Assembly (NCBI GenBank): GCA_022650485.1
Contig: JALCPP010000007.1
Span: 1-64,000 of the forward strand
Length of the DNA stretch: 64,000 bases
Reading direction: 5' to 3'
Origin: Oscillospiraceae bacterium
Lineage (GTDB): Bacteria > Bacillota > Clostridia > Oscillospirales > Acutalibacteraceae
The translations under genes and the position numbers were made by a program. Below, in pieces: positions 1 through 64,000 of this stretch (its first letter is position 1; every line of letters starts with the position of its first letter). The notes beneath the pieces were generated by a model. The model saw nothing but the letters and a program-made list of their open reading frames with translations. It was not told the origin of the DNA and did not search any database.

Positions 1-125
1 CAGGGTTCTTAACGAAGGAGCTGTAATGGCGAGCCGTGTACATCGAGAGATGTAAGCACGGTTTTGGGAGGGGTCTGTGCAAACCTGCTACAGAAATATG
101 GTAAGGCGGCACTTTCCTACTCTAC
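1..125 (+). mobile_element. 3' end of a group II intron (domains V and VI)
   Basis: Bases 31-64 fold as a classical domain V: an 8-bp lower stem beginning GAGCCGTG, a 6-bp upper stem TACATC/GATGTA, a GAGA tetraloop, a 2-nt AG bulge and the AGC triad. Domain VI follows: GGGAGG (65-70) pairs with CCTACTC (116-122), leaving A119 unpaired as the branch-point adenosine. The intron then ends in AC at 125, six bases after the bulged A, as expected for the AY 3' end. Domains I-IV and any reverse transcriptase lie upstream of the window. The downstream exon continues in frame as a helicase/methylase gene, so splicing should restore that protein. Confidence 0.85.
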
Positions 126-983
126 TTTATTTCGCAGATCATGACCAGTAAAAGTCCCGTCCGCTCCTGTGAGGACATCGACGAAACGGCGCTCTCCTAC
201 GCCGAAATCAAAGCCCTGTGCGCCGGGGACGAGCGGATCAAGGAGAAGATGGACCTCGACATGGACGTGGCCAAGCTGAAACTCATGAAAGCCAACCATC
301 AGAGCCAGCAGTTCCGGCTGGAGGACAATCTGCTCAAATACTTCCCGGAGGAAATTGAGCGAAATAAAGGGTTCATCAAAGGTCTGGAAACGGATATGAC
401 GACGCTGGAAGCGCACCCGCATCCGAAGGACGGCTTTGCCGGGATGGTGGTGCGGGGCGATTCCCTTACCGACAAGGATAACGCCGGTGCTGCCATTCAG
501 GAAGCGTGTAAAGAAGTCAAGGGACTGGAACCGATGGAGATCGGCAGCTACCGGGGCTTTACCATGTCGCTGTCCGTGGAGGGGTTCGGACAGGATTTCA
601 TCCTCACCCTCAAAGGGCAGATGACCCACCGCGTCACGCTTGGCAAGGACGCGCGCGGCAATCTGATTCGCATCGACAACGCCCTTTCCGATATGCCGAA
701 GCGGTTGCAGAATATTCACGCCCAGCTTGATAATCTCCATTCGCAGATGGATGCGGCGAAAGCCGAGATCGGCAAGCCGTTCCCGCAGGAGGCGGAACTT
801 GCGCAAAAGAGCACCCGTCTCGCGGAGCTGAACGCGCTGCTGGACATCGACAGCCGCGCCCCCGCCCAGCGGCAGGCGTCGGAAGTTCTGGAGAAAAGTG
901 AAAGGCCCTCCGTGCTGGAGAGCCTGAAAACGCCCTGCGTCTGCGGAACGGGCAGAAAACCAGGGCACGAATTGACCCGATAA
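126..983 (+). CDS. ICE helicase/DNA methylase-type giant protein, C-terminal exon
   Basis: This is the last 285 codons of the very large SNF2-like helicase/N6-methylase gene carried by many Clostridia ICEs; the rest is upstream of the intron. Directly after the intron 3' end the frame reads FISQIMTSKSPVRSCED, a conserved stretch of that family, followed by coiled-coil-like Glu/Lys-rich sequence and a low-complexity tail with SVLESLKTP near the end. There is no start codon here because the 5' exon is missing; the first ATG (141) lies inside the conserved motif and should not be used. The protein is thought to protect incoming DNA or suppress restriction during transfer, which is inferred from family context rather than shown here. 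Confidence 0.75.
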   Translation, partial: FISQIMTSKSPVRSCEDIDETALSYAEIKALCAGDERIKEKMDLDMDVAKLKLMKANHQSQQFRLEDNLLKYFPEEIERNKGFIKGLETDMTTLEAHPHPKDGFAGMVVRGDSLTDKDNAGAAIQEACKEVKGLEPMEIGSYRGFTMSLSVEGFGQDFILTLKGQMTHRVTLGKDARGNLIRIDNALSDMPKRLQNIHAQLDNLHSQMDAAKAEIGKPFPQEAELAQKSTRLAELNALLDIDSRAPAQRQASEVLEKSERPSVLESLKTPCVCGTGRKPGHELTR

Positions 984-1003
984 GAAACGGCCCCGGCACG
1001 GAG

Positions 1004-1264
1004 TTATTTTGTGTCGGAGCCGTCATTTTGGGCGGCTGCGGCTTTTGCCCTGCGTTTCTGCTTTTGCTCGGTTTTCTTCCGGCGTTTTTCATCTATCTCA
1101 TGCAGCCAGACGCTGACCGGCGCTTTCCACGGCTCGCTTTTATTCGGGATGTTTTTGACAAGGCTGCGCGGGTTCAGTCCGAGGCGCTTGGCGAGCTCAA
1201 TATCTTCATTGTTCAACCGGCATTTCTTTTTCGCGTCCTGCCACATCTGTTCGCTGTATGCCAT
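1004..1264 (-). CDS. Small conserved ICE protein of unknown function
   Basis: An 86-residue basic protein beginning MAYSEQMWQDAKKKCRL and ending in a Lys/Arg/Ala-rich tail. Small proteins with this opening and the phrase LGLNPRSLVKNIPNKSEPWKAPV recur next to the helicase gene of related ICEs. No catalytic motif or membrane segment is visible; the middle could be a short helical DNA-binding unit, but that is not supported further. It is antisense to its neighbours, with GGGGTG five bases before the ATG as ribosome site. Its promoter would lie in the AT-rich gap shared with the following rightward gene. Confidence 0.6.
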   Translation of the reverse strand: MAYSEQMWQDAKKKCRLNNEDIELAKRLGLNPRSLVKNIPNKSEPWKAPVSVWLHEIDEKRRKKTEQKQKRRAKAAAAQNDGSDTK

Positions 1265-1332
1265 TTTTTCACCCCGCTTTACTCTAAAGATTTTATCATA
1301 TAATACTTGATTTTGAAATCAGGAGGTTTCAT

Positions 1333-2097
1333 ATGAATACGATACCCGTCTACCAATATCCGGCGACCTACGCCCGTGAGCATAATGAACTGGAGATTTA
1401 CCGTGCGTCCCACAAAGCGAACGTAGCCTGCAAGGATGCCATTGAAACGGCCATCCGAGACAATTACCGCAATAATTGTCTCGGCAGCGACACCGCAAAA
1501 CAGGTCATTACCGAGTTTGGATTTGACCGCACTCTCTATGTGCTTGCGAACACCGTCCGCGAGAAAGATTGGGATGGGCGCATTGACCGCAGAAATAAGG
1601 ATTGGGCGCGGACGATTCCTGTTTTTGACGATGAGAACGGCTTTGGGGATAATCGAAACTTGGAATTTATCGTAGATAGAGCGCATCCCGGTCTGGTAGA
1701 CCTTTTCATCAATCAGGCGCGGCGCGAATATCTGCTGACCCAACCTCTGACCAAAGAGGACATTCAGTCGGAAGCCGCGCGTCTGCTCCGACGTCTGCAA
1801 TCCGAACGTGAGCCGAACAGTCCCAGCGGGACGCATTTCATGGCGCAGCTCTCGCCGGATTTCCTGATCCGCGCTTCCACCAAAGACCAAGACCGGCTGT
1901 TCGCGCTGCTGCCGTTCAAGTCACTGTCGTTCTCTGCACTCAAGGATCGGAAAGGGATTTTCGCCTTCATCCAAAAGGATGAAAACCGCGACCAGCCTCT
2001 CCGCCAGCGCAAACCGTCCGTGCGCAAAAAGCTGCAAAAAACACAGGTCGAGCCAAAGTCGCCCGCCTTATCCAAGGGCAAAGAAATGGAGCTGTGA
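1333..2097 (+). CDS. DUF3849 domain protein
   Basis: 254 residues; AGGAGG sits eight bases before the ATG. The first ~140 residues match the DUF3849 pattern in wording and order: IPVYQYPATYAREHNE, ANVACKDAIE, ITEFGFDRTLYVLANTV, DGRIDRRNKDWA and a closing FINQARREY. The C-terminal half is charged and ends in a basic tail. DUF3849 proteins are found in Clostridia ICEs between the helicase and the mobilisation genes; their role is unknown. The stop codon is separated by one base from the start of the MobC gene, so the two are probably translationally coupled. Confidence 0.75.
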   Translation: MNTIPVYQYPATYAREHNELEIYRASHKANVACKDAIETAIRDNYRNNCLGSDTAKQVITEFGFDRTLYVLANTVREKDWDGRIDRRNKDWARTIPVFDDENGFGDNRNLEFIVDRAHPGLVDLFINQARREYLLTQPLTKEDIQSEAARLLRRLQSEREPNSPSGTHFMAQLSPDFLIRASTKDQDRLFALLPFKSLSFSALKDRKGIFAFIQKDENRDQPLRQRKPSVRKKLQKTQVEPKSPALSKGKEMEL

Positions 2098-2098
2098 C

Positions 2099-2437
2099 AT
2101 GGCGAATCGCAACCGGCAAATTCAGCTCAAGTTCCGCGTTACCCCGCAGGAGCGTGAAATGATCGAACAGAAGATGGCGCAGCTCGGCACGAAAAACATG
2201 GCGGCGTATCTCCGCAAAATCTCCATCGATGGCTATGTCATCCGGCTGGAACTGCCGGAGCTGAAGGAAATGGTTTCCCTCCTGCGCCGGTCCAGCAACA
2301 ACTTAAACCAGCTTACCAAGCGGGTGCATGAAACAGGACACGTTTACGACGCGGATTTGGAGGATATCGCCCAGAATCAGGAACGGTTATGGCGGGCGGC
2401 TACTGATATTCTCGCCGTGCTTGCGAAATTGAAATAG
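2099..2437 (+). CDS. mobC: MobC-like relaxosome accessory protein
   Basis: 112 residues from the ATG one base after the preceding stop; a longer in-frame opening inside the upstream gene was not used. The order FRVTPQEREMIEQKMAQLGTKNMAAYLRK followed by NNLNQLTKRVHETG is the ribbon-helix-helix plus helical pattern of MobC/plasmid mobilisation relaxosome proteins. These bind oriT DNA and help the relaxase nick. The relaxase gene is not adjacent as usual but lies 6.7 kb downstream, beyond the CD1845 gene and the restriction-type operon. A strong terminator follows at once. Confidence 0.85.
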   Translation: MANRNRQIQLKFRVTPQEREMIEQKMAQLGTKNMAAYLRKISIDGYVIRLELPELKEMVSLLRRSSNNLNQLTKRVHETGHVYDADLEDIAQNQERLWRAATDILAVLAKLK

Positions 2438-2457
2438 GGGCGTATGTCCCGAAAGAC

Positions 2458-2497
2458 AGGGCGGTTTACGACGTGTAAGCCGCCCTGCTATTTTTTT
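2458..2497 (+). terminator. Intrinsic terminator after mobC
   Basis: A 12-bp stem (2458-2469 with 2475-2486, one wobble) with a 5-nt loop is followed after four bases by seven T. It ends the DUF3849-mobC transcript. Confidence 0.85.
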
Positions 2498-2565
2498 GCC
2501 GCATCCTTGCAAAAAACAGCATAGGCGTTATAGTTGTATTAGAAATTGTAAAGGGGGCCGATACT

Positions 2566-2856
2566 ATGAGGCTGATACTGAAAATACTCGTCGCGCCGGT
2601 TATTGTGGTCCTGACCGTTTTCGTCTGGATCTGCTCCGCTCTGCTGTACTGTTCAACGTGGGTATTCGGCCTTGCAGGAACGGTCCTCGGCATCTTCGGT
2701 GTGCTGGCACTGGTTACCCATCAGGTTACAAACGGGATCATCCTGCTGGTGATGGCGTTTCTCGTAAGTCCATATGGAATCCCGATGGCGGCGGCGTGGC
2801 TGCTCGGTAAAATACAGGATTTAAGGTACGCGATTCAGGATCGGGTGTACGGGTAA
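2566..2856 (+). CDS. CD1845 family small membrane protein
   Basis: 96 residues with two or three hydrophobic helices: residues ~8-33, ~40-60 and ~65-85. The stretch MAFLVSPYGIPMAAAWLLGKI matches the CD1845 family found beside relaxase genes in Clostridia ICEs; function unknown, probably inner membrane. The ATG has AAAGGGGGCC upstream. In related elements this gene directly precedes the relaxase, so the leftward operon that follows looks like an insertion into this junction. Confidence 0.75.
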   Translation: MRLILKILVAPVIVVLTVFVWICSALLYCSTWVFGLAGTVLGIFGVLALVTHQVTNGIILLVMAFLVSPYGIPMAAAWLLGKIQDLRYAIQDRVYG

Positions 2857-2890
2857 AAGGAATAAGCATTGATTATAGCTATTCATAGGC

Positions 2891-5800
2891 TTATTCATGA
2901 ACAACATACTCCAATGGACGGATCATGCCTTCAATCATATTAATCTCATCTTCCGTGCAATGATAACGCTCATATAGCTGAGCATCAGTCCACGTATGTT
3001 TATAGTCAAGATATGGGACAAAGCGGAAATTGCTTTTTGAAATATTCATTGAAGAATAAGTCTCATGAAGTAAAAATCTTGGGAATTTCAAAGTCATATA
3101 CTTCGCAAAATTTTCAGCTTCCAGTTTCGAATCGAAAGCTGATAACAACAGATAAGAATCCGTAAATGCTGAGTTCGGATAAAGAAGCTGTACAGTTGAA
3201 ATAACGCGATACCCAATACTGGGATCAACGCCAACCTCACCGCCACGTGGAACGACCTTACCAATTATAACTTTATATTTTGGAAGCAAATCCTTTTGTT
3301 TTCCTACTTGGTCTTCATTAATATATGTTACTGCCATACTATTGCTTTTTTGGCTGCAAAACAATGCGATCGTATGTTTTGCATCAGGTTCGTCTTGTCC
3401 TCGAAAATTAGATGAAATTCTGAACACATTTCTGGTATAGACGTAATCGCCCATTTTTTTATCTGAACATTCTTCTACACGTTTCATGAGCTGTACAGAT
3501 TCATTATTCCGTATAAAAATATCGTATTCAGACAGCTTTCGGAACAGAGTTGTCACTTTATTACCGCGAACAGATACCACCTCGCAGTCACCATCATATG
3601 TGTTATCCCAAAGAAAATAATTGACGCCACCAACAATTGCAACGCCTTTAAAAAGCACTTCATTATCAGTGTAATCTACAATTTTTCGTAAGTGCATATC
3701 TTGTAGCATTACAGCTCGGAATTCATCAAGTCCTTTTCCACCTGCAAACCAACGGGATGGGGTAATCATAGACAAATAGTCAGGATTAAGATTTTTCGCC
3801 TGCTCAACAAACAATTGATATACAGGTTTTGCACTATATCCTTTTCCTCCGCCATCCATGACTTGATAGGGCGGATTACCTACCACTGCATCAAACTTCA
3901 TATTCCCACCACAGTCCTTATTCCAGTATGAACATTTGAGAACTCTCTTTGTAAAGTTCTCCGGCTTATTTTTAAGCATGTTAATAAGGTCGTCGAAGTA
4001 ATGTGCATTAACCTTGGCATCCCTGTAGCCGACCAGTGTACGCCGCGTGATAAATTTTGCCATCGGCGTCTTACAGATAACGAATATATTTTCGCGCACA
4101 GTTTCATCCCAGAGTTTTTGCTGCAATTCCTCATCGAGTTGTTCCGCCGAATGTGCGGAGCATTTTGTTCGGTAAATGCTGTAGGTAACATAGAGGGGAT
4201 ATAAACCGGTTTTTGAATTAATCTCCAGTATCTGCGCTTTTGTATTGGAAAATGTGTTGGCTGTCACCTTACCGCGATCCACAAATCTCGGCTCGTTCAA
4301 AAGTTCCGTATGCGTTTCATTGTAGAAGTCATACCCGCCGATGCAGTCGCTCATGTGCATATTTACAACACGCCATGGGGTCAGCACGGTTTCCTTATCT
4401 GGGTTTTTGAAGCAGGAGAACAGAGCGGTAATCTTCTTCACGCGTTCCAGAGGAAGGAGGCTGTCAGCATTGTATGCTTCAGCTCTGATCTTGCGTCCGG
4501 CAGCAATAAAAACTTCCGGATCATAGTATTTAATAAAGCTTTTGAAAGTCGCTTTTGTAACTCCGGCAGGCATAAATTCATCCCATGATTTATCATCTAC
4601 AATAGCGGTAAGCTGATTAATAGTGATATCTTCAGTGATGTTGATGTCAGCTCCGTAAATTAAAAGCGGTATTCTGATGGAAATGCCACGCAGGATAGAA
4701 ATAGCGTCTGACTTCTGCTTGCGTTTTTCCTGGAGTTCCTTTAGTCTTGCCTCTTCCTCCGGAGAACGATCCTCTCTACTCTTTTTCTTGATGCGTTCGA
4801 TTTCTTCATATTGCTCATCAGTAAAGCCCTGATGGTTTATATCTATCTCACTGGTTTTGGGTGCTGCTTTTGATACGCCCATAATGCCCTTTAGGTCTTT
4901 GAATTTTTCGAGATCAAGCTTATCCAGCTTGAGAAGTTCATCATTGTAAAGATTGATGTCATCAAAGCCATTCTGCACGGCTCGCTCGGCATAGGCGCGC
5001 TTGAGTTGTTGCAGGAGTTTGTTTGTATCGTACTGCTTCATCTCTGTACCGCTGACAGAAATCACTGGGCAGTAATTGAGGAATTCGCCCATAATGACCT
5101 TGTCCGATTCCGTAGCCTTTCCGGCTTTCGTCGAGAGCGCAGCAGCCTCTGCAAGCATTTTCAGAGTACGGTCGGGAGCAAAGTCAAAAACGAAGCAGTT
5201 CTGCTTGACCTGTCCATTTTTTTTGCAGGGGGACTGTACGCGGAATATGGTCTGCAAGTAACTTGACGCAGAAGTTGAGAAAGAACCTGCAAGCATGAAT
5301 ACGGCAGTCCATTCTGGCACGGTCACACCGGTGGTCAGTTTGCCGCAGGAGAGTGTGATGGTATAGCCATCGTCACCGGCTGCGGCGATAGCATCCTGAA
5401 CCTTTTTCAGGGCATCCTCAGATTTTTCTTCCTCATCGCCATCTCCGGCAACGTTCACAATTTCAAATGCTCCGCTACCGAATACAGGGTGCTTTTTCAG
5501 CAGCTTGCTGAGTGCCCTTGCCTCCCGAACGCCGGGAACCATCCAGAGCGTATGGCGAAACAGCTTACGGTATTCTTCGTTGGAATATGGATAACAACTT
5601 GTTTCGTTCTCCGCTGTAATCAGGTTCAGAAAGCTCCACACATCTTTTTCATGGTAAAAGTCTCCGACACTCTTTCCGGCTGGAATTCCGGTTCCGTCAT
5701 GGTGCAAACTGCCTGTCCATGTTCGGAAGAATTCGTGGAAATTGAAAGCCTTATCTTCTAATTCTACATAACGAGCCTCTGAAATAATCTGGCCAAGATC

Positions 5801-6913
5801 ATATGTGTAAATCCAAAGCTCCGGGAGTTCGTCATAAGGGTTGGAGTCGCCGAAATGTTCAGCATCCCAACCTTTTTTGCTCCGTTGCTCCATGACATAA
5901 TCCCATGTATAGATATTGTCATCGTAGTCTTTTAAGATATTAAACGGAGTGCCGGATAGCGCAAGGAACTTCGTATTATATCCACTGTTCTCCTTGACAA
6001 TTTTTTTGATGACTTCATCGCCAAGAGCTGTAGTCGTGCCTTCATGAGCTTCGTCAACGATAACCAAATCCCAGTTCTGGGCGAATACCGTATCGTTCTT
6101 ATCAAACTTACCGCCGACAGTTGCAGAACCTCTCAAATCTTGAATTGAGGCAAAATACACGAATTTCTTGCCACTTGATAGCAAATAGTCAATATCCGTT
6201 CCGGTATTTTTTGAGCCGTAGAGGTAATTGTCCGCACCGTGAAAGATTTTGCCGAAGTCCTCATACCAGCCTTTATCAACAACAGGGCGATGCGTAATGA
6301 TAATCGTTTTGGAGTACCCGGATTTCTTTACCACGTCGAGGGCTGACAGCGTTTTGCCGAAGCGCATTTTTGCGTTCCAGAGCATACGGTTGTTGGTTTT
6401 AAACTGCTTAATGGTCTTGAAAATGGCATCTTCCTGTTCCGGCCTGAATATGATTGGCACAAAATTTTCAGCACCCGTGTTGGTGAAATTAGGCTGATCT
6501 TTTTTGACTGCATCAATTGCTTTCTGTATGGTCTGAAAATTGGTCTCGAACCACTCTCTACTGGTCGAGTTTTTCATCTTCTTTTTTGGAATTCCGGAAT
6601 TTTCAAGCACACGATGAACATCATAATCGCGGAATGGTTTCAGTTCATAACTGCCTTTATCGTTTTTGACTGTGCGAACAGCAAGTTCCGTGTGCAGCAA
6701 ATGAGGTATCAATCCGGCAGTATTCGTGTATTGCCGGATTCGCTTGAGCGCTGCTTGATTCAATTCTTTGCTGTTGGGAGAAAGGCTGTCGATTGGACTA
6801 TCCGTGTAGAGCGAGGCGTCGCCCACCTTAAGCAGTCCCTTATGCGTTTCAGAGTTAATTTCAAAGACATAAATGACCTTATAGCAAAAAGCCGAGCCAA
6901 ATTTTTTGCTCAT
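2891..6913 (-). CDS. SF2 helicase plus Eco57I-type N6-adenine methylase, restriction-type enzyme
   Basis: A 1340-residue multidomain protein. Residues 1-100 resemble a GIY-YIG/T5orf172-like unit (VIYVFEI, LLKVGD, then a conserved His at HTEL). Residues ~160-650 are a superfamily 2 helicase: KMRFGKT (182-188) as motif I, VDEAH (286-290), SGTP (320-323) and a TTGVTVPEW...RVQSPC segment for motifs V-VI. A coupling region follows. The methylase has VLTPWRVV near 844 (motif X-like), ILEINSKTG near 897 (SAM loop-like) and NPPY at 1013-1016 (catalytic motif IV). The last ~200 residues probably recognise DNA. This resembles single-chain Type ISP or Type IIG/I-like enzymes, but without an obvious Mrr nuclease at the N-terminus. 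The start overlaps the previous gene by 4 bp (ATGA). The gene is more AT-rich than its ICE neighbours. Confidence 0.8.
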   Translation of the reverse strand: MSKKFGSAFCYKVIYVFEINSETHKGLLKVGDASLYTDSPIDSLSPNSKELNQAALKRIRQYTNTAGLIPHLLHTELAVRTVKNDKGSYELKPFRDYDVHRVLENSGIPKKKMKNSTSREWFETNFQTIQKAIDAVKKDQPNFTNTGAENFVPIIFRPEQEDAIFKTIKQFKTNNRMLWNAKMRFGKTLSALDVVKKSGYSKTIIITHRPVVDKGWYEDFGKIFHGADNYLYGSKNTGTDIDYLLSSGKKFVYFASIQDLRGSATVGGKFDKNDTVFAQNWDLVIVDEAHEGTTTALGDEVIKKIVKENSGYNTKFLALSGTPFNILKDYDDNIYTWDYVMEQRSKKGWDAEHFGDSNPYDELPELWIYTYDLGQIISEARYVELEDKAFNFHEFFRTWTGSLHHDGTGIPAGKSVGDFYHEKDVWSFLNLITAENETSCYPYSNEEYRKLFRHTLWMVPGVREARALSKLLKKHPVFGSGAFEIVNVAGDGDEEEKSEDALKKVQDAIAAAGDDGYTITLSCGKLTTGVTVPEWTAVFMLAGSFSTSASSYLQTIFRVQSPCKKNGQVKQNCFVFDFAPDRTLKMLAEAAALSTKAGKATESDKVIMGEFLNYCPVISVSGTEMKQYDTNKLLQQLKRAYAERAVQNGFDDINLYNDELLKLDKLDLEKFKDLKGIMGVSKAAPKTSEIDINHQGFTDEQYEEIERIKKKSREDRSPEEEARLKELQEKRKQKSDAISILRGISIRIPLLIYGADINITEDITINQLTAIVDDKSWDEFMPAGVTKATFKSFIKYYDPEVFIAAGRKIRAEAYNADSLLPLERVKKITALFSCFKNPDKETVLTPWRVVNMHMSDCIGGYDFYNETHTELLNEPRFVDRGKVTANTFSNTKAQILEINSKTGLYPLYVTYSIYRTKCSAHSAEQLDEELQQKLWDETVRENIFVICKTPMAKFITRRTLVGYRDAKVNAHYFDDLINMLKNKPENFTKRVLKCSYWNKDCGGNMKFDAVVGNPPYQVMDGGGKGYSAKPVYQLFVEQAKNLNPDYLSMITPSRWFAGGKGLDEFRAVMLQDMHLRKIVDYTDNEVLFKGVAIVGGVNYFLWDNTYDGDCEVVSVRGNKVTTLFRKLSEYDIFIRNNESVQLMKRVEECSDKKMGDYVYTRNVFRISSNFRGQDEPDAKHTIALFCSQKSNSMAVTYINEDQVGKQKDLLPKYKVIIGKVVPRGGEVGVDPSIGYRVISTVQLLYPNSAFTDSYLLLSAFDSKLEAENFAKYMTLKFPRFLLHETYSSMNISKSNFRFVPYLDYKHTWTDAQLYERYHCTEDEINMIEGMIRPLEYVVHE

Positions 6914-7896
6914 GGTCTTGCCTCCTTCACCAAAGATTTATATTCCAGAATCACTTTCGAACGCCAATCTTTTATAAGACAAAGTTTAGCAAATACTTCA
7001 TTCTGGGGTTCCATTGAATCATTTATATAGCCCTCATCAAACAGACTCAATTGATTACCGTCTTCTTTAACTTCACCGTAAGGGATGGTATATGTCATGC
7101 CGTCCATTTGCCATAGATTCCATGAGATGATTGTGGCGATTGATTCTAATTCGTGTATGGTCGGATCGCGTTGAAGTTTAAATCGAACGTTATCAATAAA
7201 GGTATAAAGCAAATTTTCTCGCGCCAACAGAAGATTGTCACCTTGAAATTCATAAGCATATACGCTTTGAAAGGCCCGTTTCGTCCATTTGAACCATTCT
7301 GATTCTTCGTCAGTGTTCTCATTGACAATACGAAGTTTTCGGTCTAATAGTCCAATCCTTGATGGCAAAGCAATTATTTTTCCCGTAGTGGTATCGTATC
7401 TGCTTACCAGATATGGAGCTTCACCGCAGGAGATTTCCATGCGCTTTGCATCGACATACTTTTGCCATGTTCCGCCTTTTTTATTGGGAAATACAATTGG
7501 CTTGGCCTTTGCTACCCAAGAAGTGCCTCGCGGTGTATTGAATACATTTTTTCTGCCGAACCATGCCTCATCAATAAGGTTGTTCTGAGCATTACATATC
7601 CAGGACGGAGTGAATACCTCTGCTTTGTCCCTTGTACGAGAGATTTGATCTGTTTGTGCCTTAGTTATCCGGGGCTGTATAACCTTTGAGTAATTTCCTG
7701 TTATTTGCGTTGCTTCTATCGATTTTTTCGCCCCATATTCTTCACCGAATTGAACGTAGTCTTCCGTGGCCCAAATGATATTTCTGCCAGTAGTATGGTC
7801 AAGGAGGATAATGTGAAGCAGCAAGCTGCTGTAATCAGCTATATCCCGTTCAAGAATATCAATTTCAGGATTAACTTGCACTTGCTCACCTTCCAA
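6910..7896 (-). CDS. Methylase-like restriction subunit without NPPY motif
   Basis: 328 residues. EVFTP at 93-97 is the motif X signature of gamma-class N6-adenine methylases, followed by WICNAQNNLID. MEISCGEAPYL (~153-163) and AYEFQGDNLLLARENLL correspond to the SAM-pocket and motif II/III regions. No NPPY/DPPY catalytic motif can be found, so it is probably not active alone. It may pair with the 1340-aa protein, which has its own NPPY, as a specificity or SAM-binding partner. Proteins of this type are often annotated restriction endonuclease subunit M. The 4-bp overlap with the next gene suggests fixed stoichiometry. Confidence 0.65.
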   Translation of the reverse strand: MEGEQVQVNPEIDILERDIADYSSLLLHIILLDHTTGRNIIWATEDYVQFGEEYGAKKSIEATQITGNYSKVIQPRITKAQTDQISRTRDKAEVFTPSWICNAQNNLIDEAWFGRKNVFNTPRGTSWVAKAKPIVFPNKKGGTWQKYVDAKRMEISCGEAPYLVSRYDTTTGKIIALPSRIGLLDRKLRIVNENTDEESEWFKWTKRAFQSVYAYEFQGDNLLLARENLLYTFIDNVRFKLQRDPTIHELESIATIISWNLWQMDGMTYTIPYGEVKEDGNQLSLFDEGYINDSMEPQNEVFAKLCLIKDWRSKVILEYKSLVKEARP

Positions 7897-7917
7897 TATA
7901 ATTAAGATTAACTATTG

Positions 7918-8742
7918 TCAAATACTCTGCCGTACCAGTTCGTCGAGTGTTTTACCGTCCTTGCTCTTCCATTCGACCCAGCCGTTGTTGCTACCGCCGA
8001 GGACAAAATCAGCGGCCCCGCTGGGTGTTTTGAATCCTATTATTTTTTTGAGATAATACTTGCCGTCACTCTGCTTAGTAATAGTTCCATCACCAAGTAG
8101 CGCCTTGCGTCGAGCATTATAGCTTTCTAATTTTGCCGGATGTGAAAAGTCAATTTCAGAATTCGGTTGCACCTCAAAATGTTCACCAGTATAGACACCA
8201 TAGGCAACCACTCCCCGTCTTGACGTGGTAAAGACATTTTGAGCATCAACACCACTCATCCGATAACCCAGTGTTGCCATAACAAATTCGATTTCCTCAT
8301 AGATTTCCTCTATCAACGGAAAATCATATTCTGAAATTTTGTATTTTGGAACTGCTTTGTTATCCACGCGGTAACGATTAGCATCAATGGCACGTTGAAT
8401 CGAATATTTTTCAAGTCCACTGATTATATTCAGCGTAAAATGTTCGTCGTTTGCCAGAAACAAAATGGCCTTATTCCAGAAATCTTTTTTTGCATTGTGA
8501 TCGTCAAGTCTCGTAATGCCATTTCGGGTCTGCCCTATGTATATCTGCGTCAACGCTCCGGTTTCATCATTGATGAGGAAATATACACCGGGGTTGTCAG
8601 TGCCGGTCAAAGTTTTTGCTTCGTTGAGATACGGGCGCGGTACTACAAATGCTTTGATTGTAGAAAGTGGACGCATATAGATTCGGATACCGTCTGGTTC
8701 TCCGTTGTGAAAAATGATTTCTATTCTTTTTGCCTTACCCAT
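7918..8742 (-). CDS. GIY-YIG nuclease with C-terminal DUF4357
   Basis: 274 residues from the ATG at 8742, chosen because GGAGG lies seven bases upstream; an in-frame ATG at 8766 lies further inside the preceding gene. GVYFL (~52-56) and IYIGQT (~67-72) form the GIY-YIG core, followed by an Arg and His in ITRLDDH. The last ~55 residues have the DUF4357 pattern: GDGTITKQSDGKYYL, FKTPSGAADFVLG, NGWVEWKSKDGKTL. Such proteins accompany restriction systems; a DNA nicking or cleavage role is inferred. It overlaps the controller gene by 8 bp and is followed 21 bp later by the methylase-like subunit. Confidence 0.75.
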   Translation of the reverse strand: MGKAKRIEIIFHNGEPDGIRIYMRPLSTIKAFVVPRPYLNEAKTLTGTDNPGVYFLINDETGALTQIYIGQTRNGITRLDDHNAKKDFWNKAILFLANDEHFTLNIISGLEKYSIQRAIDANRYRVDNKAVPKYKISEYDFPLIEEIYEEIEFVMATLGYRMSGVDAQNVFTTSRRGVVAYGVYTGEHFEVQPNSEIDFSHPAKLESYNARRKALLGDGTITKQSDGKYYLKKIIGFKTPSGAADFVLGGSNNGWVEWKSKDGKTLDELVRQSI

Positions 8743-8965
8743 GGTGCGCCTCCACTGCCGTCCCATCTTGAATTAAGTCTATAATATCGCCTATATTTAC
8801 ATGAAGCGTAGCGCATATTTTCCCTAGTATTGCAAGTGAAACTTCTTCGTCACGACGCAGTTTCGTCATTGTATTGGGAGCAATTCCAGCGGCTTTCCGC
8901 AAGTCAGCTTTGCTCATCTTTTTATCCACCAACAACTTCCACAGCTTGTTGTAAGAAACGGTCAT
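8735..8965 (-). CDS. Xre-family helix-turn-helix controller
   Basis: 76 residues from the ATG at 8965, preceded by GGAGG with an eight-base spacer; an in-frame ATG at 9031 lies upstream of the predicted promoter -10 and is rejected. The fold is a compact five-helix Cro/C1 type: SYNKLWKLLVDKKMSKADLRKAAGIAPNTMTKLRRD, then LAILGKICATLHVNIGDI. It heads the restriction-type operon and its promoter carries a palindrome over the -10 box, so it is likely an autoregulating controller comparable to C proteins of restriction-modification systems. Confidence 0.75.
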   Translation of the reverse strand: MTVSYNKLWKLLVDKKMSKADLRKAAGIAPNTMTKLRRDEEVSLAILGKICATLHVNIGDIIDLIQDGTAVEAHHG

Positions 8966-8999
8966 TATTGTGACCTCCGGTTTCATCGCATAATATAGC

Positions 9000-9031
9000 A
9001 ACATTATACAATGTTTATTGCTTGCGCTCAA
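9000..9031 (-). promoter_or_regulatory. Promoter and operator of the restriction-type operon
   Basis: On the minus strand TTGAGC (9026-9031) and TATAAT (9003-9008) are 17 bp apart. The perfect palindrome AACATT-ATAC-AATGTT (9000-9015) covers the -10 box. Binding of the Xre protein here would shut off the operon; this is inference from position. Confidence 0.65.
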
Positions 9032-9122
9032 GTTAATTTCGCATAATTTTGCGAATCTATCGCAATTTTGATGAAAACATTTTCATAGGAAATTCCTGTT
9101 TTTTGTAAAGGAGGTTCTGCTC

Positions 9123-10529
9123 ATGGCAACTACGCGGCTGATGCCGCTGCATACCGGCAAGGGCCGGGACGTCGGCACGGCGATCAGCGACGTTATTGAT
9201 TACGTGAAAAACCCGGAGAAAACGGATTACGGCAGGCTTATCACCGGCTATGAATGCGACAGCCGAACAGCCAACGCCGAGTTCCTTTTTTCCAAACGGC
9301 AGTATGCCGCTCTTACCGGCAGGACGCGCGGTGCGGACGATGTGATTGCCTACCATCTCCGGCAGTCATTTGTCCCCGGCGAGATCACACCGGAGGAAGC
9401 AAACCGGATCGGCTGTGAGCTTGCCAAACACTTTACGAACGGGAATCATGCTTTCATTGTCTGCACCCACATCGACAAGCACCACATTCACAATCATATC
9501 ATCTGGAATTCCACGTCCCTCGACTGTACCCGGAAGTTCCGGAACTTTTGGGGAAGTACCAAAGCCGTGCGGCGGCTGAATGATACGCTGTGCATTGAGA
9601 ACGGTTTATCCATCGTGGAAAATCCGAAGCGTCACGGCAAGAGCTATAACAAGTGGCTGGGAGATCAGGGAAAACCCTCCAACCGGGAGTTTTTGTGTAT
9701 GGCAATAGACGCGGCTTTAGCTCAAAATCCCGCCGATTTTGACGCGTTCCTGAAGCTCTTGCAGAACGCCGGATATGAAATCAAACCGGGGAAAATTCCC
9801 GCCCTGCGCGGTGAAAATCAGAAGCGGTTTATCCGGCTGGATACGCTGGGCAGCGGTTACAGTGAAGCGGAGCTTCGGGCCGTTCTTTCCGGTGAAAAGG
9901 CACATCAGCCACGCAAAAAAATTATCCGGCCCGCACTGGATGAAAAGGTCAATCTGCTGGTGGATATTCAGGCAAAGCTCCGTGCCGGAAAAGGCGTTGG
10001 TTATGAACGCTGGGCTAAGGTGTTCAACATCAAGCAGATGGCGCAGACGGTGAATTATCTGACCGAGCACAACTTGTTGGAGTACGATGTGCTCGCCACC
10101 AAAACAGCTTCGGCAACCGCCCGATATAACGAGCTTTCCGCACAAATCAAGGCGGCTGAAAAACGGCTGACCGAAATCGCCGTTCTGAAAACGCAGATTG
10201 TCAATTACGCCAAAACCCGCGACACCTATGTTGCCTACCGCAAGGCGGGGTATTCCAAAAAGTTTCTTGCGGAGCATGAGAGCGACATCCTTTTGCACAA
10301 GGCGGCGAAGAAATCATTCGACGAGCTGGGCGTGAAAAAACTTCCCGCCGTCAAGAGCTTACAGGCCGAATATGCGGCGCTTCTGGCAGAAAAAAAAGAG
10401 GCTTACGCTGATTATCGCAAGGCCCGCGATGAGATGAAAGAGCTGTTGACCGTGAAAGCAAACGTCGATCATTTGCTTGGCCCCGACAGGCGCGAAGCGG
10501 AGAAAGAAAAAGGACATGGGCAGCGTTGA
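9123..10529 (+). CDS. ICE relaxase (mobilisation nuclease)
   Basis: 468 residues; AGGAGG lies eight bases before the ATG. The N-terminal ~190 residues form the MobA/VirD2-like relaxase domain: Tyr in YAALTG (~61), then the HUH-type metal site HIDKHHIHNHI (116-126), followed by SLDCTRKFRNFWGSTKAVRRLND. It nicks oriT and stays attached to the 5' end of the transferred strand. The C-terminal half is long, charged and helical (coiled-coil-like from ~320), ending in KEKGHGQR. Its usual neighbours mobC and CD1845 are split off by the restriction-type operon. Confidence 0.9.
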   Translation: MATTRLMPLHTGKGRDVGTAISDVIDYVKNPEKTDYGRLITGYECDSRTANAEFLFSKRQYAALTGRTRGADDVIAYHLRQSFVPGEITPEEANRIGCELAKHFTNGNHAFIVCTHIDKHHIHNHIIWNSTSLDCTRKFRNFWGSTKAVRRLNDTLCIENGLSIVENPKRHGKSYNKWLGDQGKPSNREFLCMAIDAALAQNPADFDAFLKLLQNAGYEIKPGKIPALRGENQKRFIRLDTLGSGYSEAELRAVLSGEKAHQPRKKIIRPALDEKVNLLVDIQAKLRAGKGVGYERWAKVFNIKQMAQTVNYLTEHNLLEYDVLATKTASATARYNELSAQIKAAEKRLTEIAVLKTQIVNYAKTRDTYVAYRKAGYSKKFLAEHESDILLHKAAKKSFDELGVKKLPAVKSLQAEYAALLAEKKEAYADYRKARDEMKELLTVKANVDHLLGPDRREAEKEKGHGQR

Positions 10530-11081
10530 ACTGTCCATGTTCCCGGAAGCGTCCGCAGGACGCGCAGCCGCACAATTTATTGTGCGATCAAAGGGGATTG
10601 GGGGCTTGCCACCAACAAGCAATTTCCCGGCTTTCGCGCAAGCGAAAAATCGGGAAATGAGCATCGTGGGTACCACGATGCATTGCTTGCTACAATGAGT
10701 TTGACCCTGAAACAGCGTGGAAAATCCATACTGCACAGCGGCTCATGCCTAAGCTACAATGAAGGGGTAATCGGTCTTACGGAGCATTGCTTGCCGGCAC
10801 AGTGAAACAGACGAGCAACGCAAACTCGCCATGAGAGATGGATTGGGTTGTATCCGCAACAACCAAGTCGTATTAGCATTGAAGAAAAAGCGGGACAGAA
10901 AGTGGCAGAATTGCTTGCTGGGTTTCCAAAACGGAACAACTCTTAAAGTAGACCATCCGTTCATCCTGTGAGAACATCAATGTTTCGGCTGGTAGGGTGC
11001 GACCCTGTTAGCCCGTGTTAATAACGCGCCTGTTGGTTCTCATTGTGGAATGAAATTGTACCCGCGCAAGGAGGAAAGGCA
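10530..11081. other. Structured gap between relaxase and IS110 transposase
   Basis: The first part holds four hairpins in a row: 10569-10586 (8-bp perfect arms around TT), 10604-10620 (5-bp arms), 10623-10657 (TTTCCCG/CGGGAAA with an inner TTTCGC/GCGAAA), and 10661-10681 (9-bp perfect arms). The 11-mer GCATTGCTTGC occurs at 10680-10690 and again at 10784-10794. Further on there are only short broken reading frames that look like decayed coding sequence, which I cannot assign. The last ~250 bases before the transposase are the expected place for the non-coding end, and possibly the bridge RNA, of an IS110 element. No intact gene is seen. Confidence 0.5.
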
Positions 11082-12311
11082 ATGAAAATAGTTCCTGTGG
11101 CAGGAGTGGATGTAAGCAAGCGCTTTAGCGATATGTGCATTCTCTCTCCAGAAAATGATGTGTTCGCCCGTGTGAAAATCTACCATGACCTTACCTAAAT
11201 GGAACGTGCTTTGGGGCCACTGCAGGAGGCAGAGAAACAATTTGGAAAACGTCCTGTTCTTGTGATAGAATCTACCTCTCACTACCATCTGATACTATTC
11301 CAGTTTTTCAGGAAAGCTGGATATGAAGTAATTGTGGTCAATCCCATCCAAAGCGGAGCTCTCAGAAACATCAAAGTACGAAAACTCAAGACAGACAAGG
11401 TGGATGCTTATCGGCTTGCCATGCTGTATCGCATCAAAGTGCTGCGGCCCTCACAAGTTCCAATGGACGCCCTGCGGGGATTGCGTCTGTTATACAGACA
11501 GCGGTTTGAATTGACGCACGACATCACCTGCTTCAAAAACCGTCTGACCGCACTGCTGGATCAGATCTTCCCGGGTTACGAAAAAGTGTTCGCCGACGTG
11601 GGCGGATCGTCCTCCATCGCCGTACTATCTGTCTATCCCACACCGCAAACGCTCGTTCAGGAAGATCCTGATACACTGGCAACTCCCAGCCGCAGCGGTG
11701 CAAGCTTTGGAAAGAAAAAAGCAGAGGCCCTGCTTCAGGCAGCGACAGGCACCTGCCGAATTGGACTTGATTCCCCCGGCAACGCAGCCATCATTCTGTC
11801 AACTATCGCTGTCCTGAACAGTCTAAAAGAAAGCAAATCAAGATTGGAACAGGAAATTCAAGAGTTGATCTCACGAGAGCAATATATCCGAAATAACCTT
11901 GCACTACTTCAGACCATTCCGGGCATCGGGCCTCAGTCCGCCGCCGTGATCTTGTCCGAAATCGGAAACATCTCGCTGTTCCAAAAGCCAAAGCAGCTTG
12001 CCGCCTACTTCGGTCTCGACCCTTCCGAGAGACAATCTGGTACGTTTCATAGCTCAAAGAACAAACTCTCCAAGCGCGGTTCTCCCTACGTTCGGGCCAT
12101 GCTCCACATGGCCGCGCACAACTCTGTACACAGTACGAAAAAACATCTCCCAGGCAGGGGCAATCCTGTGCTAGCAAAAAAGTGCCGGAGCAAGCCGCCT
12201 AAGGTCGCCATGTGCACGGTGATGCATAAGCTGTCCAACATTATTTTCGCCGTTCTGCGTGACCAGAAGCCTTCGAATTGCGTCAGCCACAGGAACACGC
12301 TCATAGGTTAG
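11082..12311 (+). pseudogene. IS110-family transposase interrupted by an in-frame stop
   Basis: Reading from ATG 11082 (AAGGAGGAAAGGCA upstream) gives the DEDD_Tnp_IS110 start MKIVPVAGVDVSKRF with the first catalytic Asp at residue 10. A TAA at 11196-11198 (codon 39) then interrupts, and the same frame continues for 370 codons. The remaining acidic residues are at VIESTSHYH and KTDKVDAYRLA; the C-terminal Transposase_20 domain has TIPGIGPQSAAVILSEIG and RGSPYVRAML with the expected Ser. The full length of ~409 residues is normal for IS110. The first catalytic Asp is cut off from the rest, and the downstream ATG at 11199 lacks it, so the enzyme should be inactive unless the stop is read through. 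Confidence 0.85.
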
Positions 12312-12606
12312 GAATGCTTTCTGCCGCCTGAATTGGTTTCTTTGCAAGTCCAGAAACCACTGGGCTTGGTTCGTTATCCCCTATTTAGCACCAAAACGTT
12401 TATCAAAATTTCCCTTTTAGACTTGGCCTTGCTTAGCTGGTCTGCTTCTGCTTCTTTCCTGATACTGCTAATTGATTCCTTTATGGTTCTTAGGCAAAAG
12501 TTTCGTCATTAGTGTGTCATTCCTTTTAATTCAGAGAAAAAGCATTCGAACTGAAACACCTCAATTGATCGCATTCTCCTATATATTGCATAATCTTTTA
12601 TTTTAA
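12312..12606. other. Gap downstream of the IS110 transposase
   Basis: This stretch should contain the right end of the IS110 element. I see no terminal inverted repeat, as is normal for this family, no target duplication that can be recognised, and no further gene. Confidence 0.4.
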
Positions 12607-13326
12607 TTAAGCGCGCCCGTGAAGATAAACACAGTATTCGTATTTATCTGCCACCAGTTTAATAACACTATATTCAAATGGGCCCTGTTCATTGGAAGAG
12701 ATGCGTTTGCTACATAAAAGAGGCGAGCCGAATGGAACGCGAAGGATCTGTGACTCTGTAAAATCGGCACTTGTAGCAGAAAGTCGTTCAACCGCGTCTT
12801 TAAATACAATATGATACTTCTTTTCCAAAAACTCGTACAGCCCGGAAAATGTATTCACAGACTTTTCAAAATCTGGAACGGCGTTTTCCCTAAGATAATT
12901 TACCATAATCGCGATGGGAAGGCCATCCGTACACTGCACACGTTGTAGCTTATAGACGCTGTCTCCGACGGAAAGATCCAGCGCCTGTGCGACTTTTTCC
13001 GAGGCAAGCACATGCTCAATACACATCCCTTGGGTCGTAACCTTAAATCCCTTTTTCTCCAATGTTTCCGTAATAGATGTAATATGGTTCAATTTTTGTG
13101 TTGTAGAAATATCTAACACTTCAGTACCGCGTCCCTGTTTCACCCTGAGGAAACCTTCCGAAACCAACAGGCTGATTGCCTTTCTTATGGTTGTTCTGCT
13201 CACAGAAAACTGTTTTTCCAACTCGGCTTCATTGGGTAAAAGCATATGGGGTTGATAAGTCCCGTCTTTCAGCCTTTTCTTGATTTCAGAGTAAACGATC
13301 CGATAGGAAGGTATATTCATAAGCAT
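12607..13326 (-). CDS. GntR/HutC-family regulator with UTRA domain
   Basis: 239 residues from ATG 13326 (AGAGGAG just upstream; ATG 13320 is also possible). The winged helix covers ~1-70 (SYRIVYSEIKKRLKDGTY, LPNEAELEKQFSVSRTTIRKAI, GFLRVKQGRGT), and the UTRA effector-binding domain follows (~85-235). HutC-type UTRA domains bind sugars, sugar phosphates or histidine-pathway metabolites. The gene stands next to the FGGY kinase/aldolase set, and similar 16-bp sites lie before this gene and at both promoters of that set, so it is the likely local repressor. Confidence 0.85.
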   Translation of the reverse strand: MLMNIPSYRIVYSEIKKRLKDGTYQPHMLLPNEAELEKQFSVSRTTIRKAISLLVSEGFLRVKQGRGTEVLDISTTQKLNHITSITETLEKKGFKVTTQGMCIEHVLASEKVAQALDLSVGDSVYKLQRVQCTDGLPIAIMVNYLRENAVPDFEKSVNTFSGLYEFLEKKYHIVFKDAVERLSATSADFTESQILRVPFGSPLLCSKRISSNEQGPFEYSVIKLVADKYEYCVYLHGRA

Positions 13327-13343
13327 CTGACTCCTCTTTTTAA

Positions 13344-13359
13344 AAACATCATTATGTAT
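13344..13359 (-). promoter_or_regulatory. Operator-like site 1, before the gntR gene
   Basis: Plus-strand AAACATCATTATGTAT, an imperfect dyad in the leader of the regulator gene. It matches sites at 16943-16958 (14 of 16 in the same orientation) and 17113-17128, giving a consensus close to AAACATNATNATGTNT. A direct repeat AGTATAACATTT lies just beyond (13369-13395). Autoregulation by the GntR protein is inferred. Confidence 0.6.
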
Positions 13360-13409
13360 AATATAGGAGTATAACATTTATAGTATAACATTTTTTAAAA
13401 AAATTGCAA

Positions 13410-13449
13410 AAGGAAAGTGATCATCAGCTGTAAGATGATCACTTTCCTT
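13410..13449 (-). terminator. Terminator of the FGGY-OYE-DUF1097 operon
   Basis: A perfect 16-bp stem (13410-13425 with 13434-13449) with an 8-nt loop. On the minus strand it runs into T-rich sequence that also holds the regulator's promoter region. Confidence 0.85.
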
Positions 13450-13469
13450 ATTTGAACTTCTGTTTCTAG

Positions 13470-14015
13470 TTATGTATGCTCCTCCGCTTTTTTGTAGCTG
13501 GCAACAAAATTTGAAATCCAGACAGTCAAAAAGCCTGCAAAAAGTCCGATAATGGCATACAGCAATTCTCCAACTGCTACAATCACATACCCTTTTTCTG
13601 CGATGCTTGGAATTTCCATGGCCCCAAAAAAGGTAGCGGCGCCAAGATATACGGCTGGGACTCTATTCCCGACGGGAAACCGTTCCGCTAGGCACATTGG
13701 TATAACGCCTATTACAACTGCAAGGGGAAGAGCTAGATATGATACGCTCCAACCAAAATGAGTAAACAGGGTATTGCATACAAAAATCAAAATAGCGCAG
13801 GCAATACCAACAATAAAGCTCATCCAAGAAATAACTGCGTCTTTCGGCGTTCCCCCGCCGAAAAAATAACAGGACCAAGCAATAAATGAAACAAAACAAA
13901 GGCCTGCGCCCGTTGCAATAATTCCAAAATTCTGTAATATGTTCGACAGCAGCATGACTGCACCCGCAAGGACCGAAATGATTAATGTCGCAATGAAAAG
14001 TCTTTTAAAACTCAT
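13470..14015 (-). CDS. DUF1097 family membrane protein
   Basis: 181 residues from ATG 14015, preceded by AAGGAGGAATTGTT; the longer in-frame opening overlaps the upstream gene and has no ribosome site. Five or six hydrophobic helices (residues ~5-27, 30-50, 57-80, 88-105, 117-135, 140-170) fill almost the whole chain, with a short charged tail. The pattern fits DUF1097, an uncharacterised inner-membrane family. It is last in a leftward operon after the FGGY kinase and flavoenzyme and is the only membrane protein of the sugar set, so it could serve as the uptake component; this is inference. Confidence 0.65.
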   Translation of the reverse strand: MSFKRLFIATLIISVLAGAVMLLSNILQNFGIIATGAGLCFVSFIAWSCYFFGGGTPKDAVISWMSFIVGIACAILIFVCNTLFTHFGWSVSYLALPLAVVIGVIPMCLAERFPVGNRVPAVYLGAATFFGAMEIPSIAEKGYVIVAVGELLYAIIGLFAGFLTVWISNFVASYKKAEEHT

Positions 14016-14104
14016 AACAATTCCTCCTTGTTCCAATTTGCTGAGTATGATGTGGAAAACAAAAAAAGATGGCACAGCATTAAGAAAAGGCAGACAGAAT
14101 TTTA

Positions 14105-15346
14105 TCAGGTGTGATTTTGGTTCAAACGGCCTTTTTCCTTGCGGATGCTGACCAAAATATTGGTATAGTACTTGTTGTATGTACAGCATCCGATTTTCTG
14201 CTGGCGGATAAGAAGTTCAAGACAGTTGTCGCAAAGCGTACAAAAATGGATCTCCTCTTCTCGGCCTTCTCTAACCTTTAAAGGCAAAAGCGGGTCGGCC
14301 AGCGATTGACGTCCAAGACCGATCATATCGACAATTCCATTCTCAATATTTCGGGCTCCCACTTTCAAGAGCGTGTTTTCCTTGGGATCACACGCCTGCA
14401 GGCCCTTGTTTCCCTTCCCCCAAACAGAATAGTTTGAGCCGATTATGACGGTTTCAGGCTTGACCGCATCTTTAAAAGCCTTTTGAAAGGTAGGATGCAG
14501 ATAAGCAATGTATGGATGCTGGCGTTCCGCCTGTGTAAGGGAAACCGTGATGGACGGAGACCCCGCTGTTTCCACAAAAAAGCTTGCGCCGCGTTCTTCC
14601 AGTCCCTTCAGCAAAGCAATCGGTTCTTTCAGATCGATTACCGGCGAATCCGGCCCCGCTGTTCCGAAGCCGCCGGGAAAACCTTCCCATGCGGAGATTT
14701 TTGAACCCACCAGGAAATTCTTGTCATTGACTGCTCTAATAATTCGGTCGGTCAATTCATACGCAAATCTGCTTCGGTTTTCCCAGCTTCCGCCATATTT
14801 CCATTTTCTAGAATTATAAGGACGAAGAATCTGAGACCCGAGATATCCGTGACAGAGTTTCAGATCAACGCCATCGGCCCCGGCGTCATGAGCAATCTTT
14901 GCCGCAAGAACAAATTCATTCATGATCTTTTCCATGTCATCTTCCGAAAGAAGGTCGCCGCCATATCCATACAGAGGATTGACCGTAACTCTGCGCGAAA
15001 AGGTTGGGCTACTCAGTTCTCCGGAGTGGGTCAGCTGAAAAATAAACAGAGGATCCGGGTTGATGCTTTTAAGCTTTTTCACGAATGTTTCCAGCGGCTT
15101 CGCGTTTGCCGGCAGAATCATCAGCTGGTCGTCACGGCTGCGGCTCTCATGCGTAACGGAAATTGCTTCCAGTGTGATCATGCCAGCCCCGCCTTTGAAA
15201 AGGTTTGCATACCGCTGATAGGTCAATTCACTCGGATTTCCGTCTTTGTCGGCGTCACAGCATTCCATAGCTTGGGTCAGAAAGCGGTTCTTAGATTTGC
15301 GCGTGCCGATCTTGATAGGTGATGTGAGAATTTTTTGGTAATTCAT
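14105..15346 (-). CDS. Old yellow enzyme-type NADH:flavin oxidoreductase
   Basis: 413 residues, an FMN TIM barrel (~5-370). Visible family features are the N-terminal TSPIKIGTRKSKNRFLTQAM, FIFQLTHSGE, DAGADGVDLKLCHGYLGSQILRPYNSRKWKYGGSWENRSRF (substrate/FMN loop) and IGLGRQSLADP. The usual HGAHGYL of the family is replaced by LCHGYL. A C-terminal Cys cluster (CTLCDNCLELL...GCC) resembles the [4Fe-4S] ligand pattern of larger 2,4-dienoyl-CoA reductase relatives, although the rest of their extra domains is missing. It lies 22 bp after the FGGY kinase gene. The substrate is unknown; an enone or sugar-derived intermediate is possible. Confidence 0.75.
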   Translation of the reverse strand: MNYQKILTSPIKIGTRKSKNRFLTQAMECCDADKDGNPSELTYQRYANLFKGGAGMITLEAISVTHESRSRDDQLMILPANAKPLETFVKKLKSINPDPLFIFQLTHSGELSSPTFSRRVTVNPLYGYGGDLLSEDDMEKIMNEFVLAAKIAHDAGADGVDLKLCHGYLGSQILRPYNSRKWKYGGSWENRSRFAYELTDRIIRAVNDKNFLVGSKISAWEGFPGGFGTAGPDSPVIDLKEPIALLKGLEERGASFFVETAGSPSITVSLTQAERQHPYIAYLHPTFQKAFKDAVKPETVIIGSNYSVWGKGNKGLQACDPKENTLLKVGARNIENGIVDMIGLGRQSLADPLLPLKVREGREEEIHFCTLCDNCLELLIRQQKIGCCTYNKYYTNILVSIRKEKGRLNQNHT

Positions 15347-15368
15347 TTTTATTTCTCTCCCTTATAAA

Positions 15369-16889
15369 TTATTGTAACAGATTTGCTTCCATAAAATCGC
15401 CAAAGTCTGCCAAAACCCCTGTTGCATGTTCAAAGATTGGAAAAAGCCTTTGATATTTTTCGACATTCTGCGGATTGGGAACGCTACGGTTTTCTATATG
15501 GTGCAAATTTCTAATTTGACGGTAATCTTTCCACCAACCAACGGCTTTCGCCGCAATTGCGGCGGCTCCTAGGGAAGCCGCATCCTGATCAATATTAGTT
15601 TTTATAATTTCCACATTGAACACGTCCGCAAACATCTGCATCCACACTTTGCTTTTGCTACCACCGCCGCAGAACAGAATAGGGGCGGATATTCTTGTGT
15701 GCTGCCGCAGACATTCATACGACATTTTCAAATTCAAGGCGATACCTTCCATGGCGGCCCGGATCATGTCTTCCCGGGTACTGCCCAAATGCAAGCCGAG
15801 AAAAGCCCCCTGTATGTTAACGCTTTTGTCCTGCGAGGTTCCGCCTGCAAGACTGGGATTGAAAATAAGCCCATTTGACCCAACGGGGACTCGCTCCGCC
15901 ATCTCGTCCATGATTCGGTACGCTGAGGATTCTTCGCTGATATCTCTGCAGATCGTTTCTCGGACCCAACGTAAAGAACTCCCCCCCGCAAAAATGGAAA
16001 ACGCCGACGTATACATTCCCTCACAAATGTGTGCGAATACATACGGCTTTTTCACGGGGTCGAGAACGGGCCTGGCTGAATTGACCGGAATCCAGCTTGA
16101 TGACCCGAGTGAAGTATAAATACGTCCTTCCTCAGGACCAACGGCCCCCAAGGCCATACAGGCATTATCCACTCCTCCGCAGGCCACCGGTGTTCCTTCC
16201 GCAAGACCGGTTTCTTTCGCCGCCCATTTTGTCACTTGTCCTATTATTGTATGTGACGGGACAATTTCCGGAAAAATAAATTTTGGAATTCCCGCAGCTG
16301 CAAGGTAACGGTCTTCCAGGGAGTTCTTCAGAAGGTTATAAGCTCCTGTGCCGGAAGCGTAGGAATAATCCGTGTAGACCCGGCCGGTGAGCATACAATT
16401 GATATAGTCCTTTGAACCCAGCACCTTGTCAATTTTGCGGAATAGGTCCGGACTGTGCTTTTTCAGCCACATCAGCTTGAAAATGGAGTAGCACGCTTTC
16501 GGAAAGCCGTTTCCTGTTGTCAGATACCATTCCGTTTCGTCTATTTTACGGAAAAATTCGTCAGCTTCCTTGTCCGCACGGGTATCGGACCAGATGGGTA
16601 CCTTTTCTAAAAGTACATTCCCGTTGGAGTCGATTGGAACGGTTACCAGGCTATGCCCCGATAACGCAACACATCGGATGGAATCGGGGGACATGCCGGT
16701 TTTACGAAGAAGCAATTTTGTGCTGGCCTTTACTCCTTCCCACCAGTCAAAAGGTCTTTGTTCATGAATACCGGTTCCTGTATAATAGGTGCTGTATTCA
16801 AAGAAGGATTTTGCCAGTGTGTTTAAATTTTCATCATAAAGGGATGATTTTACCCCGCCTGTCCCCAGATCGTAAGCAATCAGATTCAT
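15369..16889 (-). CDS. FGGY-family carbohydrate kinase (xylulokinase-like)
   Basis: 506 residues, a normal FGGY length. The N-terminal domain starts MNLIAYDLGTGGVKSSLYD (phosphate 1 loop) and has HEQRPFDWWEG and ALSGHS. The C-terminal domain has CGGVDNACMALGAVGPEEGRIYTSLGSSSW (phosphate 2 region) and ILFCGGGSKSKVWMQMFADVF, then QDAASLGAAAIAA (adenosine site). It phosphorylates a sugar or polyol with ATP in the cytosol; the substrate cannot be told. It is first gene of the leftward operon, with a consensus promoter whose spacer holds an operator-like site. Confidence 0.85.
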   Translation of the reverse strand: MNLIAYDLGTGGVKSSLYDENLNTLAKSFFEYSTYYTGTGIHEQRPFDWWEGVKASTKLLLRKTGMSPDSIRCVALSGHSLVTVPIDSNGNVLLEKVPIWSDTRADKEADEFFRKIDETEWYLTTGNGFPKACYSIFKLMWLKKHSPDLFRKIDKVLGSKDYINCMLTGRVYTDYSYASGTGAYNLLKNSLEDRYLAAAGIPKFIFPEIVPSHTIIGQVTKWAAKETGLAEGTPVACGGVDNACMALGAVGPEEGRIYTSLGSSSWIPVNSARPVLDPVKKPYVFAHICEGMYTSAFSIFAGGSSLRWVRETICRDISEESSAYRIMDEMAERVPVGSNGLIFNPSLAGGTSQDKSVNIQGAFLGLHLGSTREDMIRAAMEGIALNLKMSYECLRQHTRISAPILFCGGGSKSKVWMQMFADVFNVEIIKTNIDQDAASLGAAAIAAKAVGWWKDYRQIRNLHHIENRSVPNPQNVEKYQRLFPIFEHATGVLADFGDFMEANLLQ

Positions 16890-16935
16890 TCAGCCACCCC
16901 GCTCCTTTATCAGAGTATTTTAACTTGGTATATTC

Positions 16936-16964
16936 ATTATATAAAGATGATTATGTATTGTCAA
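16936..16964 (-). promoter_or_regulatory. Promoter of the FGGY kinase operon with operator 2
   Basis: Minus strand: TTGACA (16959-16964), 17-bp spacer, TATAAT (16936-16941), a full consensus sigma-A promoter. The spacer contains ATACATAATCATCTTT (16943-16958), 14/16 identical to the site before the gntR gene, so a bound regulator would block polymerase. Confidence 0.8.
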
Positions 16965-17075
16965 CGAATTATCTAATATTTTTTTAAATGCCAAATTAAA
17001 TTTATAACAATTTTATATTTTTTTACGTTCATTTTAGGCATTTATAATAAAATAATTCAGATTCACAGAAACATA

Positions 17076-17128
17076 TTGACATTATATATTGTAAATGTTA
17101 TATTATTTTTTGAAACATAATAATGTTT
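17076..17128 (+). promoter_or_regulatory. Promoter of the deoC-like operon with operator 3
   Basis: TTGACA (17076-17081), 17-bp spacer, TATATT (17099-17104). Just downstream lies the dyad AAACAT-AATA-ATGTTT (17113-17128), placed near the start of transcription and related to the two other sites of this locus. Confidence 0.8.
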
Positions 17129-17142
17129 TGGAAGGAGGTTCT

Positions 17143-17847
17143 ATGATGCATGAAGACAAATTTGATTACGCGAACATAGGGAGGATGATGGATGTTAGCG
17201 CAGTGCGAACCGATGTTATGATGTCCGAAATTGACCAGATGATTGACATTGTAAAAAAATATCACTGCATCTGCGCAAGTCCGATGCCATGGGCGACACG
17301 GTACACTATCGATAAGCTCAATGATACGCCTGATGTGGTGGTAACCGGTGTCGTCGGGTTCCCTGCTGGAGCGGAAACTACTTTTATTAAGACGGCGACT
17401 GCAAAAGAAATGCTGTCGGTCGGCTGCAAAGAGCTTGATATGGTGATTAATGTCAGCGCCCTGAAATCGGGAATGTACAACTTGGTTGAAGATGACATCA
17501 AGGCTGTCGTGGACGCCGCGTGCGGCATTCCCGTTAAAACGATCCTGGAAATCTGTTACCTAACGGATGACGAGATCAAAAAGGCCAGCGAGATCGGAGT
17601 AAAGGCCGGTGCCGCCTACATAAAAACCGGAACGGGTTGGGGGCCGAAACCGACGACGGTGGAAACGATCAGACTCATCCGTTCCACCATCGGCAATGCC
17701 GCGCTGATTAAGGCAGCCGGTGGGGTAAGAAGCCTCGATACCCTGGTGAATATGGTAAATGCGGGCTGTAACCGTTTTGGTATTGGCGTCCGCACGGCGT
17801 CTTCCATTTTGCAGGAAGCTTACATTCGCGCAGGCAAAACTTTTTAA
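17143..17847 (+). CDS. DeoC-like class I aldolase
   Basis: 234 residues from the first of two adjacent ATGs after GGAAGGAGG. Family marks of deoxyribose-phosphate aldolase: VVTGVVGFPAGAE, ELDMVINVSALKSG, KTILEICYLTDDE with a conserved Lys, AGAAYIKTGTGWG with the Schiff-base Lys (~161), and IKAAGGVRSLD. It would cleave a phosphorylated sugar reversibly to an aldehyde and a three-carbon fragment. No pentomutase or nucleoside phosphorylase is nearby; the neighbours are an FGGY kinase, an epimerase and an alcohol dehydrogenase. The substrate may therefore be a kinase product rather than deoxyribose 5-phosphate. First gene of the rightward operon. Confidence 0.85.
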   Translation: MMHEDKFDYANIGRMMDVSAVRTDVMMSEIDQMIDIVKKYHCICASPMPWATRYTIDKLNDTPDVVVTGVVGFPAGAETTFIKTATAKEMLSVGCKELDMVINVSALKSGMYNLVEDDIKAVVDAACGIPVKTILEICYLTDDEIKKASEIGVKAGAAYIKTGTGWGPKPTTVETIRLIRSTIGNAALIKAAGGVRSLDTLVNMVNAGCNRFGIGVRTASSILQEAYIRAGKTF

Positions 17848-17903
17848 CTTCTAATATTTAGATTAATTCAGGCCCAAAATAAAAGAGATTTAGGAGGTTC
17901 CTT

Positions 17904-18878
17904 ATGAAAATCGGATTTTGTACCGTGAATTACTCGGACTGGCCACTTGAGAAAGTCGTTAAACTGGCTGCGAAAAAAGGCTATGAAGCTGTTGAAATTC
18001 CTTCTTACACCGATAACGGCCAGCTTGATCCGGACGAAGTTCTCAAGGGTGAAAATGCCAAAAAGCTGAAAAAAATGGTTGAAGATAACGGGTTGTTTAT
18101 TTCCGGCATCAGCAACCACGCTGACACCATGGCAATTCTTGGCGAAGGAAAAGACGTTGCCCACATTTGCGACAAAACGCCGGAAGAGCAGCACAGATTT
18201 GGAATGAACAGCCTAATCCGCAGCGCTCAGATTGCAAACGCACTTGAGGTTCCGGTTGTCATCGCTTTTACCGGCATCAAAAACATGGGGCATTTCAATG
18301 TTTTCCCATATGCAAAAGGCTGGGAAGAAGAAGAAACTAACTTTGTCGAACGCTTTACGCCCATACTAAAAAAGTTCAAAGAGTATGGAGTGAAGCTTGC
18401 CATCGAACCCCATCCGAACAACATTATTTATGATGTTTACAGCGCGAAACGCGCGGTAGAACTGCTTGACAACCACCCCAACTTCGGTATCAATATGGAT
18501 CCTGCTAATCTGCTCTATACCGGAATCAGCGTAGAAGCGTTTGTGGATGAGCTCAAAGACCGAATTTTTGCGGTACATGCAAAAGATACGCAAATTCTTC
18601 AGCATAATTTAGCCAAAGGTGGATACTGGATGTTCCAAGGCGACTGGGCCGCGCTAAACCATTCCTTCCGCTTTCGCATTCCGGGATGGGGAAGTGTAAA
18701 CTGGAAGAGTCTGATTACTGAACTTTACTTAGCAGGTTACGACGGTGTTTTCAGCTATGAGCACGAAGATGTTACGATGTCTCGTGCCGACGGCATCGAC
18801 AAGACGATCGCTTTTCTCAAGCCGCTGATGATTCACGCCCCTTACGAAGGGCGCAACGATAAGCTTTTTACACGCTGA
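17904..18878 (+). CDS. Sugar phosphate isomerase/epimerase family protein (AP endonuclease 2 fold)
   Basis: 324 residues with AGGAGG nine bases before the ATG. TIM barrel of the xylose isomerase-like family: MKIGFCTVNYSDWPLEKVVKLAAKKGYEAVEIP at the start, then metal-ligand positions in KLAIEPHPNN, FGINMDPANLLYTG, FAVHAKDTQ and FSYEHED. These enzymes use a divalent metal to isomerise or epimerise sugars or act as dehydratases; the exact reaction is not evident. The gene lies between the DeoC-like aldolase and the dehydrogenase and ends 18 bp before the latter. Confidence 0.8.
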   Translation: MKIGFCTVNYSDWPLEKVVKLAAKKGYEAVEIPSYTDNGQLDPDEVLKGENAKKLKKMVEDNGLFISGISNHADTMAILGEGKDVAHICDKTPEEQHRFGMNSLIRSAQIANALEVPVVIAFTGIKNMGHFNVFPYAKGWEEEETNFVERFTPILKKFKEYGVKLAIEPHPNNIIYDVYSAKRAVELLDNHPNFGINMDPANLLYTGISVEAFVDELKDRIFAVHAKDTQILQHNLAKGGYWMFQGDWAALNHSFRFRIPGWGSVNWKSLITELYLAGYDGVFSYEHEDVTMSRADGIDKTIAFLKPLMIHAPYEGRNDKLFTR

Positions 18879-18896
18879 GAGGAGGAAAAAATCAGT

Positions 18897-19973
18897 ATGA
18901 TGCAAAAGACAATGCGCGCTCAGGTAATTACCGAACCTTTCCACATGGAGCTTCGTGAGGTGCCGGTTCCGCAAATTAACGATGATGAAGTGCTGATTAA
19001 GGTCCAGTATTGTGGGATCTGCGGTTCTGACTGGAGCATATACAGTGGAAAGTACGTGAAAGACAGGCTGCCGCTCATCATTGGCCATGAGTTTTTCGGG
19101 ACCATCGCAGAGGTAGGAAAAAACACACGCGGTATCTCCCTGGGCGATCGTGTCAGCGCGGATATTTGCCTGACGTGTGGAACCTGTTATTACTGCCGGC
19201 GCGGTGAAGGGCTGCTCTGCGAAAACTTCCGGCAGATCGGAATCCACACAAAGGACACTTCTGGAGGATACTCGGAATATGTAAAGGTTCCTTGGAAAAA
19301 CATCTACAAAATTCCTGATGAAGTCACTGATTATCAGGCCTCTTTCATAGAACCATTGACGGCCTGTCTTCATGCGTCACGCAATATGGAATGCAAAATG
19401 GCTTCGAGCGTTGTAGTGATCGGTGCGGGTCTGGGTATTATTCACGGTGTTCTGGCAAAACTGCGCGGCGCGACACCGGTCATCGTTATTGACGGCAATC
19501 CGGACCGCCTTGCTATGGCAAAAGAAATGTGCGCCGATTATGTCATCGATTTTACCAAAACGCCCAACACCGTCGCGGAAGTGATGAAACTGACCGGGGG
19601 AATCGGCGCTGATTATGTACTGGAAGCTGTAGGAAACCCTAAAACTTACCAACAGGCGTTTCAAATGGTCCGCAAGGGAGGAAAGGTTGAATCTTTTGGC
19701 ATTTGTGGCAACGATGATACGATTTCTGTCAAACCGGTGGATTTCGTGCTTGGTGAAAAGAAAGTTTCCGGCAGTTGTGCGGGAATCGGCAATGACTGGG
19801 GAGATGCCATTAAATTGCTCCAGTATGGACGCGTTGATCCGACTCCGTTAATTTCAATGGTTGTCCCATTGGAAGAAGCAGAAGATGCGCTGAAAGAGCT
19901 TCGGGAAAATAAAAAACTGGTTAAGGTACTCATAAGCCCGAACATAAAAAAGCGCATTGTCCTGTATAAATAA
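18897..19973 (+). CDS. Zinc-dependent medium-chain alcohol dehydrogenase
   Basis: 358 residues; GGAGG lies upstream of paired ATGs (18897/18900). Catalytic zinc ligands are in CGICGSDW and GHEFFG; structural zinc Cys are in CLTCGTCYYCRRGEGLLC. The Rossmann part reads VVIGAGLGIIHGVLAKLRGATPVIVID: the usual GxGxxG is shifted to GAGLG. It most resembles sorbitol/threonine dehydrogenases and would oxidise a polyol or sugar with NAD. Last gene of the rightward operon. Confidence 0.85.
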   Translation: MMQKTMRAQVITEPFHMELREVPVPQINDDEVLIKVQYCGICGSDWSIYSGKYVKDRLPLIIGHEFFGTIAEVGKNTRGISLGDRVSADICLTCGTCYYCRRGEGLLCENFRQIGIHTKDTSGGYSEYVKVPWKNIYKIPDEVTDYQASFIEPLTACLHASRNMECKMASSVVVIGAGLGIIHGVLAKLRGATPVIVIDGNPDRLAMAKEMCADYVIDFTKTPNTVAEVMKLTGGIGADYVLEAVGNPKTYQQAFQMVRKGGKVESFGICGNDDTISVKPVDFVLGEKKVSGSCAGIGNDWGDAIKLLQYGRVDPTPLISMVVPLEEAEDALKELRENKKLVKVLISPNIKKRIVLYK

Positions 19974-20286
19974 TCAAAGCCAAGCGTTGAATGCGTGGTA
20001 TGCACAAGCCCTAAAAGGGCATGGTACCGGCAAGCATCTTAAGACGCATTGAAAAAAGTCCTCAATCACATCACTTTCCCCACGACTGCTAAAGCAGTTG
20101 AAATCGGCAAAACCAGTGCTGAGTGAATACAAAACAATTGTCATTTCGCTTCGCTCAATACTTGAAAGTTAAAGCATATTAATTCTCACCAGCAGAGCTG
20201 GTGGTTGTTTTCGCTCAAGCTACAACAAAAGTAGGATGGAAGTGAAGATCATTTCCATCCTACTTTTATAAAAGAGGGTGTTTTTC
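19974..20286. other. Gap with hairpins after the dehydrogenase gene
   Basis: There is no gene here. Visible are a short hairpin at GACTGCTAAAGCAGTT (20085-20100), a stem CACCAGC/GCTGGTG followed by TTGTTTT near 20188-20212 that may end the operon, and a long hairpin just before the VOC gene. The many short inverted repeats suggest a decayed mobile-element end, but nothing could be named. Confidence 0.4.
20227..20267. terminator. 15-bp perfect hairpin before the VOC gene
   Basis: Arms 20227-20241 and 20253-20267 pair perfectly and begin with four A and end with four T, so the hairpin can work as terminator in either direction. It ends 20 bases before the VOC start codon, leaving room only for the ribosome site. 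Confidence 0.75.
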
Positions 20287-20679
20287 ATGATAAAAAATCT
20301 TGACCATGTAACCATTAATATCAAAGACGAAGCCAAAACAATTGCATTTTATGAGGGGATTTTAGGGCTAGAATTCATTTGCAGCAAGGATATGGAGGAT
20401 TCAAAAATTTCCTACTTCAAGCTGACGCCGGAAACCAAACTGGAACTGATTGGTTATGATACAGAGGGGCCGTGTGAAACGGTCGCACAAAAAAACAGAG
20501 GCAGCTACCGCCACATTGCACTCGAAACAGATAATCTTGAACAGTTTTGGAAGAAATGTCTCATAAACCATATTCCGATTCGGATGAAGCCCACAGTGAT
20601 GAAGCAACTGGGATGTAAAGGAATTCTAATTGAGGACCCGAACGGCGTTGAAATTGAAATCATCGAAAAAATAAATTAA
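20287..20679 (+). CDS. VOC (glyoxalase/bleomycin resistance) superfamily protein
   Basis: 130 residues from ATG 20287 (GAGGGTG upstream). Two beta-alpha-beta-beta-beta halves are visible: IKNLDHVTINIKDEAKTIAFYEGILGLEF and SYRHIALETDNLEQFWKKC...IEDPNGVEIEIIEK. His in LDHV, Glu in KLELIG, His in YRHIA and Glu in VEIEII match metal-ligand positions of glyoxalase-fold enzymes. The substrate is unknown. It is monocistronic between the sugar set and the ICE tail, and could be late cargo. Confidence 0.8.
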   Translation: MIKNLDHVTINIKDEAKTIAFYEGILGLEFICSKDMEDSKISYFKLTPETKLELIGYDTEGPCETVAQKNRGSYRHIALETDNLEQFWKKCLINHIPIRMKPTVMKQLGCKGILIEDPNGVEIEIIEKIN

Positions 20680-21043
20680 CATTTAATAATGCTTTTAAAA
20701 GTGCGTTACCGTTACATAGAGATTTCATCGATTTCAGTGAAAAGAATATATAGCAACCATATTATCTATTACCATATTTCTATGTATCCAAATTAAATCT
20801 TTTTTATCTCTATTGTAATGTCGGTGTGTTTAGTATCTTTGTTCATAGCAATTTTCATGATTTTTCGGCGATTACTTAACTGCGTTTATAACAAAAAATG
20901 TCGAATTTCAAGTTGTTAACTTGTCTTTCGGCATTTTTTATTACCATTTTTGAAGTTAACATAACCAAAAATCAATGCTGCCGGTTCTCACCTTCCTCTG
21001 TTTCGATTTGCCCAAACCCAAAATTGAAGCGGAGGACTATAAA
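20680..21043. other. AT-rich gap with a terminator
   Basis: No gene is seen. A hairpin with arms around CAAGTT-GTT-AACTTG and outer AAAAATG/CATTTTT (20893-20940) has T-runs at its end and is a likely terminator. The rest is AT-rich and may hold the promoter of the sigma-like gene. Confidence 0.5.
20893..20940 (+). terminator. Terminator upstream of the sigma-like gene
   Basis: Stem-loop with an inner 6-bp stem, an outer interrupted stem and a terminal run of six T; separates the VOC gene from the ICE tail genes. Confidence 0.65.
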
Positions 21044-21469
21044 ATGGTCAAAATCAATCTGAGAAAATACTACCCCGATTTCTATACCACCGACTGCATC
21101 ATCGAAGTGCCGGACAAAATTGCGGCACTCATGGATTTTTCTGAACGCGCCGAAGCTGCATATTACCTGCGGAGATACCGCCATAAAGCGTATTACTCCC
21201 TGGATCGTGGAGACGGCATCGAGTATGACATTCTGTTTGTGTCCATGTCTCCTTGCGAAATCTACGAGCGTAAAGTGACGGTCGAGCAGCTCCGTGCCGC
21301 TATTGCCGCCCTACCGGACAAACAGGCCAAACGCATTTATTCCCATTACATACTCGGTATCAGTCAAGTCGATATTGCACGGGCAGAAGGAGTGGATGCC
21401 CGTAATGTACGCAAGTCAATCAGGAAGGGACTTCGAAACATGGAAATTTTTTTGAAAAATGACCGTTAG
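21044..21469 (+). CDS. Sigma-70-like regulatory protein of ICE tails
   Basis: 141 residues from ATG 21044, preceded by GGAGGACTATAAA; an earlier in-frame ATG lacks a ribosome site. The C-terminal half is a region 4-like helix-turn-helix: VEQLRAAIAALPDKQAKRIYSHYILGISQVDIARAEGVDARNVRKSIRKGLRNMEIFLK. The N-terminal part (KINLRKYYPDFYTTDCIIEVPDKI) is typical of the small sigma-70-like proteins placed before the recombinase in Clostridia ICEs. Likely a transcriptional switch for excision genes; this is inferred from position. Confidence 0.8.
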   Translation: MVKINLRKYYPDFYTTDCIIEVPDKIAALMDFSERAEAAYYLRRYRHKAYYSLDRGDGIEYDILFVSMSPCEIYERKVTVEQLRAAIAALPDKQAKRIYSHYILGISQVDIARAEGVDARNVRKSIRKGLRNMEIFLKNDR

Positions 21470-21835
21470 GTGTATCCTAACAGGCCCCAAAAATGAAAAG
21501 GTTTATGAGGGATAGATTTTTATCCTTCACTGAACCTTGAAAATTGAATAAATGACAAGCCGGATACATACCGCGAGCAGCGGCATGCAGAGAGCCGGGC
21601 GGCGGGTACGCCATGATCTTTCCTTACGCAGAAAAGGGTGATCGATTTCAGCGTAACGGAAAAGGAGCGAAAAGTGCCAGCGCCACAAGCAGAGCAGCGT
21701 CCAATGGACGCAGACGGCTCTGCGGCAATGATCTGTATGCAATGAAACTTCCGTTCAGTCACAGCCCGAGCGTGATAAAACCGTCGCAGGCAATGAGAAC
21801 GGCCCGCCATCATCATGGGGGGAGGTGCGATTCCT

Positions 21836-21877
21836 ATGGTAACAGGTACACCGCCTGTTCGTCCGGAATGTCTGTAA
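21836..21877 (+). CDS. Micro-ORF, 13 codons, possible leader peptide
   Basis: ATG 21836 follows GGGGGGAGGTGCGATTCCT, a strong ribosome site, and encodes MVTGTPPVRPECL before TAA. An in-frame ATG at 21815 would give 20 residues. The Pro-rich peptide with PP and RP pairs could stall ribosomes; together with the terminator-like hairpin 27 bases after the stop this looks like a leader-peptide attenuator. Too short for homology-based support. Confidence 0.4.
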   Translation: MVTGTPPVRPECL

Positions 21878-21904
21878 CATAAAAAAGCAATCGAAACAGA
21901 GGGA

Positions 21905-21970
21905 AAGCCGCGTCGATCATACTTTTTAATCGCAAGATAAATCAACACTTTCGACGCGGCTTATTCTTTT
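21905..21970 (+). terminator. Terminator/attenuator before the small ICE orphan
   Basis: A perfect 12-bp stem, 21905-21916 with 21951-21962, closes a 34-nt loop and is followed by TATTCTTTTTTATTT. It lies between the micro-ORF and the next gene's ribosome site, so read-through would control downstream expression. Confidence 0.7.
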
Positions 21971-21994
21971 TTATTTAGGAAGGAGCATCCGTCT

Positions 21995-22180
21995 ATGGAA
22001 CAGGAAAAATTGCAGCCTGTTTATACGGTGAATCAGCAATCCAGGAAGGTATCCCAGGTACTGACGATAGAGGGATGCAGGGTAAAAGTTAATTATCTTT
22101 CGTCCCATCCGGGAAATGGAAAGGAAAATATACTTGGCAACATTCAAAAATCTTTGCTTGCCGCCTGTCAGCCAAAATGA
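21995..22180 (+). CDS. Small ICE orphan, possibly TnpW-like
   Basis: 61 residues with AGGAAGGAGC upstream of the ATG. It starts MEQEKLQPVYTVNQQSRKVSQVLTIEG and has NYLSSHPGNGKENILGNIQKSLL. The position (between sigma-like gene and recombinase) and the opening resemble the small transposon-encoded TnpW family, but the similarity is short. Fold: probably two strands and a helix. Function unknown. Confidence 0.5.
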   Translation: MEQEKLQPVYTVNQQSRKVSQVLTIEGCRVKVNYLSSHPGNGKENILGNIQKSLLAACQPK

Positions 22181-22308
22181 GTTGGTTGGCATGTTTGCAT
22201 ATATCCAACCAAGGTGCAATAATGATGGTGTACACTGCTCCTTGACAACTGAATATTGAAACGAGCCATATGCATCATCTTTCAGATATTTGAATCGAGG
22301 TTATGTAT

Positions 22309-23952
22309 ATGGATAAAATCATAGATTCTGATGTTTCTCAAAAACGGGTATATTGTCTTTACCGCGTATCGACTCTCGGTCAGGTGGAAAAGGACGACAT
22401 TCCGATGCAGAAGCAGCGCTGCCGCGAGTTCGCGGACGCACAGGGTTGGAAGATTATCAAAGAGTTTTCCGAGAAAGGCGTATCCGGATTCAAGGTATCC
22501 GCAAAAGACCGCGACGTCATTCAGCATATCCAGCAGGATGCAGTCGCCAAAAAGTTTGACATTCTGCTGGTGTTCATGTTCGACCGTCTCGGACGGCGCG
22601 ACGACGAAACACCCTTTGTCGTGGAATGGTTTGTAAAGAACGGCGTTGAAGTCTGGAGTGCAATGGAAGGCCAACAGCGATTCGATTCCCATGTGGACAA
22701 GCTGATGAACTACATCCGCTACTGGCAAGCCTCCGGTGAAAGTCTGAAGACTTCCGTTCGTGTGAAAACGAGGCTGGGACAGCTTACCGAGGAAGGATTA
22801 TACACCGGCGGTTCCATTCCGTTCGGATACCGACTTATAAAGAGAGGCCGTGTCAACAAGCGCAATCGTGAAGTTTACGATCTGGCCGTTGATGAAAACG
22901 AAGCCGAGATTGTTCGCCTGATTTTTCACAAGTATGTTGACGAAGGATTCGGTGCACAACGCCTGTGCCGGTTTCTGCATGACAACGGTATCAAAAGCAG
23001 AGACGGCAAAGGATTCCCCAACACGAGCCTGAACCGCATCATCAAAAACGTCATGTACACGGGCATTCTTAAGAACGGCGACAGCCAATCACAGTATATC
23101 GACGCTCTGCGGATTATCGATGACGATGTATTTGCCCACGCGCAGGATATCATGCGGCAGAGGACCCAACCCCACAGTTCTGTTCCGCTCAACTGCAAAG
23201 GAAAGTCTCTGCTGGTGGGAAATATCTTCTGTGCCCACTGCGGCAACCGGCTGACGCTGACGACCAGCGGGAGAAAGAAAAAGATGCCGGACGGCACCGT
23301 CCAGAAGGAAATCCGAATGCGATATCAATGTCATTACAAGGTACGACACCCCGGGGAATGTGAAGGACAGTCGGGTTATTCCGTAAAGAAAGTCGATGCG
23401 ATAGTTGATCAACTCATTCGCATGAAATTCTCTGAAATCACGGCGGCGTCGGAATCAGAAATTCTTTCCGGCCAACATGCAAAAGATATTGAACTAGCAA
23501 AGTCAAAGTACGAAATGGCAAAAACACATCTGCTGAACAAACAAAAAGAGCTTGACGAATACAAAAACGAAACTCTCAAAGTCATTCGCGGCGAGAGCAG
23601 GATGAGCGTCGATCTGCTGAACACAATGGTAGTGGAAACCGATGGGAAGATCAAAGAGGCGCAGGCGGCTTTGGATGCGGCAGACGCAGAATTAAAGGAG
23701 CTACTCGAAACCTCGGAAAACCGAAAGCGCGAGTATGACCGGCTTCTGAGCTGGGCGGACCTGTACGACAAAAGCTCCTTTGCGGCAAAGAAAATGATTG
23801 TGTCACAGTTTATCAAGGCTGTCCGCGTCGGCAGGGACTACAATATCGAAGTAGACTTCAACGTCTCCTTTGACGAGTTTCAAAGTTTCTGCGGCGTGAA
23901 AGCCAAAGAAAGCGTAGAGGCGAAAGATACGGCAATTGTACGCACAGCATGA
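22309..23952 (+). CDS. Large serine recombinase (ICE integrase)
   Basis: 547 residues from ATG 22309 (GAGG eight bases upstream; ATG 22303 two codons earlier is too close). Resolvase domain 1-150: YRVSTLGQ with nucleophile Ser21, then MQKQRCREFADAQGW, FMFDRLGRRDDE with catalytic Arg. The recombinase domain follows (~160-270: GGSIPFGYRLIKRG, VDENEAEIVRLIF, NTSLNRIIKNVMYTGIL), then a zinc ribbon (CAHCGNRLTL with a second pair near CHYKVRHPGEC) and a long coiled coil (~385-490). It cuts and rejoins attachment sites to integrate and excise the ICE. The stop codon lies 42 bp from tRNA-Ala. Confidence 0.9.
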   Translation: MDKIIDSDVSQKRVYCLYRVSTLGQVEKDDIPMQKQRCREFADAQGWKIIKEFSEKGVSGFKVSAKDRDVIQHIQQDAVAKKFDILLVFMFDRLGRRDDETPFVVEWFVKNGVEVWSAMEGQQRFDSHVDKLMNYIRYWQASGESLKTSVRVKTRLGQLTEEGLYTGGSIPFGYRLIKRGRVNKRNREVYDLAVDENEAEIVRLIFHKYVDEGFGAQRLCRFLHDNGIKSRDGKGFPNTSLNRIIKNVMYTGILKNGDSQSQYIDALRIIDDDVFAHAQDIMRQRTQPHSSVPLNCKGKSLLVGNIFCAHCGNRLTLTTSGRKKKMPDGTVQKEIRMRYQCHYKVRHPGECEGQSGYSVKKVDAIVDQLIRMKFSEITAASESEILSGQHAKDIELAKSKYEMAKTHLLNKQKELDEYKNETLKVIRGESRMSVDLLNTMVVETDGKIKEAQAALDAADAELKELLETSENRKREYDRLLSWADLYDKSSFAAKKMIVSQFIKAVRVGRDYNIEVDFNVSFDEFQSFCGVKAKESVEAKDTAIVRTA

Positions 23953-23956
23953 GAGC

Positions 23957-23989
23957 AAAAAAAGAGGAAATCTTTCAACAGATTTCCTC
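23957..23989 (-). terminator. Terminator of tRNA-Ala
   Basis: 10-bp perfect stem (23964-23973 with 23980-23989), 6-nt loop; on the minus strand it is followed by seven T. It sits five bases after the tRNA 3' end and almost touches the recombinase gene. Confidence 0.85.
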
Positions 23990-23994
23990 ATACA

Positions 23995-24070
23995 TGGTGG
24001 ACCTGAACGGGATCGAACCGTCGACCTCTCGGATGCGAACCGAACGCTCTCCCAGCTGAGCTACAGGCCC
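23995..24070 (-). tRNA. tRNA-Ala (anticodon CGC)
   Basis: 76 nt with encoded CCA. Acceptor GGGCCTG/CAGGTCC carries the G3-U70 wobble that identifies tRNA-Ala; D arm GCTC/GAGC, anticodon loop TTCGCAT gives CGC for codon GCG, T arm GACGG-TTCGATC-CCGTT. The gene abuts the ICE recombinase on its 3' side and a tandem repeat array on its 5' side. Confidence 0.95.
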
Positions 24071-24377
24071 ATGTGTTATTCAATTTTGTGATGTGACCCG
24101 CGTGGCTGCCAAGTTGAGTTACGTACCGTTGCGAAAACCGTTCCGCGTGCTCTCCCAGCTGAGCTACAGGCCCATGTGTTATTCAATTTTGTGATGTGAC
24201 CCGCGTGACTGCCAAGTGAGTTACGCACCGTTGCTAAAACCGTTCCGCGTGCTCTCCCAGCTGAGCTACAGGCCCATGTGTTATTCAATTTTGTGATGTG
24301 ACCCGCGTGACTGCCAAGTGAGTTACGCACCGTTGCGAAAACCGTTCCGCGTGCTCTCCCAGCTGAGCTACAGGCCC
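24071..24377 (-). repeat. Three tandem ~102-bp repeats with tRNA-Ala 5' fragments
   Basis: Units are 24071-24173 (103 bp), 24174-24275 (102) and 24276-24377 (102), nearly identical (a few substitutions and one indel). Each unit ends, read on plus, with the same 25 bases that form the first 25 nt of the intact tRNA-Ala on minus (acceptor 5' strand and D arm). After that the sequence departs from the tRNA, so no unit has an anticodon loop, T arm or CCA. Part of each unit (GTAACTCACTTGGCAG-like on minus) resembles a second, decayed D arm. The flank after the intact tRNA and after units 1 and 2 is the same, ATGTGTTATTC; after unit 3 it changes. The array looks like tandem duplication at the ICE attachment region. 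Confidence 0.85.
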
Positions 24378-24568
24378 ATCTATTCTTATTGAAAGTTTTG
24401 ACAACGTATAATATTATATCATGTCACAGTAAAGATTGCAACTATTAATTTCATCTTTTCACTGTTTTCTAAAGAATTCTTGCATTACAATTGATTCTCA
24501 CAATCTGTCCTAAATCATATAGAAGCCCTTCGGCTGCTGCCGAGGGGCTTCCGTTAGGTTTTAGCAGA
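24378..24568. other. Gap between repeat array and peptidase operon
   Basis: AT-rich sequence (likely tRNA promoter side) and a 13-bp hairpin at 24522-24551 that ends the leftward peptidase operon. No gene seen. Confidence 0.5.
24522..24551 (-). terminator. Terminator-like hairpin after the M24 peptidase gene
   Basis: 13-bp stem with one wobble and a 4-nt loop (24522-24534 with 24539-24551). The T-run on minus is weak (TATATGATTT). Confidence 0.6.
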
Positions 24569-25654
24569 TCATCCGACAATTTTCCAGTGCTTATCAGCTT
24601 GATTCAACACTTCGCAGCCAGTCGATGTGACAAGAATCAAGTCTTCCACACGAACGCCAAAACGACCAGGAAGATAAACCCCTGGTTCAATAGAGAAAAT
24701 CATTCCCTCTTTGGCAACAAGATCACTGGAAGCGCCGACATCACCTTTTTCGTGGTCAGTCAGCCCGATAAAGTGGCCAAGCCTGTGGTTAAAGTTTTCT
24801 CCATACCCTGCGGCAGTAATCAGGTCACGAGCGGCCGCGTCAATGCTGCTCAATTTTACCCCCGGTTTAATCATGCTTTCCGCTTTTTCATTGGCAGAAC
24901 GCACCAGATCGTGAATAGAAGCATATTCAGGGTCCGCCTTGCCACAGAAATAAGTTCTGGTCATGTCAGAGCAATAGCGCTTCCAAACACAACCCATATC
25001 GATTAGAACACAATCCCCTTTTTTTAACACGGTATCATCCGGCTCGTGGTGCGGGTCAGCCGCATTCGCGCCAAACGACACAATTGTGGTAAAAGACGGG
25101 CCGTTGGAACCCGCTTCGCGGTATGTGCGATTGATATACGCGGCAACTTCCTTTTCCGTCATACCGGCCTTAACAAAAGATGCAGCCTTTTCGACTGTTT
25201 CATCATTGATGCGGGAGGCTTTGCGCATCAATTTTTTTTCTTCCTCATCCTTACAGGCACGAACATCATCCACACAATCGGAGCCGAGAACGATTTTCAT
25301 CGTCGGGCATTTTTCCATCAGGGGAATCAAAAAACGGGCGGTCCATTCTTTGTCGATGCCAATGGCAGACTGCGGATCAACACTTTGAGCAACCAGCTCA
25401 ACCGAGTCGTCACTGTCGGAATACCATTCCTCCTGAATTCCTGTGTCAGGCACATTGAAAAGCCGGTTCAGGAACAGCTTGTGTCCCCCGTCCGCTTTCA
25501 GAAGAAGCGCAAACATGCGCTCATAGGGTTCGTTCCACACATCGGTTAAATAACCGATGCTTTTCGGGTCTGAAACCAAAAGCTGCTTCAGGCCGCGCTT
25601 CTTCATTTCTTCCAGGATACGATTGATTCTGTTTTCATGGATTGGATTTTTCAT
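24569..25654 (-). CDS. M24 family aminopeptidase (Xaa-Pro dipeptidase-like)
   Basis: 361 residues, a usual length. N-terminal creatinase-like domain to ~130, then pita-bread fold. Metal ligands are all visible: Asp in VLIDMGCVW, Asp in CSDMTRTYF, His in NHRLGHFIGLTDHE, Glu in FSIEPGVYL and Glu in GVRVEDL. It removes or hydrolyses residues next to proline in the cytosol. Start overlaps the peptidase T gene by 4 bp (ATGA), so it is the last gene of a peptide-use operon. Confidence 0.9.
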   Translation of the reverse strand: MKNPIHENRINRILEEMKKRGLKQLLVSDPKSIGYLTDVWNEPYERMFALLLKADGGHKLFLNRLFNVPDTGIQEEWYSDSDDSVELVAQSVDPQSAIGIDKEWTARFLIPLMEKCPTMKIVLGSDCVDDVRACKDEEEKKLMRKASRINDETVEKAASFVKAGMTEKEVAAYINRTYREAGSNGPSFTTIVSFGANAADPHHEPDDTVLKKGDCVLIDMGCVWKRYCSDMTRTYFCGKADPEYASIHDLVRSANEKAESMIKPGVKLSSIDAAARDLITAAGYGENFNHRLGHFIGLTDHEKGDVGASSDLVAKEGMIFSIEPGVYLPGRFGVRVEDLILVTSTGCEVLNQADKHWKIVG

Positions 25655-26895
25655 TTCACATAAACCTCTTTTACCAATTTCGCCGAAACAACATTTTTCA
25701 CAATTTTTACGCCGGTCTTTAATTCTTCCACCGGCGCATATTCATAACGTCCATGCGCATTGTACCCCGCCGCCGGCAAGTTCGGGCATAACAGTCCCTT
25801 ATAAGTCAGCATGCAGCCGTCCGTACCGCCTCGGATCGGCGAATGTGTCGGATGTTCAATTCCGGATTTTTTCATGGCTTCTTCCGCCAAATGCACAATT
25901 TCCATGTGATCTTTCAGAATTTCGTACATGTTATAATACTGATCATTCATATCGATCTCAATGGTCCCGGCACCATAGTTCCGGTTAATCTTTTCCGCGG
26001 CTTTTGTCATCGTCGCCTTGCGCTCTTTAAAGCGTGCCATATCGTGGTCACGGATGATATAGACCATCTCGGCTTTCTCCGCTTTACCTGAAATTTCCTG
26101 CACATGGTAAAAGCCCTCATAGCCCTCCGTCGCACCGGGTGTTTCCATCGGCGGCAGAAACGAATTAAATTCCATGGCGATCAGGATGGCATTTTTCATC
26201 TTATCTTTGGCCGTACCGGGATGAATGCTGAATCCGTTGACCGTCACCTTTGCCATCGCGGCGTTAAACGTTTCATACTCAAAGTCGGTGATGGCACCGC
26301 CATCCAGCGTATAGGCAAAGTCTGCATGAAATCCCTCTACATCGAAGTTGCTGGCCCCGCGGCCAATCTCCTCGTCCGGGGTAAACCCAATGCGAATCGC
26401 ACAGTGGGGGATATTCTCCTGCAGTAATTCCTCAATGCCCTGCATAATCATTGCCACACCGGCCTTATCGTCCGCGCCCAGCAGTGTGGTTCCATCACTG
26501 CACACCAAATCCTGCCCGACAAACTTTTGCAGTTCTGGGAATCGGGCCGCTTCCATTACAATGTTTTTTTCCGGATTCAGGGTAAGATCGCCGCCTTTAT
26601 AATGAAGGATCTGCGGCTTTACATTTTTGCCCGTCATATCGGGCGTAGTGTCCATATGCGCAATCAAACCAACCGCCGGCAGGTCTTCACAGCCCCGGCT
26701 CGCGGGAACAGAGGCATACACATAGCACTTTTCATCTACATGCGCATTTTCAATTCCCATTTTCTTCAGCTCTTCCACAAGCCGGTTGGCCAGGTCAAAT
26801 TCCCGCTTGGCGCTCGGTGTTCCCTCCAAGCCGTAATAATCACTTTCCGTATGGATTTTTGTATACTCCATGAAGCGTGACACAACATCACTCAT
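25651..26895 (-). CDS. pepT: Peptidase T (tripeptide aminopeptidase)
   Basis: 414 residues from ATG 26895 (the TTG one codon earlier is less likely; AAAGGACTG upstream). M20 dinuclear zinc peptidase with GLIAHMDTTPD, LLGADDKAGVAM, FTPDEEIGRGA and HSPIRGGTDGCML, all hallmark PepT segments; the dimerisation domain (~205-320) contains VNGFSIHPGTAKDKM. It frees N-terminal residues from tripeptides. Fits the neighbouring M29 and M24 peptidases. Confidence 0.93.
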   Translation of the reverse strand: MSDVVSRFMEYTKIHTESDYYGLEGTPSAKREFDLANRLVEELKKMGIENAHVDEKCYVYASVPASRGCEDLPAVGLIAHMDTTPDMTGKNVKPQILHYKGGDLTLNPEKNIVMEAARFPELQKFVGQDLVCSDGTTLLGADDKAGVAMIMQGIEELLQENIPHCAIRIGFTPDEEIGRGASNFDVEGFHADFAYTLDGGAITDFEYETFNAAMAKVTVNGFSIHPGTAKDKMKNAILIAMEFNSFLPPMETPGATEGYEGFYHVQEISGKAEKAEMVYIIRDHDMARFKERKATMTKAAEKINRNYGAGTIEIDMNDQYYNMYEILKDHMEIVHLAEEAMKKSGIEHPTHSPIRGGTDGCMLTYKGLLCPNLPAAGYNAHGRYEYAPVEELKTGVKIVKNVVSAKLVKEVYVK

Positions 26896-26910
26896 CAAAC
26901 TTCAGTCCTT

Positions 26911-28026
26911 TCATTTCAAATTTTCCGGATTGAGGCACTGCAGTTCTTCCGTAACAAAACGGCCGTCCTTGCGAATCAGTACACCGTCAAAGTAAATTTC
27001 TCCGCCGCCATACTTGGGTGTCTGTATCTGAATCAAATCCCAGTGCTGGGCCGAATGATTTCCGTTGGAAGTAATATCGTAGCAATTGCCTGGGGTCAGG
27101 TGAAAACTTCCGGCAATCTTTTCGTCAAACAGAATATCCCCGATGGGATCGTTGATCATGGGATTAACGCCCAAAGCAAATTCACCGATGTACCGCGCAC
27201 CTGCGTCGGTATTCAGTATTTTTTCCACATGCGGGGCATCATTTGCAGATGCTTTTACAATCTTTCCGTCTTTAAATTCAAAGCATACATCGGTAAAAAG
27301 GGCACCGTCATAGGGGGACGGACAGTTGTAATGAATCCGGCCATTGACCGAATCTTTTACCGGAGCGGTAAATACTTCCCCGTCCGGAATATTATTGTTG
27401 CCGTGCATCCCGTTGCAGGGAATCCCTTTAATCGAAAACGAAATGTCAGTGTCAGGGCCGGTAATGCGGACTTTGTCGGTCCGGTCCATCAGGGCTTCCA
27501 GACTCTCCATCGCCTTCCCCATCTTGTCGTAATCCACCAGGCAGGCATTAAAATAAAAATTCTCGTACTCCTCTGTAGAAACGCCGGCCAGCTGCGCCAT
27601 CGCGTCGTTCGGGTAACGCAGGACGGACCATTTGGTATGATTGCAGCGCTCCTGCAGGTGGATGGGCCCCCAATAGAACTGGCGGTATCTGCTCTGGGCT
27701 TTTTCCGAAACATTGTGCCACGCGCTGATGTTGGTGGTGGCACGAATATCAATGTAAGCATCCATATTCTTCATGCGGGCCAGTTCGTAAGCAGCAACTT
27801 CCTCCATGTGGCGGTCATCCGCTCCCTGCACCATAGCCCCTTCCACTTCATAGTCAAAAATATGGATGAACGGTTTCCCTCCGGCGGCATAGGCTTCCTG
27901 CACCAAAGCTTTCATCAGCGTGGTTTCATGCCCGTGAAGTTCAATCAGAATTTTTTCGTCCTTTTGCAGAGAAACTGCACTTTGAATTAAAAATCGGGCA
28001 AACTTTCGTATTCTTGGATCTTCCAT
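26911..28026 (-). CDS. M29 family metal-dependent aminopeptidase
   Basis: 371 residues, typical for the AmpS/thermophilic aminopeptidase family. Features: N-terminal ILIELHGHETTLMKALVQEAYAAGG, IRATTNISAW, then RITGPDTDISFSIKG, MHGNNNIPDGEVFTAPV, RIHYNCPSPYDG, GARYIGEFALGVNP and HSAQHWDLIQ with metal-binding Glu, His and Asp. Cytosolic peptide degradation. GGAGG lies seven bases upstream. It is separated from the symporter gene by a hairpin. Confidence 0.88.
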   Translation of the reverse strand: MEDPRIRKFARFLIQSAVSLQKDEKILIELHGHETTLMKALVQEAYAAGGKPFIHIFDYEVEGAMVQGADDRHMEEVAAYELARMKNMDAYIDIRATTNISAWHNVSEKAQSRYRQFYWGPIHLQERCNHTKWSVLRYPNDAMAQLAGVSTEEYENFYFNACLVDYDKMGKAMESLEALMDRTDKVRITGPDTDISFSIKGIPCNGMHGNNNIPDGEVFTAPVKDSVNGRIHYNCPSPYDGALFTDVCFEFKDGKIVKASANDAPHVEKILNTDAGARYIGEFALGVNPMINDPIGDILFDEKIAGSFHLTPGNCYDITSNGNHSAQHWDLIQIQTPKYGGGEIYFDGVLIRKDGRFVTEELQCLNPENLK

Positions 28027-28045
28027 GAGAAACCTCCTTTTAACA

Positions 28046-28075
28046 AAAAGAGACGAAGAAAAATCCGTCTCTTTT
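28046..28075 (-). terminator. Hairpin between symporter and peptidase genes
   Basis: 10-bp perfect stem (28046-28055 with 28066-28075) followed on minus by TTTTTGTT, 20 bases before the next start codon. It could partly terminate or protect mRNA ends and set different expression for the symporter and peptidases. Confidence 0.65.
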
Positions 28076-28127
28076 CATCGGACCTATTCAAACTGTCAAA
28101 ACCGCAGCAGCGGATTTTTCAGCGTTG

Positions 28128-29537
28128 TTAACCTTGATAAAGAGAGTCTATGGTATGGTCTGAAGACCGGTTCTTGGTGACTGCCGTCACAACCAGAATT
28201 GCAAGGATAGAAACCGGAACCGAGACGATGGCACACTGCAGACCGCCCGGCGTACCGAGAACAGTCCAAAGAATCGTTGCCGCACCGCCCGCGATAATAC
28301 CGGCGACTCCGGCGGCAGGCGTTACTTTCTTAGAGAACAGCGCAAACAGAATTGCAGGGGTAATGGCGGCTCCGTACATGGTATATGCCGTCAGCTGAAG
28401 GGCCAGCACCGTTGGGAAGCATGCCGTAAGCAGAACCGCAATGATTGTGAAAACCACAATCGTCACACGAAGGACCAGCATTTTTTGCTTATCGGTCGCA
28501 TCTTTCTTAATATATTCCGCAAAAATATCGTTGGACAGGTTGGTCGCCGCGGAAAGCAGGAAAGAATCGGCGGTTGTCACAATAAACGCCATGCAGGCGC
28601 AAATCATAATAGCACCGCTCAAGAACGGCAGATAATCAATAGTTTCCTGGAAAATAACGTTGGCCGGTTTGTCCAGATGGTCATACAGGCGGCAGGCCTG
28701 CGCCACAAATGCGACGGTCAGCACAATCACCACCAATTCGCCGATCAGCATCCCCAGATTGGACTTCTTGGCGGATTTGCTGTCTTTGGCGGAAGCAAAC
28801 CGCTGCATCATATTCTGGTCGCCCAATACCAGGGCAATGGTTGGAACAAAATAGCCGAGCAGTGTTGTAAAGGACAGCCCGCCGGTGAAAGACGCCTTCG
28901 CGGCAGGCATCACCGCGCCGGCTTTATCGGCAGCCATCACAAGGAACGGGATGGCAATTGCAAAACCGCCAAGCATAATCAAAGCACTGATCGCATCGGA
29001 ATAAGCCACAGAAACCAGCCCTCCGCCTACCGTTACAATCACGATCACAGCCGCACAGGCAATCAGGGCCGTACTGTAAGAAACCTGAATACCGCTTTCC
29101 GTGCAGAGCAGAACAATGACATTCGCGGCCGCTTTCAACTGGGTCGCAACAACACCGATATACGCAATCATAATACAGAGCGCGGAAAGAATACCGGCTG
29201 TTTTGCCGTAGCGCGCCCTCATTACGGACGGAACCGTTACTTTATTACTCTTCCTCATTCTGCCGGCAATGAAGTACAGCAGAAAAATTCCAATAGGAGC
29301 AGCGGAGAACGCAATGAGACCTACAATCGGTCCACCGGTGAAAATAATGCCGGCGGACCCGGTAATCCCACCGCCGCCACACCATGTGGCAAGCAGACTT
29401 CCGACCAGAATAATGAATGGTATTTTGTGTCCGCCAACAATCATATCGTCAGTCGTCTTGACTTTTTTTCTTGCAACAATAAGACCGTAAACGATGAGCG
29501 CGAACAGGTAGATACAAATTGCAACTATGTATCCCAT
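28128..29537 (-). CDS. Sodium:solute symporter (SSS family)
   Basis: 469 residues with about 13 membrane segments. SSS marks: N-terminal helix MGYIVAICIYLFALIVYGLIVARK, KKVKTTDDMIVGGHKIP, LLATWCGGGGITGSAG (TM2), RMRKSNKVTVPSVMRARYG, DQNMMQRFASAKDSKSAKKSN and ITTADSFLLSAATNLSNDIF (the Na2-site Ser region). It imports an organic solute with sodium; the downstream peptidase genes suggest amino acids or small peptides, or their derivatives, but the substrate is not identifiable. First gene of the operon. Confidence 0.88.
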   Translation of the reverse strand: MGYIVAICIYLFALIVYGLIVARKKVKTTDDMIVGGHKIPFIILVGSLLATWCGGGGITGSAGIIFTGGPIVGLIAFSAAPIGIFLLYFIAGRMRKSNKVTVPSVMRARYGKTAGILSALCIMIAYIGVVATQLKAAANVIVLLCTESGIQVSYSTALIACAAVIVIVTVGGGLVSVAYSDAISALIMLGGFAIAIPFLVMAADKAGAVMPAAKASFTGGLSFTTLLGYFVPTIALVLGDQNMMQRFASAKDSKSAKKSNLGMLIGELVVIVLTVAFVAQACRLYDHLDKPANVIFQETIDYLPFLSGAIMICACMAFIVTTADSFLLSAATNLSNDIFAEYIKKDATDKQKMLVLRVTIVVFTIIAVLLTACFPTVLALQLTAYTMYGAAITPAILFALFSKKVTPAAGVAGIIAGGAATILWTVLGTPGGLQCAIVSVPVSILAILVVTAVTKNRSSDHTIDSLYQG

Positions 29538-29586
29538 TTTTGGTCCTCCTTAGAATGTATTTGGCGAAAAACGCCTTATTTTACAC

Positions 29587-29664
29587 CACAATTATTGATG
29601 GAAAAATAATTGTGAATAAAATGTTAATGGCTACCATTATAACACAGCATTTTCTGTATGTCAA
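29587..29664 (-). promoter_or_regulatory. Symporter-peptidase operon promoter with downstream palindrome
   Basis: Minus strand TTGACA (29659-29664), 17-bp spacer, TATAAT (29636-29641). Downstream, CACAATTATT/AATAATTGTG (29587-29614) is a perfect 10-bp-arm inverted repeat about 20-50 bases into the transcript, a candidate operator. Confidence 0.7.
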
Positions 29665-29683
29665 CGCTTTAGTGTGCTAAATT

Positions 29684-29713
29684 AAAAGGAAACTTGTCGA
29701 CTTGTTTCCTTTT
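29684..29713. terminator. Inverted repeat between the divergent operons
   Basis: 10-bp perfect arms (AAAAGGAAAC/GTTTCCTTTT) with a 10-nt loop in the gap between the divergent symporter and pfl promoters. No gene reads into it from either side, so it may be a relic or an insulating element. Confidence 0.4.
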
Positions 29714-29887
29714 AAAAAAGCCCATATTCTAGGCATTTTATGAATCTTCATTGCAGAACAAACCAGTCACTAATACAAAGCTGTGCAACTGAGCGAAGAT
29801 GTTTGTCTTGGCTTTCACCGGCTCCATCTTCGCACGGAAACATCTCCCTTTACAAAAAACTCCATCTAAAATTGCAGTTTTTTGCGG

Positions 29888-29917
29888 TTGACAGATTCCT
29901 CCCTCATCCTTTATAAT
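29888..29917 (+). promoter_or_regulatory. Promoter of pflBA
   Basis: TTGACA (29888-29893), 18-bp spacer, TATAAT (29912-29917). Transcription would start about 20 bases before the riboswitch. Confidence 0.75.
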
Positions 29918-29942
29918 AAAGACACAATAAAACAGGCTTTTA

Positions 29943-30050
29943 TTACTGACGGGTGATTGTGGGTGTAAAACCACAGGGGAATAAAAGCCTTGGAATCAGC
30001 CGACCGTCTGGGCAGCATCTTGGTTTTACCAAAGTGCCGCTCTTTTTTTG
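29943..30050 (+). promoter_or_regulatory. ZTP (pfl) riboswitch with terminator
   Basis: The conserved pieces of the pfl motif appear in order: ACTGACGGGTGATTGTGGG, AACCACAGGGGA (P1/P2 with the GUGGG/CCAC stem), a variable linker, then CCGACCGTCTGGGCA (consensus CCGACCGCCUGGGC). The expression platform is a terminator: GGCA...CTTGGT pairs with ACCAAAG-TGCC (30011-30038) followed by seven T (30043-30049). ZMP/ZTP binding should stop the terminator and switch on pflBA when 10-formyl-tetrahydrofolate is short, linking formate production to one-carbon supply. Confidence 0.85.
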
Positions 30051-30107
30051 TCAAAAATTGCGGCTTACTTACGAAACCAGGTGCCTTCAAAGCAGAAGGA
30101 GTTACGC

Positions 30108-32339
30108 ATGAATCAGAATCCATGGGGCAGCTTTAACGGCGGAAACTGGGAACAGGAAATCGACGTTCGTAATTTCATTCAGACAAACTACACCCCGTAT
30201 GAGGGCGGCGAAGAATTTTTAGCCCCCGCGACAGAGCGGACCCAGGCACTGATGAAAAAACTAAATCATCTTCTTGAAATGGAGCGGGACTTCGGCGGCG
30301 TCCTCGACGTGGATACCCGCACGGTTACCTCGCCGACCAGCTACCACCCCGGTTATCTGGACAAAGATCGTGAAATCATTGTGGGACTGCAAACCGACCG
30401 GCCACTGAAAAGAGGAATTAATCCCTTTGGCGGGCTGAGAATGACGCGCGAAGCATGCGAAGCATATGGATACCGGCTGTCCGATGAGGTGGAAAAAGAA
30501 TTTCAGTACCGCACGACTCACAACGAAGGCGTTTTCCATGCCTATACGGACGAAATCCGCGCGGCGCGCCACGTGGGAATCATCACGGGCCTTCCGGACG
30601 CCTACGGCAGGGGCCGCATCATCGGCGACTACCGCAGGGTTGCCCTTTACGGCATTGACCGGCTGATAGAAGAAAAGAAAAAGGACAAGGCAAAGCTGGG
30701 AACGGAAACCATGGATGCGGATCACATCCGCCGGCTGGAAGAACTGCACGGACAGATTGAAGCACTGGGGCTTTTGAAAGAAATGGCAGCTTCCTACGGA
30801 TTTGATCTTTCCCACCCCGCCGTAAACGCACGGGAAGCGGTTCAATGGCTGTATTTCGGCTATCTTGCTTCCATCAAAGAGCAAAACGGCGCCGCCATGA
30901 GCCTGGGCCGCGTCAGCACGTTTTTGGATATTTATTTTGAACGCGATTTAAAAAATAAACTTCTCACAGAAGAACAGGCGCAGGAAATTTTCGACGATTT
31001 TATCATGAAGCTGCGCATGGCGCGGCATCTTCGCACACCGGAATACAATGAGCTGTTTGCGGGTGACCCGATGTGGATTACCGAATCCATCGGCGGCATG
31101 GGCGAAGACGGCAGAACGCTGGTGACAAAAAGCTCGTTCCGTATCCTGCACACCCTGTATAATCTGGGCTCTTCCGCGGAACCGAACCTCACCGTTCTCT
31201 GGTCGAACCGCCTGCCCGAAAAGTTCAAGCATTATGCCGCAAAGGTATCCTGTGAAACAGACGCCATTCAATATGAAAACGACGACCTGATGCGCCAAAA
31301 ATTCGGCGACGATTACGGAATTGCCTGCTGCGTTTCCGCCATGCGGCTGGGTAAGGACATGCAGTTCTTCGGCGCAAGAGCTAATCTTGCGAAACTGCTG
31401 CTCATGAGCCTGAACGGCGGACGTGACGAAAAGACAGGTCTTCAGGTCGCACCTGCCCGCGCGCCCTATCAGGAAGAATACCTCGACTATGACAAAGTGG
31501 TGGAAGGAATGAATTTTTACCGCGACTGGCTGGCTAAAACTTATGTCAGCGCCATGAACATCATTCACTACATGCACGACAAATACGCCTATGAAAAAAC
31601 GCAGATGGCACTGCACGACACCGATGTGCACCGCTACATGGCCTTCGGAATCGCCGGGATGTCCGTCCTCGCCGATTCTCTGTCCGCCATAAAATATGCT
31701 AAGGTCAAGTGCATCCGCGACGAAACCGGATTAATTCACGACTTTGAAACGACAGGCGAATACCCGGCGTTCGGCAACGACGACGACCGCGTGGACTCCA
31801 TCGCGCAGGAACAGATCAAACTGTTCCTGAAAGCACTGAAAAAGAACCCCGCTTACCGCGGGGCAGAGCACACTCTTTCTATTCTGACGATTACCTCCAA
31901 TGTCATGTACGGCAAAAAGACCGGTTCCACCCCGGATGGCAGAAAAGCCGGAGAGCCTTTTGCCCCCGGGGCGAACCCCATGCACAACCGCGAGAAAAAC
32001 GGCGCGCTGGCTTCGCTGAACTCGGTTGCAAAATTATCCTACGACGTCTGCAAAGACGGTATTTCGAATACATTTTCCATCATTCCGCAGGCGTTGGGCC
32101 ACAGTGACCAAGAACGGCAGGATAATCTTGTTTCCATTCTAAACGGATATTTTTTGCAGAGCGCACACCACATTAACGTAAATGTATTGAACCGTGAAAC
32201 ACTGATGGAGGCCTATGAACACCCTGACCGCTACCCGAACCTGACCATCCGTGTTTCGGGTTATGCCGTGAACTTCCACAAACTTTCGAAGGAACAGCAG
32301 CGAGAAGTCATTTCCCGCACATTTCATGAGGCGATGTGA
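30108..32339 (+). CDS. pflB: Formate C-acetyltransferase (pyruvate formate-lyase)
   Basis: 743 residues from ATG 30108 after AAGGAG; an in-frame ATG at 30048 lies inside the riboswitch terminator and is rejected. Active-site Cys407-Cys408 are in [10 protein letters not shown], and the glycyl radical site is Gly718 in RVSGYAVNF, 25 residues from the end. It converts pyruvate and CoA to acetyl-CoA and formate in anaerobic cytosol and needs the activase encoded next. The stop overlaps the activase ATG by one base. Confidence 0.95.
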
Positions 32340-33091
32340 TGAACGGAATCATTCACTCCTTTCAAAGTCTTGGCGCCGTGGACGGCCCCGGGCTTCGCTT
32401 TGTTATCTTTTTGCAGGGATGCACCCTGCGCTGTGCCTACTGCCATAACCCGGACACCTGGGCCCCGAACGGCAAAACATATTCCATAGAGGAAGTCGTG
32501 GAAAAAGTACTTCGGTACAAACCATACTTTTCCCGTAACGGAGGCGTTACCGTTTCCGGCGGAGAACCACTGATGCAGTGGCAGTTTGTGGCAGAATTGT
32601 TCCGGCGGCTGCACCGCGAAGGAATTCACACCGCGCTGGACACCGCGGGAATCGGCGACCCGGAGGGCGCCCGCCTTGTCTTGCTTCACACCGACCTGGT
32701 GCTCTGCGACTTAAAATTTTCCAGTGCGAAAGACTACCTGCGCTACTGCCGGGGAAACCTGAACACCGTTCTTGATTTTTTAAGGCAAACGGAAACTTTA
32801 CAGGTACCGCTGTGGATTCGGCATGTTGTAGTACCGAATTTAACCAGCGGCACAGAACATATTCAGAAAATTGCAGATCTGGCCGCTCAATTTTCGAATT
32901 TGCAGCGGCTGGAACTGCTCCCGTTCCGAAAATTGTGTATCAGCAAATACCAGGCAATGAAAATCCCGTTTCCGCTAAGCGACTATGAAGAATGCACCGG
33001 CGCGGAAATTGAACGGCTGTACCGCCTAATCGAGAATCATCTTCCGCAGGCGGCAAGGGCCCGCTGTTTTTCAGCGCCGGCTCATCCTTAG
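32339..33091 (+). CDS. pflA: Pyruvate formate-lyase activating enzyme
   Basis: 250 residues from ATG 32339, coupled to pflB by TGATG. Radical SAM motif C28-xxx-C32-xx-C35 in GCTLRCAYC, then SGGEPLMQW, LDTAG and LCDLKF, all family marks. It abstracts a hydrogen from Gly718 of PflB using S-adenosylmethionine and a [4Fe-4S] cluster. Confidence 0.95.
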   Translation: MNGIIHSFQSLGAVDGPGLRFVIFLQGCTLRCAYCHNPDTWAPNGKTYSIEEVVEKVLRYKPYFSRNGGVTVSGGEPLMQWQFVAELFRRLHREGIHTALDTAGIGDPEGARLVLLHTDLVLCDLKFSSAKDYLRYCRGNLNTVLDFLRQTETLQVPLWIRHVVVPNLTSGTEHIQKIADLAAQFSNLQRLELLPFRKLCISKYQAMKIPFPLSDYEECTGAEIERLYRLIENHLPQAARARCFSAPAHP

Positions 33092-33150
33092 ATACCGTCA
33101 AAAATACCAAACGGAAAACTCCTGATACTAAGCCCCTCGAAACTCGTCAC

Positions 33151-33204
33151 AAAAAAGCCGCCCCGACTTGAGCCATGCAAAATGATGGTTCTTTTCGGGG
33201 CGGT
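33151..33204 (-). terminator. Terminator between convergent pflA and lct operons
   Basis: A GC-rich 10-bp stem (33157-33166 with 33195-33204) and an inner ATGaTGG/CCAT-type pairing; on minus it is followed by six T (33151-33156). It mainly ends the lactate operon. Confidence 0.8.
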
Positions 33205-33227
33205 TCTGTCTTTGATTTACCCGGCGA

Positions 33228-34646
33228 TCAAATATGATATTCCACAATCTTACCGGGATTTAAAACCAACTTTTCGTCAAATGCCAGCTTGATGGACTTG
33301 TAAAGACGAATCATCCGGCTGCCGAGGAAAGGCTCCAAAAATTCCAACCGGCCGTTACCGATACCGTGCTCACCGGAAAGCTGACCTCCCAGTTTTTTGG
33401 AAATCGCGTACAGTTCCGTCAGGCTGGCATGAGTTGCCGTTTTCCATTCTTCATCGCTCATTCCCGGGTCACGCAGCAGCTCTGTATGGATATTGCCGTC
33501 TCCGGCATGACCGCAAGGCTCCACCCGGATTCCGTGGGAAAGCCCAATTTTTTTTGCCGCTTTTACATACTGGGCAATCGCGCTGCGGGGCACCACCACA
33601 TCGCATTCCTCCTGCGCAACCGAATCCGCCTTCATCCCCTCAAGGATTGCTCCCCTTACCTGCCAAACCGATTCCATCCGTTCCGGGGTGTCCGCGATCA
33701 TGCAGTCAAGCGCGCCGTTTTCCAGCGCCGCGTCACATGCCGTGTCGCACGCGGCTTCCAGCTCTTCAGGACTAGCCGCATCGTACATCACAATCAGTAC
33801 CGCCCCGCCGTCCGGAGCCGGGAACGGTTTATTCAGCGTCCGTTTTACAATTTCCAACAATTCGCGCTCCATAAACTCAATCGCCGTCGGTGTAAACGGC
33901 AGATCCAGCACCTTTGGCACCATGTCCGCGCAGGACTCCAGGTTCTGAAACGGCATAACCAGCGTGCAGGAACATTTCGGCGCGGGCAGCAGTTTCAGCG
34001 TAACCTGCGTCAGAATACAAAGCGTTCCCTCTGAACCGATAATCAAATCCTTCACATCATATCCGGTGGTGTTTTTCACCACATTGGAGGAAAAATTGAC
34101 AATAGAGCCATCTGGCAGCACCGCTTCCATGCAGCGGACAAAGTCACGGGTCAGGCCGTAGCGAACCGCCTTCATCCCGCCCGCGTTTGTAATGACGTTG
34201 CCGCCGATGGTAGCTGTCTTTTCTCCGGGATCCGGCGGATAAAACAGACCTTCCTCCAGCGCGGCCGCCTGCACATCCAGCAGCAACGCACCCGGTTCGC
34301 ACGTGATGGTCTGATTTTTCCGGTCCACAGGGAAAATGCGGTTCATTCGCATCAGGGAAAGCATGATGCCGCCGTACTTGCAGGTGGAACCACCGGCCAA
34401 ACCGGTACCCGCGCCGCGCACCACCACCGGAATATTATGGTCATAGCCATACTTCATCACCGCAGACACTTCCTGCGTGTTTTCCGCTTCCACATAAAGG
34501 TCGGGTTGAAAAATACCGTACTCCGGCATCTCGTCGTGGCAGTACTCCGGAAGAATCTCCTCCCCCACTTTCACACGTTTGGAAGAAGTGATGGATTTGA
34601 TTGCTTCGACGCCCGCGGCGCCAATCTTCTGATAAGGATACGGCAT
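33228..34646 (-). CDS. lctD: FAD-binding lactate dehydrogenase subunit (GlcD/LctD type)
   Basis: 472 residues. FAD_binding_4 domain: VVVRGAGTGLAGGSTCKYGGIMLSL, YPPDPGEKTATIGGNVITNAGG, RYGLTRDFV and NTTGYDVKDLIIGSEGTLCI; C-terminal FAD-oxidase domain: VEPCGHAGDGNIHTELL and GGQLSGEHGIG. This is the family of lactate/glycolate dehydrogenases. Together with the two Etf genes before it, it forms the LctBCD complex known from Acetobacterium, in which NAD-dependent lactate oxidation is driven by reduced ferredoxin (electron confurcation). The stop-start junction with the EtfA gene overlaps by one base. Confidence 0.85.
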   Translation of the reverse strand: MPYPYQKIGAAGVEAIKSITSSKRVKVGEEILPEYCHDEMPEYGIFQPDLYVEAENTQEVSAVMKYGYDHNIPVVVRGAGTGLAGGSTCKYGGIMLSLMRMNRIFPVDRKNQTITCEPGALLLDVQAAALEEGLFYPPDPGEKTATIGGNVITNAGGMKAVRYGLTRDFVRCMEAVLPDGSIVNFSSNVVKNTTGYDVKDLIIGSEGTLCILTQVTLKLLPAPKCSCTLVMPFQNLESCADMVPKVLDLPFTPTAIEFMERELLEIVKRTLNKPFPAPDGGAVLIVMYDAASPEELEAACDTACDAALENGALDCMIADTPERMESVWQVRGAILEGMKADSVAQEECDVVVPRSAIAQYVKAAKKIGLSHGIRVEPCGHAGDGNIHTELLRDPGMSDEEWKTATHASLTELYAISKKLGGQLSGEHGIGNGRLEFLEPFLGSRMIRLYKSIKLAFDEKLVLNPGKIVEYHI

Positions 34647-35848
34647 TATTTTGTCTCCTTTCCCGCAGCGGGCAGCTGCTCCAGCATCGCCGGGACCACG
34701 TCGAACAGGTTATCTACAATGCAGTAATTTGCGATGTTAAAGATCAGCGCGTTGGGGTCTGAATTAATTGCCACAATACACTCGCTGCCGCTCATACCGG
34801 CAGCAAACTGAATGGCGCCGGAAACGCCGCAGGTAATAATCAGCTTTGGCCGCACCGTCCGGCCGGAAAGCCCAATCTGATGGGCATTGTCCCCCAAACC
34901 GCTTTCCACCAGGGGACGGGTAAAGCAAAGCTGCCCCCCAAGCTGTTGCGCCAACCGGCGGGCCAGCGCCACACCGTCTTCATTTTTAACACCGCGGCCG
35001 GCTACCACCAGGACATCCTCTTCTTCAATGGACTTTTCCCGAATCAGGGGCGTAACCTCCAGCACATCGATTCCGGAACGAACCATTGCGTCACTTACCG
35101 GCATTTGAGTTACTTTTCCCGCCGGATGTTCCACTTTTACAGCTTTGTCCATCACCCGATAACGAACCGTGGCAAATTGCGGTCTGGCATCCGAAATCAG
35201 GATTTTCGCCATGATATTTCCGCCAAAGGCCGGCCTTACCTGAACCAAATCTGTGTTAGGGCGCATGTCCAGACGGGTGCAGTCGGCAGTCAGTCCGGTG
35301 TGAAACCGAACAGAAAGGCGCGGCGCCAGCGAACGGCCAAGCGCCGTGGCACCAATCAGCACAACGGAAGGACGAAGCTGTGAAATGCAGTCCGCCATGG
35401 CGTCGGCATAGCAGTCCGCTTTGAACCCAGAAAAGCCCGGATGCTCATAAGCAAAGACCTCTTTTACCCCATAAGGCAGCAGTTTTTCGGCATTTTTCAC
35501 CGTGCCGTCCTCACCGACCAGAACGGCGAAAACTTCGTACCCCACCTTTGCGGCCAGGCGGCGCGCTTCCCCGATCAATTCATATGTAACAGGATGAAGC
35601 ACTCCATTTTCCTGCTCCGCATAAATCAAAATGCCTTTCCATTTGCTCTTCTCAATAAGATTTTTCTGCGGCTTTTGTTCAAATGTGATGGCATGGCTGG
35701 GGCAAGTCTTGACACAGACCCCGCACATCCGGCATTTTTCATTGACCTTTGGGCCATTTTCCTCCATCGTCAATGCATCAAACGGACATTTTTCAATACA
35801 TTTTCCGCACAGATCACAGGCCGCGGCATTAAAATGTATGGTCGTCAT
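34646..35848 (-). CDS. lctC: Electron transfer flavoprotein alpha subunit with ferredoxin domain (LctC type)
   Basis: 400 residues. Residues 1-60 are a 2[4Fe-4S] ferredoxin: CDLCGKCIEKCP and CRMCGVCVKTCP. Then the EtfA alpha/beta domain and the C-terminal FAD domain (VVAGRGVKNEDGVALARRLAQQLGG, GLSGRTVRPKLIITCGVSGAIQFAAGMSGSECIVAINSD). A ferredoxin-fused EtfA is a feature of the lactate dehydrogenase/Etf complex and of some other bifurcating Etfs. Confidence 0.9.
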   Translation of the reverse strand: MTTIHFNAAACDLCGKCIEKCPFDALTMEENGPKVNEKCRMCGVCVKTCPSHAITFEQKPQKNLIEKSKWKGILIYAEQENGVLHPVTYELIGEARRLAAKVGYEVFAVLVGEDGTVKNAEKLLPYGVKEVFAYEHPGFSGFKADCYADAMADCISQLRPSVVLIGATALGRSLAPRLSVRFHTGLTADCTRLDMRPNTDLVQVRPAFGGNIMAKILISDARPQFATVRYRVMDKAVKVEHPAGKVTQMPVSDAMVRSGIDVLEVTPLIREKSIEEEDVLVVAGRGVKNEDGVALARRLAQQLGGQLCFTRPLVESGLGDNAHQIGLSGRTVRPKLIITCGVSGAIQFAAGMSGSECIVAINSDPNALIFNIANYCIVDNLFDVVPAMLEQLPAAGKETK

Positions 35849-36651
35849 TGCACCGCCCCTCCCTCAATCAGTTTCTTGTGCTTTAACACGGTGATCAACG
35901 CCGCCGCTTCTTCCCCGGCGGCACCTTTCAGCATCACCCGTTTGGCATTGGACGGCGGTGCAAACATCTCTTCGACATGAGTCGGCGAACCGGTCAGGCC
36001 GCAAAGCGACAAATTTTTTTCGGGAAGATCGTCAAATCCATAGATTTGTATCGGCCGCTGCGCGGTTTCCCGCTTAAGCCGGTAAGAAGGCAGGCGCGGC
36101 ACACAAATATTTTTTTCCACTGTAATCAGGCATGGCAGACGCAGCCGGGACTTTTGAGTGACCGCTGCCATTGTTTGGCGCACTTCAATTCCCATTGCAT
36201 CCACCGACAGAATTTCATCCACCCATGCGGCATGTGGAATTCCCAGATGCTCCGCAATTGCAGGGCCAATCTGGGCCGTGTCTCCATCCGTGGTCTGTCG
36301 GCCGCAAAGAATTAAATCCACTTTTCCCAGCATACGAATTCCCTGGGAAAGTGTGTAGGAAGTTGCCAGCACATCTGAACCGGCAAATTTTCGGTCTGAA
36401 AGAATCACGGCATCATCCACACCCATTCGGTAAGCATCATACATCATTTGCTCCGCCTGCGGCGGGCCCATGGTTAAAGCCGTAACTTTCCCACCTATTT
36501 TATCCCGAAGACGCAGCGCCGTCTCCAGTGCACTCAAATCATACGGATTCGTCTTGGACTGGGTTCCAAGACGCTTTAAAGAACCCGTTTCCTGGTCGAT
36601 TTCCACCTTCGAAGTAGCGGGAACCTGTTTAATACAGACCAGAATATTCAT
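35845..36651 (-). CDS. lctB: Electron transfer flavoprotein beta subunit (LctB type)
   Basis: 268 residues. MNILVCIKQVPATSKVEID start, NPYDLSALETALRLRD, VTALTMGPPQAEQMMYDAYRMGVDDAVILSD and LILCGRQTTDGDTAQIGPAIAEHLG, characteristic EtfB segments with the bifurcating-FAD loop. It overlaps the EtfA gene by 4 bp and heads the operon; no lactate permease or racemase gene follows. Confidence 0.9.
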   Translation of the reverse strand: MNILVCIKQVPATSKVEIDQETGSLKRLGTQSKTNPYDLSALETALRLRDKIGGKVTALTMGPPQAEQMMYDAYRMGVDDAVILSDRKFAGSDVLATSYTLSQGIRMLGKVDLILCGRQTTDGDTAQIGPAIAEHLGIPHAAWVDEILSVDAMGIEVRQTMAAVTQKSRLRLPCLITVEKNICVPRLPSYRLKRETAQRPIQIYGFDDLPEKNLSLCGLTGSPTHVEEMFAPPSNAKRVMLKGAAGEEAAALITVLKHKKLIEGGAVQ

Positions 36652-36711
36652 TCCTGCCAGTCAACCCCTTTTACTAATTTACTTTAAAGTTCTAAAGTTT
36701 AAACTATTAAA

Positions 36712-36761
36712 ATTTTACCATGAGTCTGCTGCCTTGTCCATCCCAAATTATTATTTGGGAT
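36712..36761 (-). promoter_or_regulatory. lct operon promoter and operator-like palindrome
   Basis: Minus strand TGGACA (36735-36740) and TAAAAT (36712-36717) are 17 bp apart, about 60 bp before the EtfB start codon. The perfect inverted repeat ATCCCAAAT-TATT-ATTTGGGAT (36740-36761) abuts the -35 box. It is a likely regulator site, perhaps for a lactate-responsive GntR protein; the regulator is not encoded nearby. Confidence 0.65.
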
Positions 36762-36809
36762 CTATTTACCCTTGCTCTTTACCAAATTCCTCATAGAATA
36801 AAATCAAGA

Positions 36810-36843
36810 AATCCGCCCTTTGCTTAAACGCAAAGAACGGATT
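36810..36843 (-). terminator. Terminator after the small orphan gene
   Basis: Arms AATCCG/CGGATT (36810-36815, 36838-36843) and inner CTTTGC/GCAAAG; T-rich on minus (TTTCTTGATTTT). Confidence 0.65.
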
Positions 36844-36901
36844 CTTTCATTCAGGTCATCATGGTACATACGGACATTTTAAGTTGAGGACAAAACATCA
36901 T

Positions 36902-37144
36902 TCAGGAATTTCTGCCTCTGTTTTTCTTTTGGCTGCGGGATTTTCTGCGGATTTCAACATCTCCCGCCTGCCTTGGCGAAGGCACCGAATAGATATTGGA
37001 ATAGGATTCAACTTCATCTTCCGTAGCAGGCAGCGACGGCATCAGACCCGTACACTCCATAGCGGAAGCGACAGACTGTTCATTCATAAACGAAACATCA
37101 TCTTCCAGTTGCAGCTTTCTTTCTTCATTCTGATTCTGTTCCAT
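36902..37144 (-). CDS. Small conserved-looking protein of unknown function
   Basis: 80 residues, acidic in the first half and basic at the end (RRKSRSQKKNRGR). GGGAGGATTAG lies directly before the ATG. It contains TGLMPSLPATEDEVESYSNIYSVPSP; small Clostridia proteins with a similar TGL(I/M)P...E..SY..IY pattern are known to me only as uncharacterised. It has its own terminator. No membrane segment or signal peptide. Confidence 0.6.
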   Translation of the reverse strand: MEQNQNEERKLQLEDDVSFMNEQSVASAMECTGLMPSLPATEDEVESYSNIYSVPSPRQAGDVEIRRKSRSQKKNRGRNS

Positions 37145-37228
37145 CTAATCCTCCCTTTCCACTGTTAGATTTCCCGAATTCGAGCTTTTTAAACAGTTTT
37201 TTTAAAGAAAGATAGTCAAAGATTCCGT

Positions 37229-37257
37229 TTGACAAAAGATAGATTTTATGTTAGACT
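37229..37257 (+). promoter_or_regulatory. Promoter of the cold-shock gene
   Basis: TTGACA (37229-37234), 17-bp spacer, TAGACT (37252-37257). It gives a leader of about 120 nt. Confidence 0.75.
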
Positions 37258-37287
37258 GATAAGCGTCTTCTAAATGTGCCAATGGAT

Positions 37288-37345
37288 CTCACATCTTTAT
37301 GTAAGTCATTGAACGTTTAATGATTTGCTTGGGATGTGAGTTTTT
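37288..37345 (+). promoter_or_regulatory. Leader hairpin of the cold-shock gene
   Basis: CTCACATC (37288-37295) pairs with GATGTGAG (37333-37340), enclosing an inner TCATT/AATGA stem, and five T follow. The structure looks like an attenuator or a temperature-sensitive leader as seen for csp mRNAs. Confidence 0.6.
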
Positions 37346-37387
37346 AGTTTCACATTAGGACATACTACTATCGGAGGTGCTTTCTTC

Positions 37388-37600
37388 ATGAATAAAGGCA
37401 CAGTAAAATGGTTTAATGCAGAAAAAGGTTATGGATTTATTTCCAACGATGACGGCGGCGAAGATGTATTCGTACATTTCTCTGCTATTCAGGCTGACGG
37501 ATATAAAACTCTTTCCGAAGGTCAGAAAGTTTCTTATGACACCGAAACAGATGCCCGCAACGGCAAACTGCGTGCGGCTAACGTCACTGTTATCGAGTAA
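37388..37600 (+). CDS. Cold-shock domain protein
   Basis: 70 residues, a single cold-shock domain. [21 protein letters not shown] contains RNP1 (KGYGFI), and DVFVHFSAI is RNP2. It binds single-stranded RNA/DNA and melts mRNA structure. GGAGGTGC precedes the ATG. Monocistronic with a terminator right after. Confidence 0.95.
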
Positions 37601-37944
37601 AACCTGTTAAAGCCATTCGCTGTGCGGAGCAATCCGCACAGTTTTTTTATATGCTGACCGCGCCGGCACCGATAAATTAATTTTTCTTTTTTCATGTGCT
37701 TGCCCGGCCGCCCGAGTTACAGCTTTCCTGATTCATCAAAAGAACAGCTGTATCCTTTTGCCAAATTGATATATCGGTCTGATTCCTTTAATTTTCCATC
37801 CAGGCTCAGCGCCCATTCCGCCGGCCTTTTTGTCCGTATTAGATCACTTCACCTTCTTTTCCAGAATTGAGGCCGGTTATTCCGCTTCTATTTCAGAAAA
37901 AGAAGGCTTTTTTATATCCATCGGGTACTGCCGTTCCTTTTGGT
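37601..37944. other. Gap after the cold-shock gene
   Basis: Apart from the terminator at 37620-37648 I see no gene or clear site; the leftward SDR gene ends here. Confidence 0.5.
37620..37648 (+). terminator. Terminator of the cold-shock gene
   Basis: 9-bp perfect stem CTGTGCGGA/TCCGCACAG, GCAA tetraloop, seven T. Confidence 0.92.
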
Positions 37945-38838
37945 TCAGCTTTCCGTAATAACACCGCAGTTGACATGCAGCACCTGGCCTGTCATGCAGG
38001 CCGAATCATCGGAGGCAAGATACACATAGGCCGGCGCAACCTCAAACGGCTGCGCGGCACGGCCCAGCGGCACGTTTTTCCCGAATTCAGAAACTCTTTG
38101 CGCGTCAAAGCTGGAAGGAATCAGCGGAGTCCAAACCGGTCCTGGTGCAACCGCGTTGACCCGAATCCCCTTCGCAGCAACGGACTGTGACAAAGACCGG
38201 GTAAAAGATACAATGGCACCTTTGGTTGCGGAATAATCAATCAGCGTGGGACTGCCCTGATATGCGGTGACCGATGTGGTATTGATGATGGAACACCCCT
38301 GACTCATGTGCGGCAAAGCTGCCTGCGTCACATAAAAATAGCTGAACAGATTGGTTTCAAACGTATTTTTTAGCTGTTCGGAAGAAATCTGTTCCAATTG
38401 ATTTTGAGGAAACTGAACGGCAATGTTGTTGACCAAAACATCAATTCTTCCAAAATCCGACATTGTTTGGTCAATCAGTCTCTTTGCACAGTCTTCTCTG
38501 CGAAGATCACACTGAGCCGCCGTACAACGGCGGCCGACTGCCTGCACCATGGCGCAGGTCTGGTCCGCATCCTGCCGTTCTTGCAGATAAGCAATAACAA
38601 GATCGGCACCCTCTTTGGCAAAGGCAACCGCAACCGCCTGTCCAATCCCGCTGTCTCCGCCCGTAATGACAGCCGTGCGTCCCTTCAGCCTTCCACAGCC
38701 GCAGTAAGCCGGGTTTTCCGTTACAGGCTGAGGATTCATCTGCTGCTGACAGCCGGGTTGAATCTCCTGGTGCTGCCCCGGAAAACTTGTCGGCGTCGCT
38801 GCCGGAGCATTTTGATAAGAACTTTTAATTTCTACCAT
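37945..38838 (-). CDS. Short-chain dehydrogenase with N-terminal extension (YhxC/YdaD type)
   Basis: 297 residues from ATG 38838, with GGAGGCAAAGC upstream; the earlier in-frame ATG (38886) has no ribosome site. Residues 1-45 are a Gln/Pro-rich extension. The SDR core has VITGGDSGIGQAVAVAFAKEG (NAD loop), NNIAVQ, the catalytic Ser in NTTSVTAYQ, and YSATKGAI (YxxxK). This extended subgroup is common in spore formers and often described as general stress or spore-associated; the substrate is unknown. Confidence 0.85.
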   Translation of the reverse strand: MVEIKSSYQNAPAATPTSFPGQHQEIQPGCQQQMNPQPVTENPAYCGCGRLKGRTAVITGGDSGIGQAVAVAFAKEGADLVIAYLQERQDADQTCAMVQAVGRRCTAAQCDLRREDCAKRLIDQTMSDFGRIDVLVNNIAVQFPQNQLEQISSEQLKNTFETNLFSYFYVTQAALPHMSQGCSIINTTSVTAYQGSPTLIDYSATKGAIVSFTRSLSQSVAAKGIRVNAVAPGPVWTPLIPSSFDAQRVSEFGKNVPLGRAAQPFEVAPAYVYLASDDSACMTGQVLHVNCGVITES

Positions 38839-39220
38839 GCTTTGCCTCCATCCATTCCTTTTGATTGCGGTGGAATTAAACAACACACATAAACTACTTT
38901 CATAGTTTTACCTGTTCCAATGAAATCATCCCAAGGAAAAAAATTGCCGCCCTTTTCAGGGCGGCAGTGGGAGGAAGTTTATATATAGTTGAAAGTCCCG
39001 TTTTCAGGGAAGCTTATAAACAAAATGGATGGCTCTTTCAAAGCAGAATTGCTTTTCTGTTTGGAATGATATTAGTTTACTGTCTTTAAATGACCGCAAA
39101 GTGAATGAATTATAAATAAATTGGGAAAAATATATGAAAAAAGTAAGAACGAATGCAAACACATGATATTTGAATGCTTTTTTAGTTACAGGAAAAATAA
39201 GATGTATGGGAGGCAGCAAA
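38839..39220. other. Gap between SDR and glycosyltransferase genes
   Basis: A GC-rich hairpin CTGCCGCCCT/AGGGCGGCAA near 38944-38967 is followed on minus by seven T. It lies upstream of the SDR gene, so it may be an attenuator in its leader. The remainder is AT-rich with no supported gene. Confidence 0.5.
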
Positions 39221-40156
39221 TTGGATCGAATTGCAGTATTAATTCCATGCTATAACGAAGCGCAGACAGTGGCTAAAGTCATTCAGGATTTTAAACGGGA
39301 GCTGCCTCAGGCCGCCATCTATGTTTATGACAACAATTCAACAGATGGTACAGACCGGGCAGCCAGAGAAGCAGGGGCTGTAGTGCGATATGAATATCGC
39401 CAGGGAAAGGGTCAGGTCATCCGCAGCATGTTTCGCGACATCGATGCCGAATGCTATATCATGACCGATGGAGACGACACTTATCCTGCGGAATGTGCGC
39501 GTGAAATGTCCCATATGGTTCTAACCAACAAAGCGGAAATGGTCATCGGGGACCGCCTGTCAGCCACTTATTTCAGGGAAAACGCCAGGCCGTTTCACAA
39601 TTTTGGGAACACGTTGGTAAAGCAAACAATCAATTTTCTGTTTCACACAAATGTCAGCGATATTTTAACCGGCTACCGCGCTTTCAGTTATGAATTCATC
39701 AAAACCTTTCCGGTCCTGTCAAAGGGGTTTGAAATCGAAACGGAAATGACAATTCATGCACTGGACAAAAATCTCGGCATTGCGAATGTCGTGGTTCCTT
39801 ACCGTGACAGACCAGCCGGCAGCGAATCAAAATTAAGCACCTACTCGGATGGCATTAAAGTCATACGAACCATTTTTCGCCTGTATAAAAACTGCCGCCC
39901 CCTTGCCTTTTTCGGATTTCTTGCAGTGTTGATGCTTCTGCTCGGCATTCTGCTGTTTATCCCGATTATTTTCGAATACTTTAAAACAGGGCTGGTACCG
40001 CGCCTGCCCACACTAATTGTCAGCTGTTTTATTATATTAGGGGGCATCCTCTCTTTTTTCAGCGGACTGATTCTCGACGTACTGGCGCAGCAAAGTAAGC
40101 AGGAATTTGAACTGCGGCTGAATGAATGCCATGAAAGGCGCCGCATGCGGCACTAA
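39221..40156 (+). CDS. Family 2 glycosyltransferase with two C-terminal membrane helices
   Basis: 311 residues from the TTG at 39221, chosen because GGGAGG lies seven bases before it and the family begins (M)DRIAVLIPCYNEA; ATGs at 39170 and 39206 have no proper ribosome site. GT2 marks: YVYDNNSTDGTD, DGDDTYP (DxD), GYRAFSYEF, GFEIETEMTIHAL. Two transmembrane segments (~245-268 and ~280-305) anchor it. Resembles dolichol-/undecaprenyl-phosphate sugar transferases, so it may charge a lipid carrier for cell-surface glycans. Confidence 0.85.
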   Translation: MDRIAVLIPCYNEAQTVAKVIQDFKRELPQAAIYVYDNNSTDGTDRAAREAGAVVRYEYRQGKGQVIRSMFRDIDAECYIMTDGDDTYPAECAREMSHMVLTNKAEMVIGDRLSATYFRENARPFHNFGNTLVKQTINFLFHTNVSDILTGYRAFSYEFIKTFPVLSKGFEIETEMTIHALDKNLGIANVVVPYRDRPAGSESKLSTYSDGIKVIRTIFRLYKNCRPLAFFGFLAVLMLLLGILLFIPIIFEYFKTGLVPRLPTLIVSCFIILGGILSFFSGLILDVLAQQSKQEFELRLNECHERRRMRH

Positions 40157-40185
40157 AAAGAAAATGCTCTGAACCAAGTCAAAAA

Positions 40186-40237
40186 GGATGTGTTTTATTT
40201 CGGCTTTCAAAGCCAAAACAAAACGCACCCTTTTTTT
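40186..40237 (+). terminator. Terminator of the glycosyltransferase gene
   Basis: Long stem with outer GTGTTTT/AAAACGCAC-type pairing, inner GGCTTT/AAAGCC, seven T at the end. Confidence 0.8.
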
Positions 40238-40331
40238 ACAGCCTGGTTTTCAAAAATTCGAAAAGCTGACGCAGAAAGGCCGAATCACCGGACACTGCCC
40301 CATCATATTCCGCAGCACCGCAAGTAAATTT

Positions 40332-40973
40332 TTACGATTTTTCAGAATTGATATAACGGTATACCGTAGGTTCTGAAATACGCAGCTGCCGCGCAATTTC
40401 AGCCACCGCACCTTTCATGCGCAAAACGCCCTGATTCTTCAGTTTGATGACAATGGCTTCCTTTTCACTTTTCTTCAGCCGATCTGGAAAAGCGCAGGAT
40501 TCGTTGATCGCCGCTTCCACCATATTGTGCAAGATAACAGAAACCGGTGCATCCAGCACTTCCTGCACCTCATCGGACGGAAGGACCAGATTGTACTGCT
40601 TTTTAATCAGTTCAAACGCAGCTTCCGCCTGTGTTAATACACTCATATCCCGGTTAATGCAGAGCAGCCCAATCAGACGTCCTTCATTTTTAATAAAGAA
40701 AGTGCTTGAAACAAAGTTTTTTCCCTTGCCCGCGCCGGTGTAATTGGAAACGGAATCACTGTCTTGATAGGTCTTATTTTTAATGATATCTCTGGCAAAA
40801 TCGGTCATAGGACTTCCTATTTCCCTTCCGGAATGGCAGCCGCCTGCAATGGCAACGACCGCGCTTTCAGGCCGGGAAACATCATTCAGTAATACTTCAC
40901 AGCTTGGGCCGCACAATTTTGAAAGGAATGAAATAAGGGGGTAATAACTATCCAATAATTCCTTGTCTGTCAT
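40332..40973 (-). CDS. YheO-type PAS/helix-turn-helix regulator
   Basis: 213 residues. The N-terminal PAS-like YheO domain (~5-115: LISFLSKLCGPSCEVLLNDVSRPESAVVAIAGG, GREIGSPMTDFA, LIGLLCINRDMS) is followed by an HTH_22 domain (~160-210: EAIVIKLKNQGVLRMKGAVAEIARQLRISEPTVYRYI). Such regulators (e.g. DauR) respond to small molecules such as amino acids; the target is unknown. GGAGG lies seven bases before the ATG. It stands alone. Confidence 0.85.
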   Translation of the reverse strand: MTDKELLDSYYPLISFLSKLCGPSCEVLLNDVSRPESAVVAIAGGCHSGREIGSPMTDFARDIIKNKTYQDSDSVSNYTGAGKGKNFVSSTFFIKNEGRLIGLLCINRDMSVLTQAEAAFELIKKQYNLVLPSDEVQEVLDAPVSVILHNMVEAAINESCAFPDRLKKSEKEAIVIKLKNQGVLRMKGAVAEIARQLRISEPTVYRYINSEKS

Positions 40974-41203
40974 ATGAACCTCCTGAGATACTATATCTAA
41001 TTGTATAGTATATCATATTTTATATGTTTTGTATATAATAATCGCTAACACACGATATAAATATATAATATTTTACTCTTTTCCGGCCTATCCTGTCGAA
41101 ATACAGCCGCAATTTATCTTAACATCTAGGCAATTCTCTGTCAATCATCCAATTGCACACAGAAAAAGCCCAAATACATCATAATTCCATTAAAAAACGA
41201 CAC

Positions 41204-41749
41204 TTATAATCCAATTTTCCGCTGCTCTTCTTTTAAAAGAGCAATCCTAGACCGATAGTCCGGAAGATACTTTGCAACTTCACGGTAAAACTCCGGCCCG
41301 TGATTCTTGACTCGAATATGCGCCAGTTCATGCACAACAACATAGTCAATTGCTTCCGGCTTCAATAAAATCAGCCGATAGGTAAAGCACAGGCTGTTTT
41401 TCCAGCTGCACGAACCCCAGCGGGTTCGTGCCGACGTAATCTTAATTCCGGTTGGACTGACACCCATTCTGCTTGCGTAATACTGAACGCGGCTGCTCAA
41501 ATCAACCAATGCCCGTTGTTTTAACACCGCTATTTTTTCCGGTGTCAACATCAACGCGCGTTCCCGCTCGGTGCGCTCTTTCCAGAACTGCAATTGCTGT
41601 TCGATCCAGCTTTCATGGCTATGTACAAACCGTTCGATTGTTTCCTCATTCAAATACAGAGGGGCTTTTACAAGTACTGTTCCTGTTCTGGTAACGGAAA
41701 GAGACAGCGTCTTTCTCTTCGACCTGTGAATTTCCCACGCAATACTCAA
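41204..41749 (-). CDS. YgjP-like metallopeptidase (DUF45)
   Basis: 181 residues. The zinc site HELAHIRVKNHGPEFY (HExxH with third His) and the preceding SARTRWGSCSWKNSLCFTYRLILLKPEAIDYVVVHE are standard for the YgjP/M48-like family. Cytosolic, function poorly known. It is followed by a non-coding AT-rich stretch and preceded by the tsf terminator. Confidence 0.88.
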   Translation of the reverse strand: MSIAWEIHRSKRKTLSLSVTRTGTVLVKAPLYLNEETIERFVHSHESWIEQQLQFWKERTERERALMLTPEKIAVLKQRALVDLSSRVQYYASRMGVSPTGIKITSARTRWGSCSWKNSLCFTYRLILLKPEAIDYVVVHELAHIRVKNHGPEFYREVAKYLPDYRSRIALLKEEQRKIGL

Positions 41750-41770
41750 TTTCCCGCCCCCAAATCATAA

Positions 41771-41801
41771 GACAAAAGCAGCGCAGAATTCTCTGCGCTG
41801 C
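41771..41801 (-). terminator. Terminator of rpsB-tsf
   Basis: 10-bp perfect stem GCAGCGCAGA/TCTGCGCTGC (41778-41801); TTTTGTC follows on minus. Confidence 0.88.
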
Positions 41802-41825
41802 CCCCAATAGCCTGCCGGATTTTAA

Positions 41826-42740
41826 TTATTTAATCATTCCAGCAACTTCATCTGCAAAATTTTCCTGACGTTTCTCGAGGCCCTCGCCTTTTTCAAAGCG
41901 GGCAAAGTCAACAATCTTAATGCTTCCGCCAAGCTGTTTGGCAACCTGATCCGTATAGCCCTGGATTGTCATTTTGTCATCCTTCACATAAGGCTGATCG
42001 ACAAGGCAGATTTCCTTAAAGAATTTCTTCAGCCGGCCAATTACAATCTTTTCAGCAATCGCCGCCGGCTTACCGGAATCAATAATCTGCTGTTTCAGGA
42101 TGCTTTTTTCATGCTCGACCACATCCGCCGGTACGTTTTCCTCATTGAGGTACTGCGGGATGATTGCAGCAATCTGCATGCAAACATTTTTAGCATATTC
42201 CTTAAATTCAGGTTTTGCTGCAATTTCAGCGCTCGTATCAAATTTTGCAAGAACACCGATCTTCCCATCGGCATGAATATAGCCGCCAAGAGCACCTTCC
42301 ATGCGGCAGAACCGGCGGACCTTCATGTTCTCGCCGATTTTCAGAATCTTCTCTTTCAGAATCGCGTCAACCGTTTTATCTGACCCGGATGCCTTGCAGG
42401 CCAGCAGAGCTTCCACATCCGCAGGGTTCTGTTCAATTACGGTGTCCGCACACACTTTAACCAAGCTCTGAAATTCTGCGTTTTTGGCGACAAAGTCTGT
42501 TTCAGCATTGACTTCAATCACCGTGCCGACAGTACCGGCTTCATTTACTTCTACATAAGCAACGCCTTCAGCAGCAACGCGGCCCGCCTTTTTGGTAGCG
42601 GCGGCAAGACCTTTTTCGCGCAGAAAGTCAATTGCCTTATCCATATCTCCGCCGGAAGCATCCAGCGCCTTCTTACAATCCATCATTCCGCAGCTGGTCT
42701 TTGCCCGAAGAGCTGCGACGTCTTTCGCAGTAAAAGCCAT
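41826..42740 (-). CDS. tsf: Elongation factor Ts
   Basis: 304 residues. N-terminal UBA-like MAFTAKDVAALRAKTSCGMMDCKKALDASGGD, TDFVAKN in the core contacting EF-Tu, LVDQPYVKDDKMTIQGY near the end. It reloads EF-Tu with GTP. Lies 53 bp after rpsB as in most bacteria. Confidence 0.97.
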   Translation of the reverse strand: MAFTAKDVAALRAKTSCGMMDCKKALDASGGDMDKAIDFLREKGLAAATKKAGRVAAEGVAYVEVNEAGTVGTVIEVNAETDFVAKNAEFQSLVKVCADTVIEQNPADVEALLACKASGSDKTVDAILKEKILKIGENMKVRRFCRMEGALGGYIHADGKIGVLAKFDTSAEIAAKPEFKEYAKNVCMQIAAIIPQYLNEENVPADVVEHEKSILKQQIIDSGKPAAIAEKIVIGRLKKFFKEICLVDQPYVKDDKMTIQGYTDQVAKQLGGSIKIVDFARFEKGEGLEKRQENFADEVAGMIK

Positions 42741-42793
42741 CTTTTAAATTCCTCCGCTTCATCAGTACTTTATAAGATAAGCCAAAAGGTAGA

Positions 42794-43537
42794 TTACTTG
42801 GCGGCGCTTTCGTCCTGTTCATTTTCCTTTTCCGCGGCAGCCGCTGCGCCCATACGGCCTTCTCTGCCTTCGATAATGGCGTTTGCCATTGTCTCAGAAA
42901 TCAGTTTGACAGCGCGGATTGCGTCGTCATTGCCCGGAACAACGTAATCAATTTCATCCGGGTCGCAGTTCGTGTCGACGATTGCGACAATCGGAATATG
43001 CAGTTTTCTCGCTTCAGCAACTGCGATTCTTTCCTTGCGCGGATCAACAATGAACAGCGCGCCGGGAAGACTCTTCATATCTTTAATACCACCAAGAAAC
43101 TTTTCAAGTTTCTCAATTTCAAGTTTCAGTTTACCGACTTCTTTTTTAGGAAGTAAATCAAATGTTCCGTCTTCTTCCATCGTTCTCAGCTGGTTCAAAC
43201 GGTCAATTCTGCGGCGAATGGTGCGGAAGTTGGTCAGCATACCGCCCAGCCAGCGAGCATTGACATAGAAAGCACCTGCACGCTCCGCCTCATTTTTAAT
43301 GGACTCCTGTGCCTGCTTCTTTGTGCCGACAAACAGAACCGATTTGCCATCTGTAGAAAGGTCGCGCACAAAATTATACGCATCTTCCAGTTTGCGTACG
43401 GTTTTCTGCAGATCAACGATATAAATACCATTGCGTTCCGTGAAGATGTATTCCTTCATTTTAGGGTTCCATCTTCTGGTCTGGTGTCCAAAATGGACGC
43501 CCGCTTCCAACAATTGTTTCATGGATACTACTGCCAT
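42794..43537 (-). CDS. rpsB: 30S ribosomal protein S2
   Basis: 247 residues from ATG 43537, preceded by AAGGAGGATTTAGCA; the longer in-frame opening overlaps the leader and is rejected. [49 protein letters not shown] and [19 protein letters not shown] are S2 hallmarks. The C-terminus ends in an Ala/Glu-rich tail. Confidence 0.97.
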
Positions 43538-43640
43538 TGCTAAATCCTCCTTGGTTGTTCCTCCGCCGTGCTGAAATTTAACCCTCCACCCTTTGTTTGG
43601 GGCACCCGGGCCGAACATCGGCGTGTGTTTTAGCGGAAAT

Positions 43641-43669
43641 ATTATATCACATAAATCGGCGAGATACAA
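43641..43669 (-). promoter_or_regulatory. Promoter of rpsB-tsf
   Basis: Minus strand TTGTAT (43664-43669), 17-bp spacer, TATAAT (43641-43646). The ~100-nt leader contains GC-rich inverted repeats (CCGATGTTCGG) that could be a regulatory structure, but I do not recognise a known S2 leader. Confidence 0.7.
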
Positions 43670-43691
43670 GCTTTTTTCACTTAAAAATAGT

Positions 43692-43985
43692 TTATTTAAA
43701 CCCCAGAAAAGCCGCAAGGCTGTGCGATGAATTTTTGGCTTTCAAATAATTATTATAATTCACCAAAATCGTATCGTCCCCGATCACCTGAATATCCTGC
43801 CACCTGATCACGATATCGTCCTCTCTGCCAAACAGCCCGAAAAAGCGCAGGCGCCCGTAGATGACAATGGCCATCACCCTGGCATTGGCCGTGTCGAACT
43901 CCATATCATTTACAATGCCTAACCGCATGCCGTCTTTCACATTAATAACTTCCTTCCGGCGCATGTCGAACATCCTGCAAGTCAT
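43692..43985 (-). CDS. YlmC/YmxH family sporulation protein (PRC-barrel)
   Basis: 97 residues from ATG 43985 (AGGAGGTGGGG upstream). A single PRC-barrel-like domain: [66 protein letters not shown]. In Clostridia and Bacilli it follows sigG. Its exact task is unknown. Here it lies 173 bp after sigG, same strand. Confidence 0.88.
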
Positions 43986-44157
43986 TTTCCCCACCTCCTG
44001 TCTTCTAATTTTATGCCGGAAAAGGATTTTATTTGATTGCAACTGTGAGAAATGTTAGAATGGATTATAATTTTTTAAAGGGAAGCGCCGGTTTTGAACT
44101 GCCGCTGATTATAAAAAAGGGAAAGGCTTTGGTTTTACCCGTACCTTTCCCGGTTTT

Positions 44158-44928
44158 TCAAATTTCTTTTTTTATTTTATCCAGCGCGGCTTTTTCCAAG
44201 CGGGAAACCTGCGCCTGGCTGATCCCGATCTCAGAAGCTACTTCCATCTGTGTTTTTCCCTGAAAATAGCGCATGGAAAGAATATTTTTTTCTCTGCCGT
44301 TTAAATTCTTAATGGCCTCCTTCAGTGCAATTTCATCAAGCCAGTTGTTGTCGTCGTTGTTGTCGCCAACCTGATCCATCACATAGATGGTATCGCCTCC
44401 GTCCGAAAAAACCGGCTCATACAATGAAACCGGCTCTACCACGGATTCCAATGCCACAACCACCTCTTCCCGCGGCAGATTCAATGCCTTTGCAATTTCT
44501 TCCACTGTGGGTTCGCGGTTGTTTTTTGCTATCATCTTTTCTTTGACCTGCATCGCCTTATATGCGGTATCCCTTAATGAACGGCTGACACGAATACTGT
44601 TGTTGTCGCGAAGATACCGCCGGATTTCTCCGATAATCATCGGCACACCATAAGTAGAAAAACGCACGCCCTGATTGATATCGAAGTGGTCAATTGCCTT
44701 AATCAGACCAATACACCCCACCTGAAACAGATCATCCAGATTCTCCCCCCGGTTGGTAAAACGCTGAATCACGCTCAAGACAAGCCTTAAGTTTCCGCTG
44801 ATCAGTTCGTCGCGCGCTTTCATATCTCCGTCTTTCACGCGGCGAAGAAGCGCCATCTTTTCCTTTTCGGTGAGAACTTTCAGTTTGGAAGTGTTGACTC
44901 CGCAGATTTCCACTTTATTATACTGCAC
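44158..44928 (-). CDS. sigG: Sporulation sigma factor SigG
   Basis: 256 residues from GTG 44928 (GGGGGGATGTGAA upstream); the opening VQYNKVEICGVNTSKLKVL matches Bacillus SigG, whereas ATGs further up add unrelated residues. Region 2: LVLSVIQRFTNRGENLDDLFQVGCIGLIKAIDHFD; region 4: GREKNILSMRYFQGKTQMEVASEIGISQAQVSRLEKAAL. It directs late forespore transcription. Confidence 0.95.
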   Translation of the reverse strand: MQYNKVEICGVNTSKLKVLTEKEKMALLRRVKDGDMKARDELISGNLRLVLSVIQRFTNRGENLDDLFQVGCIGLIKAIDHFDINQGVRFSTYGVPMIIGEIRRYLRDNNSIRVSRSLRDTAYKAMQVKEKMIAKNNREPTVEEIAKALNLPREEVVVALESVVEPVSLYEPVFSDGGDTIYVMDQVGDNNDDNNWLDEIALKEAIKNLNGREKNILSMRYFQGKTQMEVASEIGISQAQVSRLEKAALDKIKKEI

Positions 44929-45055
44929 TTCACATCCCCCCGTCCGCCGCATTCCATTGTCATTATTACCGGGAATGCCGGGGATCATGCAGGGCATAAC
45001 AGAAATATCTTTTTAGAAGTTTCGACAAAGTTTGTTTGCAAAGCGAGGAACCATC

Positions 45056-46390
45056 ATGATTATTAAAATACCACCGCAGGTCGATTCCATCCTGCAAATT
45101 TTGACTCAAAACGGATTCGACGCCTGCGTGGTCGGCGGCTGTGTCCGCGACAGCCTGCTTAAAAAAATGCCGTCTGACTGGGACGTTGCGACTTCCGCCC
45201 TTCCGGAAGAAACCATGCGCATGCTCAGCGGTTTTTCAGTGATTAAAACCGGACTGAAACACGGTACCGTAACAGTGCTGAGCGGCGGAATGCCCATTGA
45301 AATAACCACATACCGCATTGACGGAACGTACTCAGACGGCCGGCGGCCGGACTCGGTCACCTTTACGCGCCGGCTGCGGGATGATCTTGCCCGCAGGGAC
45401 TTTACCGTCAATGCCATGGCCTGCCGCAGAGACGGTGAACTGGTGGATGAGTTCGGCGGCCGATTTGATTTGAATCGAAAAATCATTCGCTGCGTCGGGA
45501 ACCCGGATTTAAGGTTTCAGGAAGACGGCCTGCGAATTCTGCGCGCTCTGCGCTTTGCCTCAGTCCTCGACTTTTCCATAGAACCCGCAACAGCGGACAG
45601 TCTGGTCAAAAACAAGAAAATGCTGAATGAAATCGCGGCGGAACGTATTTGCGCCGAATTTATAAAACTGCTCTGCGGCACAGGCGCAGAGCGGATTCTG
45701 CACGAATACCGGGAGGTAATCGCGCAGTTTATCCCTGAAATCAGGGCTTGTTTCGATTTCCCCCAGAAGAACCCCCATCACATTTACGATATCTGGGGTC
45801 ATATACTGAAAAGCGTTGCCTCCATCTCTCCCGACCCCATTCTGCGCCTGACAATGTTTCTGCACGACATTGGAAAACCACTCTGCTATTCCGAGGACGA
45901 AAACGGCACGGGCCATTTTTACGGACATCCGGAGGAAAGCGGCAAGCTGGCGGAATCTATTCTGAAGCGCCTGCGATGCAGCCGGAAAACCACCGCCGCC
46001 GTGTCGCTGTTGGTACGCCGGCATGACCTTTCTCTGCCCGACCAGGAAAAAATTCTGCGCCGCCGGCTGAACCTGATGGGGGAAGAAAACCTCCGACGGC
46101 TGATTCAGGTTCGGGCTGCCGACACACTTGCAAAAAGCCCGGAAGATCAAAAGAATCTGCCTTTGCTGGACAAGACGAAAGAAGTGTTTGAGCGCATTCT
46201 TCAGGAAAAGCAATGTTTTTCCCTGCAAAACTTAAACGTAAGCGGAAGCGACCTGATTCAGGCTGGTATTCCGCAGGGCAGTGAAGTGGGGCGTTTGCTT
46301 TCCCTTCTGCTGAACGCGGTCATTGACGGGAAATGTGCTAATCGGCGCGAAGATCTTCTTTATTATATCCAAGCAGAAAGAAGGAAATGA
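45056..46390 (+). CDS. cca: CCA tRNA nucleotidyltransferase with HD domain
   Basis: 444 residues from ATG 45056 (GCGAGGAACC upstream). Nucleotidyltransferase head: CVVGGCVRDSLLKKMPSDWDVATSA with the GG-x-VRD and DxD residues; RRDFTVNAMA; neck FQEDGLRILRALRFAS; HD domain FLHDIGKPLC. It adds or repairs the CCA end of tRNAs. It is divergent from sigG and lies inside the spore sigma cluster. Confidence 0.93.
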   Translation: MIIKIPPQVDSILQILTQNGFDACVVGGCVRDSLLKKMPSDWDVATSALPEETMRMLSGFSVIKTGLKHGTVTVLSGGMPIEITTYRIDGTYSDGRRPDSVTFTRRLRDDLARRDFTVNAMACRRDGELVDEFGGRFDLNRKIIRCVGNPDLRFQEDGLRILRALRFASVLDFSIEPATADSLVKNKKMLNEIAAERICAEFIKLLCGTGAERILHEYREVIAQFIPEIRACFDFPQKNPHHIYDIWGHILKSVASISPDPILRLTMFLHDIGKPLCYSEDENGTGHFYGHPEESGKLAESILKRLRCSRKTTAAVSLLVRRHDLSLPDQEKILRRRLNLMGEENLRRLIQVRAADTLAKSPEDQKNLPLLDKTKEVFERILQEKQCFSLQNLNVSGSDLIQAGIPQGSEVGRLLSLLLNAVIDGKCANRREDLLYYIQAERRK

Positions 46391-46394
46391 CAAT

Positions 46395-46907
46395 ATGGAA
46401 CGCATCCTTCATCCGCTCAATCCGGTCTTTCATGAAAATTCCCGCGTGCTGGTACTGGGCACCATGCCCTCCCCAAAATCCAGGGAATACGGCTTTTATT
46501 ATTCTCATCCGCAAAACCGGTTCTGGCGCATTATCGCCGAATTATACAAACTGCCGCTTCCGAAAACGAACGATGAAAAGAGGGCGGTTCTGTTTTCCTG
46601 CAGAATCGCCCTCTGGGATGTATTAAAAAGCTGTATGATTGAAGGAGCGGACGACGGCAGTATCCGCGAACCGGTTCCCAACGATATCGCCTCTTTGCTC
46701 GCTCGCACCGGAATCCACACCGTCTTCACCACCGGAACAAAAGCCGCCGCCCTCTACCGGCGGTTCTGCCTGAAGCAAACCGGGATACCGGCTGTTCCTC
46801 TGCCTTCCACCAGCCCTGCCAACTGCCGGTTCTACAGCTATGAAAGGCTGCTTAACTCGTACCGGATTCTTCGAAAAGCCACACAGTCCGCAGTGCCGCT
46901 CAGCTGA
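46395..46907 (+). CDS. DNA-deoxyinosine glycosylase-like protein (uracil-DNA glycosylase superfamily)
   Basis: 170 residues from ATG 46395, five bases after the cca stop, AAGGAAATGACA upstream. [29 protein letters not shown] is the signature of the family 6 (HDG) glycosylases that remove deaminated adenine (hypoxanthine) from DNA; the C-terminal [19 protein letters not shown] forms the base-flipping loop. Its 3' end overlaps the convergent sigE stop by 8 bp. Confidence 0.88.
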
Positions 46908-47628
46908 CCCGTTCCAGATCTTTTCTCAATCGTTCTATGATTCTTTTTTCCAGTCTGGATATGTAAGACTGAGAGATACCGAGAGTATCGGCTACCTCTT
47001 TCTGTGTATGTTCCCGCCTGTTGTCCAGACCAAACCGCAGCTGCATAATTTCCTTTTCACGCGGTGCCAACCGGGAAACGGCATTGCGCAGAAGGTCGCG
47101 TTCCACTTCTTCCTCAATATTCATGTTCACCGCGTTCTGGTCACTGCCAAGAATATCGGAAAGAAGCAGTTCGTTCCCGTCCCAGTCCACGTTGAGGGGA
47201 TCGTCAATGGAAATCTCGTTTTTCAGCTGTGAAGTCTTCCGCAGGTACATCAGTATTTCATTTTCAATGCACCGTGAAGCATAGGTAGCCAGCTTAATAT
47301 TCCGCTCCGGGCAAAAAGTATTAACCGCTTTAATTAAGCCGATGGTGCCGATGGAAATCAGATCCTCTACATTTGCATTTGCAGACTCAAATTTCTTTGC
47401 AATATAGACAACCAGGCGCAAATTATGCGTAATCAAAGGTTCGCGCGCATTCGGAACATGATTCATTATATTTTGCAACACTACTGCTTCCTCCTGCCGG
47501 GTAAGGGGCGGAGGAAGTGTTTCCGGGCCATTGATGTAATGGACCTGCCCGCCCAGCCGCAGTCGATCAAAGAACCGCAGCACTTTGCAATACCATTCCC
47601 TTATCCACCGATTCATGCTCATTTCCAC
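46900..47628 (-). CDS. sigE: Sporulation sigma factor SigE (pro-sigma-E)
   Basis: 242 residues from GTG 47628 (AAAAGGGAATGA upstream; ATG 47622 or 47616 also possible). The N-terminal ~25 residues ([31 protein letters not shown]) form the membrane-targeted pro-sequence removed by SpoIIGA. Region 2: [20 protein letters not shown]; region 4: [48 protein letters not shown]. Mother-cell transcription. Confidence 0.95.
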
Positions 47629-47687
47629 TCATTCCCTTTTGCCGCTGCCGCCCGCGGCCTGATACATACGTCCGCCTGCGGCCAGAT

Positions 47688-48512
47688 TTAGTCGGACGTT
47701 TTTTGCAGTAATTCCGGATTCAACAAGGCGTCAAATTCCCCGAATTTCATCTTCGCAACCGCGATGTATACTTGCTTTGTAATAATATCCCTTTTCCCTA
47801 CACAGATCGTCATGCGGTCCGGACGAAACGCCTCCAATACTCCGCCCCCCGAAACGGCATCAAACGGAATCAGCCGGTAGTTCAAATCATCTTTTGACGG
47901 AATCATCCTTTCTACAACCGACTCATGTACCACCACAACCGGATCACCTGAAAATGGCTCGCGCAGCGAATTACCCGTATCGACCCGGGCGGTAAAGGCA
48001 CTGGTCTTGCCGTTGCATTCAACGAGAATACGGCAGTTCAATTCCTTTGGCATTTGCCGACCCGTAATACGGTGAAATAAAGTAATGGCGGCATAGCATA
48101 CCACCGTCAGCACAATTAAGGTAAGGGGCGAAATGTTGAAATACACGACTGCATTTCGAATCATTAACCCCTGTGGAGCAAAAAAGTGCCAAAGTACAAG
48201 CATGAATCCCGCAAAAGCAAAGCTGGTTAAATAGAACGCAACCGTTTCGCGAATCATTGCCCGCAGTCCCTTAAATCCAAAAGCCATCAAAACAATCGTC
48301 AGGGACATAACCAGCTTCATCAGCAGTGAAAAAGCCGGTGGAATTCCAGGAAAGAGAATCGTCAGGGAATAAGCCGCACCTAAAAAAGCTGCCGCAATCA
48401 TACGTCTTCTCTTTGTATTAAGAGAAAGAAACTTTGAAACACAAAGCAGCAGCAGATAATTGATGAACAAATTTACTCCAACTAAAACATCTATGTAGAT
48501 CGTCTGCTTCAA
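47688..48512 (-). CDS. spoIIGA: SpoIIGA, pro-sigma-E processing peptidase
   Basis: 274 residues. Five hydrophobic helices in the first ~150 residues (start IYIDVLVGVNLFINYLLLLCVSKFL), then a cytosolic aspartic protease domain with the catalytic Asp in FTARVDTGNSLREPFSG. It cleaves pro-SigE in the mother cell upon a signal from the forespore. Lies 59 bp before sigE. Confidence 0.93.
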   Translation of the reverse strand: MKQTIYIDVLVGVNLFINYLLLLCVSKFLSLNTKRRRMIAAAFLGAAYSLTILFPGIPPAFSLLMKLVMSLTIVLMAFGFKGLRAMIRETVAFYLTSFAFAGFMLVLWHFFAPQGLMIRNAVVYFNISPLTLIVLTVVCYAAITLFHRITGRQMPKELNCRILVECNGKTSAFTARVDTGNSLREPFSGDPVVVVHESVVERMIPSKDDLNYRLIPFDAVSGGGVLEAFRPDRMTICVGKRDIITKQVYIAVAKMKFGEFDALLNPELLQKTSD

Positions 48513-48541
48513 TGGTCCCTCCCCCTGTCGGATTAAAATTT

Positions 48542-48587
48542 ATTATAAACGTCCCGGTTCGCCGTTTCTGTCAAATCTTGTTTCGAA
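48542..48587 (-). promoter_or_regulatory. spoIIG-type promoter with Spo0A-like boxes
   Basis: Minus strand TTGACA (48569-48574) and TATAAT (48542-48547) are 21 bp apart, much wider than normal, close to the 22-bp spacing described for the Bacillus spoIIG promoter that sigma-A uses only with Spo0A. TTCGAAA (48581-48587) and TTTGACA (48569-48575) each differ by one base from the 0A box TTCGACA and overlap or flank the -35. Confidence 0.7.
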
Positions 48588-48803
48588 TTATGATATTAAA
48601 TTTGACCTTATCCCTGCTAAAAAAGGCACAAGATATTTTTTAAATTTGTTATACTGCATAATACATCTAGATATAGATAATTTTTAATTGATTTGTTAGT
48701 TGTTGCACAAAATATTGTTATTTTTATGTAAAAAATATAAGTTGACAAGTTCCGTGCATTTCAGTATAATAACATACGTTGCCATTATTCCAACAAACAG
48801 CAT
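48588..48803. other. AT-rich gap before the tRNA genes
   Basis: No gene. It holds the tRNA promoter listed separately and otherwise AT-rich DNA. Confidence 0.5.
48742..48770 (+). promoter_or_regulatory. Promoter of the tRNA-Asp/Thr operon
   Basis: TTGACA (48742-48747), 17-bp spacer, TATAAT (48765-48770): full consensus, as usual for stable RNA genes. Confidence 0.88.
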
Positions 48804-48880
48804 GGCTCGGTAGTTCAGCTGGTTAGAACGCTAGCCTGTCACGCTAGAGGTCGTCGGTTCGATCCCGATCCGAGTCGCCA
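48804..48880 (+). tRNA. tRNA-Asp (anticodon GTC)
   Basis: 77 nt with encoded CCA. Acceptor GGCTCGG/CCGAGTC, anticodon loop CTGTCAC, T arm GTCGG-TTCGATC-CCGAT. Confidence 0.96.
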
Positions 48881-48882
48881 AT

Positions 48883-48958
48883 GCTGCTATGGCTCAGTTG
48901 GCAGAGCACGTCCTTGGTAAGGACGAGGTCACCAGTTCGAATCTGGTTAGCAGCTCCA
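48883..48958 (+). tRNA. tRNA-Thr (anticodon GGT)
   Basis: 76 nt with encoded CCA, two bases after tRNA-Asp. Acceptor GCTGCTA/TAGCAGC, anticodon loop TTGGTAA, T arm ACCAG-TTCGAAT-CTGGT. Confidence 0.96.
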
Positions 48959-48959
48959 T

Positions 48960-48997
48960 AAAAATCCCGCTTAGCTCTAAGGCTAAGCGGGATTTTT
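48960..48997 (+). terminator. Terminator of the tRNA operon
   Basis: 16-bp perfect stem (48960-48975 with 48982-48997) bounded by A- and T-runs; bidirectional in principle. Confidence 0.92.
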
Positions 48998-49116
48998 ATA
49001 TTTCAACTTTATTCTTCAGCCGATTAGAATAGCACGCAATAATTACATGTTAGGTTGCTTACAAACCAGTTTGACTGGTTCATTTTTCCGACCATTCAAG
49101 GTAAAACAGTCCCACG

Positions 49117-49611
49117 CTACCCGATCGCATCTGCATCACTGCAAAAAGAATCAAGACGTTGTGTGGCCTCCTCGAAACTGTAGAAACCGCTCAAAACAAA
49201 GATTCCGCCTTCAATAGGATCCGCTACTTTCCCAGAAGCAACTTGCCCATTCTTCCCCCAAATGGATAGTTCCCCATTTGCTTCCGCCATTTTCCGGCTG
49301 GCCTCGGCAAACTGCTTGCAGCTTGCTTCCGTAAGATAAAACGTTATATCATATATACTTGAATTTTGTGCCGTGCAGCTGGGTTTCACCTCAATCTTCT
49401 CGATCTGGTCACTCGTCAGAACAATTTCTCCATCGGCAGCCGCGGTCTTGCGAAACACCACATCTTTTGAGATTTGATCTTTTTTAAGTGTAATATTTTT
49501 CTGCAGTGCGGATGAATCCGCGCTGCTGGTCGGAATTGCGGATGAATTTGGTGCCTTGCCCTGCACGCAGCTGGTTAAAATGGACCCAATTAAAAAAATG
49601 CAGCAAAGCAA
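49117..49611 (-). CDS. Putative lipoprotein, start uncertain
   Basis: 164 residues if the TTG at 49611 is used. A hydrophobic stretch ends in the lipobox LTSC (ILTSC), after which a Ser-rich linker and a ~110-residue soluble domain follow. That domain (DGEIVLTSDQIEKIEVKPSC, YDITFYLTEASCKQFAEASRKMAE, GGIFVLSGFYSFEEATQRLDSF) resembles the SecD-type P1 fold seen in some secreted proteins, weakly. With the TTG start the signal peptide lacks basic residues. Upstream codons in frame supply IIIKKTFI, but no ATG/GTG/TTG; an eight-A run there would restore an ATG start (MESYYYKK) if one A were removed. Either a rare ATT start or a frameshift is likely. Confidence 0.6.
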   Translation of the reverse strand: MLCCIFLIGSILTSCVQGKAPNSSAIPTSSADSSALQKNITLKKDQISKDVVFRKTAAADGEIVLTSDQIEKIEVKPSCTAQNSSIYDITFYLTEASCKQFAEASRKMAEANGELSIWGKNGQVASGKVADPIEGGIFVLSGFYSFEEATQRLDSFCSDADAIG

Positions 49612-49902
49612 AATAAACGTTTTTTTTATAATAATAGCTCTCCATCCTCTCTTTGTTTTATTTTTCTAGCTGTTAGTTCTAGGTTCATGATACCGCATTA
49701 CGGCAAAGAAGGGAAATCATAATAATCATTTATACATTCCTATAAAAATAGCCCTCCTAACTTTTGAACAGATTCGGTAAGAATCAACCTGTTCATAATC
49801 AGGAGGGATCAATAAAAGCTGAATCGATAGACGGCGCATCCGGATTAACCGGCTGTTTTTAACACAACCGCATTTTTTGAAGTTGCAGAACAGGCCACCC
49901 GC
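49612..49902. other. Gap holding the phosphoesterase terminator
   Basis: No gene seen apart from the possible true N-terminus of the lipoprotein and a large hairpin at 49752-49807. Confidence 0.5.
49752..49807 (-). terminator. Three-part hairpin terminator after the phosphoesterase gene
   Basis: Nested stems CCCTCCT/AGGAGGG, GAACAG/CTGTTC and GATTC/GAATC; on minus it is followed by CTATTTTTATA. Confidence 0.7.
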
Positions 49903-50601
49903 CTACTTTGCAAAATGATGCTTTGAAGGGATAGCCCAAGCCGGTAGAATCTGCTGAAATACAGAATAATTTTTCACCGTAACCTTCCGGTCAATATGTA
50001 GGGAACCAAAGAACCATTTTTCATACTTCACCTGCTTAACAAGCTGCTCAAAAAAAGCCTCCAACTGATTCTTCCCGCCCATTCCATAGTCCGAAAAACC
50101 GGTTCCCATGTTCGGCGGCGGCGTATGCGTTACAATATAATCCACCCTTTTTTCCACCGTTTTCAGATTCTCAGCACCCTCCAGCATCTCATCCATGGTA
50201 GGCATTTCCCGCTCCCACCATTTGCCGGCCTCCATCCTCATCTGCTTTTCCTCACTTTCACCTCCGCCGAAGGCAAAAACTTTTTTTCCCTCTATTTCAT
50301 AAACCTGGCCGCGCAGCAGATGATATAGATTTCCACTGATCTGCCTTACTTTTCCCCCGTTCCACTCAGACACCGGGTATTGTTCAAGCAGATCATAATT
50401 TTCGTGTGCTCCGTCTAAGAAAAGGATTTTATATTTCTTTTTTCCAAGTTTTTTTAGTATTTTTTTTTCCGCCTGTCCTCCATCCCAGATAAAGCCGAAA
50501 TCTCCGCAGACAATCAGCGTATCCCCCTCTTTCAGCTTCCGCATCTGAGGAGAAGAAAATCGGTCGTATTCTCCATGTGTATCGGCAGTCAGATAGATCA
50601 T
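49903..50601 (-). CDS. Calcineurin-like metallophosphoesterase
   Basis: 232 residues from ATG 50601 (GGAGGAGACCGGT upstream). Metal ligands: Asp/His in LTADTHGEYDR, GDFGFIWDGG, GAHENYD (GNHE variant with Ala), VTHTPPP and the final FGSLHIDR. The GNHE to GAHE change keeps the His. Substrate unknown; related proteins act on nucleotides or phosphoproteins. Confidence 0.85.
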   Translation of the reverse strand: MIYLTADTHGEYDRFSSPQMRKLKEGDTLIVCGDFGFIWDGGQAEKKILKKLGKKKYKILFLDGAHENYDLLEQYPVSEWNGGKVRQISGNLYHLLRGQVYEIEGKKVFAFGGGESEEKQMRMEAGKWWEREMPTMDEMLEGAENLKTVEKRVDYIVTHTPPPNMGTGFSDYGMGGKNQLEAFFEQLVKQVKYEKWFFGSLHIDRKVTVKNYSVFQQILPAWAIPSKHHFAK

Positions 50602-50738
50602 ACCGGTCTCCTCCATTCAGCCAGAATCCGAATTTTTTCTTTTCCATACAGATTCATCATATGAAACGTTTTTCGCGCTTAGTCCTTTATCTTTTCGGAA
50701 ATGGCTGATATACTAAGTAATAGAATTTAAAATAAAAT

Positions 50739-50754
50739 GTCGGTTTCAACCGAC
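50739..50754. promoter_or_regulatory. Palindrome upstream of dacF
   Basis: GTCGGTT-TC-AACCGAC, perfect 7-bp arms, 35 bp before the dacF start codon; a candidate operator or leader hairpin. Confidence 0.4.
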
Positions 50755-50788
50755 TGTATCATCATAACACATCGGAGGCAAAATTTCC

Positions 50789-52147
50789 ATGAAAAAAAGG
50801 TTCACGTTTCTGCTTTCCACCCTGATGCTCTGCTGCATGTTCCTCAGTTCCATTCCCGCCCACGCCGCCAATTTTTCCGCCGGATTTAACCCTGCCTGCG
50901 CGGCGGTCGAACTGGTTAATCTGGACACGGAAACCATCGTCTACCAAAAAAATGCGGAGGCCCGAAGGGAACCGGCTTCCCTGACCAAAATCATGACCTA
51001 TATCATTGTCAGTGAACAGGTCGACAATTTAAAGGGTGCCCAGGTAACCATTTCTAAAGAAGTGATTGACCGCTTGCTGGGAACCGGCAGTTCCATGTCG
51101 AATATCAGGGCAGGCAACGTTTTGACTGTTTATCAGCTGCTTAACTGTATGATGGTCCCCTCCGGCAACGACGCGGCGCTGGTTCTGGCTGACTATGTTG
51201 GGGATGGAAATGTAGAAAAATTTGTAACACTGATGAACGAAAAGGCCAAAGCGCTTGGCTGTACGGGAACCCATTTTGCCAATCCGCACGGCCTACACAA
51301 TCAAAACCACTACACAACCGCCGCCGACCTGGCAAAGATCACACGCTACGCGATGAGTCTGCCGTATTTCATGCAAATCTGCTCCCAGACACGATATTCC
51401 TATCAACCCGTCGGCGGAACAGACGCCGGAAAACAAATGCCAACACTTTGCACCACAAACCTTCTCATCGACAAAAATGCGCTTGGCGGTCAATATTATT
51501 ACCAATTTGCCAAAGGGATTAAAACCGGCCACACCGATGAAGCTGGGTACTGCCTCATCTCAACGGCGTCCGCCTACGGCTACAGTTACCTGTGTGTCGC
51601 GCTCGGTGCTCCCTCGGTGGATGCAAGCGGAAATGCAGTCAAAACACGGAGCGAGATGACGGACACCGCCACACTGTACCGTTGGGCACTGACAAAGCTG
51701 GAACTGAAACAGATTGTCGGGACCGATCAATCTTTGGGGGAAATCAAGCTGAACTACGCTTGGAAAAAGGATAGTCTGCTGCTAACAGCGGAAAAGAGCT
51801 ATTCTTCCATTCTGCCGAAAGACGTTTCAAAAAGCAGCGTTATCATCGATAAAACCATTCCAGACCATGTGGATGCTCCGGTGAAAAAGGGACAGCCCAT
51901 CGGCAAAGCGACACTGAAATATGCCGATCAGACACTTGCAACCATTAACCTGGTCGCCTCTGAATCCGTAGAACGCAGTGAATTGCTGCATATGACCGAT
52001 GTCATTCATTCCATTTTCACCTCTATATGGTTTCTTGTGATTGCCGCGCTGATTATCCTTCTTGTCGTCATCTACATCATTTTGACCCTGGTATATAACC
52101 GAAAGAAAAAGAACATGCGCAAAGTAAAGAAATACAGAAAGATGTAA
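50789..52147 (+). CDS. dacF: D-alanyl-D-alanine carboxypeptidase (DacF type)
   Basis: 452 residues. Signal peptide to ~27 (MKKRFTFLLSTLMLCCMFLSSIPAHAA). Penicillin-binding motifs: SLTK (SxxK), SGND (SxN), KTGHTDEAG (KTG). A beta-rich domain (~290-400) and an uncommon C-terminal membrane helix (~412-437) with a basic tail follow. It trims the terminal D-Ala of peptidoglycan; in spore formers DacF adjusts cortex crosslinking. GGAGG is eleven bases upstream. Confidence 0.9.
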   Translation: MKKRFTFLLSTLMLCCMFLSSIPAHAANFSAGFNPACAAVELVNLDTETIVYQKNAEARREPASLTKIMTYIIVSEQVDNLKGAQVTISKEVIDRLLGTGSSMSNIRAGNVLTVYQLLNCMMVPSGNDAALVLADYVGDGNVEKFVTLMNEKAKALGCTGTHFANPHGLHNQNHYTTAADLAKITRYAMSLPYFMQICSQTRYSYQPVGGTDAGKQMPTLCTTNLLIDKNALGGQYYYQFAKGIKTGHTDEAGYCLISTASAYGYSYLCVALGAPSVDASGNAVKTRSEMTDTATLYRWALTKLELKQIVGTDQSLGEIKLNYAWKKDSLLLTAEKSYSSILPKDVSKSSVIIDKTIPDHVDAPVKKGQPIGKATLKYADQTLATINLVASESVERSELLHMTDVIHSIFTSIWFLVIAALIILLVVIYIILTLVYNRKKKNMRKVKKYRKM

Positions 52148-52181
52148 CCGGCCCCGCACAAAGCGCACTTTCTTTCATCTT

Positions 52182-52219
52182 GGCGATCCTGCCTTGCTTG
52201 TGGGCAGGATCGCCTTTTT
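52182..52219 (+). terminator. Terminator of dacF
   Basis: 12-bp perfect stem GGCGATCCTGCC/GGCAGGATCGCC with a 9-nt loop and five T. Confidence 0.92.
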
Positions 52220-52227
52220 ACTTGCAT

Positions 52228-52269
52228 AAAAAACCGCCCCACACAACCCAAAGGGTTGTACAGGGCGGT
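52228..52269 (-). terminator. Terminator after rplL
   Basis: Stem with ACCGCCC/GGGCGGT and inner ACAACCC/GGGTTGT, followed on minus by six T. It ends the ribosomal protein operon without rpoB. Confidence 0.9.
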
Positions 52270-52317
52270 CCTCTTTTTCCCCGTTTAATAAAACAGGAGA
52301 ACATTAGATGAACAAAA

Positions 52318-52692
52318 TTACTTCAGTTCGACTTCTGCGCCAGCGTCAGTCAGCTTTTTCTTCATGGATTCAGCGTCATCCTTGGAAACGCCTTCCTTAA
52401 CTGCCTTCGGAGCACCGTCAACAAGTGCCTTTGCATCCTTCAGGCCCAGGCCGGTGATTTCACGAACAGCCTTGATAACCTGAATCTTCTGAGCACCAAT
52501 GGACTTCAGAATAACATCGAACTCGGTTTTTTCTTCCGCGGCAGCAGCAGCGGCAGCCGGAGCTGCGGCAACAGCAACAGGAGCAGATGCGGATACACCG
52601 AACTCATCTTCGAGAGCTTTAACGAGCTCAGAGAGCTCAAGAACAGAAAGGGCTTTTACATCTTCAATCAGCTTTGCAACTTTATCAGACAT
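52318..52692 (-). CDS. rplL: 50S ribosomal protein L7/L12
   Basis: 124 residues: N-terminal dimer domain ([24 protein letters not shown]), Ala-rich hinge (~35-55) and C-terminal domain ([33 protein letters not shown]). GGAGG upstream. Forms the ribosome stalk with L10. Confidence 0.97.
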
Positions 52693-52723
52693 AAGTTTGA
52701 AACCTCCAAATTAATATATTTAT

Positions 52724-53260
52724 TTAAGCGGATGCCTGCTGTTTTTCGGCAATGGCATTCAAAGCGACCACCAGTCCCTTGATCGTTCCGTTCAGAACGG
52801 TGACGAAACCGGTAATCGGTGCGTTCAGGCCGCGAAGAGCCTGTGCAACCAACTCCTCTTTTGAGGGCAGAGAAGCGAGAGTCTTGATCTCATCCACATT
52901 CGCGACTTTTCCGTCGATAAAACCAGCCTTAATTTTAAAGGTATCGCTTTTATCGGCAAATCCCGAAAGGACTTTAGCCGGGGCAACATAATCCTCAGAA
53001 TGAATGGCCAGAGCGGTCGTTCCTTCCAAGACGTTGTCAAGTCCGGAGATGCCCGCATCCTTCAGCGCAAGACGCAGAAGGGTGTTTTTCACAACCTTGT
53101 ACTGGCAGCCGGATTCACGCAGCTCCTTGCGGAGTTTCGTGTCATCCTCCACCGAAATTCCCTTATAATTAACGAGAACGCCGGTACAGGCTGTTTTCAA
53201 AGTGTCGGAAAGCTGAGCAACAACTTTCTTTTTTTCTTCAAGAATCTTTTCACTTGGCAA
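52724..53260 (-). CDS. rplJ: 50S ribosomal protein L10
   Basis: 178 residues from a TTG at 53260 (GGAGGTGAATTTAT upstream). Typical: KKKVVAQLSDTLKTACTGVLVNYKGISVEDDTKLRKELRESGCQYKVVKNTLLRLAL. Binds rRNA and L12 dimers; L10 usually represses its own leader. Confidence 0.96.
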   Translation of the reverse strand: MPSEKILEEKKKVVAQLSDTLKTACTGVLVNYKGISVEDDTKLRKELRESGCQYKVVKNTLLRLALKDAGISGLDNVLEGTTALAIHSEDYVAPAKVLSGFADKSDTFKIKAGFIDGKVANVDEIKTLASLPSKEELVAQALRGLNAPITGFVTVLNGTIKGLVVALNAIAEKQQASA

Positions 53261-53274
53261 ATAAATTCACCTCC

Positions 53275-53438
53275 GTTTGCTTCGGATTCAACACGCAACG
53301 TAAAAAGCCTTTCCCGCTGCCGCAGAAAAGGCTTTCAACACACAAATGCATATCAAACCTTATTCTCGGCAGGCCGGAAAATCCATTAAGCGCACAGCGC
53401 CTGCTGTCTTTGAATAAAGAAAAACTATCGTTTTGATT
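53275..53438 (-). promoter_or_regulatory. Ribosomal L10 leader with attenuator
   Basis: The ~165-nt leader before rplJ contains on minus AAAGCCTTTTC...GAAAGGCTTTTTACG (53302-53335), a terminator stem with T-run, and upstream sequence that can form the L10-binding structure. This is the place and layout of the known Bacillota L10 leader; details of the binding site are not checked. Confidence 0.7.
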
Positions 53439-53467
53439 ATTATAGCAGAAAAGACCGTAAATGTCAA
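53439..53467 (-). promoter_or_regulatory. Promoter of rplJ-rplL
   Basis: Minus strand TTGACA (53462-53467), 17-bp spacer, TATAAT (53439-53444), seven bases after the rplA stop. The stalk genes are thus expressed from their own promoter. Confidence 0.85.
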
Positions 53468-53473
53468 TAAAAA

Positions 53474-54169
53474 TCAAACGCCAAATTTGTTGGGGTTGAT
53501 TTTAATGCCAGGGCCCATGGTAGAAGCAACGACGCAGGATTTAATATACTGCCCCTTTGATGCTGCCGGCTTTGCTTTCACAATCGCGCCGAGCAGAGTA
53601 TCAAAGTTTTCGCGCAGCTTATCCCCGCCGAACGAAACTTTTCCGATGACGCAGTGAATAATATTGGACTTGTCGAGACGGTACTCAATTTTACCGGCTT
53701 TGGCCTCGTTAATGGCCTTGCCGACTTCACGAGTCACCGTACCGGCCTTCGGGTTCGGCATCAGTCCGCGAGGACCGAGGATTTTACCCAAACGACCAAC
53801 CTGCCCCATCATATCGGGTGTTGTAATCAATACATCGAAATCCATCCAGTTTTCACTCTGGATTTTCTGCACATAATCTTCCGCGCCGATATAATCGGCT
53901 CCGGCTGCCTCGGCATCTTTTGCGGCGTCGCCTTTGCACAATGCAAGGACACGCACCGTCTTGCCGGTTCCGTTCGGAAGCACAATCGCGCCGCGGACCT
54001 GCTGGTCTGCGTGGCGGCTGTCTACGCCGAGCTTTACATGAACTTCGACGCTTTCATCGAACTTTGCCGTACCGGTCTTGACGCACAAATCAAGGGCTTC
54101 AGCGGCATCATACAGTCCGGAACGGTCAATCAGCTTTGCGCTGTTGTTATACTTTTTTCCGTGTTTCAT
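53474..54169 (-). CDS. rplA: 50S ribosomal protein L1
   Basis: 231 residues. [53 protein letters not shown] and [19 protein letters not shown] are L1 hallmarks. 62 bp after rplK, GGAGG upstream. Confidence 0.97.
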
Positions 54170-54231
54170 TGGTTATCCTCCCTGTGAAGTGGTAAAATCG
54201 GATTCATATTTCCTCCCACCCGGGCTTTTGC

Positions 54232-54657
54232 TCAGTCCGCTACTTCAATGCCCATGCTGCGCGCGGTTCCGGCGACCATGCTCATGGCCGTTTCAATGGA
54301 AGCTGCGTTCAAATCGGGCATCTTTGTTTCAGCAATCTTGCGGATCTGTTCACGGGTAATTTTTGCCACCTTGGTTTTGTTGGGCTCACCAGAAGCCTTG
54401 TCGATTCCGCACGCCTTTTTAATCAGGACTGCGGCCGGCGGGGTCTTCGTGATAAAAGTAAACGAGCGGTCTGCGTACACCGTGATAATAACAGGAATAA
54501 TCATTCCTGCCTGGCTTTTTGTACGCTCGTTAAATTCTTTTGTAAACGCCATAATGTTAACGCCGTGCTGACCGAGCGCAGGTCCTACCGGCGGCGCCGG
54601 CGTAGCTTTGCCGGCAGGTATCTGGAGCTTGATAAAGCCCGTAACCTTCTGAGCCAT
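54232..54657 (-). CDS. rplK: 50S ribosomal protein L11
   Basis: 141 residues from ATG 54657 (GGAGGTGCAGTAAA upstream). [34 protein letters not shown] and [10 protein letters not shown] are diagnostic. Binds the GTPase centre of 23S rRNA. Confidence 0.97.
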
Positions 54658-54768
54658 TTTACTGCACCTCCAAAATTGTGGTCGATGGCGGAACGGCTGA
54701 GCCATTCCTCCCACAGGGGGCGCTGCCCCCTCTTAACAGGCGGAAAATTCCGCTTATTACCTAATAAA

Positions 54769-55290
54769 TCATTCCATTGCCTGAGCCTGATTCAGCTCAA
54801 GCTCAACCGGCGTTTCGCGCCCGAACATCGAAACCGTAACGCGCACCCGGTTCTTTTCCTTGTCGACTTCTTCCACTACACCGACAAACCCTTCCAGAGG
54901 GCCGTCGATAATCTGAACGGAATCGCCGACATCATAGGAAACCTCAATCTCTTTTTTCTCAACGCCAAGCCTTGCCACTTCCTCGTCCGTCAAAGGAATC
55001 GGTTTGGAAGAAGGGCCTACAAATCCGGTACAGCCGCGGATATTCCGTACCACATACCAGGATTCATCGGTTAAAATCATCTTTACAAGGACATAGCCGG
55101 GGAAGATCTTCCGCTCCACATCGCGCTTTTTGTCATCCTTGATTTCGGTGACGGTTTCAGTCGGAACCAGAATTTGCTGGATCAGGTCGTGAAGCTGACG
55201 GTTTTCCACCGTTTTTTCAAGATTGGAGGCTACCTTGTTTTCATAGCCTGAATAGGTGTGAACTACATACCATCTTGCTGCCTCTGGCAA
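54769..55290 (-). CDS. nusG: Transcription termination/antitermination factor NusG
   Basis: 173 residues from a TTG at 55290 (GGGAGGG upstream). NGN domain (ARWYVVHTYSGYENKVASNLEK, KIFPGYVLVKM, VRNIRGCTGFVG) and KOW domain (VQIIDGPLEGFVGVVEEVDKEKNRVRV). Confidence 0.96.
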   Translation of the reverse strand: MPEAARWYVVHTYSGYENKVASNLEKTVENRQLHDLIQQILVPTETVTEIKDDKKRDVERKIFPGYVLVKMILTDESWYVVRNIRGCTGFVGPSSKPIPLTDEEVARLGVEKKEIEVSYDVGDSVQIIDGPLEGFVGVVEEVDKEKNRVRVTVSMFGRETPVELELNQAQAME

Positions 55291-55334
55291 AGAAAACCCT
55301 CCCGCTTTTTCTAATTACTGTGCGACGTCCTTCA

Positions 55335-55571
55335 TCAGCCCGCAACATTCATAATCAACCCAAGCAGATTGATCAGAAGCGTGTCCAACCCAAAAACGAA
55401 CAGTCCAATTACAATGATAGTGGCCAGGACTACGCCCGTGTTCTTAAAAACCGACTGGGGAGCAGGCCAAACCATCTTTTTGGCTTCGCTTTTCGTTTCG
55501 CGAAAGAATTTAGAAATACTTTTGCCTGTTCTGCTGAAAAAGTTTTCTTTCTTTCCACTTTTATCGGCCAT
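55335..55571 (-). CDS. secE: Preprotein translocase subunit SecE
   Basis: 78 residues: amphipathic part KSISKFFRETKSEAKKMVWPAPQSVFKNT followed by one membrane helix (~50-75). Minimal SecE type. 44 bp before nusG. Confidence 0.95.
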   Translation of the reverse strand: MADKSGKKENFFSRTGKSISKFFRETKSEAKKMVWPAPQSVFKNTGVVLATIIVIGLFVFGLDTLLINLLGLIMNVAG

Positions 55572-55595
55572 ATTTCTTTTGTCCCTCCGTCCGGA

Positions 55596-55745
55596 TTACT
55601 TTGTTTCTCTGTGAAGCGTATGTTTCCTGCAGAACCTGCAGTACTTGGTCATCTCAAGCCTGTCCGGATCATTTTTCTTGTTCTTCATGGTGTTATAATT
55701 GCGTTGTTTGCATTCTGTGCAGGCTAACGTTACCTTGGTTCTCAT
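55596..55745 (-). CDS. rpmG: 50S ribosomal protein L33
   Basis: 49 residues from ATG 55745 (GGGAGGTGCC upstream). [19 protein letters not shown] with two CxxC pairs (CTEC, CRFC): the zinc-binding form. First gene of the secE-nusG cluster. Confidence 0.95.
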
Positions 55746-55855
55746 GACGGCACCTCCCGCTGTACGGAAAAAATTTTTAAGTCCTTTTATAAGGGCTTTG
55801 GCCTCCCTCATCATAAATGGGCACAAAAAAATAGCCCCTTTATCGAGGTAAAAAC

Positions 55856-55884
55856 ATCATAGCACACTGTTGTTTTTCTGTCAA
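55856..55884 (-). promoter_or_regulatory. Promoter of rpmG-secE-nusG
   Basis: Minus strand TTGACA (55879-55884), 17-bp spacer, TATGAT (55856-55861). Confidence 0.85.
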
Positions 55885-56003
55885 GTATTTTATTGGAGAA
55901 CGAAATAACTGTACCCCATTCCCCCAATTTTCCGCAAATCCCATCAGGCTGTAACAAACTGATTTTGCACGGAAAGCGCCCGTTTCCGGACGCTTTCCAA
56001 AAA

Positions 56004-56798
56004 TCAGCGATTCAGCAGGGAATCCGCAATAAACTTTTTCTGCTTTTTCTTTTTCTTTTCCGGCTTCACCTTTTTGCCCTTCATCTTCAAACCCGCTTTA
56101 TAACTTTTCAGCAAATCTGCGCTCAGCTGGGAACGAACAGTTTCTATCGCTTTTTCCCCTTCAATGCCATTCAGAATGACAATGGTAATAATAGAGCGAA
56201 CATCCATATCCCCCGCAACGTACAAATCGTTGAAAAGCTGGCAGCAGCGCGCGGTCCGGTCTTTTTCAGCCGGATTATTCACAAGGGCATTGATTTTCGG
56301 CAGCAGTTGATTTCTGGCGAAAGTAACCGCGCGCACGTCACCGTAAAGGCTCCGTTCTGCGTTCAGCTCATCTTTCAGCTCCGGAAACACCCCGACAAAG
56401 CGGTTGAAAAAGAACACGGGGCCAGCATTATTATCGTCATCTTTTTTGCGCTTTTTATGTGTTTTCATCGCTTTCGTCTGTTTAGGGCCTGTCAATGTTT
56501 CCGTAAAATCCTCAGCAATACTCTGCGCCTGGGCCGGAGTGTCGGTAGACGGATCATAAAGCCACATGGAAAGGCTTTTCCACTTGCCGGAAGGTTCCTT
56601 GTCCGTCACATCGCAGGTCCGCAGGATAAAACGTTTGCCGCTTTCCTGATAAAGGACGCTGTAGGCAGTTGATTCCCCAAGGAAGCAAACTTCCTTTCCG
56701 TCCTCCTGTGCTTCATTTTCCGTTTTGCGGTAATCGTGCCCGCTCAGCGCGGTTTCCACACTGCCGGCCACCATTTCAAAGACTTTCTGATCTATCAT
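56004..56798 (-). CDS. Uncharacterised protein with lysine-rich tail
   Basis: 264 residues that I cannot assign. The N-terminal half (~1-95) looks globular with a mixed alpha/beta pattern (VCFLGESTAYSVLYQESGKRFILRTCDVTDKEPSGKWKSLSMWLYDP). A basic linker (KTHKKRKKDDDN) leads to an alpha-helical half (~130-235), and the end is a Lys-run (KPEKKKKKQKK). No signal peptide or catalytic motif. The basic tail suggests nucleic-acid or acidic partner binding, an inference only. Monocistronic. Confidence 0.55.
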   Translation of the reverse strand: MIDQKVFEMVAGSVETALSGHDYRKTENEAQEDGKEVCFLGESTAYSVLYQESGKRFILRTCDVTDKEPSGKWKSLSMWLYDPSTDTPAQAQSIAEDFTETLTGPKQTKAMKTHKKRKKDDDNNAGPVFFFNRFVGVFPELKDELNAERSLYGDVRAVTFARNQLLPKINALVNNPAEKDRTARCCQLFNDLYVAGDMDVRSIITIVILNGIEGEKAIETVRSQLSADLLKSYKAGLKMKGKKVKPEKKKKKQKKFIADSLLNR

Positions 56799-57062
56799 GG
56801 TTCGTTCACTCCCGAATCTTAACTTTCCGTTTCATTTTCTGTTTGAAGACAGTAATTATACTTGATTATACTACATAAATATTTTTTTGTCACCACACAA
56901 TTTAGCAGAAGGGATGCGATCTCTTCAAAATAAGCAATTGCGTGCGCGGCGGCGTTGTGCTATCATATGTATTTGTAGAATTCTATGATATGATAGAATT
57001 CACTTCCGTAAAAACGCCGCTTCCGCATCGCTGTAAGCCGGATGCCGCAAGGGAGGTTCATT

Positions 57063-58130
57063 ATGAATCGAAAAAAAATTGCCGTCCTTTTTGGCGGCCG
57101 CTCATCGGAACACGAGGTATCCCGTGTTTCCGCGTATTCCGTAATAAACAATCTTTCTAGTGATAAATATGAAATCTACCCCATAGGGATCACCAAAGAG
57201 GGACGTTGGTTCCTTTATGAAGGTCCCGTGGATGCCATTCCAAACGGCAGATGGGAACAAAGCGAGCAAAAGCGCCCCGCGTTTCTTTCCCCGGACCGAA
57301 GCGTCGGCGGCATTGTTGTCTGCGGCCCGGATCAACAGGAAATTCTGCCGGTCGACTGCGTCTTTCCGGTTTTGCACGGCAAGAACGGAGAGGACGGCAC
57401 CATGCAGGGCCTTCTGGAGCTGTCCGGACTGCCGTTTGTCGGCTGCAAAGCCCTCAGTTCCGCCATCTGCATGGATAAGGCGGTCACTCACACTCTGCTG
57501 TCCGGCGTGGGAATTCAGCAGGCACAGTATCTGTGGTTCTATTATCCGCGCTATCTGGAACATCCCGACAAAGTACAGCTGAAAATCAGCGCAAGGCTCG
57601 GTTATCCGGTTTTTGTCAAGCCGGCAGGCTCCGGATCTTCCGTCGGCATCAGCCGCGTGAACAGTGAGGGCGAACTGGACGCAGCCATCCGCCTGGCCGC
57701 CACAGAAGGCGAAAAAATTCTGGTGGAAGAAGCCGTTTGCGGGCAAGAGGTTGAATGCGCAGTACTGGGCAACGATCAACCGGAAGCCGCCCCAATGATT
57801 GGCGAAATCGGTGCTTCCGCCGTATTTTACGACTACGACGACAAATACAAATCCGGCAAGTCAAAGCTGTATATTCCCGCGCGCCTTTCCGAAGAAGTGA
57901 CGCAGGAGATTCGTGCCATTGCGGTAAGAGCTTACCGCACGCTGGGCTGCCGTGGATTTACCCGTGTGGACTTCTTTGTGCGGGACCATAAGGATATTCT
58001 TCTCAACGAACTGAATACGATTCCCGGATTTACACCAATCAGCATGTACCCAAAGCTCTGGGAAGCTTCCGGCCTGCCTTACAGCAAACTGCTGGACCGG
58101 CTGATTGATCTGGCTTTGGAACAGGCATAA
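57063..58130 (+). CDS. ddl: D-alanine--D-alanine ligase
   Basis: 355 residues from ATG 57063 (GGGAGGTTC upstream). KIAVLFGGRSSEHEVSRVSA (substrate Glu), VFPVLHGKNGEDGTMQGLLELSGLPFVGC, FVKPAGSGSSVGISRV (ATP grasp), the omega loop YDYDDKYKSGKSKLYIPA with the Tyr of D-Ala-specific enzymes, and LNELNTIPGFT (Mg ligands). The D-Lac-type His of VanA is absent. It makes the D-Ala-D-Ala end of cell-wall precursors. Confidence 0.95.
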   Translation: MNRKKIAVLFGGRSSEHEVSRVSAYSVINNLSSDKYEIYPIGITKEGRWFLYEGPVDAIPNGRWEQSEQKRPAFLSPDRSVGGIVVCGPDQQEILPVDCVFPVLHGKNGEDGTMQGLLELSGLPFVGCKALSSAICMDKAVTHTLLSGVGIQQAQYLWFYYPRYLEHPDKVQLKISARLGYPVFVKPAGSGSSVGISRVNSEGELDAAIRLAATEGEKILVEEAVCGQEVECAVLGNDQPEAAPMIGEIGASAVFYDYDDKYKSGKSKLYIPARLSEEVTQEIRAIAVRAYRTLGCRGFTRVDFFVRDHKDILLNELNTIPGFTPISMYPKLWEASGLPYSKLLDRLIDLALEQA

Positions 58131-58200
58131 GCGCCCCTTCCTCCAGTTTCTTTCAAAGGAGCCGGTACAGGAATGATATTTTAACACTAGGAGTGCTGGA

Positions 58201-58662
58201 ATGCAGGAAAATTATTTAATTTCAATTAAAGGCCGCCAGAGAGTGGATGACGAAACAGGCGAAGTGGAACTGACAACCTTCGGCTCCTATGTGCGCCGGG
58301 GCGACAGCCGATATATCGTTTATAAGGAATATACCTCGGAAGATAAAAGCAAAACACGCACTTCCATTCTGAAAGTGGACGGCGGGGACAAAGTCACGCT
58401 GATGCGCGGCGGAGAGGACCAGACCCGGCTGATTCTGGAACGCGGCAAACGTCACCTGTGTCAATACGACACCGAATTCGGCAACATGATGATCGGGGTA
58501 TTTACCAGCCGCGTCCAATCTGAACTCAACGATTTAGGGGGAAAACTGGAAGTCAGCTATACGCTGGATATTAACTCCAGTCTTTCCAGCCAGAATGAAA
58601 TTTTTATTACCATCAAGGAGGCAAATAATAAGGATGTCCAAATTAGCGCTGCAGGCAACTGA
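58201..58662 (+). CDS. DUF1934 family beta-barrel protein (YwiB-like)
   Basis: 153 residues. MQENYLISIKGRQRVDDETGEVELTTFGSY, TSILKVDGGDKVTLMRGG, TEFGNMMIGVFTSRV match the YwiB/DUF1934 fold, a calycin-like barrel of unknown function. It overlaps argS by 29 bp, an arrangement also seen in Bacillus, which suggests coupled translation. Confidence 0.88.
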   Translation: MQENYLISIKGRQRVDDETGEVELTTFGSYVRRGDSRYIVYKEYTSEDKSKTRTSILKVDGGDKVTLMRGGEDQTRLILERGKRHLCQYDTEFGNMMIGVFTSRVQSELNDLGGKLEVSYTLDINSSLSSQNEIFITIKEANNKDVQISAAGN

Positions 58663-60328
58663 AGAATTAAGGGATGCGATCCGCTCCGCCCTGCAAAAAG
58701 CGGTGGAAAGCGGCTCCCTGCCAGAAGCTCCCCTGCCGGAATTTTCCGTTGAAGTGCCAGCGGACCGCGCACACGGAGACTGGGCGACCAACGCCGCCAT
58801 GGTCGGCGCGAAAGGCTTTCACATGCCTCCGCGCAAAATTGCACAGATCATCGCGGAAAACATCGACCTTTCCGGCACCTATTTTGACCGCTCTGAAATT
58901 GCCGGACCCGGTTTTCTGAATTTCTTTTTCCGGCCAAAATTTTACACCGACGTGCTCAAGGATGTCATTACCTGCGGCGGCAGCTACGGCCGCAGCGATT
59001 ACGGCAAAAAAGAAAAAGTCATGGTGGAATATGTTTCCGCCAACCCCACCGGACCCATGCACATGGGCAATGCCCGCGGCGGCGCGCTCGGCGACTGCCT
59101 TGCCTCGGTTCTGGATGCCGCCGGATACGATGTTACCCGCGAATTCTACGTCAACGACGCCGGAAATCAGATTGACAAATTCAGTGCTTCCCTTGAAGCA
59201 CGCTACCTTCAAATCTATCTGGGCGAAGACGCCGTCCCATTTCCGGAAGACGGCTACCAGGGCGACGATATCCGTGAACGCGCACGGCAATTTGCCCAAA
59301 TCAACGGCGACCGCTATGTAAAGGCAGATTCTGCCGAGCGCCGCAAAGCATTGGTGGATTATACCCTGCCGAGGAACATCGACAAGATGAAGGCCGACCT
59401 GGAAAAATACCGCATTTGCTACGACGTGTGGTTCCGTGAAAGCACTATTCACGAAGATGGGGAACTGACGGAAACCATCAATATTCTGAAAGACCGCGGC
59501 ATGACCTATGAAAAAGACGGCGCCCTTTGGTACCGCGCCACCGCACGCGGCGCGGAAAAAGACGAGGTTCTGGTCCGCCAGAACGGGAATCCGACTTATT
59601 TTGCCGCCGATATCGCCTATCATCGCAATAAATTTTCAAAGCGCGGCTTTTCCCGCGTCATCGACGTTTGGGGTGCAGACCACCACGGTCATGTCGCCCG
59701 GATGAAAGGCGCAATGGATGCCATCGGTCTGGACGGCAGCAAACTTGATGTCGTTTTGATTCAGCTGGTCCGACTGGTTCGCGCAGGCGAAGTGGTACGC
59801 ATGAGCAAACGAACAGGAAAAGCAATCGGGCTTGCCGATCTGTTAGACGAGGTTCCAGTGGATGCCGCGCGGTTCTATTTCAATCTGCGCGAAGCCACTT
59901 CTCAGATGGAATTCGACCTGGACCTGGCCGTACAGCAGGACTCCCAAAATCCGGTCTACTATGTGCAGTACGCGCATGCGCGGATCTGCAGTATCTTAAA
60001 AAATCTTGCGGCTGAGGGAATTTTCCCCCGTGACTGCACGGATGAGGAACTGGCGCAGCTCAACTCTCCAGAAGAAATTGAACTGTGCCGCCACATCGCC
60101 TCTTTCACCGGTGAAATAATCGCCGCCGCACAAAATTATGATCCCGCGCGTATCACAAGGTACGTTATTGAACTGGCAACGCTGTTCCATAAATTTTACA
60201 ATGCGCGCAGAGTCAAGGGCGAAGCGGAAAGCCTGACTGCGGCAAGACTGTTCCTGTGCCGCGCGACCGCCACAGTACTTCGCAATGTACTTTCCATGTT
60301 TAAAATCACGGCTCCCGAAAGCATGTGA
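58634..60328 (+). CDS. argS: Arginyl-tRNA synthetase
   Basis: 564 residues from ATG 58634 (AAGGAGG upstream inside the DUF1934 gene). Add-1 domain to ~115, HIGH variant NPTGPMHMGNARGG, catalytic core DVWGADHHGHVARM, KMSKS variant VVRMSKRTGKAI, DALR domain near the end (YVQYAHARICSIL, ITRYVIELATLFHKFYNARRV). Class I synthetase. Confidence 0.96.
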   Translation: MSKLALQATEELRDAIRSALQKAVESGSLPEAPLPEFSVEVPADRAHGDWATNAAMVGAKGFHMPPRKIAQIIAENIDLSGTYFDRSEIAGPGFLNFFFRPKFYTDVLKDVITCGGSYGRSDYGKKEKVMVEYVSANPTGPMHMGNARGGALGDCLASVLDAAGYDVTREFYVNDAGNQIDKFSASLEARYLQIYLGEDAVPFPEDGYQGDDIRERARQFAQINGDRYVKADSAERRKALVDYTLPRNIDKMKADLEKYRICYDVWFRESTIHEDGELTETINILKDRGMTYEKDGALWYRATARGAEKDEVLVRQNGNPTYFAADIAYHRNKFSKRGFSRVIDVWGADHHGHVARMKGAMDAIGLDGSKLDVVLIQLVRLVRAGEVVRMSKRTGKAIGLADLLDEVPVDAARFYFNLREATSQMEFDLDLAVQQDSQNPVYYVQYAHARICSILKNLAAEGIFPRDCTDEELAQLNSPEEIELCRHIASFTGEIIAAAQNYDPARITRYVIELATLFHKFYNARRVKGEAESLTAARLFLCRATATVLRNVLSMFKITAPESM

Positions 60329-60411
60329 GCCGTTCGTATCTGTGACACATTTACCGGCGCAATGTTTACCTTTAATGATTCTGAAAGAAATGCAGGTGCA
60401 AACAACAAACC

Positions 60412-61584
60412 ATGGACTTATTCGATCAGCTGCCGCTTCTTCTGGACCCGATTCCAGACTTTCACACCGCCGGGCTTCCCTCCGGTGCGGAACCGGAACT
60501 CTGGCTTTCGGAACATCCCGCCCCGGCGAAAGATCTGCTGCGCGGATTTCTGCACGCAGGGGCGCAGACGCTGCGCGCGCCCACTTGGTGCGCCAACCGG
60601 TTCTGCCTGCCAAACTGCGATATTTCCGAGCTGAACCGCCAGCTTGTACAAATTGCACGGGAAGCAGCGGGCCCGAACAAACCCGTGGGCGGAATCATCG
60701 GACCCAGCGGGCTTTTTGTCCCGCCGCACGGCAGCTCCGATTTCGACGATATTTACGAAGGATACCGGGAACAAATCCGGGCTCTGGAAAAATCCGGTGT
60801 TGATTTTCTGCTGCTCGACGGTCTTCACGCTTTGTCTGACCTGCGTGCCGCACTGCTCGCCGCGCGTACCACCGGTCTTCCGGTTATAACGCTGATCTCC
60901 GTCGATTCCGACGGGCACACCATGACCGACGGCAGTCTGCTGCCGGATCTCATTACACTGCAGGCCATGGGTGCAGATGCAGTCGGCCTCAGCTGCCCTG
61001 CCACAACAGAACTGGCAGAACAGTTCCAGCTGGCACAGCGGCATGCCGCGGTTCCGTTCGCCGTTCGCCTGGAGTCCGGCGGTCTTTCCCCAAAGGCACT
61101 GTCTGAAGCCGCCATTCCTTTTTTGAAATCGGGCGTCAGAATTTTAGGCTGTGGAATTGGCGTAGGACCGGATCACATTGCGGCTTTGTCTAAGGTAATA
61201 AAAAAATTCGGCCCCCCCGAATTGCCGGAGGAACCGGACTGTGACGCCGCCTCGATTGAATCGGAAGCCTTTTTCCTTGGTGACGATATTATTCTCAGCG
61301 AGCCAATTGGCTGCACAAGCTCCCTCGCCGACGACCTGATCGATCTGGATGACGAACAGGTCACCGCCGCGCTGGTCAACGTAACAGAGCTGGATGATGC
61401 GGTACTGCTGGGCGCTGCCGGCGGCATGACCCGCCTTCCCATTGCGGTTCATGCGGACAGTCCCACCGTATTAGACGCGGCCCTGCGGTATTTTCAGGGC
61501 CGGCTGATTGTCGACTCCAACTGCCAAATAGAGCGGGAAATTCTTGAACCTCTGGCCGCAAAATACGGAGCGATTATTTATTAG
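60412..61584 (+). CDS. Homocysteine S-methyltransferase-like protein, altered zinc site
   Basis: 390 residues. A TIM barrel similar to the MetH N-terminal domain: GAQTLRAPTWCANRF, PVGGIIGPSG, LLLDGLHALSDLRAAL, GADAVGLSCP. The zinc motif GGCCGT is replaced by ILGCGIGVGPDHI, leaving one Cys of the pair plus the Cys of GLSC, so zinc binding is in doubt. After ~300 a short part (VHADSPTVLDAALRYFQGRLIVDSNCQ) resembles the start of a pterin-binding domain and then stops. It may be a shortened MetH relative working with separate subunits, or have another role. It ends 11 bp inside the convergent next gene. Confidence 0.7.
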   Translation: MDLFDQLPLLLDPIPDFHTAGLPSGAEPELWLSEHPAPAKDLLRGFLHAGAQTLRAPTWCANRFCLPNCDISELNRQLVQIAREAAGPNKPVGGIIGPSGLFVPPHGSSDFDDIYEGYREQIRALEKSGVDFLLLDGLHALSDLRAALLAARTTGLPVITLISVDSDGHTMTDGSLLPDLITLQAMGADAVGLSCPATTELAEQFQLAQRHAAVPFAVRLESGGLSPKALSEAAIPFLKSGVRILGCGIGVGPDHIAALSKVIKKFGPPELPEEPDCDAASIESEAFFLGDDIILSEPIGCTSSLADDLIDLDDEQVTAALVNVTELDDAVLLGAAGGMTRLPIAVHADSPTVLDAALRYFQGRLIVDSNCQIEREILEPLAAKYGAIIY

Positions 61585-61867
61585 GCTGCGAAACCTGCGC
61601 GCACGCCTGTTCATCATCCTGGATTTCCGGCACAGATTCATTTTGATCGGTATACTGCCGCTGTGCCGGATGCGCCGTGCGGTCCTGCTGCACCCATTCG
61701 TCCCAGCTTAAAAAAGCCAGGCAAAGCGAAGCAATCGCGAAAAAACAGGCAACCACGCCTGTCGTCAGCGCCCAATTGGTAATCTGGATTGGTCCAAGTG
61801 CCATGGAAATCAGAGTGAGGATCAGCCCGATGTTAAAGAAAATCATGGCGAGCCGTTCATTACTCAT
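61574..61867 (-). CDS. Small two-helix membrane protein
   Basis: 97 residues. Hydrophobic helices at ~7-27 and ~32-53, then a polar, Gln/Asp-rich tail. GAGG lies upstream inside rsmA. It overlaps the rsmA 3' end by 8 bp and so is probably cotranscribed. No family recognised. Confidence 0.65.
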   Translation of the reverse strand: MSNERLAMIFFNIGLILTLISMALGPIQITNWALTTGVVACFFAIASLCLAFLSWDEWVQQDRTAHPAQRQYTDQNESVPEIQDDEQACAQVSQPNK

Positions 61868-62723
61868 GTTTTATTTCCTCCAGTCTGTTTGAAAATTCCG
61901 CAAGCTGACTCATCGTCAGCTGCTCTGCCCGCGCATTCGGCGGAATCTCGGCACGCTGAAGTGCCGAAAGCACCTGGCTCTTTTCCAGCCCCAGCCCCGT
62001 AGAAACGGAATTTGAAACGGTCTTGCGCCTTTTTCCAAAAGCCGCGCGAACCAAAGCAAAGAAAGCTCTTTCACTTTTGACCTGAACGGACGGTTCCGGC
62101 AGAACATCCAGCCGAATCACCGCCGAATCCACATTCGGCCGCGGATAAAATGAAGTGCGCGGCACTTCAAATAAAATCTGCGGGTTCGTGTAGTAGCTGA
62201 CCGCAGCGCTCACGGCACCGCATGCCCGGGTGCCCGGCGGCGCGCACAGACGGCGGGCTGCCTCTTTCTGCACCATGACCGTCAGGGAACTGACCGGCAG
62301 GCGCTCCTCTAAAAAGCGCATGATTACGGGCGATGTGATATAGTAGGGCAGATTTGCACAAACGGCGGCTTTTGCTCCGCCGAATTTCTCTTTCAGCAGC
62401 GCCGCAAGGTCCAGCTTCAAAACATCGCCGGGAACAATCTCCACATTCCAGCAGTCGGTAAGCGTCTCCGCTAGAACAGGCATCAGACTGCCGTCAAGTT
62501 CCACCGCGACAACCTGACCGGCCCGTGCGGAAAGTTCTTTAGTCAGCACCCCAAATCCAGGGCCGATTTCCAGCACCCCCTTGGTCCCGTCCATGGCACA
62601 TGCGGCAGCCATACGCGGGCAAACGGATGGATCCGTTAAAAAATTCTGCCCCAGGGATTTTGAAAAGCGAAAACCGTGCCGTTTCAAAACGGCCTGTATG
62701 GTTGCAAGGTCCGTCAGTTCCAT
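61860..62723 (-). CDS. rsmA: 16S rRNA dimethyladenosine transferase
   Basis: 287 residues from ATG 62723 (GGAGGATC upstream; the longer in-frame opening crosses into the divergent promoter). FSKSLGQNFLTDPSV, VLEIGPGFGVLTKELSARAGQVVAVELD (SAM site), VCANLPYYITSPVI (NLPY catalytic motif) and FYPRPNVDSAVIRL. It dimethylates two adenines near the 3' end of 16S rRNA. Confidence 0.95.
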   Translation of the reverse strand: MELTDLATIQAVLKRHGFRFSKSLGQNFLTDPSVCPRMAAACAMDGTKGVLEIGPGFGVLTKELSARAGQVVAVELDGSLMPVLAETLTDCWNVEIVPGDVLKLDLAALLKEKFGGAKAAVCANLPYYITSPVIMRFLEERLPVSSLTVMVQKEAARRLCAPPGTRACGAVSAAVSYYTNPQILFEVPRTSFYPRPNVDSAVIRLDVLPEPSVQVKSERAFFALVRAAFGKRRKTVSNSVSTGLGLEKSQVLSALQRAEIPPNARAEQLTMSQLAEFSNRLEEIKHE

Positions 62724-62833
62724 TGTAATTGATCCTCCAATTGCTTTCTTAAGACATACCGGCCTGTCTTTTTGTGATTTAGATAAAATTTTTAATAGAT
62801 ATTCTTGTGATTTATTTTGGGAGGTTTTTTGTG

Positions 62834-63322
62834 ATGAAACGTACTGATAAGGCAAACTATTATCTGGATATAGCAGAAACCGTTTTAGAACGCGGGACCT
62901 GCTTAAGACGAAACTTCGGGGCGATCATCGTCAAGAATGACGAGATCGTTTCTACCGGGTATACCGGCGCTCCGCGCGGGCGAAAGAACTGCATCGACCT
63001 TGGTGTCTGTGTGCGGGAAACACTCAAAGTACCCCGCGGAGAACGCTATGAGCTCTGCCGTTCCGTCCATGCGGAGATGAACGCCATCATCAGCGCGCCG
63101 CGCGGCTCCATGATCGGCGCAACCCTGTACCTGGCCGGGCGCGAGGCTTCTTCCGGCTCTTATGTGGAAAATCCGTCCCCCTGCTCACTGTGCAAACGCA
63201 TGATTATCAACGCCGGCATCACCCGCGTTGTGGCAAGAACCAGCAAAACTGATTTTAACGTGACGGATGTACAGGACTGGGTGGAAAACGACGAATCACT
63301 CACTGGAAAATTCGGATATTAA
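62834..63322 (+). CDS. dCMP deaminase family protein
   Basis: 162 residues from ATG 62834 (GGGAGG upstream). Zinc/catalytic motifs SVHAEMNAI (HAE) and SPCSLCKRMI (PCxxC). N-terminal CLRRNFGAIIVKNDEIVSTGYTGAPRG is typical of ComEB/deoxycytidylate deaminases, which make dUMP for dTMP synthesis. Monocistronic, divergent from rsmA. Confidence 0.9.
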   Translation: MKRTDKANYYLDIAETVLERGTCLRRNFGAIIVKNDEIVSTGYTGAPRGRKNCIDLGVCVRETLKVPRGERYELCRSVHAEMNAIISAPRGSMIGATLYLAGREASSGSYVENPSPCSLCKRMIINAGITRVVARTSKTDFNVTDVQDWVENDESLTGKFGY

Positions 63323-63340
63323 ATAATACAGAAATTACAG

Positions 63341-63377
63341 CCCGCGCTCCTTCTAAAAAGGGATGCGCGGGTTTTTT
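63341..63377 (+). terminator. Terminator of the dCMP deaminase gene
   Basis: 7-bp stem CCCGCGC/GCGCGGG with a 17-nt loop and six T. Confidence 0.85.
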
Positions 63378-63412
63378 GCCGCGCATTTTTTTCATTTCAA
63401 AGCAATAATCAT

Positions 63413-64000
63413 TCAGGAAGATTCGGTTTCGTCTGCCTTTTTCTCCTGTTTGCCAAACGCATCGTCAGCTGCTTTTCGCGCAAGATCGATTAGAATTCTC
63501 TCATGATCAGTGTCATCCTGTCTGGGCCGCTCCGGAATTTGTGCATAAACTTCCCCCACTTTGGAGCGCATCCACAAACCAGGTGTAATCCGCATGGAAT
63601 ACCCGCACCCAGGTTCGGTCATCCAGTCATAAAACTTTGCTTTTGGAAGCCCGTACGTCGCCAGGATGGACATGATGGCACCCCCGTGCATCACCATTAC
63701 GGCAGAAGTGGTACCGGAACGCAGCAATCCCCCCACGATTTTTTCAAATGCCGCGCAGACTCTTCGGGCAAACGTACCGCCGTCCTCCCCATTCGGGGGC
63801 GTAACCGGCTCTCCGTTTCCGGAAATCCACCTGCGGAACCGATCGTCCTCTTCCGCAATTTGTCCGGCTGTTTTACCCTCCCAGTCACCGAAATCACATT
63901 CCCGTAAATCGGAAATCAAAATCGGCTTGGCGTCCGGGTAGAGAATAAGCATGGTCTCCTTACAGCGAAGCATCGGGCTGCACAGATATGCCTGTGCCTG
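63413..64000 (-). CDS. Histidine phosphatase family protein, N-terminus outside window
   Basis: 195 codons are visible; the frame runs off the right edge (the codons for SPMLRCKET are preceded by QAQAYLC). Family marks: SPMLRCKETM, ECDFGDWEGKTAGQI with the catalytic Glu region, and VMHGGAIMSIL with the second His. The RHG motif with the nucleophilic His must lie beyond 64000. Such enzymes dephosphorylate small phosphates (cobalamin precursor, sugar or phosphoglycerate). The C-terminal tail is charged (KQEKKADETESS). The ATG at 63973 is internal. Confidence 0.8.
   Translation of the reverse strand, partial: QAQAYLCSPMLRCKETMLILYPDAKPILISDLRECDFGDWEGKTAGQIAEEDDRFRRWISGNGEPVTPPNGEDGGTFARRVCAAFEKIVGGLLRSGTTSAVMVMHGGAIMSILATYGLPKAKFYDWMTEPGCGYSMRITPGLWMRSKVGEVYAQIPERPRQDDTDHERILIDLARKAADDAFGKQEKKADETESS

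What the first reader, a model, noticed from the sequence alone, without database searches (positions are those of the whole stretch)
2891..9031. ICE-borne four-gene restriction-type operon with unusual composition
Seen: Xre controller, GIY-YIG/DUF4357 nuclease, an EVFTP methylase-like protein lacking NPPY, and a 1340-aa protein with a T5orf172/GIY-YIG-like head, SF2 helicase and an NPPY methylase. All genes overlap or nearly touch and share one promoter. Known single-chain Type ISP enzymes carry an Mrr nuclease and no partner subunits; Type I systems have separate R, M and S. This set matches neither exactly. Inference: a defence or ICE-protection system in which cutting is done by GIY-YIG domains and a second, catalytically incomplete methylase acts as specificity or SAM-sensing partner.
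Basis: partly seen in the sequence, partly recalled or inferred. Interest (0 to 1): 0.65.

Follow-up and report, generated by a model that had tools for sequence, protein, structure and literature searches.

The report
Restriction system with split methylating enzyme
A mobile element carries a DNA-defence operon in which one protein probably holds the methyl donor and a second, giant protein carries the DNA-reading, methyl-placing, motor and cutting parts; it is a fused relative of a little-studied, already noticed 'split methylase' family.

Summary
In detail: an Xre gene (X), a GIY-YIG/DUF4357 gene (G), an EVFTP protein without NPPY (M) and a 1340-aa protein (H) form one tight minus-strand operon among mobilisation genes. 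The core is M + H; G is optional (profile hits in 5 of 108 sets, two of them the window itself). M and H's NPPY part are most likely two halves of ONE gamma-type m6A methyltransferase: M has motifs X-III, H's C-terminal third has NPPY to the recognition region. In 7 of 108 sets they are one open frame; two phages carry them without the helicase. H has its own N-half, but with a degenerate SAM site (Lys for the first motif-I Gly in 107 of 108 rows, motif-II acid in none). Otherwise H resembles Type ISP enzymes, with a T5orf172 (GIY-YIG-like) head in place of Mrr. Prior art: the 'split methylase/RM' DrdVI (6mA, GCAGCC) is homologous, with the same complementary motifs on separate genes. Not found in print: the Lys-type site, the interchangeable fusions, and replacement of the NPPY half, with a break at NPPY, while M stays the same. 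New variant of a known kind.

The parts
9003..9031 (-). sigma-70-like promoter candidate (TTGAGC-17-TATAAT) for the operon
   Evidence: not above chance by number
9038..9055 (.). palindrome TTCGCA-AAATTA-TGCGAA just upstream of the promoter candidate, possible operator for X
   Evidence: read; inference
8735..8965 (-). X: Cro/C1-type HTH_26 regulator (listed ORF starts at 9031; ATG at 8965 preferred)
7918..8766 (-). G: GIY-YIG + DUF4357 (RAMA-like) protein, PADLOC candidate family PDC-S14; optional accessory
6910..7896 (-). M: SAM-binding N-half of the methyltransferase (EVFTP, EISCGEAPYL, YAYEFQGD, QMDG; no NPPY)
6482..6913 (-). H residues 1-144: T5orf172 (GIY-YIG-superfamily) head, candidate nuclease
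4979..6466 (-). H residues about 150-645: SF2 helicase/translocase (RFGKT, DEAH, SGTP, QTIFRVQ motifs conserved)
3899..4978 (-). H residues about 646-1005: coupler-like region, then a degenerate methylase N-half (LTP motif X near 843, motif I ILEINSKTGLY with Lys901, motif II FVICKT at 944 without acid)
2894..3898 (-). H residues about 1006-1340 ('NPPY module'; NPPY at 1013): catalytic half plus target-recognition region; exchangeable in relatives

Best explanation
The core is a two-protein, ATP-dependent restriction-modification system. M binds S-adenosylmethionine and supplies methylase motifs X, I, II and III. H's C-terminal module supplies NPPY and the target-recognition region; M plus this module make one m6A methyltransferase that marks the host's sites. 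H also carries an SF2 motor, a coupler, a SAM-blind methylase N-half and a T5orf172/GIY-YIG-like head, in the order of a Type ISP enzyme. On unmodified sites the motor would start to translocate and the head would cut. Shown by sequence or predicted fold: homology of the parts, the split, natural fusions, loss of SAM-site residues in H's own N-half, conserved helicase motifs, Type ISP-like domain order. Inferred: that M and H's NPPY module dock as in the fusions, that the product is m6A, that the head cuts, and that X represses the operon.
For: M-NPPY fusions: 7 of 108 sets, and 6 further places in 6 of 11 M-positive genomes (own genome included) among 295 drawn from the order. The fused ORF of L074 folds (pLDDT 81, pTM 0.79) as a methyltransferase like CamA (Z 18.3, 420 residues, model 77-668 across the junction at about 317). 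Phages PTm1 (two genes) and FNU4 (one ORF) have both parts; their whole records give an Eco57I match and no match to H's helicase segment (no positive control). M, by alignment columns of 98 rows: motif-II acid 98, C-G-E of motif I 98; NPPY 0 of 98. EVFTP and QMDG are conserved too, but loci were found by such patterns. NPPY in 63 of 63 full H. H's own N-half: Lys at the first motif-I Gly in 107 of 108 rows, motif-II acid in 0 of 108 (positions matched between groups by eye; 106 rows distinct). M lies next to or is fused with the other parts in 88 of 94 judged loci. H fold: LlaBIII first, E 7.6e-21 (TM 0.26/0.22). pDrdVI has a chain with LEPACGSGNF and no NPPY, a chain with LDPCTKSGVF and NPPY, and a helicase; M1-2.DrdVI is listed as 6mA, GCAGCC (PMC6430315, whole text). 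Heads: T5orf172 in 37 of 41.
Against: AlphaFold2 of H alone (residues 145-1340; pLDDT 83.3, pTM 0.66) closes H's own degenerate N-half onto the NPPY module as a full CamA-like fold (Z 22.1, above the 18.3 of the M fusion), so M would have to displace it or dock otherwise; no complex could be predicted. M's motif I (E-I-S-C-G-E-A-P-Y) is itself not the textbook DPACGSG. In a more distant family (L159, L164, L165) the NPPY ORF keeps a canonical motif I although a separate N-half gene follows in L164 and L165. In 6 of 94 judged loci M has no partner nearby: L083 looks like a chimera; the viral contigs L096 and L103-L106 show no Eco57I match in the records held, which may be fragments. Nuclease activity of the head is untested.
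Confidence: 0.73

Rival explanations
1. H alone is a complete Type ISP/IIG-like enzyme: its own N-half, despite the Lys and the missing acid, binds SAM, and M is a separate regulator or activator.
For: AF2 closes H's own N-half and the NPPY module into one fold, Z 22.1 with CamA. PADLOC matches H to a Type IIG enzyme profile and M to a Type II methylase profile. The Lys-type motif is strongly conserved, so it has a function.
Against: Motif-II acid 0 of 108 in that N-half; M-NPPY fusions, and phages with M plus the NPPY half but no helicase match; homologous DrdVI is listed as M1-2.
Confidence: 0.15
2. All four genes form one machine in which G (GIY-YIG/DUF4357) is the essential nuclease.
For: G overlaps X and lies 21 bp from M in the operon and has GIY-YIG above the Pfam cut-off. 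A G-like frame begins within 90 bp after H in L093.
Against: The G profile hits 5 of 108 sets: the window, its own assembly copy, the same-genus relative, L093 and L099. In L093 Pfam finds DUF4357 but no GIY-YIG.
Confidence: 0.07
3. A modification-only or mobile-element-stabilising system whose head no longer cuts.
For: The head is a weak T5orf172 match within full-length H (17.8 of 20 bits); from recalled knowledge of the fold an Asp stands where GIY-YIG enzymes have the metal-binding Glu; two phages keep the methylase parts without a helicase match.
Against: Head residues Y, K, G, R, D, E invariant in 41 of 41 aligned heads; core helicase motif residues invariant across 55 rows.
Confidence: 0.1

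Closest known systems
DrdVI / MaeIV 'split methylase/RM' family (REBASE Type IIG)
   Same: Separate SAM-type N-half without NPPY, NPPY protein with a Lys-type N-half, SF2 helicase with a T5orf172-like head; the pDrdVI NPPY protein aligns with H 865-1335 (6e-69) and its helicase with H 14-763 (1.7e-67). That these CDS are M1 and M2 of DrdVI is my assignment from the plasmid; MaeIV genes were not examined.
   Different: In pDrdVI these are three genes; here helicase and NPPY protein are one chain, and M is 328 aa instead of 212 aa and only distantly alike (BLASTP 9.5e-5; M profile 4.5e-12). An HTH gene and G belong to the operon.
Type ISP enzymes LlaBIII and LlaGI
   Same: Order nuclease - SF2 motor - coupler - gamma-methylase - TRD; best PDB fold matches of H (first three rows).
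   Different: Mrr nuclease replaced by a T5orf172 head; not single-chain; H's methylase lacks SAM-site residues and a separate M is present.
CamA (C. difficile m6A methyltransferase)
   Same: Best VIA-align match of both the M-NPPY fusion (Z 18.3) and H's C-terminal third (Z 22.1); sequence-profile match 7.8e-08, mostly in the NPPY half.
   Different: CamA is one intact chain; no motor, no nuclease (recalled).
PADLOC PDC-S14 (for gene G)
   Same: Near full-length profile match, 1.3e-65.
   Different: Only a candidate defence family; three papers mention it (listing only), no function seen.

Membership tests
DrdVI-like split methylase/RM | Separate N-half protein with SAM motifs and no NPPY | tested here: met
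DrdVI-like split methylase/RM | NPPY chain with Lys-type N-half homologous to the pDrdVI NPPY protein | tested here: met
   (H 865-1335, 6e-69)
DrdVI-like split methylase/RM | SF2 helicase with T5orf172-like head, homologous to the pDrdVI helicase | tested here: met
   (H 14-763, 1.7e-67)
DrdVI-like split methylase/RM | N-half, NPPY protein and helicase as three separate genes (pDrdVI layout; not a stated family criterion) | tested here: not met
   helicase and NPPY protein fused in H; filed as a variant
DrdVI-like split methylase/RM | m6A at a specific site | not testable with these tools
   needs methylome sequencing
Type ISP | single polypeptide with all activities | tested here: not met
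   separate M gene beside H; M present beside, or fused to, the other parts in 88 of 94 judged loci; definition from PMC3874165 passages
Type ISP | N-terminal Mrr-like nuclease | tested here: not met
   T5orf172 head instead
Type ISP | order motor - gamma-methylase - TRD | tested here: met
   LlaBIII and LlaGI are the top three rows
Type I | separate R, M and S subunits, M with NPPY | tested here: not met
   no separate S gene in the operon; M lacks NPPY
classical Type IIG (Eco57I, MmeI) | one chain R-M-S without SF2 motor | tested here: not met
   helicase in H and separate M
GIY-YIG superfamily (H head) | T5orf172 domain above the curated cut-off | tested here: met
   window head 25.6 of 20 bits; 37 of 41 heads at E <= 0.01

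The most novel reading that the evidence does not exclude
One catalytic/recognition half serves two masters: bound to M (SAM site) it methylates; bound to the SAM-blind, Lys-type N-half of the motor it scans for unmodified sites and licenses translocation and cutting. N-half exchange would then be the switch between modification and restriction, and the NPPY-to-C-terminus module would be a specificity cartridge swapped by recombination at the NPPY codons, as S subunits are in Type I.
Probability: 0.3. Interest if true: 0.8.

Novelty: new variant of a known kind. Interest (0 to 1): 0.55.

Why it matters
A defence-gene library has separate profiles for M, the NPPY half and H, each named as a methyltransferase or Type IIG enzyme (PADLOC PDLC03390, PDLC03375 and PDLC03626), so methylomes of these organisms may be assigned wrongly. 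If the split is right, these systems separate cofactor binding from catalysis and recognition, which makes re-targeting by swapping one module easy and gives a simple genetic test. The Lys-type pseudo-site poses a sharp question about how such enzymes switch between marking and cutting.

Tried and rejected
Reading G as a core subunit: rejected because its profile hits 5 of 108 sets. Strict rule 'canonical SAM motif and NPPY never on one chain': rejected, because the M-NPPY fusions and the NPPY ORFs of L159, L164 and L165 break it. Cassette inversion as a general mechanism: only one suggestive locus (L098; L112 is the same record), no exact repeat of 14 bp or more between the two modules of L034. 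PDB profile search with the H alignment: no hit at E <= 0.01; G by phmmer: only weak colicin E5 hits, E 0.58 and above. Megablast of the operon against plasmids: no match. PMC12942858 (Eco57I methylase gene as an ICE insertion site; passages) was not relevant. Literature: all 10 searches; only led to the brief 'split methylase' mentions (PMC4335053 passages, PMC10113651 passages, PMC6430315 whole text). PMC4335053 cites PMC3936762 for them; in the passages I saw of that paper I found no such description. PMC3874165: passages. None of the passages seen mentions the Lys-type N-half, NPPY-module replacement or T5orf172 heads; subscription papers and REBASE pages were not searchable. Regex counts were replaced where loose: the Lys motif (some rows mis-picked) by alignment columns, and M's motif II (the pattern also allowed Gln) by alignment columns. 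The family-2 N-half profiles hit each other's chains, so chains were re-sorted by motif. The automatic change point of L014/L090 (-24) differs from the DNA break. Rows dropped: duplicates L091, L094 and L049, the window's own copy L001 and its relative L002 from several counts; two loci that end right after M. The 108 rows hold two duplicates.
Full report
OBSERVATION. The minus-strand operon is real: X (HTH_26), G (GIY-YIG + DUF4357), M (328 aa), H (1340 aa), with overlaps or gaps of at most 32 bp. It lies between NikA/MobC-like and DUF5699 (Maff-2-like; name recalled) genes and a MobA/VirD2 relaxase. It has lower GC than both flanks (0.426 against 0.54 and 0.532). The same block is 95.0% identical over 9231 bp in one same-genus genome. 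M was found in 2 of 98 relatives and 11 of 295 genomes drawn from the order, the window's own genome counted in both, so it is sporadic, as mobile cargo is.

WHAT M AND H ARE. M carries EVFTP, EISCGEAPYL, YAYEFQGD and QMDG and stops where NPPY would come. These are motifs X, I, II and III of a gamma-type methylase (motif names are recalled knowledge). In an alignment of 98 M sequences the motif-II position is acidic in 98 (86 E, 12 D) and the C-G-E of motif I is kept in 98; NPPY occurs in none. EVFTP and QMDG are also conserved, but the loci were fetched with such patterns, so that is no independent evidence. H carries a head, an SF2 helicase (ResIII 3.6e-13), a linker and an Eco57I domain with NPPY.

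NATURAL FUSIONS. In 7 of 108 sets M and the NPPY half are one open frame (L009, L072, L074, L082, L085, L101, L102); in others M, NPPY half and helicase are three genes (for example L004, L008, L034, L071, L075, L095); 63 open frames (61 distinct) have helicase and NPPY half fused as in the window. Tenacibaculum phage PTm1 has a free NPPY half and M, and Fusobacterium phage FNU4 the fusion. Over the whole of both phage records the Eco57I family matches once each and H's helicase segment does not match at E <= 0.001 (that search had no positive control, but an overlapping query found H in the window's genome). Six more fusions came from 6 of the 11 M-positive genomes of the order. A tree of 87 NPPY halves mixes the layouts: 26 changes for four labels (3 would be the least; shuffles average 39.7, so the labels are still clustered); the 7 fused rows need 7 changes, at least 6 forced by well-supported branches (L074 sits on a long branch). 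So the NPPY half has moved repeatedly between being fused to M, fused to the helicase, and free. Of 94 judged loci have M adjacent to or fused with the other parts. M was the query there; the reverse search follows.

REVERSE SEARCH AND A SECOND FAMILY. Searching viral contigs with H gave 63 loci. L118-L157 have another layout: a short chain with a canonical SAM motif (LEPACG-x-GNF) and no NPPY, a chain with LDP-x-x-K[ST]GVF plus NPPY, and a helicase with a related head. Of these 40 loci (some near-duplicates) 36 show both chain types, 2 only the Lys-type chain (L129; L148, which is cut) and 2 neither (L146, L149, both cut). L117, which has a window-type H without window-type M, has a short canonical N-half gene just downstream. 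Alignment columns give the sharpest result: in the N-half attached to the helicase or to NPPY, the first motif-I glycine is lysine in 38/38, 24/25, 11/11 and 34/34 rows of four groups (107 of 108; 106 rows distinct) and the motif-II acid is absent in all 108; motif positions were matched between the groups by eye. The 32 short N-halves have D or E there in 32 of 32 and NPPY in 0 of 32; they were picked by their motif I, so that motif is not counted.

STRUCTURE. The L074 fusion folds with pLDDT 81 and pTM 0.79 and matches CamA over 420 residues across the M/NPPY junction, Z 18.3. H residues 145-1340 fold with pLDDT 83.3 and pTM 0.66; the best PDB matches of the whole are LlaBIII (two chains) and LlaGI, Type ISP (E 7.6e-21 to 2.5e-14; TM only 0.22-0.26, so the overall superposition is poor), and its last third matches CamA with Z 22.1. 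This second match tells against a simple reading: in isolation H closes its own degenerate N-half onto NPPY. Both partners are thus structurally possible, which is why I propose, as the boldest reading, that the NPPY half alternates between them.

HEAD AND ACCESSORY GENE. The head alone passes the T5orf172 cut-off (25.6 of 20 bits); 37 of 41 heads match at E <= 0.01. Invariant head residues in window H numbering are Y15, K29, G31, R58, F94, D96, E120. From recalled knowledge of GIY-YIG enzymes, an Asp replaces the usual metal-binding Glu, so activity is plausible but open. G is found by profile in only 5 of 108 sets (the window, its assembly copy, the same-genus relative, L093, L099) and is treated as optional. 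The most frequent close neighbour is an HTH gene, within 1.2 kb upstream in 23 of 81 loci with enough sequence.

MODULE REPLACEMENT AT NPPY. In L014 and L090 the helicase part is 98% identical and M 100%, but the NPPY-to-end module only 36%. DNA identity of 98.5% ends at base 7018 of L014, inside the NPPY codons (7008-7019, computed). Of 57 pairs with at least 70% identity before NPPY and at most 55% after it, the best change point lies directly after NPPYQ (+5 columns) in 32 and within +4 to +7 in 37; the rest range from -52 to +93. Pairs share members (40 of 61 systems) and NPPYQ is itself conserved, which draws the change point to its end; the high-identity pairs are the safer evidence. In L043/L052 and in five pairs among L055, L060, L066 and L068 the last 45 columns are 80-84% identical again where the middle is 25-29%, as if a cassette had been replaced. 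One viral-collection contig (L098) carries two extra NPPY modules behind H, one inverted, with exact repeats of 29 and 36 bp.

WHAT IS KNOWN. [quoted passage not shown] M1-2.DrdVI is listed as 6mA, Type IIG, GCAGCC, on plasmid pDrdVI, cloned and expressed in E. coli (PMC6430315, whole text). A C. [quoted passage not shown] I linked these to the present family: the family-2 N-half hits pDrdVI, whose three adjacent genes (taking them as DrdVI is my assignment) have the same complementary motifs and align with window M (weakly, 9.5e-5; the M profile matches at 4.5e-12) and H (6e-69 and 1.7e-67). So the split principle is known and, for DrdVI, its product is reported as 6mA. The window system is a fused, extended variant.

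VERDICT. A real, widespread restriction-modification type, best described as a Type ISP-like motor enzyme with a GIY-YIG-superfamily head and a split methylase. The split itself is prior art in brief form; the Lys-type N-half, the interchangeable fusions and the replacement at NPPY were not found in the literature I could search.

Noticed in passing
L098 11060-14324 (same record as L112): Two extra NPPY-TRD modules behind H, one inverted, with exact inverted repeats of 36 bp (end of H's N-half) and 29 bp (NPPY region): possible specificity-switching cassette.
   Followed up: partly
L034 1949-2863: A second NPPY module on the opposite strand upstream of M; no exact repeat of 14 bp or more with the operon's own module.
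   Followed up: partly
L160, L164-L168: A more distant family with a short SAM N-half gene downstream of the NPPY or helicase gene; in L164 and L165 the NPPY chain keeps a canonical motif I of its own.
   Followed up: partly
L009 7932-9821 (phage FNU4): The annotated methylase starts at 8184, after the EVFTP motif; the open frame begins upstream and includes EVFTP.
   Followed up: no
window 9038-9055: Palindrome TTCGCA-AAATTA-TGCGAA upstream of the operon's promoter candidate, a possible operator for X.
   Followed up: no
window 11199-12311 and 22303-24070: IS110-type transposase right of the relaxase; a large serine recombinase gene lies beside a tRNA-Ala gene.
   Followed up: no
L115 34-4434 and L117 5137-9534: Window-type H with an extra N-terminal stretch of about 160 residues before the head; no window-type M in the sequence held (L115 is little longer than H).
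   Followed up: partly
L083 8905-10638: After M the frame reads like a metallophosphatase-type start (my reading) joined to a helicase C-terminal stretch without NPPY: chimera or remnant.
   Followed up: no
L096, L103, L104, L105, L106: Viral contigs with an M gene but no Eco57I-family match in the records held.
   Followed up: partly
L077 8367-12984: In Mycoplasma simbae the system lies in several short frames under table 11; the organism may read TGA as Trp (recalled), so this need not be decay.
   Followed up: no
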